From positions 25,936,272 to 26,000,271 of the forward strand of contig NC_049980.1 in assembly GCF_000003815.2 (NCBI RefSeq): 64,000 bases of DNA, given 5' to 3'. This stretch comes from Branchiostoma floridae. Its lineage: Eukaryota > Chordata > Leptocardii > Amphioxiformes > Branchiostomatidae. Shown in pieces: positions 1 through 64,000 of this stretch. The notes below the pieces were generated by a model, which was given only the letters and a program-made list of their open reading frames with translations, made no database searches and was not told the origin of the DNA. The translations under genes were made by a program, and so were the position numbers. Position 1 is the first letter of the stretch; every line of letters begins with the position of its first letter.

Positions 1-1851
1 ATGAAGCCCCAACAATACCCGCCAGTGGCATAATTACTTCATTCCTGATTGTCTCCAATTCCCATGGTGACGCCTGCCTGAGTAAATGTAAATGATATTT
101 GCATAATGCGTCCCTTTACCCAATTTCGGTGAGTTGTTCTTCTCACCGCCTGGTGTGAAAAAATGTGACCAACTGTGCATCCATGCGCCATGCACCTGTT
201 AGGGACAGTTGGTCAGCCTGTCAATCAGTCTCTGGGACCTGCTAGAACAGCAGAAATCGTCAAAATACACACCCCTGGCCGTTAGTCACCTTGAAGTCAG
301 GCTACAGGAGGTGATGATTTATTTACAGTCTGCCACTGTTGCCCACACTGGGCATTTACAATGGAGTTTCGGTTTAATCAGGTTTTTGTGTAGTGGAGGT
401 TGAACTATTAAAGGCTTTGTACAAGCTGTCAGCTAGGATGTTAACCTGAGGCTCTTTCTGTGATTGACCAAAACCTTCAACTGTACTTATATGCTGGAGG
501 TCTAATCATCACTGCAGTAAATGAAACTCAGAACCCAAAATTATTCAGTTATCACTTTTATGAAAACATTATGATACACAGTTTTCAGTGTATACTGCTT
601 ATGATTTCCCAAGATCATAAACTAATACAATCTTTGTAGAGTCAGTTTACATAAATCCTCCTGAGCTCGCTATGTACCAATACTGAATGGGCAGGATATT
701 TAAAGTATGAGAAACTGAGGTCTGGTGTATACCCAGGGCAATATGTGTATTAAGTAAGGGGAAGTTTTAATTTCACAAGGTCAGGACAGCAGATTTGCAA
801 ATGTTCTGTCAATCTCATCTGAATCAGCTGCCTGTCTTGCCATATATACACATGCGCATCGCAGTGACAGATGCAGCACATAGCAACACAACACGACTCC
901 TTTCTCTGCAGCATTACAGCCTCCTCCAGCGCTAACCGAATACTTTTTCCTTATACATCCACAGGGTCGACATTCTGTGGTGGTCATTTGGGACGGCATG
1001 TCAAGAATTTGTGTTTGCATGAGATACTTTTGACCATGCAGCACTATGCAGACCATGGGGCTATATTAGTCACAACTAAATTACTGTCTTCAGCACCCTG
1101 GTGACAAGACAGCTGACCATGCCTTTCTGTTGGCCCTGGCCCTGTCACTCTTTTCTACCATCCTCTATTTTAGATGTCATGAAAAAATTGATTCAACCAG
1201 CGATTAACAAATTTGCAGAAACCCAGGACGAGAAACCTGCTATTATCAATCAATCAATCAATAAGAATGGGTGTGGTGAAAGGATGTATTCGTTGCAAAA
1301 GAGCACTGATCTAATCCTACTCACAAAATGAGAGCAGATGAGACCCAAGTAGAAAAGGAAGAAATTGTCCCTCTGGTTAACAATGGAAGTACCTGTATCT
1401 GTTAAGCAGCAATCCTTTCCAACTGCTGTTAACACTGTTTTGTCGACCCACCACCCCTCCCACCCAGCATCTGCTAACCTATTGACAATTTTGTACTTTG
1501 CACAGATACTACTTCATAGTCGAAACTAAAAGAACTAGTTACACTCTATAAAATGGTGCCCCACGTACGAATATCATGTCTTTTATATTGTCTAGTAGTC
1601 ATTTGGGTGTGGTTATCTTTCATAACATTTTCTTATTACTACTCAAATTTTACCTAGGTATTCTTTTTTTATTTACAAGATCTTGTAATAATACTCAAGC
1701 CCTTAAGAGGTAAAGCCTGACATCTTAGGCCACAGCTAAAAAAAAGTCATATGTAATCTAATTTCCCCCATCAAATCTGCATAGGGATGGGTCAATACCA
1801 AATCATGTAGATGGACAGCACAACAGATGGGACCCAGCAGCAGGGGGCTGT

Positions 1852-2340
1852 ACAGCAAGGAGGCTGCCTGTCCCTACACCTGTGTCACAGGCCTGCTCAG
1901 AAACTCCCTCCCTTCTTCATGTGAAGTTCCTGCACCTGCTGAACATGCCTCAGACCCTCTAACACACTCCCTCATGTAGAGTCCATAAACTTGTGTTGCA
2001 AGCCTCCAAAAAAAACTCCCTTCCTTCTTCATGTGAAGTTTTCTGCTCCTGCTGAACATACCTGAGAATCTCTCACATATTACCCCCTCTTCATGCAGAG
2101 TCCCTAAACCTGTGTTACAAACCTGCTCAAAAACTTTCTCCCTTCTTCATGTGAAGTTTCCTGCACCTGCTGAACATGCCTGAGACCCTCTCACATACTC
2201 CCTGCCTCCCTCATGTGGTGTCCCTGCACCTGTGATGCAAGCCTGCTCAAACATCCTCTATGTGGAGATCCTACACCTGTCTCTAGAAGCTGTTCACACA
2301 CTCCCTCACTAACTCATGTTAAGTTCATACACCAGTGAAA
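1852..2340. repeat. Degenerate ~115-bp tandem repeat, about 4 units
   Basis: The phrase CTTCTTCATGTGAAGTT recurs at about 1912, 2024 and 2142. Each copy is followed by CTGCNCCTGCTGAACAT and a CTC-rich tract, giving periods of about 112 and 118 bp. The last unit is shorter and diverged. Non-coding. Confidence 0.75.
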
Positions 2341-5300
2341 CATGCCTGATCAAACATTCACATTTTTAATGATCATTTAAATGGCAAAAGAAACTTGCGG
2401 CATTTTGTGGAGTTTTTTTTTTCCTTTGAAAAGATAGAAGTGTTGAAATATAATTGAAAGTATGTATAGTCTTATGGTGTAAAGTCAATGTAAAATGTAA
2501 TGTAAAATTTAGGTCAATAGATTAGAAATATGATGTGAACAAATGCACTACAACTGTGTAAAGTAGTAGGTAGGCACATCTCTACCCATTTCTTGTTTTA
2601 TAAGTACCTCTGGTCTAAAATAGCAGCCCCCCCCCCCCCCCATTGCAATATTATTTCTTCATTGACATTTTGACCTATATTTCTTTATCTGTTTGTCTTA
2701 AACAGCCCTTCTTGTGTGGCTGCACTAGCTATATTCAGGGTTCTTACTTTTTTATCCCGCAAAGTATATAATTTACTCCTGATTACTAAATTTAACCTAA
2801 AGCTCTGTACTATCAATAATCCCCAAACCCTCTATCCAGACTTTCCTCCCCAAATCATGAGTTACATTGTCCCTAACACACTGGTGGTATTCAGCCTGAC
2901 AATGTGGGTGCTCACTGTGCACGTGTGGTAACAGGTGCAGCCCTTTCTCTGAGTGGCTTTCCAAAATTGCACCCAGTCACATGTAATGTCACCGACTCAC
3001 ATCACATCCTTACTTCCAAGTTGTTTAATCCTCTATTTCTGACCATGGTTTATAATTTCCACCCTAACCAACTGAGAGACTGGGCTATTTTTAATAGGAT
3101 AAACAAATCAGGTAAGAAGACATGGATGGAGGCAAACCTTCGCAAGTGTATTGACCTTTTCTATAGAAGTTTGGTGACCTCAGTGGCTCATTGTTTTTTT
3201 TTTTTTAGTTCATGCCATAGTTGATGCCATAGTTGATGCCATGTTTCTTATTAAGATGAACCTACAGTACCCATTATGCTTTCTACAGTAACTTACAGGA
3301 TTTCTGTGATATATCTCTAACTTCTTTTACTTTAACTTAATTACTTCTACTCCAAGGCAAAAGTGATTTCATTGCTTGGTACCCAGATGAAATTGACCTC
3401 TAGCTATTGTATTAGATCTGAAAGCAACTTTGCTGTAGTGGCATACAAATGTCAAATTTATGAACTTGTTCTTGTGCTTCATTTCTACAATTGCACCTCT
3501 CTTTTGAAGTGTCTCTATTTCAAATTTGGGGGATAATTTGGGCATACATATGTCTACTGAATCTACTGAATTTACTTCTTACATTTAGGGAAATTTCTTG
3601 GTGTAAATGCTAAAGGGTATTTTAGTCTTAGATGTTTCAGACATTTTCAGGGATTTCAGATTGTGACCAATCTTATAAAGAGGGCCCTCAATGATTTTTT
3701 AAGTTTACTTCTAGTTTTGATTTACTGAAAGGCTAACTACTATTATGACCAGATGACGTGGTAGCCTGCTAACCATACATACTTCTTTACATTCCATACA
3801 ATTGAGTTCAGTATGGGATAGTAAAGAAGTACTTATGCTTAACAGGCCTGGGTACCTGATTCTCAGGCACTTGGTCAAGCTAAAGACTCCAAGTCTTGTG
3901 ACATACATGTGACAATACATGTAGCACTTGGAGATAGTGGACTTTAAACTTTTGTCCTACATAAATGATACAAAGCTATACAATCATGCTGTCTTATTTG
4001 TACCCTATTTTTGACAGAAAACTGTACCCTCAGGAATCTTGTGCTATTACCTATCTTTACCATGCCTAGCTCTTTGACTTTAACATGATTACAAAAATTT
4101 CCCTTACCTAAAACGTAAGGTCACAGCCATCTGTTTCTCTAGTCTGGTCACTACTTCTCAGTCACATTTTTAGCCCATGCCTAATTGGAATTCATGTCCT
4201 GCCAATATGATTCTAAGCCTGTGCTGCAGTATTGGATCCTATGCCACAAAAAGTTCCCAGTATAAATACGTCATGCGATCTATACTATGACACTGTCGAT
4301 ATATGCTTGCTTGCTATGCATTTAGCATGGGCGGGTACCAACATGCAGTTATACAGTTATTATCACGGTTCAGTAAAAAGACTGAGGAAAATAGTTTCAT
4401 TTTTCAAGGCGTTAGCAATAAAACAGCACTCGGTATCACCAGTCCAATATGCATTGATGCAATGCATGGTCTATATTGTAATTCAGCTTCGATCATTAAT
4501 TGATCATACTTTGCCAATGCGAAATTCCTGAATTGAATTTCTCCCATCGGACCTATTTTACGAGATACATGCCGGAATCTGCCCAGTCAGAAAAAGACTA
4601 AATGTAAACCCAAGCCTAAGCCATGGAAATGGGATGGTTCCAAAAATAGTAACATGATGCCCTTGCCTATGACATGAAAATGAAATCATCCACTATTGCT
4701 AGAAGTGCTATTCCCTAATACCATGACCTTGGTATTTGAACCCCTCCTATTTAAACCTAACCCTTGCTGTAAGGCATGCTATGCTTAAAGGCAGTCTAGT
4801 CCTTACCCACCAAGCCTGGCCAGGGTGGCATACATCGGGCATACATGCATGCAGTCGATGATGGAACACTCCCTTCACAGTATCCACCCCTCCTCTCTCA
4901 GCCTCAGCTGGCCATTTGCATGACAAGTAACTATGCAGCAACCTTGGGAGCTACCTCTTTTTGCCTGACAGATAATAACCTGGGGTTCAGGGGTGTGCAA
5001 AGGTCACTGCCCCTGGTCCAGGGGCCTCCATAGGGGTTGGTCGTACCTTGGTCCAGGTCTGCACAGGGCAGAGTTAGACGGTTGAATGGAGTAAGGCGTT
5101 CCATGAGGGATATAGCATGGCTGTAGAACAGTAGTAGAGATGGCATGCTCCTGTGTGTCCAGCCACCGGGGTTGACCGATGCAGACTGAAATCCCTGCCT
5201 CCAAGCATCCGCATTTCCCTCTCCTGCCAATCCCTGGGCCTCTTGCATGTACCTCCCAGTTTTATACCGAATAAGGCATCTGAAAAATGCAAGAAAGGGG

Positions 5301-6451
5301 CCAAATTTCATTATGCACGCTGCATTATTTTCCCATATTTAGGCAGGCCACTATTGGTCACCAGCCCCCCTGATTGTCCCAAGCCCAACTGCACCTCTTG
5401 ATTGGGGCCCCCAAAATAGAGGCGATTAGTTGCTATATTTAGTTTGTCCAAATAAAGAGAACTGCCTGTATCTAATTATACCGCATTGAAATTCAATAGC
5501 CCTACTCTATATTTGGTGTGCCATGATGTCATGCTATCTAAATATAGTGCCTGCACTGTTGGTGCTATCTTTCCAGTGTACACATAATGCCTGCTTACAG
5601 AGGTTCTCAGGTGATTGGTAAACCATGGGTATAAAGATGTCTACGGAAGGTTTATGGTCTTCCACCGCTGGGGTAATTTCTTAATTGTGTTTCATGTTTT
5701 ATTATTGTTCTGTTTACTGATTCTTGGTGAGCGTTGCCATGGCTTGGGATGAAATTAGTGTGTGAGATTAAGGTAACCTGTGCTGATAAGGCTTGTATAC
5801 TGGGAGTGCACTTTGACGGGGTTTGTTTGTAGTTCACTCTGCTGTTGTTTAGCTTGTAGGAAAGTGCGTGGGAGTCAGGCAGCAGATTGTTGGCTTTACA
5901 AGCACTGAAAACCTCTCGCCGGTGGAACTAGATATGACATTCAAGGATTATCTAATCCTTCAGTTTCACCAGGATACATAGGTCAGGCTCGGATAAAAAA
6001 AGCAGCAAGGGAGTTTCCCAACATGTTGTGTAAGCAAACCAAACAATGTGAGCAGCCAAGCACTCTGGGAACATGTAAACCCAGCACAGGTAAGGCAACA
6101 CTTATTGTGTAGCCTTGTTACATTATGGGTTTCACACAACATTTTTATCACAAAGAAAAGTCATTATGTTTTGTTTGTTTTTTGCAAAAATTGTTTTAGA
6201 AATTCACCAGGCACATGGCACCTGTCATAGGCCATACCGATGTGATTGATTTGATTGGTTGTTGCATTTTTCATGAAAGAAATTGATTGCTCAAGGGAGG
6301 GAAAAGTGTAAATCCCTGCCAATTTTTCTTGCCTTTGCCAATTCTGCTCATGCAATTGGAAATGTGGCAATTATTGACTGAAGTATAATTCAATATCAGT
6401 AAAGACAATAAAAACAATCATTGTCTTCAAATGACTGTCCTTTGAATAGGA

Positions 6452-6886
6452 CCATCGGCCCTATTTTTAAGGGGGGGGCTCTAAGCCATCGGCCCTATGT
6501 TTAAGGGGGGCCTCTAAGCCATCGGCCCTATTTTTAAGGGGGGCCTCTAAGCCATCGGTCCTATAGATATATATTTAAGGGGGGCCTCTAAGCCATCGGC
6601 CCTATGTTTAAGGGGGGCCTCTAAGCCATCGGCCCTATGTTTAAGGGGGGCCTCTAAGCCATCGGCCCTATGTTTAAGGGGGGCCTCTAAGCCATCGGTC
6701 CTATGTTTAAGGGGAGCCTCTAAGCCATCGGCCCTATGTTTAAGGGGGGCCTCTAAGCCATCGGCCCTATGTTTAAGGGGGGCCTCTAAGCCATCGGCCC
6801 TATGTTTAAGGGGGGCCTCTAAGCCATCGGCCCTATGTTTAAGGGGGGCCTCTAAGCCATCGGCCCTATGTTTAAGGGGGGACCTC
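6452..6886. repeat. 33-bp minisatellite, about 13 copies
   Basis: About 13 head-to-tail copies of a 33-bp unit containing CCATCGGCCCTATGTTTAAG, then GGGGGCC and TCTAAG. Most copies are identical or differ by one base; the two leftmost carry TTTTT instead of TGTTT, and one copy holds an ATATAT insertion near 6565. Because 33 is a multiple of 3, the minus strand stays open and encodes an 11-residue repeat (APLKHRADGLE). I treat that as a by-product of the period, not a gene. Confidence 0.93.
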
Positions 6887-9800
6887 AAGCACATTTAAGA
6901 AAGAACCCACCACACTTCTCAATAATAGCAGGGGCAGGCCAAATATACTGGGTATGCAAATATCACCAATATCACATATAAATTCTGAAGTATGGGAATC
7001 TATAAAGCCCTTTTATATTCCTATAATTGCCTAGTCTAATTTATATATTATGATATTATGGATGATGATTATCTTCTTCAAATCTATGATGCTATTACAT
7101 GGCTGTTGTTCATAAAACATCATGATATTTTAATGAATGGGTTGATATAGTAATTGTGAGGATCCTTTCTACATTATCTTTTCTTTCAGTCTGGCAATCT
7201 GTGGGGTATAATGTTGTAAGTACATTATCTATACATACACATTGTCTGTCAAGTCTGAGGTCTTCTCATCAGTGCCTTGACTTTTTTTTGTGGAGAATTG
7301 AAATGTGTTAACCAAACAAAGGTTAGAGTCCATGCATTTGCCTGTTACACAGGTATAAAACCAGTTGCACTGCATAGTGACACAAGCTGACACTTCAAAC
7401 ATATGGGTCAATGTTGTCGTAATCTCAGTGGTTATTGAGAAAAATAGTTTTGGAGTTGATGTAACTCATTGTTTGGTACGACACTTGAAGTTGCTACGAT
7501 CTTGCAAATGGTGGTTTTGGTTGAGACCGTTGTTCTGTGTTCAGAGAAATCAAGCAATGCAAATGCAGACATTGTTTCCTGCCGATTGAAGCAAATCAAA
7601 ATGGAATATAGACAACTTGAATTGAAATCACCAGTTCTAACATTCATGCGCTTGTGTTGTGGGATCTGTACCATGGGTACGATATACAAATGGCCAAGGT
7701 ATGCAAAATGTTTAGACTCTGTATATTTCTTTGACAATCAATCAATCTATCCATCAATCAGTCTTTATTGCACAACAATTGTAACGTTGAACAATGCAGG
7801 GCAAGGTCTTGAGCAATAAACGCACAGAACATCAACATAATAATGACATTTTGTATGTACAATGTATTTTGGTTGGGGACAATTTTCATTTTGCATTTTT
7901 TTTTTGCTGATGGACCATCCTGTACAGTGGTGTTACCTCAGCTGTGTGTATGACAGGGGTGGGCAAGTGCACCATTCCCAGGATACCCAGGCCTGGGGTT
8001 AGGTCTCATTACCCCGGACCCAGGGGACACATTACCTTATCACCACTCAGCTGTCCGCAGGTTTCACCTGTTGTGGCCCCTTCACCTGTTCAGCCTGCCT
8101 CTGACACTGGTGTGACCAGCTGGTGCTTAGGTTAGATTCTACCCAAGGCCTCACTTTACCCCAAGTTTACTCCTCGAACATCATCACCCCAAGGCCTGCC
8201 CACTTTCTCTGTCACGTGTGGTGCATCTACACATCTGTAGTGTGACATATGTGCTGTGGGAGTACTTGCCATTGTAAACTATATGAATAGCAATTATTTG
8301 TTTTCTTGTCTGACATTGTGTGAGCACAGGTGTTAGTTAGAAGGGAGAGAGAGGCTCCTCATCACATCACCATGTCATGTACTTGGCACTATGGGAGGTT
8401 GAACCAAATAAGTTCAACCCATTAATGTCAAAGATTAAAGACTTCCATATTCATATATAGATTGACCGTATGGCCAAACTGCAACAGCTGGTTCTGTTTC
8501 AAGTTCGCTCTTCACCTGGTCGTGTGCTTTAGCGTAAATTAGATACGAATGGATTAATTATGAAAGGCCTGATGCTCATTTGCCTGTGAGTTGAAGCATA
8601 CTACTGATTAATCTCCAAGTAGATGTTGGGGTAGAGAATTCTGACCAGCCAGTTTTTCTTCCTAGTATATGTATCATAATGTACTCTCAAGGGCTGCCCA
8701 TAGCTTTAGATTTTTTTCTTTCTGACCCATTGTTTATAAAACCTCATTGTTAACTCTGTCATTTTAGCTTTCAAAAATACATTTTCATCAATTCTATGTC
8801 ATGAAGTTAAGTTTTGTCCTGAGACCAAAGGACAGGCCTGGAGAGAGCCTCAGTACTGTTAGAAAAGCCAGTCTGTCACCAACATTGCATTTTCTATAAG
8901 GGTCCCTCCAAAACGTAATGCTGTTGGTTTTGTTTGTTCCATCAAATGAAATGAAAATTGGCACAAAGAAAGATATAATCTTCCTATTAAAGACTGAAAT
9001 ATCAATTTATTTTCCAGATTATTATGACTGGCTGAAGTGATTTCAATTTGACCACACCCTTGGAAGTCCAGTCAAGTGAAAGAGCAGTGCAATTAATGTG
9101 CAATTAAAAAATTTCCTGACCCACATTTAGCTATTGTATGAGACAGAAACTGCACATTATATAAAATGCATATCTGTACAGGCCACATGCATACATTTTT
9201 GTATTTCGATGAAATATTGAGCCAGTTGTAAAACCAATGGCATTACTTTTTGAAGGTTCCTCATGCCCCCACATCTGCTTGGAGATTGCCTACAGGTGAC
9301 CTTTAGAAGACCACTGTGACAGAAGAGGAGCTGCTGATCATGACTTGTGTGTATTTTAGGATGCTGGTGATGGAGGAGTAGCTTGCTTGACAGTAATACG
9401 ACCCAGTGTGTTTGGTTCAGGTTTTTGGTGCTGGGTTAAACTGATGGTGTTGGAGGTCAAAGGGTGATGTCCAGCGTTATTGAGCAGGACGTCCCCTTTC
9501 CTGTGGTCTCACTGCTGGACTCGTAATGAGGGGCCCTTCAAGGCGAACATGTTTCCTGCCGAAGTGTGCTCCTAGTTTGGGTGTCTGTGTTGCAATTTTT
9601 GTATGAGGTAAAGCGTATCACACACCTGTCACAGTGAAGAAACTGGTAGAATGTTTATTCTTCATATCCCAACAATATACTGCATAGTGCTATGCCGCAA
9701 TGTTACTGAATATTCCTTTGAAGTTGGAGCCATATCACAGCCACTACTGTATTCAGTAGTTTGTCTACACACATTAATTTGCAGGATAAGTGAAAATTTG

Positions 9801-11771
9801 TCCACTCAAGCAGAGTCCTTTTTCCTACCTGCACTGCCAGGAATCAATTACATGACTTCAAGCTGATCCATAAAAGAAGCAGGATCAATAGTGGCTGTTT
9901 AGAAATCAATGCCAACCCATATTTCTATTCTTAATGTTCTAAGTCTATATGTATATATGTCTCTTGAAAGATATTGAAACAGTTTATGCAGCTAGCAAAG
10001 AAAATACCATGGCATATTCCTTATGCAAGGTTTCCATATTGTATCGGTTGGCCATTGTAACTCAATATGCTGGGCTGGGTATGCCAGCATTACTTTTATT
10101 TTATCTCACCCCCTAGGAAAGTGCATTTTAAATGGATTTCACCCTATATCATTGTATGTAGTTTCATACCCTTTATTTTTTATCCCCTGCCTCCTCAATA
10201 ACATAAATATACTACCATAAAGGGAGACTATAAAGGAAATGAAAAATGAAGCATTTACTTTAGAAAATCAAACAGAAATGAGATGTCAAAACAGGAAGTT
10301 CTGCTGCAGTACTGGCAAAAGCTGCTAGGAGGCCTATTATGAAATATAACCTTCATCTTGATATCTATTTGTTCTAGGTCTTTAAAGTATACCATAACCT
10401 CCCTATTCATGTTATGAGGTTGCAACATTGGTGGAAAATGGGCTATACACTTAGTCTACACTGCAGTTTCCTAGTGATCTACTAGAGGTTCCCATAACAG
10501 AATGTTTCGTCATACCCAAAAAAGCTGAAGGCAGCAATGGGAACTTTGATAGAGTGTATATTTCATATGGTCCCAAGGATACATTATGCACATGCATGCA
10601 GTTTCCTGATTTAATGGCTGCTGAAGTTAGCCATAGTAGCAGTAGAATGACAGCTTCCCTGTTCAACACAAACAACAGGACTACAGGAAAAAATGTCCGT
10701 CTCTGCAGATCTGTGGGCCAAACCGCAGCACCGCATTCATGTGGGCCTATGTAGGGACATGTTGGGTCAGCTGTCCCCACACACTTGCCAGATATGTGGG
10801 ATATCCAGCTGGACTGCACATTTCTCCATACTCATCCCATACTGGGCGGCCCCAGGGATACGCTGGCCCTGATGTATCAGCTGTTCTGCACAAGTAGGGC
10901 TGGTGTCACATGTTCACACACACAGCTTCCAAACAAAACCATGCTGCATTAGAGGGACCTGCAATGTCCTTGGGACAGAATGCCACGTACACATTTTTGG
11001 AAATATTGCGGTCATCAAAACACAAATAAAACATAGTCACCATCTTCTTGTTGTTTTCAGTTTCATAGCAACTGAATATTACAGTTTTAATGCTACTGAT
11101 ATTATTTTTCATTGAGATCTAGAATCGTGTTTGATTATTTCTCAAATTCAGGATAGAAAGGAGCACACAGAAGTTCACATCAGTACTAACAGGAATACCT
11201 CTTACGATGAACAAGTCATCTATTTACCATTCACAAGCTGTCATCAACTGACAATTCTGTAACTTGTCATGAGCAATTTTCAGACAACAAAATTTCAAGT
11301 TTGATTTTTGCCCAATCTTTTTTTTCCTGATCTATCATAGATTGTCTGAGCCTGCCTCTGGTGTTTGAGCTATGTATTGTTCACTTGACATGTACATTAT
11401 AATGATACTTTACATCAGTGTACACTGAACAAGGACTGAACTTTTACAGCATACTAATATGCATAGTCAATGTACCTGGCAGGAATTTTACACCCAGAGC
11501 ATTACTGTAGAAGTTATCCATGAGTCTTGACCAAGAAAGAAATAGATGGACAACATAAAAGAAATGCACTTGACAGCATCAGACTTCAAAGTGCTGAAAC
11601 ACCCTAGGATAGAGAGAGTTGGCGGTCAGCTATAAACCCCAATATGAAACTACAGGAATGTCATACCTTGGATGACAGGAAAGTCGGGCAGTGAGTGTGA
11701 GTGAGCAACTTTGACCATGTTTAAGCATGACTGTATTCTTATACATGTATGTTACTGCTGTTTCTCTGCAG

Positions 11772-17251
<5,480 letters not shown>

Positions 17252-20200
17252 TTGCTGGTACTGCAGGAGGAACGTGCACCAGCCAATCTTACTATGTAGT
17301 CTCTACCCAGGCCTCTCTGTGGGCTGTTAGAATAGCAGAAATTTGCTAGAATAGGTATGATATTTTGCAAGAGGAGTTGGCTTGCTATACTTGCACAGCT
17401 ATGCTATTTGGGCCAATTTCCTCTATATCTTTTTTTAACCCAAAGAGAGGTCTGGATAGAGACTGCAATTCTAGTGTGGAGCCCTCCTCCACCCCTTTTA
17501 AGTGCAAGTATAGGTAAATAGTGGATGTCTGTGATTTGATGCTTGAATAGGAAAATGTGTCTTTTAAGGTTCCTTGATGAGCCACTCGTGCTTGATAGAT
17601 GTTTGATAGAGTTCCTTTCTGTGTATATATCTATCAATGTTGCTGTATCAAAGTACGGTGTCTTTTCCTGTTATGTTGTCATTGGAGGTAACAATTAAAT
17701 GCTGTCTAGACAAAATAGAACTTTAACCATTTCATGCACTCTTGTTAATAGACATAGGATTTTATCATTGTACTGCCATACTGTAAATGCAGAAACTTTC
17801 GCGGTGGTTTAATGTTCGCGGTTTTCGCAGTGGCTGCTTTACCGTAAACTTAAAACCACCGTGAACATTTTTCCATGCCAGTAAGAGACTGCAGTGCATG
17901 GTGCTCCCACGGACTTAAAACCACCTCGCAAAAGTCCTTTTTCCCGCTACCGCAACATTAAATCCCCGCAAACTTAAATGCATTTACAGTATTTGACAGA
18001 AATTACCTTGGGCTCTTCTTGTTTTGTGTATCACAAATAGATCATAGGCACAAAGAAATAATGTTAGGTAACTGTGTATTAATTATTGTGTTGTCTATAT
18101 GTCTTAAAAGTAATGAAATCCTGCTTGTATTTGATGTAATATGATAATTTGTCATTAATTTAATTTTTGTAAGTCATTAAGTGGTATTCAGGGCATAGGG
18201 AAGGTGAAGCATACGTACAATGTACATGCACCAGTGTTATGGGTGGTCTGTGGTGCATAACATGGGAACCAAAAGCAAAAGATTAGGCTTTATCTGTGTT
18301 CTACTAATCTGTGTCGGTAACAAGTGCAAACATCAGGACATGGGGAGGCTTTGGAAATTTATTCAGATCGAAATCGTGTCCCAGAAATGTCCAGAATTCT
18401 TAATAGGTTTTTTGTATGGGGGGGGGGGGGTCGTATGCAGGTATACATCATCATATACAGGTATACACTAGGGCAAAATGAAACCTATAAAGATGAAGGA
18501 TATACGGTTTTTAATTAAAAGTGAGTTTGATCATGACTTAAGAAGAAAAAAAGTACCTGACTGTATGAACAGGAAAGGAAAGGAATGTTGTCACATAATA
18601 CCTACTGAAAATACTGCACATGTACGTATGTGCTTGCTTACATGTAGGTACTACTTATACTTGCATACATGTTGTATCATTGTGTTATTTAACTGCTCTG
18701 AATTGCAGTTATGATGTGCTACGTGTATAAGAAAAGGCACAAGGAGATTGTGTAGGGACCTGGTAAATTACATCAATATTTATGATTCAGGTGGTGAAGT
18801 AGCCAAAGATGTAACTCTAACCATGAAGATAAGGATATTATATACATCTGAAAATACAGAAATCGCAGACCTGTATGTTTGACAAATGTGCCCATATTGA
18901 CAATTGGTTAGAACAAGGAGGTTGAATAAGGGTTATTCAACGTCCTTGGTTAGAATGAGAAAATAGTGATTAAAATTGTTTTGGGGAAGGCTCTATTATT
19001 AACTCTTTCAGAAATGCTGTCAGCACATTGTGTTTTTCAGCCTGAACTGCCTTTTGTGTCTAACAACAGAAAATTGTATGTGACTTAAGTTTTGCTTAAG
19101 GGGCCATTGGAGAGTGCAACATTTATGTACTGTCATATAGTTTGTAACACACTAAAACTGCAACCTTTGATCATTTAGAGTCATATAGCAGTGACTGTAA
19201 CATATGTAGATAACAAACCTAGTGACTGATTCATATACTAAACACATATACAGAGCTCAAATCACACACAAATGTTCAGATCTGTATTCAGCTGAGTACA
19301 CCTCTTCTAAGCTTTGGTGACAAATTATTTATTTATTTGTTGTGGTTATTATGGGTATAGAATAATCAAGCCTCTTCAACAAAGTTAAAAATCAATATAC
19401 ATTGGTATATGGAACATCTTCTATGTTGTGCAAATCGACTACTGGGGTAAGAAATGTTCTTGTGACTCAACTTTGTTCAATAAGTGATGGGAAATGCTGT
19501 CACAAAAGAATGTGCCACTAATGTGCGGAAAAGACGTGGACAGTTGCGAAATTAAAGAGTAGTTGGTTTCAAAAAAGGAAAGAAATTTAACAACCTGTTT
19601 TGAATGAAGTTTTAATCCGCCAGGCTGCCCAGTACATGTTGTATCTGTACAAGACACTTACTGGTTTCATCGGAATAAATCTGTTAGGCAAAACTGGTTT
19701 AGCTTAGTGATTCTTTCTGTTTATTCATTGCATATTATTTTGTTGTTCATAGTTTATTGCGTACTGTACTTTCTGAATATTATGAAATAAGATTTAGATT
19801 GCAAGTAAGAAGTCATTGTAATCTTTGGTGAGGAAAAGGGAGAAAGCAGAGACTGGTGGCGGCCATGGTGCTGAATACACCATCCTGGCCATAGCTGCAG
19901 TTTTAAAGCAACATGCTAGATGGCGTTAGTAAGCAGTCATTACCAAGCATGTAGAGTGTCAGCACACACGAGTCAAGCAAAATAGATGACAAACTTTGTC
20001 GAATTTTCTTCTGCTCAATTCTTTTTGAGTTTTTATCCACATTTTAGCCATATGACATAGATATGCCGATAAAGTGATAAGATATGCTAAATATCAGCAC
20101 TCAAGCAAGTGGGGAACAATGTCACAGACAAAAGATAGTGGATGCTATCTGAAGCATCAGACCATTTCCAAAATCATATCCAGTTGCTTGAATAACTGCT

Positions 20201-22878
20201 ATTTGGCCATAACGCACATCTGGCATAGGGCATGGACACAGTCATCACTCAATGAACACATAAATGAACACTTCTTTTTTTTTTATTGTTAGAAAAAGAA
20301 GATTAATCCAGTTCTGTTACATGGTTGACTTTGATAAATACATGTACCATTATCTGAGGTGTAGTGACTCCTTACTTTGCAGCTTATGTACTGCTGCCTG
20401 TAACAGCCTTGAATTGAAGATGTAGCCTATAAAATGATTTATTAACTACCATAACTAATCAGTTAACTCCAATAACATTGCACCTGTCAACCTAATGTCT
20501 CCATGTTGTTATAAAGTAACCCTGTCAGCACCACAAACATTGCAATGTTCCCACATCTCATACTTTTACATATCCACCAGTCCTCATGACGTGTATGTGA
20601 TCAAATATGTCTCTTGACAAAGAAAAACGGAGACATATCTACAAATGTAGTCTTACACTACCAGATATCATTATACCTACATGTACAGTCAGTTCTCTTC
20701 TGAATTCTAACCTCATGGCAGTTAAGACTATATACAGTGAAGTTACGTAGCTTTAGTCTAGTTTTAGACAAATAGAAAGTGTTCCCTATCAATTGCAAGG
20801 AGTAGCTACTCATGGAGAAATATCAGAATGTTGAGTACAAAACATACACAGCTTAGTTCACAGGCATTGTTAACTAAGTTACCTAATGTCAAAACTATGT
20901 ACATAACCAGCCTGGATATAAAGTTGACAGAAACAAGATGGGATGAAATCACCCGACAGAGGAAGATGTACATGCATAAATGACCTCAGAAGGAGGAAAA
21001 CGGCCAACTGGATTTACAAGTGCCTTGCAAGTTCTTAAGGCTACTAGTATGTAAGGTCTACATGTGGTTTAGTACACAGACATATCCATTGAATTCTAAA
21101 TTTAAACAGTAAGTAAACAGGACGTTTAGCTGGATACACTTGTGATACCTTTTGTTTTAGTCAAAGCCAGGGAGACTTTCATTGCCCATCTACAAATGTA
21201 CAAACATCCTTCCCTTTCTGAAAGGACTCTCAGTGCAAACAGAATCCGATGTATAGAAAAGCTGTAACATTGTTTTTCTGAACTCTTTAAAGGGGAGATT
21301 ATCTCATTTACAGTTTAATAGGTGACTGAACTGAAAAGGTTCTGAGTGCACGTCTAGACTGTGAAAATGATTCTAGGTCCCCAAAACTTTTCTTTTGGCT
21401 GGGTTATTGGGGACTTGGGGTCGAGTACCACAACAAAATGTCAACATTATCTTCATGCAGACTTTCCAATACCTCAGCAGCACCTCACTTGAAAAGAACC
21501 CTACTAAGGCTTACCTACAAAGAAAGCCACTGAATGCATGCGAGCTGAGCTAAGTTCCACATGGTCATAACATTTCCACACATATTCAATAATTCTGGTC
21601 ATGCACAAAGAGAAACTTTATCCATTACCACCACATATCATAAACTCCCCTCCACAAACAATATGCTAGACTTTAAAGACCATCCAGTCTGCTTCCTTTC
21701 CCTAAGACTTGTTAGAAAATTTCTAGCTATACATGTGGTATAAAATAGTCTTGTAACCCAGAGGTTTAAGCTTGGTCTGAGTCTCATCGTCACTAGGAAC
21801 CCTAACTAATTCACTGTTCTTTCACTGGTTATTACTGTTGTGCTTCCATTTTGTACACATTCCTACAACAATCTACTTCTTAAGGCAATCAAAATACACA
21901 ATATTCCTTTCAGTTGTATGAAAATATGCCTTTCCCTGCACAGTTGTATACCAGTCAAACTTTTGACTGCATTGCACAGAGTTTCATTCTTGTCCACATC
22001 GTGAAAAACACTGGTAATACAAACCCCACAACAACTTCTCAGTGATTATATTTTGCACAGTTCAAAGACCTGGTCTTTATGACACAAAGCAGACAGTAAA
22101 AACAACAACACTTTATCCTAAAGATCTGACATAAAAAGGTCTAAGCTGGGATATCCGGTCACCAAATGCTGAAGATAATCATAAAGATAACCAGGAACCG
22201 CCACATTGGGGAACTACAGCATTTTGGGATGACAATTATGTGTTGAAATAAATGCCATAGTAAAGTCTAGTGAGTACATAACACTACAACATTAGCGTTA
22301 ATTCAACATGTTAAGGACAATATGAAAGCATTTTTAGTTTTGACTCAAGAACTGAGCTTGTCCACACAATTTAAGACAAAATATACATGCAACAGTAAAT
22401 GTACATACAAAGGACACAGACACACAAAAATTAGGCTTTTTCCCTGTAAGTACTGTGTGTCAGAAAGCAAATTGGTGTGAAGCTTTAAAGGCAATGTTCT
22501 GATCAGAACAAGTATAAATTTCCAATACAAATATACTAAGATTGGTCACCACTACAATCAGTTGGAAGAAGTTCAGACAAAGTATATCTTACTTTCATCA
22601 CCTTGTAACAATCTCGAGTACCGTGTGACAGTATACCAAAGTACACATCACCATCGGAAGATGGAACATATCTCTGTACAAAACCCCCTCACATTTGTGG
22701 TTGTCCTCTCTCTGTACTAGGGCAGTTACCAGCATTGAAGTACAAAAACTGGGTCCAAGGTGCTAGCAAAGTGGTCTAAAGAGATGTCCCATATTTGACT
22801 TGAGTCAACACCCCAGTCAGAAGACCCTGTCCATATCCCGCAACCTTGCAACACAGAAAGAGTATTGCACCCCCCCGT
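17252..22878. other. MIB1/SRC tail-to-tail intergenic region with 3' UTRs
   Basis: No coding exon was recognised between the two convergent stop codons. A plus-strand AATAAA at 19674-19679 could end a long MIB1 3' UTR. A minus-strand AATAAA (TTTATT at 20438-20443) could serve the kinase. The stretch also holds a MITE (17779-17991), a G homopolymer near 18419, and one copy of a recurring motif (ATCCAGTTGCTTGAATAACT) near 20178. The rest is AT-rich and featureless. Confidence 0.5.
17779..17991 (+). mobile_element. 213-bp palindromic MITE with TA target duplication (copy 1)
   Basis: Bounded by TA on both sides, with termini CTGTAAATGCAGAAA and TTAAATGCATTTACAG. The interior is rich in CGCGGTGGTTT, CGCGGTTTTCGC and AAAACCACC, so the whole element folds back on itself. 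The TA flanks fit Tc1/mariner-type insertion (inference). An inverted copy of almost the same length is at 46140-46351. Confidence 0.88.
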
Positions 22879-28979
<6,101 letters not shown>

Positions 28980-29079
28980 NNNNNNNNNNNNNNNNNNNNN
29001 NNNNNNNNNNNNNNNNNNNNNNNNNNNNNNNNNNNNNNNNNNNNNNNNNNNNNNNNNNNNNNNNNNNNNNNNNNNNNNN
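28980..29079. other. Assembly gap of exactly 100 N
   Basis: One hundred Ns, the usual length for a gap of unknown size. The gap cuts the first coding exon of the Src kinase. Sequence to its left is in frame (LKYQAKDDTV); sequence to its right is not coding in that frame. Confidence 0.99.
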
Positions 29080-31060
29080 TGCTAACTACTGCATGTCCTG
29101 GTTGGAAATGAAAGTCACAACATTTAAGAAAACTGTTTCGGAACCTTTGGCAGCTAGAAAAAGGCACAATGCAGGAGGCTAGGAAAATGGAAAGGTATAA
29201 TAGATTAAGGTAATCATTGGCTTTTAGCAGCCAATCCCAGCCATAATGGGTATAATTAGCTGTACCAGGAAATTGTGGTAGCTAGGTTATATTAGCAAAT
29301 CAACTAGTATAATAGCCCTGAATTGAGTCTTCCTTAATTAAAAAGATAGAAGGTCTCATGAGAATGGAGCATATATTATTAGCCTACATTTGAGGCTAAA
29401 TCCAATCTTTGGTCTCTCACTTTCAAGTTTCATCTTTTTACATCAGAAACATACATCTTCTTACATTTAAGACATTTTTCCTCTCAGGTTTCATACATGA
29501 TGTCATCATTTTTATGAAAACATAGAAAGGGGACCTTTTATTTGACAGAGATGAGCAATGCCGATTGTTCAAATTGCTGTAATTTTTAGGTGAGAAGTAC
29601 AGGTTTTGTGTACCATATCACATTGACAAACAAACACCTATCCCAGCCCAGCAGTGGCTATGGAGCAGCTTGTTCCAGCTGGCCCCAGGCAGACAACCTG
29701 AGCATTAACAAGGTTGTAGAGATCAGATAACATCTGAGGCCATTTGTCCACGTAGCTCGAAAGTAGCTCAACAAGTTTTAGCCATATGCCGCCCATAGAA
29801 AGTCAAACATTAATCTAATTAAATTACCTCCAATTTATGCTCAAACAGATCCATAAGGAATGCAAGCACAAAATTAACATCAGTTAGCCGTATAGCCTTG
29901 CATATTTCTGGGAAGGTTATCTGAGGGAAACATAAGTGATGTTAAAAAGTTGACCACTGAAGTGTTGTCAGATGAGGTGCTTTCAAATTGTGTTTTGTCA
30001 CATCCTATAGGCTTGGACTATGGTATGCAGGAGCCAAAGCAAAAAAAAAAAAAAGACTGTTTCCAACATAATATATTAAATGTTCTTTTGTGTTGTAAAC
30101 TGGGACAAAATGCTACATATACTTTTCAATTTAATTCTTTTTGCACACCTGCCCCATAAATTTTACAACTAAAATTTATGTCATTTATGGGTTCAGTGAA
30201 TAATGTTGATGTCAGAAAAAACATTAATTATGTATGGTTGAAATGGCAGCACAGCTAGCACAGTTTAGATAGGAAGTATAATTTATGCTATGCAATATGT
30301 GTCATGCTGATTTGGACTCATGTAAGTTGATATACAAGTAAGGGTGGGGATTACAAGAGGAAATGACATAACCACACAAGTTGTATTTCTTATCCTCTTG
30401 ACAGTACATAACCTGACAAGACAAATCACCAGACATTCCATGAAGGCTTGATAGATAAGCACATCCCTGCTAATCAGTTTCCTTTCTAATTTTCTGCTCT
30501 GTCCCATCTTCCTGCACCTGTCTCTTAACTACTGTATAAAAGTAGACATGCACATTAATTTTATGATGAAAAATATCAAGTGCCAGTTACAAGTTATAAT
30601 GGGGATTTCCCATTCTATAAAGTTCTGGTCTCCTGTACTGAGAAAGATGAATGGTACATCAACTTATCACAGTATAAATATGTCAATGAACGTTAGACAT
30701 CCAGGTAGAACATTAGCCTGATTAAATCTTGCATATAGCAGCCCACCCACCATCCGCCGGCCTCATCGGGCGCCAGTTACAGCCCTAGACGGTGATAGTT
30801 TGTGTTACACAGACTAGTAGAATTTTACATGATACAAAATGAATCAAGAAGCTGGATGAATTCTCTTTAGACTCTATTAGAGTCAGATGTTTCCACTATC
30901 TTTCATCCATTAACATTTCTCAGACAATGTCTGATCTGATGACAGATGGTGGATGATATCTTAAATGTCTGAATCTTTAAGGAAGTCAACAAACTGCTTG
31001 ATTCATTTTGTATCATGCAACTTTGTAAATACTATAAGTATAACTGTACTTTAACATCAC
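29080..31060. other. Non-coding, between the kinase 5' coding exon and the LINE debris
   Basis: AT-rich sequence with no recognised exon. It probably belongs to the 5' intron of the Src kinase if that gene starts near 33.2 kb. The only features are an A homopolymer near 30040 and short palindromes. Confidence 0.45.
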
Positions 31061-31070
31061 TGTCATTGGG

Positions 31071-31225
31071 GCCCAGGCACTGGAAAGACTGCAAGGCAGG
31101 GCTGCATGGATGGCTGCCAATGACTATCATAGGGCCAGTAGCATAAAAGAAATGCTGGGAAACCTACAATGGCCTCCCCTTGCTGACAGAAGGAGAGATA
31201 CCTGTCTTACCACATTTTACAAATC
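31071..31225 (+). mobile_element. LINE reverse-transcriptase C-terminal fragment, plus strand
   Basis: From about 31077 the plus strand encodes ALERLQGRAAWMAANDYHRA and then a stretch containing MLGNLQWPPLADRRRDT and FYK. This lines up with the neighbouring minus-strand element (VQRRAARVTLNDYRQ, SDLQWRPLSERRRNARLTFF). It is a relic of the domain after the RT of a CR1/L2/Jockey-type LINE. It decays after about 31225, though a PRTV block near 31358 may be more of it. Confidence 0.8.
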
Positions 31226-31443
31226 TAAGAAGCCACATGTGTAAATTCCAGTTAATTCCAGCAAAAAGAAAATTTTCTTTTTTTTGTACTACAATCCCCG
31301 ACAGTCGAGGACCACACACTACCCAACACCCACACACACACACATACACACAGGGATGCCTCGAACTGTTGGAATTGGATGGATAGAGGGTAACGAAGAA
31401 GACATCAGCCCCACTTGTGCACAGCTGAATTCATCAAGGGAAA

Positions 31444-32564
31444 GCATCTGCATCTGCATCTGCATCTGCATAGGATACCCCCAAATGACCCCGCGAGGGG
31501 CAAAAGTAGGGGGGGGAGCTGAGGCTCCCGGGTTAGGGCGGGCAGGCCGCCTGCCTGGCACGGAAGTGCTCAACGTTGGGAGCACTTACAACCGTGCCAG
31601 GCAGGGCATTCCACTCGGGAATTGTGCGTGGGAAAAAAGAATGTTTGTAGATATCGGTGCGTGCAAATATGTGTTGATATTTGAAGTCGTGACTACCCCG
31701 GGTGCGCCCTTGGGCAGGCTTCAGAATATTGCTGGCGTCTATGTTAATATTATTGTTGACTACTTTATAGAAAAAGGTGAGGCGGGCGTTCCTCCTCCTT
31801 TCGGAGAGAGGGCGCCACTGCAGGTCTGAAAGCATTTGTGTCACGCTGCTAGTCTGCCGGTAGTCATTTAGGGTCACTCGGGCTGCCCTGCGCTGGACGG
31901 CCTCCACCGCCTGTATCCCTTTGTTGGTGTACGGGTCCCAGACGATGGCACTATATTCCAAGTGAGGCCGTACCAGCGCTTTGTAACAAGTGGCCTTGAC
32001 CCTAGATGGACAATGGGTCAAGTTGCGCCGAATGACTCCTAGGACCTTACCAGCTTTGCTAGTGGCGTGGTTGATATGGGTGTCCCACCGCAAATCGTCG
32101 GACAGTTGTACTCCAAGATAGGGGTGGGACTTAACACCGGTAAGGGCTTCTCCACAGAGGGAGTACTGAGTTATGATGGGGTGCTTTTTACGGGTGATAT
32201 GGAGGATGTGACATTTAGAGGGGTTGAACGACATGAGCCAACGATTTTGCCATTCTGTTAGCGCATCGAGGTCAGACTGCAGCCCTTGTGCATCAGAAGG
32301 CTTGCTGATAGTTCGATAAATCAAGCAATCGTCAGCAAACAGTCGAACATGTGAGTCTACGGAATCGGGTAGGTCATTACTGTAGAGCAGGAATAGCAGA
32401 GGGCCTAACACAGTACCCTGCGGAACTCCAGAGGTGACCTTGACAGCTTTAGATGTTCCACCGTCAAAGACAACCCTCTGGGTTCTCTCCGTAAAGCAAG
32501 GCTCTTCCATCTTGTGACCTGACAGACATGACTTCAACTGTTTTGTTCCAGGCCCATTCAACAA
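31444..32564 (-). mobile_element. 5'-truncated CR1/L2/Jockey-type LINE with an open RT fragment
   Basis: A 343-codon minus-strand ORF (32564-31533) covers the last part of a non-LTR reverse transcriptase: SGVPQGTVLGPLLFLLYSND, the catalytic FADD box, YLGVQLSDDLRWDTHI (thumb), then the C-terminal block ending FFPRTIPEWNALPG. There is no endonuclease and no fingers N-terminus, as expected for 5' truncation. Downstream on the minus strand the copy ends in four tandem hexamers (GCAGAT, about 31444-31472), the kind of short 3' tandem repeat typical of CR1/L2 LINEs. The intact frame suggests a fairly young insertion. It faces the plus-strand relic at 31071-31225. Confidence 0.9.
31551..31604 (-). 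other. Long hairpin at the 3' end of the LINE ORF
   Basis: CTGCCTGGCACGG (31551-31563) pairs perfectly with CCGTGCCAGGCAG (31592-31604), and AAGTGCTC (31564-31571) pairs with GAGCACTT (31580-31587). A 4-nt bulge and an 8-nt loop complete a 21-bp stem. It overlaps the last codons of the RT ORF. Confidence 0.8.
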
Positions 32565-32999
32565 GATAAAGCCAGGCTACCCATGTGCACTTAGGGGGTC
32601 CTGTGGGGCATGTTTATGTGTCCTGGTCTGGGCAGGGCAAAAATTGGAATGATTTCCATAACTGATAGAGCACCCTTTTACAAAACAACCAAAATAGGGT
32701 GCTGGAACAAGAATATTTACTTCCAAGTACTCTCTCACTCCTGTGGTGTAGTCTTCATGCATACAGATATCTGGACATGACTGGTTGACATGCATGTGTT
32801 GGGCTGGGTCTGTCCCTTTGTGACTCATTCACTGAGACTTGAAACAAATTATGTAGGGACTCTTACGACAATACTGACTATTATTTGAGATCTACAGCAG
32901 ATAACGGTGGTACACGAGCTGCTACAGTGTTGATATAAAAACGGCAGTCACAGTACAGGCTAGATCGTTTAAATCCGGCAACAACAGTGGCCCAGTTTG

Positions 33000-33530
33000 A
33001 AGTCTGACAACTGGCCGGAAGTCTTCCCCAAAACGCAACCCCTTTCAACACCACCGGTATAAACGCTGTTACGCTACAGTCCAGTCACAAGAAACGTTGT
33101 AACGTTTTACCTTACTCTACGTGCAGAACATTGTCCTCTCCGGAGCAGGGTCGGGAGAAGGAAGTTTCAGTCCTTGGACGAGAACGTTGCTTGATGTTGA
33201 ATACTGGTTCACGATACTTCCTTACAATAGGCGACTGCCATATTTCCTGTCACAACAGAGCGGAAGTCAGGGAGCGCACCTAGCGGCGCAAAATCTTGAA
33301 CTGCACCCATTGTTTGCATACATCAGGCATACATCAAGGAGGTGATATAACCTCCTTGCATACATCACTTGACACATGAAAGCTACATATAAATTTAAAT
33401 AAGCTTTAGAAAGTGAATGTGTGATGTCAATTTCTTGTGCAGGTGACACGAAGTTTATTAGCTGGCGTATAAGTTTGAGCAAGTAACGTAAAGTGGTGAA
33501 AGTGAAAATATACCGGAAGTGATTTTTACT
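33000..33530 (-). promoter_or_regulatory. Probable promoter / 5' UTR zone of the Src kinase
   Basis: More CpG-rich than its surroundings, with ETS/GABP-type sites at 33015-33022 (CCGGAAGT), 33260-33267 (GCGGAAGT) and 33513-33520 (CCGGAAGT), and further TTCC cores nearby. A possible minus-strand donor (GTAAG|GTAAAACG) lies near 33110. The placement is an inference; no transcript start can be read directly. Confidence 0.4.
33335..33358. repeat. Short perfect hairpin CAAGGAGGT...ACCTCCTTG
   Basis: A 9-bp stem with a 6-nt loop (GATATA), flanked on both sides by GCATACATCA. Similar CAAGGAG hairpins occur at about 33858-33889 and a half site near 34156, suggesting a small local repeat family. Confidence 0.6.
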
Positions 33531-34818
33531 AACAGGAAGTATATTAGGCAAGCCCAACTACAGGGAGGAAAGGGAGAGTTATTTTGACTTTCTTAGTTTA
33601 TAAATGCTCAATTGATTGTAATATCTTATCGCATATTAATATAATATATATTATAATGACAAGTATATTTATATTTCAACTTCTATGTGATAATTTTTAC
33701 GGTACATTTCGTATCAAATTTTTAGAAAACCGTTACCTATTCTATATATGGTATAACCTGCTTGAAACACAGCCTGATGGGATAGTTTAGGGGAGCCACA
33801 GTTTTCTTTGTGCTGTGTATTCCAAGGAGCTCCTTTTATATTTTGAACCTTCCAATCAAGGAGCTTTTATATGATAAAAGCTCCTTGTTCCAATATATTT
33901 TAATCAAAACCCAAATATCACCACGATGAACGAGAACGCTTGTTTGAACGTTTCCCTGTTGAACAAATTAGGTATTACACTGCAGTTTTTGGAAACTGAA
34001 GACACTGCCAAACCTTGACCAATCAGGGCTAAGGATGTTGTAGATCATTCAACCACCCATCTTCTGATGGAGGAAGGGCTAAATAGCTTCTTTCTCTGAG
34101 CTGTTGCACAAGCCTAAAGTATCTCTAAAGATATCATTGGTTACAGTCAACTCCAATCAAGGAGATGTTTATATGTCGTTCAATTCTATGATGGGCATTG
34201 CTGTCATCTGAGCAGTTTCCTAGTTCTCATAAAAAAATTGGCCTTGCAATCAGTTGGAAGGCAGCTCAGCTTATCTACTAGTATTTGATCATGTAGGGCA
34301 CAATATACAGTTACATAAGGTAAAAATTGTTAACAAATACACATTGAATAATCAAAGTGATTATAAATGCCCAGTTTGAGATTCAATAACGGCCTTAAAC
34401 TTCTCTCTCTGCATTCACTTCAGAGACACACCAAATTACAAAATATTTTTTTTAATTCAAAGATAACCATTTATCAGTCTTTTCACCATTGAACTTTATG
34501 CTTACGTGCTGAATGTAGAAACTAGCAGTGGAGGCTGTTTTTTCCCTCCACAGTGTAACAGGAAGCTTGTCGAACCATCACACTTTTTTGGGGTAGTAAT
34601 AAAATATTGAATATGCAAATGCTATAGTAGATAAACTGACATGGAACAAAAATATATACGTTTAAAAATAATATATAACAATTTGCTTGATTTGACTTTC
34701 CAATAAAAACAATCGTGTCATATACTGTTCTTCAATACAAAACTGATCTTACAATGCATCCTTCCGTACCCCCCATTACTTGGTACACTCCAATTTGATT
34801 GTTAGTTGAGGCGGCAGC
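33531..34818. other. SRC/HDAC divergent intergenic region and HDAC 5' flank
   Basis: AT-rich with no recognised exon. It contains palindromic CAAGGAGCTTTTAT / ATAAAAGCTCCTTG at about 33858-33889. The last 100 bp before 34819 hold a CCAAT box near 34790 and a good start context (GGCAGCATGG). Confidence 0.5.
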
Positions 34819-37800
34819 ATGGCGTACACACAACCGGCTGGAAAGCGGAAAATCTGCTACTACTACGATGGTAAGTAGTGCATTCCCGATAGAATCTTAC
34901 ACATGGATTAATGCTTACATTCTAGAGACCACTTTGAGCAGAGTTACGGTGAACTGGCTGTGCTAGATAGTTTTTTCGGGGCAGTTTTTCCGGACCTGCA
35001 TATAGAACTTGAAACACTGGACCGCCGGGTGGCGCGCTTGCCAGACGGAACAACAAAGGACTAAAATTCGTGTTCGCCTTGCTTTGGGTTGAACAAGTTT
35101 ACCCAACATTTACTGTTTAGTGTTGGTCAAACTGTTCACCTGGTCCAGCTGAACTATTCGGTAGATGCTTTAGGCGTCTGCAGATCACACCAGACGAATT
35201 GTTGTAGATTCTCCCGCTCAAAATACTTCGTTTCTCTTCTGGTGCACAGCAACGTAAACGTCGTTTGTACTAGTTCAGGTTTGGGTAAACTAAAGGTGTT
35301 GGGAGAGGTGTCAGATAGCTTACTAGTATGTTATGATGGTAGGTACTTGGCCTCAACAGACATGATTTGTACCGTAAAACGTTGCAGCATATAAGCGTAC
35401 AAGTCAATAATTTTTGACATATTAATAATCATTTAACAATAATGATTACTGTCGGTATTATGCCAATGCATGTTACTGTAACATCCCAAATATACATCAC
35501 TTACATGTGCATTCCCCCTCAGCTCTGGAACCTTATAATTTACCCAGTTTCCAAAAATTAAAACTAATTTCTAGAACTCGTTACCACGGAAGTCTAGCCC
35601 TCTGTTCTGTTCTGTTGCATTGCATTCAGAAATGCTGTATTGCAGCTTGTTAGCTCAAAGTTGTTTTCCATTCCTTTCACACTATCAGGTGACATTGGCA
35701 ACTACTACTATGGCCAGGGTCACCCCATGAAGCCACATCGAATCCGCATGACCCACAACCTGTTACTCAACTATGGACTGTATCGAAAGATGGAAATCTA
35801 TGTAAGTGCACTACTTTCTGCATTCGAAGAATGTCTCGTATCATCGTTTTTTAATGGCGTACTGAAAGTTGTTTATGAAGAGAGAATGCAAGGCATAATG
35901 TCCAGACTCTATCTTTTGATTGTCATTTATTTGCTGAAGCAGGGCTCGAAATACTGGGTGCATGTGCACCCAGGTGCACCCAAAATTGGAACTGTGCACC
36001 CATTTTTTTTCAATATTTTCTTAGGTTTATGTATGGAAAGAGATCAAGTATACTAGTATACATCATATTCTTGACATCTAAGTGTTAGAAAGATAATAAA
36101 AATATCTGTCATGTTATTTGTTTAAGAATTTGATAGCTTGTAAGTTTTGTTAGTAGGTTTTTACATTCTACTTAAATTTAAGTGGTGCACCCAAAAATAT
36201 TTTGATGCACCCAATTTTTAAAGCTGGGTGCACCAGTGCACCTAATCCCAAAAATAAATTTCGAGCCCTGCTGAAGTGACTTTTTTATGAGCAATTTTTT
36301 GTGCAACTTGTTCCCAGCGGCCACACAAGGCTTCGTTTGAAGAGATGACTAAGTACCACAGCGATGACTACATCAAGTTCCTCCGTTCCATCCGGCCAGA
36401 CAACATGTCTGAGTACAGCAAACAGATGCAGAGATGTGAGCATTTCCAACCTCCCACTAGATAGATGTGTACATATCATGTGTAGAATTGAAAACAAGCT
36501 GCATGGCGAACTTGCTTCAGTGGTTTTAGAGCTCAGTGTACAAAATACTTTTCTGAACCAGGTTGCACAGTGTGCAACTGTGAGCATACATAACATTTTG
36601 CTATCTTATAAGCATGTTTGTTTCAAACTAGAAATTAAGGAACTTAAGAATAATAGTATCTATTAACTATATTGGAAACTTACAAAATTGACCTATGAAT
36701 TATTAACAATTTATAACGTTTATGACATTATTATACTATGCCATTGTCCATATTGTATATCTTAAAAATACATGTAAAAGTAAAACATAAATTTATTTCT
36801 GTGTTTTCATAGACAATTTATTGTTCTGTTCTTCCGATAATGTCAATCTGCTGAGGAATCGTCAATTACTGACATGTTTGGCTGATATGAAATGACGCTG
36901 CGTGGATCCATTTTTTCTTCCAAGTAAAATTGACAACAAAATGAAGTTCTGAGGCTCAAAATCTAGGTTGTGCACTGTGCAACCTCAGTTTAGAAGTAAC
37001 TTGCACCAAGCAACAAGTGGTTGCAATGTGCAAGTGGTATTTTGCACGCTGGGGCTTATGTGTGTTTTTCTGATGAAATGCTGTTTTTGGAGGTACTGAG
37101 GTGTATTTTTACTCTCCATTCTACAGTCAATGTAGGAGAGGACTGCCCGGTGTTTGATGGGCTATATGAGTTCTGCCAACTGTCAACAGGAGGATCTGTT
37201 GGTAAGTACATCAGCATGTTTCTCATTTATTCCTTATCTGCAGTTACACTGCCTTTGGAGAAACAAAACACTGAAATAACTTACCAGTTACCAGAACCAT
37301 CTATGCAAAATAAGTGTTTGAAAATATGTAGACAAAAGATTTCCGAGTACTGACCAAAACTCCTAGTATAAAGTTTTTAAATATCATGGATTGTAACACA
37401 TGCCATGATTGCATTTCTCTATTGACAGCTGGTGCAGTGAAGTTGAACAAGCAGCAGGCTGATATAGCAGTCAACTGGGCTGGCGGTCTTCACCACGCCA
37501 AGAAGTCCGAGGCCTCTGGATTCTGCTATGTCAACGACATTGTTCTCGCCATCCTTGAACTGCTCAAGTAAGGACACCAACTTTGAATATTCAGCACTTC
37601 ACATAGAAAGTTATTTTGAAATTTAGAATTATAAGAAAACAAAGCAGCTGTCTTCTTGCTTCACGTTAACATTGTAACTTGGAGTGTATTCATTTAATTA
37701 TTTGATAAAATGTCTTACAAGCCATTACAATTTACAGAAGTGATAATGCAACGTCAGCTCAGGATACCTCGCATAGATACAGGACTTTATCTACTTGGTC

Positions 37801-40800
37801 TTGAAGAGCAAAAGCTCTCTGCTAAAAGATGTGCTTGCAGATTTTTGGTACTGGGCAAAATCCATACTATATTGAACTTTGGATGAAAAAAAAATGTGTC
37901 TGACTGACATTGAGTGTGATGTGACCCCAGGTACCACCAGCGTGTGTTGTATGTGGATATTGACATCCATCACGGGGACGGTGTGGAGGAGGCTTTCTAC
38001 ACGACAGACCGCGTCATGACTGTGTCCTTCCACAAGTACGGGGAGTACTTCCCAGGAACTGGTGACCTCAGGGTACAGCACTATGTCTTCATCTGTTTTT
38101 GCTGTTTGGCTTTTTCTAGTACATCTAAGATAGAAGTTACCTTTGTCATAAATTGTCTCAAATGATGAAGCCATCATACAGGCCTATTTGTCTTGAAAGT
38201 TTAGTAGTAGTCCACTGTGTTCTGCTGCTGCTGAAAGTTTATCATGAAAGAAATGTTCTCTGGACAGGTAAGTCCTTTTTTTTCAACAATGAGAGCACAT
38301 TTTTTATGTAACAGATGTGTCTATCTGTCAGACACTGAGACAGTAGCCATTGTTCTTTGTGTTAATGTTAGTACACTGTGAAATAAACAGAAGTTGGATC
38401 AGACATAGTTTAAAAAATCTGAATGTAACTTAGTCAAGAAATCTTTAGCAAATTAAATTTGAGCAATCTGGTGCTTAAAACTTATGGATTTCAATTACTA
38501 TGTATTTGAACATGCAGCATACTGCACAAGAACATGCTCAATGTAATGCATGCTAAACAACATAGCATGCTGTCTGAAAGAAATCCTCAATTTTCATTAG
38601 TTTTCAAAATTCAATATATGGCAATACATGAGCACAGTTGTCCTTGAGGAAGAAAAATTGCCATCTTGTTGGCATTTCATAAATAAATTTCATCATGTAT
38701 GTAGGCCACATAGGCGCCGCTCATTTTCTACAAGATGGGGGTTGTTTTCTCTCTTTACAGGACATTGGTGCTGGAAAGGGCAAGTACTATGCTGTCAACT
38801 TCCCCCTCCGGGAAGGCATCGATGACCAGGCATACGAAACAATCTTTGAACCAGTAAGTGCTGGTTGCTTACTGTTTTTGCAGTGGCCTTGTCATACCAT
38901 AACTTTGCTGTGTTTTTCTACCAGGACATTGGTGCAGGAAAGGGGAAATACTACGCCGTCAACTTTCCGCTACGAGACGGGATTGACGACGAAGCGTATG
39001 AACACATATTCGAGCCAGTAAGTTTTGCAACCACCGCGACAATCACGTCTTATTAATCCTCCGCACCTTTTTCAATCACGCAGTTGGGGTGATGATTGTT
39101 AGTGTTGGGGAAGTGGAGTAATGTGTACCCAGGCCAGGATGGCTGCAGATCCACCGCATCTTGCCGTGATGTTGGTGAAACAGCATTTCCACACAGAACA
39201 GTTGTACAAGTGTGTCACCGATACATTTACAATTGTCAATCTGCTGGACACTGTGTTCTCTTCTCCATATGTTAGAAATAGGTGAACTGTTGTGTGTCTT
39301 TAGGACATGTATGTTTTTCCTAACTTTACCTGTAGCTATCTCTAGTAGGGCAACATATGTATATATAGTGTCACCAGGTCCAATGTTTAGTGTCTCATTA
39401 CAATTGTCCTGCATGCAAAGTACCTTAAGGAAAATACTTTTGAACAAAAGACCCTATCCCCTCTGTGTAACTTCAGCTTTGTCAGTTCCTTCCAAATAGT
39501 GTGCCCTTCTTTATATACAAACTGCCTTGATAATTCTTATGTAAGTGGCATGTTATGGAAAGATTTTCAGATGCTGAGAAAGTCTTAACTGTGTAACTGT
39601 CAACTACATCCAAAGTTCAGTGACTAACTGTCAGGACTTTTGCCAGCTTTTAATTTTCCCACACATTCCAGTTTCCCAATGTCAAAAATAAAGGGGAGTT
39701 TTGATTATCTGCAGAAATAAACCAATCATGACTATTCATCATAATTTGCAGTTCAACAAATGAGAGAATGATAGCTATCAATGCGACCAATCAGAGAGTG
39801 GATGGATGTCCGTTAGATATTATTATTTTTATGTATTTATTGTGTAACTCAACATTTTGACGTAGTTGGATAGGTCTATTTTTGCCTGACAATGTTATCT
39901 GAATTTTATTTTGACATGAGCTGGCAAGAACCCTTATTAATGTTGTTGATGTATGTCTGTTTCCTAACCTTTTTGACAAAATGGTAAGGAAGAGTGATAT
40001 TTGATTTTTTTTCAATTTTGTGTGTACTAACTAGTAGATATGGTAACTAACCAAGGACAAGTCATTTTTTTTCCACTCTGAAAATGAAGTTTGTGAGCAT
40101 GAAAGTCTCCACAGTATTTGGAGGACAAATTTCAGATGAGTGTATTTTTGCTGATAAATAAACTTAGGACTTAAGCCAGATGACCAAATTTGGAGAATAC
40201 TGAGGAGTTTCTGCAATCTTTGGTGATTGCCATGATACCTAAGGCAAAGTAGGAACTTTTGGTAAAACCCATGAAAGAATCAGGAAAGAACATGGAGATA
40301 TTCATGCTCACCAACTGTATTACTATACCATGAGTCAGTTCTCTGGCTCTGATATATTCTTCAAGTCTGACAACCATTCCACATTATATGTGCTGTCTAC
40401 CACAAGTGTCAAACTCACCTCACACTTTTCTCCTCTCAACACATCCACACGGGTACCAGAAACCATAGTTAAACAGTGGTTGAAGTACTAAGGAAGACTT
40501 CTCCTTGTTCCAGGTCATGTCCAAGGTGATGGAGATGTACCAGCCCAGTGCCATAGTACTGCAGTGTGGGGCAGACTCTCTGTCAGGGGACAGGCTGGGC
40601 TGCTTCAACCTCTCGCTCAAAGGTAGGACCTGGAGCCTGGCTACTCTGTGGTACTGGTGCAAATGTGAGACAACCATGATTGCCATGTTGTGAAAAAAAG
40701 AGCTCAAGAATCTCCTTATTTGCTCATGTTATTATTTATTTATTTACTGATCTCGTAGGGTAGGGGCAGGGAAAAATTTTGTCCATTCCATCCTCTGTGA

Positions 40801-43800
40801 CAGACAAAAATTAGCATGTAAAGGTATTAATAGAACCAAGCAGAGTCTACCAGCAAAATTTGCCCCTCAAAATCAAGGAAATAGCATTTCAGAGGGTCTA
40901 GAGTTCAAAATTTCAGGCTGGCTAGAACACTGATCTTGGATGTCAAAATCTGAACCAACATGATAATCCTCATCATATCCATCTGTCCTCAGGTCACGGG
41001 AAATGCGTGGAGTTCATGAAAAAGTTCAACATTCCTATCCTGATGCTGGGAGGAGGCGGCTACACCATCCGTAACGTGGCGCGCTGCTGGACCTTCGAGA
41101 CATCCATCGCTCTGGGGTGTGACGTTGCTAATGGTGAATGAGTACTCGTTGTCATGTGTCATTGTGTCATATGTAGTATATATGGCATCCTACGGTCATT
41201 ATTGACCATTGTTAAACTTTAATTGATATCAGCCCTACAGCTTTGATTTTTATGACTAAACAGTCCTATACAAGACTGGCAGTATAAAAACTTAAAAGTA
41301 CGAATATGAGTTTTGCTTTGTCCCATGTGTATGCCATCTTGTGATGTCTTGACCCACGTGTTGAATAATGCTTTTGTCTCTTCTCCACAGAGCTGCCCTA
41401 CAACGACTATTTTGAATATTACGGCCCAGACTTCAAGCTGCACATCAGTCCATCAAACATGACCAACCAGAATACACCAGAGTACCTGGAGAAGATCAAG
41501 TAAGTTGGTGTGCAATCACATCAATGTACAAACTGGCAGTCCACTCACACCAGTGGGGCAATAGGAAGGCTTTTTGTCAGAGGGGAAGGACAGTATTTTT
41601 CATGACATTATCCATCCATTGCTGAAAAATCAACACGTGTCAAATGAGAAAATAAATCCGACAGATCTATGAATGTTTCTGTATCTGTTTTCTTCTTTCC
41701 TCCAGACAGCGACTGTTCGAGAACTTGAGAATGTTACCTCATGCACCTGGTGTTCAAATGCAAGGTAAGAACTCAGACTTCCTGAAGCAAACATTTATGA
41801 GTGTTGAAGAATGTATTCATTGATGCTGCAAATTTAATTGTATTGCTTGAATGTGACACCCACCGTGTATTTCTTTTGAAGGTTTGAATGAAACCAAAAC
41901 AGAAAGCAGTTTTTCCACATATTTCCATTATATTTTCACAGCTATTCCAGAGGATGCCATAGACCAGGAGAGTGAAGACAATGAAGAAGAGGACCCAGAC
42001 AAGCGTGTATCAAGTGAGTCACTGTATCCCAAATCCAGACCAGGGCTCGAAATACTTTTTTCTGCATACCTGCACTGGTGCAGGTAACATTGAAAATTAC
42101 CTGCACCAGACAAATTTTACCTGCACCACTCTGAATTAAGGAAGTATGGATCATACTAAAATTGTTCAGGAACAATTCCTATTTTTTCTCTTATACTTTA
42201 TAGGTAGTAACATTCAATGCAGCTAATAACAATCCACATACACCTAAATCATATGACATGTATGTATAAAACCCAGTACATGGACCAGTGCAGGTTAGGT
42301 GCAGGTAGACACCAGAAATACCTGCACAGCTCCAATTTCACCTGCACTATAGTGCATATGCAGGTGGTATTTCGAGCCCTGCAGACAATACCTCAATTTG
42401 TTTCTTGTTGCTTGTTTGGTATCTCACTTGAAATCCCTTGGTAACTGAAGGGACCACCCCAAATATCAATAAAGAAGTAAATACATGAAAAAAATCAGCC
42501 ACAAGTGTCATCCGTTACATGTGACAATGTTGTGCAGATTTCATGTCACATAAAACCTGCAAATCTTTGAGGCAACTTGCAAACGCGAATGCTGGACAGA
42601 AGATGTGACCATGTATTGTGTATATCTCCAGTTCGTGCCCAGGACAAGCGCATCACCTGCGATGAGGAGTTCTCTGACAGCGAGGATGAGGGTGAAGGCG
42701 GAAGACGTGACCACCACAGCCACAAGAAGCGGAAACGGTTGCAGAGGGAGGAAGATAAGAAGGAGGAAGACAAAAAGACAGGTTTGTGTTGCAATTGAGA
42801 GCAGTCTGTAATGAGGTTGTTACCTTACACCAGAGTGGATTTTAGTCTTAATTGTATTTGGTATGTACATGTTCATGAAATGAGTGAGTGAAGATTTTGT
42901 TTGTGCTTAAATAGAGGGTGGGAAAGACGAGACATCTAAGTCTAAGGACATCAAATCAGAGGATGCAGCAACTGCAGCATCGCCTGGAACACAAGATGCC
43001 AAGTAAGTAGAACAGGATCCTCTCCCTCATTACAATTGCTGCAATAGCTTTTCATGACAGCTATCAGAAGAGATTGAGGTGTCACAAAGGTGTAGCATTT
43101 GTTAGTAGCAGTGCTTGAGATTATACCACCAGATGAGATGAACAACATAAAGTCTTTCCATTCTTCATCTTGTTTCACTATTGGGAAACCTTGAGCCCTG
43201 CAGTTCCATGTGACTGTATTTAACCAATTACTATAACGAATAAGAAGATTTAGTAGACAATGCAGCACCTAAAAACGGGGCATCACTGTCTCAAGAATGT
43301 ACATATGTATATAGATGTGTCTTGTCACATGATGATCAATACCATCAGTCACATGAAGAGGAAATCGACCCGGTTGAAAAAGGGACTAGAGTGGACCCGA
43401 AAGCTCCCCAAGTGCAAACTTTGTTGTGTTGAATCATTAGAATATATTAAGTACTGTTTTTAATCATCAAAATGTAACTGTTTTTGTAACTGTTTGTTTT
43501 ATTTGGATCTCCATCAGTGTTAACATTATATATGTGTATTCCACAGGGGAGGTACTGAGGCCAGTCGGGATCCCGAGGTGAAGATGGACACTTCTGACAG
43601 CCTGGCACCCAGCTCGGACAGCAAGGACTCAGGTAAGGCAGCTTACACCACCACTCTACTTCTCAGTCACTAATCAAGCACCATATTTTGGTGTCTGTCT
43701 TATCGTAGAGAATGTTGGACGTTGAGCATTGCTCCAAGTAAAGCTGTAGCTTGTCTTAAGACTAATCTGGAACAGATTACTAGTATTAGAATTTGTTATC

Positions 43801-44192
43801 CATTCATTGATAGATATAGTCCACTTGATGACTGCAGTCACTGCATGCAATGCACAATAAGAAAAGTGCCATTATTAGTAATTTTAGCTTTCATGTACCA
43901 GTCATTTCTATAATAAGTATTATTAAAATAAAATGTTAAAAAGGAATAACTTCTCTTGAAGTGATCTCTTTCAGCCACATCTCCCTTTCACTGCAATTTG
44001 TAAGTAGGTGTAGTATGTGTCCTGGCCTGAGGGGAAATTCATTAGTTTTGCTCCTTTTTAACTGCATTAGGTCCAGTGAATGGCTCCAGCACAGTCAGAC
44101 CCGCCCTGGGGACTTCTACTGGATCTCCCCTGGTGGCTCCCCTGGACCCTCCCGCCTCCACCCAGCCTCAGGAAGAGAAGATGGAGCACTAA
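34819..44192 (+). CDS. HDAC1: Class I histone deacetylase, HDAC1/HDAC2 type
   Basis: Zn-dependent lysine deacetylase, the catalytic subunit of NuRD/Sin3/CoREST-type nuclear complexes. Exons: 34819-34870, 35689-35801, 36318-36435, 37127-37201, 37429-37567, 37931-38072, 38761-38853 or 38925-39017, 40514-40622, 40993-41133, 41391-41499, 41706-41764, 41942-42013, 42632-42781, 42915-43002, 43547-43632, 44071-44192 (TAA). All are GT/AG and in phase, giving 555 residues with one copy of the duplicated exon. Visible: [18 protein letters not shown] start, [17 protein letters not shown], the tandem His in [11 protein letters not shown], Zn ligands in DIDIHHGDG and DSLSGDRLG, the catalytic Tyr in [14 protein letters not shown], then the acidic tail ([25 protein letters not shown]) and a KKRKR basic patch. 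The tail is about 70 residues longer than the 482 of human HDAC1. It is probably the single pro-orthologue of vertebrate HDAC1 and HDAC2. Confidence 0.97.
35940..36271. mobile_element. hAT-like MITE with CAGGGCTCGAAAT termini (GGGTGCAC type)
   Basis: Termini CAGGGCTCGAAAT and ATTTCGAGCCCTG are perfect inverses, with CTGAAG on both flanks. The interior carries GGTGCACC palindromes near both ends. About 330 bp, in HDAC intron 2. Assignment to the hAT superfamily rests on the CAGGG start only. Confidence 0.85.
36529..37053. mobile_element. Diverged relative of the hAT-like MITE (GGTTGCAC type)
   Basis: The left part (GAGCTC then AAAATACTTTTCTG, then GGTTGCACAGTGTGCAAC) and right part (TTGCACCAAGCAAC, then AATGTGCAAGTGGTATTT) follow the layout of the element at 42041-42381, but the termini have decayed. 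HDAC intron 3. Confidence 0.55.
38761..38853 (+). CDS. HDAC1: HDAC duplicated exon, copy a
   Basis: 93 nt, phase 0 on both sides, acceptor TTTACAG and donor GTAAGT. It encodes residues 214-244 ([19 protein letters not shown], then [12 protein letters not shown]). Complete and open. Confidence 0.93.
38925..39017 (+). CDS. HDAC1: HDAC duplicated exon, copy b
   Basis: 93 nt, phase 0 on both sides, acceptor TTCTACCAG and donor GTAAGT. It encodes the same segment with three replacements (E231D, Q236E, T240H). It lies 71 nt after copy a. By eye about 23 of 93 bases differ, mostly at third positions. Confidence 0.93.
42041..42381. mobile_element. hAT-like MITE with CAGGGCTCGAAAT termini (CCTGCAC type)
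   Basis: Termini CAGGGCTCGAAATAC and GTATTTCGAGCCCTG, with CAGAC on both flanks. The interior is built of CCTGCAC / GTGCAGG motifs arranged as inverted pairs. 341 bp, in the HDAC intron that follows the exon ending at 42013, only about 28 nt after its donor. Confidence 0.87.
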
Positions 44193-45625
44193 CAAGTAAC
44201 CACGTGACTCTAATGAAGAGGAAACACATTTGTCAATGTTAAACCTGGGGAGGGGGGTCACAAGTGATGGCATTGAGAATCCAGTCTTGTCCCATGTTGT
44301 ACTTTACTTTTGATTCAAGCCCTTTATGGGAATGTACAGCACAAGTCTTAAGTCCAATAGTGACTAATTTTTGAGTCTCTGTCAAATCTGTTCCATGCTT
44401 CACACCCCCTCCCTAGGCGACCCATTGACAGGTGCATGATTAATATTCTTTTGAGAACTGTTCAGAACCACTTGACCAGCTTACTTCTGGGCAGAGTGCT
44501 CTGGCACGTAACAGATAGGGTGTATGTGTATGACAGAAGCTACTTTTTCTACTTAGTACAGATGGGCGTATTTAAGAAAAGTTGTAGGGGACAGCCCAGG
44601 AGATGGAGCTTTCATTTTGTCTGGTAAAGTTGAGGAATTTTCGTTAGGCCTCATCCATGAGAACATATTAACAAACATACCTACATACCCCCAAACAGTG
44701 ACATTGTTAAAGCATTACTGTGTATAAAAGATGGTAGTACCAACAGCCAAAAAATAGCAACCATGCACTCCTTACCTGTCAGATTGTAAGGTGTACATCC
44801 TCTCCTCAACCAGAACAAAAAGATCAGAACGTAGTTGATATACAGAAACTGAAAAGATGATTCTGCCTGGTACATCTTTGCATGGGGACCTTCCCCTTTG
44901 ATTGTCTCAAGGTATGTTCTAGTACTAATGTTCAAGTACATATGTACTAGTGTTCACACTTGTAAATAGTATATTCCCACTGTATGGCTCTGTTTTACAT
45001 TCATCATAAGGAGACTCCCACTTTGTAGAGATTGAATGTATTGTTAGATGTCCTTTCGTTTCCGTACTGCTCAGACAACTAGAGCTATTTTGTGGTGTCA
45101 GCGATTTATAAAGTCTACCATAGTGATTGTGTCTCTTGTTGAGTGGTATGCACTTCCTCCTATGAAACTGAAGTTAGCACTTTTTATGTTGTGCAAACTA
45201 CATGTAAGAATGTGACCTTTGTTCAGGAAACAGATTTTAGCTCACTTTTAGTGAGGGTGAGAGAGTCAAAAACCCTCAAATTAATGCAGTACTGGTATCA
45301 GCATATGCCATACCACTGAACAAGAGATACTGACATATTTCCCTTTTGTTATTTTCATATCCTGGCCATTCTGCTTTCTTGAAAGTATCACAATAGGAAT
45401 AGTTTGTATCATAGTGTATGGTGTAGATTTACAAAGTTCTGTACAAGTTATTGTTGCTTGTTTGGGAGAAGACCTTGGGCTGTGCCTGTAAAGAAGGCCA
45501 AAATGGAAAAGAAGTACTAGTTTTGTATGTTGACCTTGTCTTGTGAATGCCCTGTAACATTTAGCTTGTATCTCATTATGTATTACTATGTAGTTTCAGA
45601 CAATAAAGACTTCTTATACTGGCCA
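44193..45625 (+). other. HDAC1: Likely HDAC 3' UTR
   Basis: Non-coding sequence from the TAA at 44190-44192 to a canonical AATAAA at 45602-45607, followed by TG-rich sequence (GTGTCTCTGTTACATGTGTTG), as expected of a poly(A) site. Confidence 0.6.
45602..45607 (+). terminator. Polyadenylation signal AATAAA (HDAC)
   Basis: Perfect hexamer with a GT-rich downstream element within about 40 nt. It is the strongest candidate between the HDAC and GALE stop codons on the plus strand. Confidence 0.6.
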
Positions 45626-45785
45626 TGTGTCTCTGTTACATGTGTTGTGATCTATACCACAGAGCTATGATAGAGCTATACCACATTCAACATAGTACTT
45701 CTAACAGACGCAACACTGGCATATCCTATTACAATAAGTCAACCACTCACTCCAACCACTGGAAACAACCAATTTCTATGTGCAT

Positions 45786-47220
45786 TTTATTGCTAAAATA
45801 ACACTAAGCTCATTTTTATAAGGAATTTGACTATGCATAAATGACACCGTTATGATATAAGAAAGAGTAGCACTGCTACTTCTGCATTTATTTGAATCAC
45901 CTGATAAAAAGTAGTTATATATCAGCACACACTGCACATTGTGTGCAGCTTGTCAAACTTGTCATACCTATGCCCACACAAAGTGAAGTAGAAAGTGCCT
46001 AAAGGCTTTGTTAACAACATCACCAAATCTTATTTCTGCACCATGTGACCCAAACGTTCTACAGAATGGAATGGAAAATAAATGGTCAGTCATCAGAGGA
46101 AAACTTGCTTTCATGTCTGATCTTTGCCGTGTTACTACATACTGTAAATGCATTTAAGTTTGCCGGGATTTAATTTCACGGTAGCAGGAAAAAGGACTTT
46201 TCGCGGTGGTTTTAAGTTCGCGGTATCACCATGCAAAGTAGTTTCTTACTGCCATGGAAAAATGTTTGCGGTGGTTTTAAGTTTGATGTGAAGCGGCCAC
46301 CGCAAAATCTGCGAACATTAAACCACCGCGAAATTTTCTGCATTTACAGTAAGTATCAAGCCAACAACTTGGCTTTAGTGACCTGCATTTGATTTAGCTT
46401 AAAAGATACATCTTTCTCAGAGACGCTCTAAAATGTTGTTAGAAAATGTCCTAACATATTGCATAGTACTAGATAAAGTTCTATTCAATGCTTTTAGAAG
46501 GCACTGTGGTAATTTCAGGAGCACATACACTGCACAATTCTCAATTCAAATCTTCACAATCCAGTACGATCAATTGCACAAGTTTCAACCTAAAAATATC
46601 CATGTAGTATCATGTGCAACAATAAGGGAATTGCCTTTGTCATGCATATCCAGATTGGTCCCTTGTTTAACGCAAGTAACATTGCAGATCTGACTGAGAA
46701 AGCCACCCAAGGATTACATAGTTTACTCAATAAACTATTCAGTTTGAATATATTTGCATTCTCCACTTATTTTCAGTATTTCTAGTTACATTAGTTGCAT
46801 TTGACACAATAGAAATCTGCTTTTGCCTTATCAAGTTAATCTTTAATTCTAACAAATATTAAGTATCATTGGAAGGCTCATGACAGTATCTATCATTAAA
46901 GGGTGAGGTAAATCATTACAGACTAAAGATCATATTTGTTTCCTGAGTTAGATTGGCAGAGAAAGCGAATCTATCAATAATGCCTTTTTAAATGGACAGA
47001 AAATGGTAAGGGGGAAGGCCATCATACACCTGAACAACTTGATAAAAACAATTAAGTTGGTAGCATGAAAAGGCAACAAGGGTTTTGTTACACCAGTCAA
47101 GGCAATATCTAGAAAGAATGTTCCCATAAATCCCCATACATTCATTAAATACTCAATCACACTGATCTTAATCTCTTGAAATCAGTTGCTGGAATGTGGA
47201 AGATGGTCACTTGTCACTCA
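45786..47220 (-). other. Likely GALE 3' UTR and flank
   Basis: Minus-strand AATAAA hexamers (TTTATT) at 45786-45791 and 45887-45892 could end the GALE message, only about 180 bp from the HDAC poly(A) signal. The stretch also contains the MITE at 46140-46351. No coding is seen. Confidence 0.45.
46140..46351 (-). mobile_element. 212-bp palindromic MITE with TA target duplication (copy 2)
   Basis: TA-flanked; termini CTGTAAATGCATTTAAG and TTTTCTGCATTTACAG. It is the inverted counterpart of 17779-17991: its right arm (TTCGCGGTGG inverse) matches the left arm of copy 1. Confidence 0.88.
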
Positions 47221-52305
<5,085 letters not shown>

Positions 52306-53282
52306 CTTTACTTCTGGATCTACAGAGAGGATACTGGAACTCTGATGTTTGGTTCTTTCTTACCTGGTGGCACACAGGGCAACAAGGTTCAACTATGAAG
52401 CCAGAGTCTAAAACTGAAAAATAGTGAAGACTGAAAAATATCCATTAGATAGTTGGTGCCTACATGAAAAGCGCCCTACCGGCTGACTTGACCTTTCGTG
52501 AAAAAACAATGTTTCAAATAAACAAACAAACACAAATGAAGGAGTTGAGTGATCCATAAGCTCGGGTACTGAAATCTTACCATTAGAAGAAAGTTTTGAG
52601 CATATAGTGGTGGCGACAAAGGTGAATGACAATGGCAACTCCAATAAATCAATCTCAATTACTGTAACATTAATCAGCATTTAACTACATTCCTACGTTT
52701 TATGATGATGATAGGCAGGTAACGCTTAATCTGTACATAATTTGATTCTGGTTTTATTGTATTAAAACTCAAAGATTATTCTTTGTTCCCTGCATACAGA
52801 ATTTGATATAAGAAAAATACAAGGAAAATAACTTACAAGATACAAAGCTACACAAGTACTAGTATACAACTCTAAAATCTGTGCTCTCAAGTTGCAGTTA
52901 TACCAAGGACGTTACATGAGATTTAAATCTGTTTTCTTTGTGTTGCTTAAACGTATCTCTCCAAAATGGAAATGAGAGTTTCCCGACAGAAATTTTGCTC
53001 GCGAAATGCGTACTCTGAACTTTTCCTCCCTATAAATCTTTAATCTGCTGAGTTGGCCGGCGAACCACGTACAGACAAATTAACGTTAACGTTACATGAT
53101 CGTAAATTCCATCGTATTAAAAGGGGCGTGTAACTTGAAAGATTGAACTTTCACGAAAGTCCTCTTTGGTTTATACATGTATTTGTAGTCCTTAAATCAA
53201 GTGTCAGTATTGCTTGATTGCACCTTAAGATACATGAGACTACGTCTGCGCTAACTATCTTGTGTAACCTTATATTCTCACC

Positions 53283-53460
53283 TGACACAGTTCCGACACA
53301 CCGCAGCACACAGGTGAGGTCTCCCGCCAGCCAGCTGACTGCCACGTCACATGGGACAGAAACTAGCGTCCGATTCGGGAATGGCGGATTCTGCGAAACA
53401 AGTAGCAGCACATTCAGGCAGCCGCTCATTCTATTGAAATTCGACGTCTATAACGTGAGG
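53283..53460 (-). other. GALE: Possible first exon of GALE (5' UTR or N-terminal extension)
   Basis: A good minus-strand donor (GTGTCAG|GTGAGAA) sits at 53282/53283. Joined to an acceptor (CTGTAG|ATCC) just upstream of the GALE start at 52319, the frame stays open from an ATG at 53427-53429. Whether this is UTR or coding cannot be told from sequence. Confidence 0.4.
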
Positions 53461-54655
53461 GGAAGGAGTAACAGCCCCTACCTATAAAGATACCTTTCTA
53501 CTGGAAACATGCTGCCCCATGTATCACTGGGCATTACAAGGACTCGCGAATGAACGCGAGAGAGTGATGATAAAGCGTAACGTCACTTTTAAGACGTATT
53601 CCCTGGGGCAGAAAATATAACGTTAGGATTGATTTCACCCTTGTGGCATCTTACCCACTCTCACTAAAATGACAGATAAATCTTCTGAGTTCCTCGATAA
53701 CATGTTGCTCAAATAGATTTGAGTTCAGATAAGACCCAAGCTGTTGTTTGCAACAGAACAAACCACCTGTTATCCTATTGGAGCCAACGCCTTTATTATC
53801 CAAAGAATGACTCGTGATGGTAGACAGGCTTTTCATTTGACGTCACCTGCGCCGTGTTGGACTACAGCGTACGTCTGTAAACCATACGAAGATGTGACTG
53901 CTTAATTCAATTACCCGCCAACGTGGTCGTCGGAGGATTTAAATTATAATTAGTATGACGTCAAGAAAAGCCTGTATACCGTCAAAGCCAACAGCTGAGA
54001 TATGACGTTAACGATCGTTGGCGCGCTGTATTAAAGTCGAAACGATCGACCAGTCGGTCGGACCCGTGCGTGCACTTGACTTGCATGATGTTTGCTGCGC
54101 TTGTTTGCTCTGAGCAGTACAAAGGTTGAGGTGTTACAGCTCACTGAGCTCAGTCCAAAAAGTGTAAACTTGACTGTCGACATCACCGCCATGATGGGGT
54201 ATCAATTTCTGAGGAGCGGCTTGAAGGTGACCAACATTTGCCGGGACAAATGTTGGCATCATGATGAAACGCGACTACGGTAGGTGTTATTCTAACTTGC
54301 GAAAAGTGAGCCATCTGCTTGGAGCATGTGACCCTCTTGGTTGCTGGATCGCGCAGTGAACAGACATTGTAAATCCGTCTAAAGGGATCGGAATAGTTAT
54401 TGAGTGTTGTGACAAAGACACAAGAGCAACTTGAACAAGACACTGGTTCTCCCCACAGCACGCCTTGATCCCTTCCAATGGAATTCAGTCAGCAGCTGTG
54501 ATATAATACGACCTACCGGTCGTTGACCCACCTCCACAGTCCGATGACCCTCGCCGAGTCTTTGTGTACGGAGCTCTGTTGCAGTCATTTGTGCTGGTGT
54601 TTTAGGTCAGGCCGGTTAGGTGTGGAGCTCCTTCGTAAAACAGTACAAGGTGAAC
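53430..54655. promoter_or_regulatory. GALE/AKR divergent intergenic region with CRE palindromes
   Basis: Perfect TGACGTCA at 53838-53845 and again at 53956-53963, plus a TGACGTTA half-like site near 54003. It also holds the pseudo-exon at 54191-54279. The remainder is unremarkable. A bidirectional promoter is inferred from the head-to-head gene order. Confidence 0.5.
54191..54279 (+). pseudogene. Degenerate duplicate of the AKR first exon
   Basis: Encodes MMGYQFLRSGLKVTNIC, clearly alike to [15 protein letters not shown] of the real first exon 400 bp downstream, with a donor GTAGGT at 54280. After the Cys codon one base appears missing, so the LGTMTFG motif is lost. From either ATG the exon would end out of phase with the next exon at 59362. 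Confidence 0.6.
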
Positions 54656-57600
54656 ATGGCCGACAAGACTGAGTACCGATTCCTGGGCGGCAGTGGATTG
54701 AAGGTGTCCAACATCTGCCTGGGCACCATGACGTTTGGAGAAATGGTGAGAAGAATCTTTAAATCTTCAGGCAGCACGTTACACTTACAGACTCGGTAAA
54801 CACTGACTCCGACTGGTCACCCCTGTACATACCAGCGTTCACGGTACCGTGGCGACTAACGTAACCGATTCCATGTATGATACAGGAGAAGCCAAGTAAC
54901 ACATCTGCTTGGAAATTACTTACTAGTACATGTGTTGGGGGTGGGGTGGGTTGGGTTTCGCTCTTTAATATTGATACGTGGGAAGGGCGTTCACGCCCCT
55001 TTACTGCTGAGTCATTGACAGCGCCACGGTTCCAGAAAAGGCATACCAGTCATGCAACTTTGTAGAAAATAGGACAGAAAAGTGGAATAAAAACTCCAGA
55101 TCATGAAACTTTGAAGTTCTAGCCTATCATGCCAACTGTCATTTCAATAAATTCTATACGGCCATTCTGTAAATCCAAACCGCCTGCTCCACGCGCTGGC
55201 CGAGTCCAACAAGCTTTGGCTCAGAGCCAGCTGCACTGGCGATCATACTATTGTTTATGAGGGGGTCGCCTCAAGCTGGACAAAAGGTCATTCATTTAAT
55301 ATTAAACTATATAAAATTCAACAATTATAAAATATCTCTTGCCGTAGCTACCCAGAACTGCTACGATTTCACCACGGCACCAAAACCCCCCGAAGAATGC
55401 ATGTTGAAGGTCTCATTACACAACTAGAGTTCCTCGAACACATATCTTCGCCAAATAAACAATTTCTATGGAAGATCGTTCTTTTTGAATGATTAATGTG
55501 TATAAGTCCATATGTTATCTAGTCACATGTAGTGGTTGGTTGGATTATGAACATTGTGAGTAGATTAGTCTATTCTGTTAGTGTACATAATGCAGCAATT
55601 TTTTTGGCGATGTGAATGAATGTCTTTGCATAATCAGAACAATTTGTACAGGTATGAGGTTACTGTTCTATTTTGTGTTGTCATAATTACTTTCGGAGAG
55701 CTGGTTATGTTTTGGGTAGCGTTTGTATGTATGTTTGTATGTATGTATGTATGTATGTATGTATGTAGAAACCAGCAAATTGAAGACCGGCTGAATGGAT
55801 TGAAGTGATATTTGGTATGTGGGTAGGTCTTGGAAACCTGGAAACCACAGGAAGTCACGCCGATAATTGCATTCGTCACTCACCAAACCCCGGCCACTGT
55901 TGTTCCTTCCAATTTACGGAACTTTTTAACTCACCAAGGGTCATCTAAGGGCCATATGTAAGGATTGCTACGACCCCCGCCTTGGTGAACGTTTGTTTCA
56001 ATCTCATGAAAATAGAAAGTAAAGTTTTGCAGTAGCGAGTTAAGTCAGAGGTATATCACAGAGTCTAAGGTTATGATTTCTGCGACTGTCCGATGACAGC
56101 CGCCTGTCACCTTTGGCGATTTGTATTTCTCGCAATGATGTCAGTTCTTTCTAGCCGACCTTTCCCTTACAACATGACATCTCTGTTAAGAGTTGAGGAA
56201 TGCGTGGATAATTGACGGTGACCCTTTTGACCTAAGTGCTGTTCTTCAACATGTTGGGTTTGTCTTGTCCCAGCACTTGGTCACTTGTTGTTTTAACCTA
56301 GTTCACAGATGTAAGTACTATGTGTTACAAGCCGTCATTGTTCAATTATGTTATATTACTGACTTTACATAGTGCTTATTCGTTTGTTTAGACCCATGTT
56401 GTGTTACTGGCACATGGAACACCATTTCCTTGCAGTCCATCATGCATAAGAAAATACACCTGAAGTGTCTCGTAGATATTAGCTCTACATCTTTATATCA
56501 AGTGATATTCGTCAAGTTCCCTCTACTACATTTTTACCGTTCCCATGATATAGTGTTGCTTTTATTGTTGATCTGTATATAGATATAAGCAACACTTGTA
56601 TATAGATATGTTATATTTCAACTGCTATGAATCCTTTGCTGTGTGCCGTCGTATTGACATCAATTCAGCAAGCTATTTAATTGCTTAATTTTATAGATAC
56701 GTGTTGGACACGGTCAGGCTTTGTATTTTGCTAACATGAACCATGACCATTTATAGGCATTTTTTCAGCCAGTAGTCTCTACCAGACTCCAGCCTGGCGG
56801 AATAGTACACGGATGACCTAGTAACATCCCTGGTCAATCAGAATTTCATGCTTCCAAGACAACGTCTGTTTATCAGGGAGCCTCTGCTTCCACTGGCTCT
56901 TTTGACCTACTTTTTCTCTATTTTTAGACATCTATGGGCCGATTCAAGTCCTTTCAGGTGACTCCGTCACAAGTATTTTTCAACCGTTATAGAAGTTTCC
57001 CTAAGTAATTATATTAAATTTTATTAAATACAGAGTGATTTATATAATTTGCATCTCATTATGTTGATAATCATCCAAAGTACCTACCTACCAAAAACAA
57101 AAAAAATATTCATCAATCCCCTCAGGAGTTATCCATCTAAAAAGTTACGAAATATAACACCCACTGCAATTCCAAACAAGCTGCTAGGGGGCCCAAAATT
57201 AGACCATTGACTCCTAGTACCAACAGCTATCCACCAGTAAAAAATCACGAACCTGGCACTTCTGGAAAATTTAGGCGCAAACTTTGATGCTCACTTGCAG
57301 TACCAAAACAATTTGCCAGGAGGCCCATTATCGAACTTGACCTTCCTTTCTGTGTCCCCTACCTATCAACCAAATATCATTAACATCCATCAAGAACATC
57401 TCGAGTTATCTTGCTTACAGACAAACGCACTTACATACAAGGCCAGCTACAGCACCAAAGGTAAAAGGTAGCTAAACCATTCTCGCACATGGCAATCCTT
57501 TCCACAACCGCTACAGACCTGCCAAATATCGTGGAAATCGCCCAGCTACATTTTGACTTATGCCTCCCGAAAAAAACACCAAAAAAAATACCAAGCTCGC

Positions 57601-60600
57601 TAATGTACCATAGGAAAACGCCAGGTAACCCATTTTCGAACTAGGCATGCCTTTCAACAACCGCTACACACCTGCAAAAAATAAAAAAGTTCCATCCACA
57701 ATTTCTCGAGTTATATCCTGTTGACCTACATACAGACCCAAGTTGGCAAAAACATAAGCTTCTTGGCGAAGCTAATTAGATCGCCCCATTGAATTCAATG
57801 CTTTAACACACAACTTCTATGTCCGCAAATCCAATTAAAACACGATGTTTTGCTTTCTAATGTAAGCACACACGTTTGTTAGACAATAAAAAAATTTTCA
57901 CCCAAATCTAGCCGACGCAACGATTTCTATCACATTTCAAAATGCACCTAGCCGCTATCCGCTAGAGGTCGTTTTCAATACCCGGAGCCTGACCGGAGCA
58001 CTCAGTACAAATAAACGTAAACGTCCGAGGATCGATCGGGTCACGAAACTTTCGTGCATGATCATGCCAGTAATACACAAGCTTTCATCGAAATTCCTTT
58101 TCATATCAGTTATGGTTTATTAATGGGAATTTATGGTCCACCTAAAACAACGCTTTGCGGGCCAGATAATTTTTTAGCCCGGATTCCTTTAGACTCGGAG
58201 TAATACAGGAATGAGACCTCAATGGTTTAAACCCTTCTCTATCTTTTGCTCATGCACCAACAGTCAGTCCTCTCACGCATAGTCTTGGTTGGCGGAAGTA
58301 GTGACATGAACTCGTCTAACTGTAGGCCTTTACATTGACGCGTTACTAGAAAAACAAGAGTTCGGAGACCTCATACCTCCATGAAATAGTCTGATTATGC
58401 AAATGACTTTCACATCTGCATAATTTATGATTGCTAATGTACACCTTTCACTAACTTACACAGGTCACAATGTTGACAGCCCAATCATTTACTATATGTA
58501 TTAAGAATTAGGACACTTTCACATTTTTTATGCAAATTAGGGACTTATTTGCATAATTAGAATCTGCTTATCTTCCACCTACCACAAACTACATGATACA
58601 TGTATCTGAGTCCTATATTGGAAAACACTGTAAATATAGATTTTCCTCATTAAGTATGCAAATTCAGTCCAATTTTGCATAATTTGCATTTCATTATATA
58701 CATCTCTGCCACAGGTATCTGCATACCAAATATCATGGAAATCCATCATTCCTATCTTCCGTTATGCTCCTTGTATTGGAAGATTTTGACAAAAACACTC
58801 CTACAGTTCTAGAGCAAGCTGCTAGGAGGCCCAAACATACACCACTTATTCCTTACATCACAAGCTATCTGCCACCAAAAAATCAAGACCATAGCATGTC
58901 CAGGTAAAAAGATACAAAAAATTGAAGTTCTGCTGCAGTACCAAGGTCACATGCCAGGGTGCCCAAAATTGACCTTGACCTTCGTCTTCCCAACCTCTAC
59001 CCAAGTATCATTGTAGTCCATCTAGAGGTTCTTAAGTTATGCTTACCACAAATATCCGGAAACATAAACACACACGCAAACAGACACCCCCCCCCCCACA
59101 CACACACAGACACACCAAAAACTATACCTCCATTTTTCATTTAGGTAACAAGCTCGACTTGTTTTGTATCCACAGCTTTAGCTTTTCTTCCATCCATATT
59201 CCCATGCTAATTACAAATGTGTAATTACGTTGGATTGGATGAATGAATAAATGAATCATACAGAAATAAAACACGTCTACCCTTTTCATTAAAATAAGTA
59301 TGACACAGTGACATCGATATTTTCGTAAGCCTCCTTATGATACATTAAGTACATTTTGTAGGGAGGTTGGCCAGGCCAGTGCGACGAGGCGGCCTCCCAT
59401 GCCATCCTGGATCGCTACGCGGAGCTGGGAGGAAACTTCCTTGACACAGCAGACATTTATGCAATGGGCAAGTCTGAAGAATACATTGGCAGCTGGTTGG
59501 AGAAGTGAGTATCTTGTTACACGTCGATCAAGGAAGGTTAGACACTCCAGTATTGAGAGTATGTATATTATATGTCAACCATACCACAGTATGGGTTAAA
59601 ATATATTGTTTTTCTGGTGTTCTCCTCCTCCGTCTTCTGTCAGATTCATCTCTGTAGCATTGTGAGCTTCTAGGGGTTGACATCGATGTCTCGTCTAGCT
59701 ACGTTATGATTATTGATCCACATTATTCTGGGTAACAAAAACGTCTTCAACTGGAAAAGTGTGGGGGGGGGGGGGTATACAAAAGTAACGGGTTCCGCAC
59801 TGGTGTTCCAGTGCTGAATCAATGGGTCGAATCGGCCTCAGCACTGGTTTTCCAGTGCTGAACGGCCTTGTTGCAGTGCTGAAGCTCCCTCGGCACTGGA
59901 ATTCCAGTGCTGAACTTTTCCGAGCACTGGTTTTCCAGTGCTGAACTTTTCCGAGCACTGGTTTTCCAGTGCTGAACTGCCGTCAGCACTCGGGTACCAG
60001 TGCTGAACTCGCGGCGGAGAGGCGGCGAGCCAGTTCAAAGGCCATTCAGCACTGGTTACCCAGTGCTGAAACCGGCGTCAGCACTGGAACCGAGTGCTGA
60101 TATACAAAAGTAACGGGTTCCGCACTGGATTTTCCAGTGCTCGGGAACTTTTCAGCACTGGAAGACCAGTGCTGAAAAAACTTCAGCTCTGGGCTTCCAG
60201 TGCTGACGATTATAAAGCACTGGAACGTTCCAGTGCTGAACGTAATATTCATTCGTAGCATGCGTCCGTACGGCTGAGTTATTTCCTTTCGACTTGTTAC
60301 CTTGTTTGGCGGAGATTGACATTACACATGACATTGACAACAACAGTTTTATTTCATGAACTAATGAAAGAATAAAAAGAGGCCATGACTTTGAGCTTTT
60401 ATTGAATTGTGTGAATGTGATAGATATAGCCCTTTCGGGAATCATTTCGGTGTCCCTCTTGTTGTAACTAAATTGGGACCTTCCAATGACCTTTGGCCAA
60501 GAAAATTAAACGTTAGACGATGGCGTTACATGTGAGGTGAATGAGTAATGGACCATGTTTACGGCTCGAGGTGCGGTAGATATCTATGTATATAACGTTA

Positions 60601-63600
60601 CCACAGTTGTTTTGACAAGTTACTAACGTGATTGAAGACGTTTTAGACAGGTTAATTTCGTTATAATTGTAAACAGCAGCTCATGCCGCCTTGAGTCGTG
60701 TCGCTAGAGTCGGCGGCTTCAGCACTCGGTTTCCAGTGCGGAATATTTGTCAGCACTGGATTTCCAGAGCTGAAACGTCCTCAGCACTGGATTTCCAGTG
60801 CTGACAGGAGGACATTCAGTGCTGAAGCTGCCTCAGCACTGGATTTCCAGTGCTGACGGCGGCTCAGCACTGGACTTCCAGTGCTGACGACCACTTCAGC
60901 ACTGGTGTTCCAGTGCTGACAGAGGAGACCGTTACTTTTGTATATTTGCGGCAGAACGTTCAACGTTTGGATGCCTGCCTCTGTGTCTTATGATCCATGA
61001 TAGGCATCAAAATTAAGTCAAAGTGGAAGACGGCTAACATCTTATTTGCCGAGTTGACGTTTGGGGATGTGTTGCATTTTAGGCAGCAGCGAGAGAAGTT
61101 TATTGTTGCCTCCAAAGTCCGGTTCAACACCAGCCGCTGGACTCAGGACATCAACCGCTGGGGACTGAGCCGCCATCACATCATGCATTCCATAGACGAC
61201 AGTCTGCGCAGGCTCCGTACGGACTATCTGGACCTGTACCAGGTGGGTAGATTGTCCGTTTGTTAATCTGTTGTGCGTTTTACTCTATGAATATTCGCAG
61301 GGTGTAATGTTTGTTTTATAACCATTTGGTCCAATGTCAGTATCAGGGTAATAATTGCCATCAACATCAGTGCAAATAGCAAAGCCATTTGCCACCAACA
61401 AACTGTTTCTTCTCACTTTGCCTCAACTTGTAACACCTTTTCTATTTTCATATCGTCCTTTGCACACAATGTTAACTCATAACGTAAGCAGATACATGCT
61501 TAATTTGCGCGTCATTTATGGCGTCTTCCTGGTGGTGCACGTGTCATTTGTAATCTCTCGTCATATATAACCAATCTGGTCCAAGGGGCCGGAAGAGAGC
61601 GCATCATATCGCAATGTGTAAAGCCCATCATGTTGTAGACACAATATTTTCAGACAATGATTTCAACAGGAGTCTATTTAAGACAGGTTAGCTATTGGGT
61701 ATAGTTTCCCCCCTAACCGCACGTCACCATTCTAGATCCACCTCTGGGACGAGGCTGTCCCCATCGAAGAGACCCTGTCAGCTCTGAATGACCTGGTGCG
61801 CGCAGGGAAGGTGCGTTACCTGGGCGCCAGTAACGTCAAAGGCTGGCAGTTGCAGAAGATTGTTGATCTTAGCAAGTACATGGGACTCAACAAGTGGATA
61901 TCTTTTCAGGTGCGAAATGTTTAGTTTCAAAACGTGCAATCTTTGAAAGATTAACAATAGGGAAGATATTTGCCACTCAATGGAAATTGAAAATCACATT
62001 AACGATTTGTACCTGTCAGGTCCGTAGTTAAAAATAATAGTCCGCCGATAATGCTACCGTGTGGAATTTGAAAAAAAAAATCACCTATAAAGAGTAGAGT
62101 GATGTTGATCTTGAATTCTAGGCGGAGTACAGCCTGGTGTGCCGTGGAATAGAGTGGGAGCTGACTGATGTCTGCAGGCGGGAGGGTATCGGTATCATCC
62201 CGTGGAGTCCACTCAAAGGGTGCGTTGAATAATCGTCATCGTTTAAGTCAATTGCTGTGAACCATTTCCAAGTTGACGAGAGTCATATGAAACGTTCAGC
62301 AGGACATTCCACTCATCTTTTGGTGACAATGGCTGCTAATTTGGGGATGATGCCTGTTACTTTAGAGTTTTGTTTCATATTGCTTTATCCATGTAGCAAA
62401 AAGAAAGTATTGATCATGAATCATTCATCCTGTAAGTGACGTCACTGTTAACGTTTATCTATTGATCAGAGGTCTGCTGACTGGGAAGTTCAAAAGAGAA
62501 GCCGCTGCGCCCGAGGGAAGCAGAATCGCACACTCCACAAAGACTGGCCATACCTTCGAGGCGGCTCCGGATTTCGAGAAGGCCAAGAAAGATGACAAGA
62601 CCTGGAACGTCCTTGATGTCATGAAGAAGGTTGCCGAAGCACACGGTAAGAGTAACATATGATATGTATCATCTTTCCATATTGTTATCCAACTCTATAT
62701 GTATATCGGTACATCAGTTCCTACGGAAAGATACAATATTATCCTGTGTCAACATTGCCATGAGACTAGAACCATATCGACTTTTTTTCCCTTTCGAAGT
62801 CAATAAGCATAGCTCAACTTTCATGCCACCAACACCGGTTACCGCAAAATGACATAGATTTATATTAATCGCCAGCGCTAGAATGTACTTTACCCTTCTG
62901 AGCTACATTCTTGTATGGACTACCATCATCATCTTCTATGGACTACCCTGTGGGAGGAGAATACCGCAGTATCTGATAAGTGTTGAACTGATTATGACCG
63001 TTACTTTCAGGCAAGACTGTGGCGCAGGTGGCAATCCGCTGGCTGCTACAGAAGGACGTGGTGTCGTCTGTCATCATTGGCGCGAAAACTCTTCAGCAGC
63101 TGGAGGACAACATGGGCGCCTCCACTGGCTGGGAGATCACGGAGGAACAGGTAAGGGAGCTAACAGGCATTTCATTAAGTTCAATATCCACATTGCATTC
63201 AGCCCAGGAAAGCTAGTGCCAGGCAAGACAGTTTGACAGAATACCGTAAACGTGAATATTGTCCATTGAAAGTCAATGCAAACACAACGTGATGGCTATA
63301 ACGTCAGAACCTCTAAGTATTCCTCTCAACCCTTACCTGTGACTTGAGATCTAAGATAATGTGCTCATGATCAACGAGTGAGGAATCTTGAACGCACACA
63401 GGCATCATGATGATGGTGGCAGACCAGAAAGGCACTGCACAAAATGACATCACAGATGCTTGGGAATATTTGTGGTCGGGCTTTCTAGATCCAGACGAAT
63501 GTGTTTGTATTACAAGTAGTTTACTTTAATGAAGAGTAGGTTATTACATTTACCACTAACGTTGCCCTACGTTGACCATGTTCCAGATGGCAGAACTCGA

Positions 63601-63688
63601 CACTGTCAGTCAGATGGATGCATTCTACCCCTACAACATGATCAATTTTGCGAACAACGACAGGGTTAGGAAGAACATGTGTCAGTAA
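54656..63688 (+). CDS. Aldo-keto reductase, complete
   Basis: NAD(P)H-dependent (beta/alpha)8-barrel oxidoreductase; its physiological carbonyl substrate cannot be told. Exons: 54656-54745, 59362-59504, 61083-61242, 61736-61909, 62122-62219, 62470-62645, 63011-63150, 63587-63688 (TAA). All are GT/AG and in phase; 360 residues. Start [20 protein letters not shown] with context GTGAACATGG. Catalytic tetrad by position: D58 and Y63 ([10 protein letters not shown]), K89 (VASKVRF), H133 (YQIHLWDE). Also [28 protein letters not shown], and an SxxIGAKT-like cofactor loop (SSVIIGAKT). The [19 protein letters not shown] start and the long C-terminal half resemble the AKR group of bacterial YajO-like and Kv-beta-like proteins more than the short vertebrate AKR1 enzymes. 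Intron 1 is 4.6 kb and intron 2 holds a palindrome array. Confidence 0.94.
55722..55767. repeat. GTAT microsatellite
   Basis: About eleven GTAT units with one GTTT interruption. The sequence just after it (GAAGTGATATTTGGTATGTG) looks like an inverted scrap of the 1-kb repeat family. Confidence 0.9.
58356..59149. mobile_element. ~1-kb interspersed repeat, copy B
   Basis: Same beginning (GAGTTCGGAGACCTCATACC, then TCCATGAAA) and end (TTTTTCATTTAGGTAAC) as copy A, with the blocks in the same order and a long CCCACACACA tract near 59087. About 0.8 kb. It carries three ATGCAAAT octamers. Confidence 0.8.
59774..60945. mobile_element. Foldback-type element made of ~20 short palindromes
   Basis: Outer ends are inverse to each other: TATACAAAAGTAACGG at 59776 and CCGTTACTTTTGTATA at 60929. 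Between them are 13 palindromes (two imperfect, one half) from 59796 to 60240, a unique spacer of about 470 bp, and 7 more (one half) from 60718 to 60920. The palindrome core is CAGCACTGG-4-6 nt-CCAGTGCTG, repeated every 28-36 bp. The left terminus recurs inside at 60099, so two elements may be nested. No protein is encoded. It lies in AKR intron 2. Confidence 0.85.
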
Positions 63689-64000
63689 ACACGTGACACA
63701 GGACATCACTCTGTAGAGTGTCTACCTGCTGTACAACCCAGCTTAGGTCGACAGCACGGTTCAGAAGCTTTTATGAACGTCAACAGTGGTTTATCATACA
63801 TACTTGATTTTGGAATCCAGTTGCTTGAGTAACTGCTATTTGGCATGCCTTCTTACCTGGATGTCTAACCTTAATCGACGCATTATACATTATTGTTTGG
63901 ATGTAATTGTTTGAGTCACCATTCAGTCAACGATTATAGTGCATCTTGCAAACTTTGAACACCATGTTTTTAGTTCGTTCACGAGAGTTATTAATATGTT
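63689..64000 (+). other. AKR 3' flank
   Basis: 3' UTR or flank of the AKR gene up to the window end. It holds a third copy of the recurring ATCCAGTTGCTTGAGTAACT motif at about 63816. No AATAAA is seen before the window ends. Confidence 0.5.

Follow-up and report, generated by a model that had tools for sequence, protein, structure and literature searches.

An old tandem exon pair in the apparently single HDAC1/2 gene of amphioxus, very probably used one copy at a time

Tandem exons in known systems and in amphioxus HDAC1/2

Tandem mutually exclusive exons are already known as a kind, and the described examples that lie closest to the amphioxus pair reported here are those of JNK and U2AF1. 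Based on the relevant parts of PMC8586503, human JNKs use an exclusive exon pair, and the JNK of amphioxus is subject to Nova-mediated alternative splicing. According to the portion of PMC5224494 concerned with them, exons Ab and 3 of U2AF1 are tandem duplicated alternative exons through which an essential nuclear factor is made in two isoforms, and transcripts carrying both exons are lowered by NMD. This report deals with a tandem pair of exons, 7a and 7b, within the HDAC1/2 gene of Branchiostoma floridae, located in a window of 64,000 nt (the whole stretch of DNA that was analysed); as judged from the sequence, this old and selected pair in an apparently single gene is real.

Like JNK (MAPK8/9/10), amphioxus HDAC1/2 has tandem in-frame exon copies of the same length, situated in the catalytic domain of a regulator in wide use and differing in few residues. 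Comparison of a JNK peptide with the B. floridae genome gave nine exon matches, including three tandem 72-nt copies on contig C3 and two on contig C5, and it is these five copies that are considered here, the four other matches being left aside. The C3 copies (C3:33986446-33987715, minus strand) adjoin a JNK-like exon and constitute three tandem exons rather than two, with 5, 9 and 9 of 24 residues differing among them, and the C5 pair differs at 2/24. All five JNK-type donors begin with GTATCCT, four reading GTATCCTT and one GTATCCTC, and are presumably U12-like. The HDAC pair, in contrast, has GTAAGT donors and a separation of 71 nt, versus 556 and 498 nt between the C3 copies and 760 nt between those on C5; given their donor type and far wider spacing, the JNK-type exons support the kind of arrangement but not the mechanism. 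The likeness to U2AF1 is that of tandem alternative exons serving two isoforms of one factor; however, joint inclusion in HDAC1/2 stays in frame, and exclusion would thus need either the short intron or trans-acting factors.

In vertebrates, two genes encode the closely related deacetylases HDAC1 and HDAC2, whereas amphioxus appears to have one gene with two exons, whose isoforms would differ in this segment only; the vertebrate HDAC1 and HDAC2 chains differ at 4/31 residues of the segment, compared with 3/31 between 7a and 7b. Among the titles and starts of abstracts listed from an open-access library, none concerned an alternative exon pair in HDAC1/2; subscription papers and gene databases lay outside that scope, and both isoforms may already be present in a gene database. 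The term 'HDAC' is likewise absent from the main text of the tandem-exon surveys PMC9741552, PMC5740500 and PMC9013439, as well as from PMC8797185, supplements being outside the scope in each case.

The HDAC1/2 gene, its copy number and its surroundings

The HDAC1/2 gene extends on the plus strand from its start codon at 34819 to a probable stop at 44192; exons 1-12, to 42013, were modelled and translated, giving an open spliced protein, and exons beyond 42013 were sighted. Exon 6 (37931..38072), the upstream partner of the pair, ends in phase 0 with the donor AGG/gtacag. It is followed by exon 7a (38761..38853), an intron of 71 nt (38854..38924) and exon 7b (38925..39017), and the downstream partner, exon 8 (40514..40622), begins in phase 0 behind the acceptor ttccag/GTC. 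Both copies are 93 nt long and in phase 0/0, and each has a pyrimidine-rich acceptor and the donor CCA/gtaagt; by eye, these donors and acceptors are U2-type in look, and strong. The initial annotation had described adjacent 93-nt, phase-0 exons with good acceptors and GTAAGT donors, and its coordinates, splice sites and translations all agree with the present model, as does its statement that joint inclusion would add 31 residues in frame. The remaining 11 modelled introns of the gene measure 177-1496 nt, versus 71 nt between the copies. The pair thus consists of adjacent homologous exons of equal length and the same phase that encode the same protein segment, with coding constraint on both copies. 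The predicted protein matches Pfam PF00850 (E 1.6e-89 for the 7b form, 1.3e-89 for the 7a form), and the top solved-structure match of the 7a form is an HDAC2 chain (E 9.7e-253, residues 1-383). In the comparison with structure chains, those of HDAC1/2 outrank RPD3, clr6, HDAC3 and HDAC8, which places the protein in the HDAC1/2 branch of class I.

Genome searches covered 513,431,437 bases in 431 contigs; the peptide and family searches score best candidates only, and their counts are therefore lower bounds. At E<=0.001, the 7b peptide matched three exons: the two copies of the pair and, on C9, one that is HDAC8-like. The deacetylase-family search gave at least 19 exon matches, on C2, C4, C5, C9, C10, C11 and C15, and those on C2, three in number, belong to the HDAC1/2 gene itself. 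A 296-base stretch containing the pair has one matching place in the genome, and the HDAC3-like and HDAC8-like loci each hold one copy of the segment within the 3.1 kb examined per locus. Since neither genome search, with best candidates scored, gave a further HDAC1/2-like exon, a retrocopy or second gene was rejected, and the amphioxus HDAC1/2 gene appears to be single. Beyond amphioxus, scans covered collections of viral, prokaryote, phage and plasmid DNA; that of viral contigs yielded no relative (0 from 4 stretches), and that of genome contigs yielded 1 from 41, a short MAG contig. Positions 51-218 of this 4.8-kb contig, which belongs to a Dehalococcoidales MAG, encode a stretch 59% identical to the eukaryotic class I HDAC segment; the contig may have entered the bin as a eukaryotic contaminant.

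Of the translated pairs that lie on the same strand and no more than 5 kb apart, 73 in the whole window, the HDAC pair ranks second by score, and many of the 40 of those 73 that were listed fall in one stretch near 59700-61000. The top-scoring pair, ~14 kb from that of HDAC, belongs to a Src-family kinase gene (22879-24320, minus strand), in which two candidate last exons stand in tandem and agree at 68% of 69 residues; either one completes the kinase domain and ends with a Src-type C-tail tyrosine and a stop. In a motif scan, this gene showed a single SH2-like WFFGK (near 27581), a single glycine loop (near 26300) and a single HRDL (near 25198); other genome matches to the last exons are 30-61% identical and lie elsewhere. 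The last exon of the Src-family gene seems to be duplicated; if so, the gene would choose between alternative last exons bearing the regulatory tail. Two further features of the window were noted. A 347-residue open frame with GVPQGTVLGPLLFLLYSNDL and FADDCLIY (31533-32576, minus strand), which lies ~2 kb upstream of where HDAC translation starts, reads by its motifs like the reverse transcriptase of a non-LTR retrotransposon, and ~33-nt GTTTAAGGGGGGCCTCTAAGCCATCGGCCCTAT-like units, judged by eye, form a tandem array at 6465-6900.

Divergence, selection and age of the two copies

Exons 7a and 7b differ at 23/93 bases (12 transitions and 11 transversions), distributed 2/1/20 over codon positions 1, 2 and 3, and yet only three residues are changed (E/D231, Q/E236 and T/H240), leaving 28/31 in common; the earlier count of about 23 differences, mostly silent, is thus borne out. 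When 23 random changes of the same mix were placed in 7a, the mean number of residue changes was 14.6 and the minimum 8, and three or fewer occurred in 0/20,000 placements. By NG86, dN is 0.064 (pN 0.062) and pS is 0.917, with 18.5/20.2 synonymous sites differing, such that dS is undefined through saturation (bootstrap lower bound 1.46); the dN/dS check proposed for the copies accordingly gave a low dN beside a dS beyond saturation.

The segment comprises residues 214-244 of the spliced amphioxus protein, as had been stated, and of the HDAC2 chain, corresponding to 213-243 of the HDAC1 chain. Among the 28 residues common to both copies is the Tyr of the second K+ site, and the three differing positions presumably lie on the loop and helix that follow the lysines and Tyr of the segment. 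K218 and K220 of HDAC1 also fall inside the segment, and the part of PMC6527704 that treats them attributes an inactivating effect to their acetylation together with that of four further lysines. The initial annotation had pointed to these lysines and to the K+ site, which is true of the segment but does not tell the copies apart, the residues being identical in both; hence, the choice of exon cannot act through a change of K218 or K220. As to ancestry, position 231 is E in 7a and D in 7b, and D is present in 6/6 other class I sequences (human HDAC1, HDAC2 and HDAC3, yeast RPD3, and the amphioxus loci L009 and L003, labelled HDAC3-like and HDAC8-like by similarity). Position 236 is E in 7b, as in HDAC1/2, and Q in 7a, as in HDAC3, and position 240 is T in 7a and H in 7b, compared with A, Q and H in HDAC1, HDAC2 and HDAC3, respectively. 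Based on these three positions, 7b, which is also closer than 7a to human HDAC1/2, looks ancestral and 7a mildly derived. The A237 common to both copies, in place of the S of HDAC1, 2 and 3 and the T of RPD3, weakly suggests that the exon was duplicated after the split from vertebrates. With only three mild changes, and with Q236 of 7a and H240 of 7b both found also in HDAC3, the functional difference between the copies may be slight.

According to one rival reading, the tandem is an artefact of assembly, in which two haplotypes or a mis-join were set side by side, and amphioxus is indeed highly heterozygous, at about 3% in the B. floridae parents described in the relevant part of PMC12862219. 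However, base divergence between the copies is 25% and biased to third positions, their flanking introns are unrelated (without gaps, 31-32% of 71 bases are identical, and 45% of the nearest 20, which carry the splice signals of both copies), and the stretch with the pair matches a single place in the genome; an assembly duplicate was rejected on these grounds and is regarded as extremely improbable. It is also very improbable, if a little less so, that one copy is a fossil, i.e. a duplicate exon that splicing no longer includes; 7a does lack D231, which all six of the other class I sequences share, but the frames of both exons are open with strong splice sites intact, and silent sites are saturated while the protein has been kept, where 23 unconstrained changes would have brought ~15 residue changes and not 3. 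On the sequence evidence, then, both copies are old and under purifying selection, and are neither an assembly duplicate nor a dead exon. The original claim of an old duplication with both copies selected is upheld by the third-position bias, the random placements, the saturated silent sites and the unrelated flanking introns.

For the age of the duplication, two- and four-fold synonymous third positions were counted in 25/31 codons, the three isoleucine codons (of which 2/3 differ) and the three changed residues being excluded, and 15/25 differ between 7a and 7b. An NG86-based P of 2e-5 was set aside as too optimistic, pS at two-fold sites being overstated by this method, and degeneracy-based values were used instead. 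These give, with ranges reflecting transition bias, P of 0.001-0.010 at dS 0.656, 0.005-0.031 at dS 0.8, 0.022-0.084 at dS 1.0 and 0.13-0.27 at dS 1.5. Among five B. belcheri-B. floridae values for GFP clades taken from Table 3 of PMC4911609, the part of that source relied on, 0.656 is the largest, and GFP genes may not be typical. From this degeneracy-based divergence, the duplication is probably older than the split of B. belcheri and B. floridae, put at ~120 million years ago in the passage concerned of PMC5787515; gene conversion, if present, would make the duplication seem younger than its true age.

Splicing of the pair and its meaning

The favoured interpretation, which is held to be likely, is that a tandem duplication of exon 7 arose within the cephalochordate line, probably earlier than the separation of B. 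floridae from B. belcheri, and that the copies are spliced as alternatives, one per mRNA. Exon 6 would join either 7a or 7b, and either copy would then join exon 8, with the joining of 7a to 7b hindered for the spliceosome. Both isoforms would be active class I deacetylases, their 28 common residues holding the two regulatory lysines and the K+-site Tyr, and the three differing positions would tune activity, stability or partner contacts.

An intron of 71 nt may still be spliced in metazoans, and the difficulty of joining 7a to 7b would stem from a branch point that probably lies 41-49 nt from the 7a donor. By a simple four-point consensus, from which the branch points were guessed, candidates at intron positions 41 and 49 (30 and 22 nt from the 7b acceptor) each score 3/4. 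The sole 4/4 candidate is at position 18, upstream of an internal AG at intron positions 29-30 that should push the branch point downstream, and all three candidates are <50 nt from the donor. A donor-branch distance of <50 nt is considered in the pertinent part of PMC5740500 to be a potential source of steric interference, applying to 57 human clusters (9%). The initial suggestion of mutual exclusivity therefore fits the architecture, from which we infer exclusive use itself as very probable. Pairing of the RNA as the mechanism of exclusion was rejected, as folds around the pair had no significant structure (z -1.17; further stretches -1.51, -1.16 and +2.03). A possible hairpin enclosing the 7a donor (AACCAGU-AAGU-GCUGGUU, 38849..38866, plus strand) is weak and speculative; it was seen in two folds, one of them of 38830-38900, with z of -1.17 and -1.16, which are not significant, and in a fold of 38844-38924 the donor pairs elsewhere, so that the hairpin is not stable to the choice of stretch. 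Of the splicing-factor motifs, TGCATG occurs once in each of the two long introns flanking the pair, and YCAY was counted as raw numbers.

An alternative interpretation, considered unlikely, is that the copies are alternative but not strictly exclusive; forms containing both or neither would then arise as well, perhaps as inactive or dominant proteins that set the dose of HDAC. The frame does not bar joining, since both exons are 93 nt and in phase 0, and either joint inclusion or double skipping keeps the frame and gains no stops relative to the single-copy forms; moreover, joint inclusion of duplicated exons can evolve, as is argued for the COE gene in the part of PMC2394523 concerned. Standing against such use are the 71-nt intron with its branch candidates <50 nt from the donor and the location of the 31 residues gained or lost, which lie inside the deacetylase domain and would be expected to break the fold.

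With one copy per mRNA as the preferred reading, an isoform switch in a core chromatin enzyme is predicted. Sin3, NuRD and CoREST have HDAC1/2 as their catalytic core, and the enzyme has been treated as one fixed catalytic domain. The interest of the exon pair lies in the identity of this gene, together with the nearby Src-family gene and its apparent last-exon duplication. A further, tentative proposal, for which the odds are judged to be somewhat unfavourable, is that a single HDAC1/2 gene makes two catalytic-domain isoforms, as vertebrates do with two genes, in a switch between tissues or stages that has been kept for well over 100 million years, and that the differences near the regulatory lysines alter activity or the choice of complex. 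If alternative catalytic-domain exons have long been kept in a one-gene chordate, the three residues would mark a tunable site of the enzyme, and amphioxus would offer a test case for whether alternative splicing stands in for the vertebrate duplicates HDAC1 and HDAC2.
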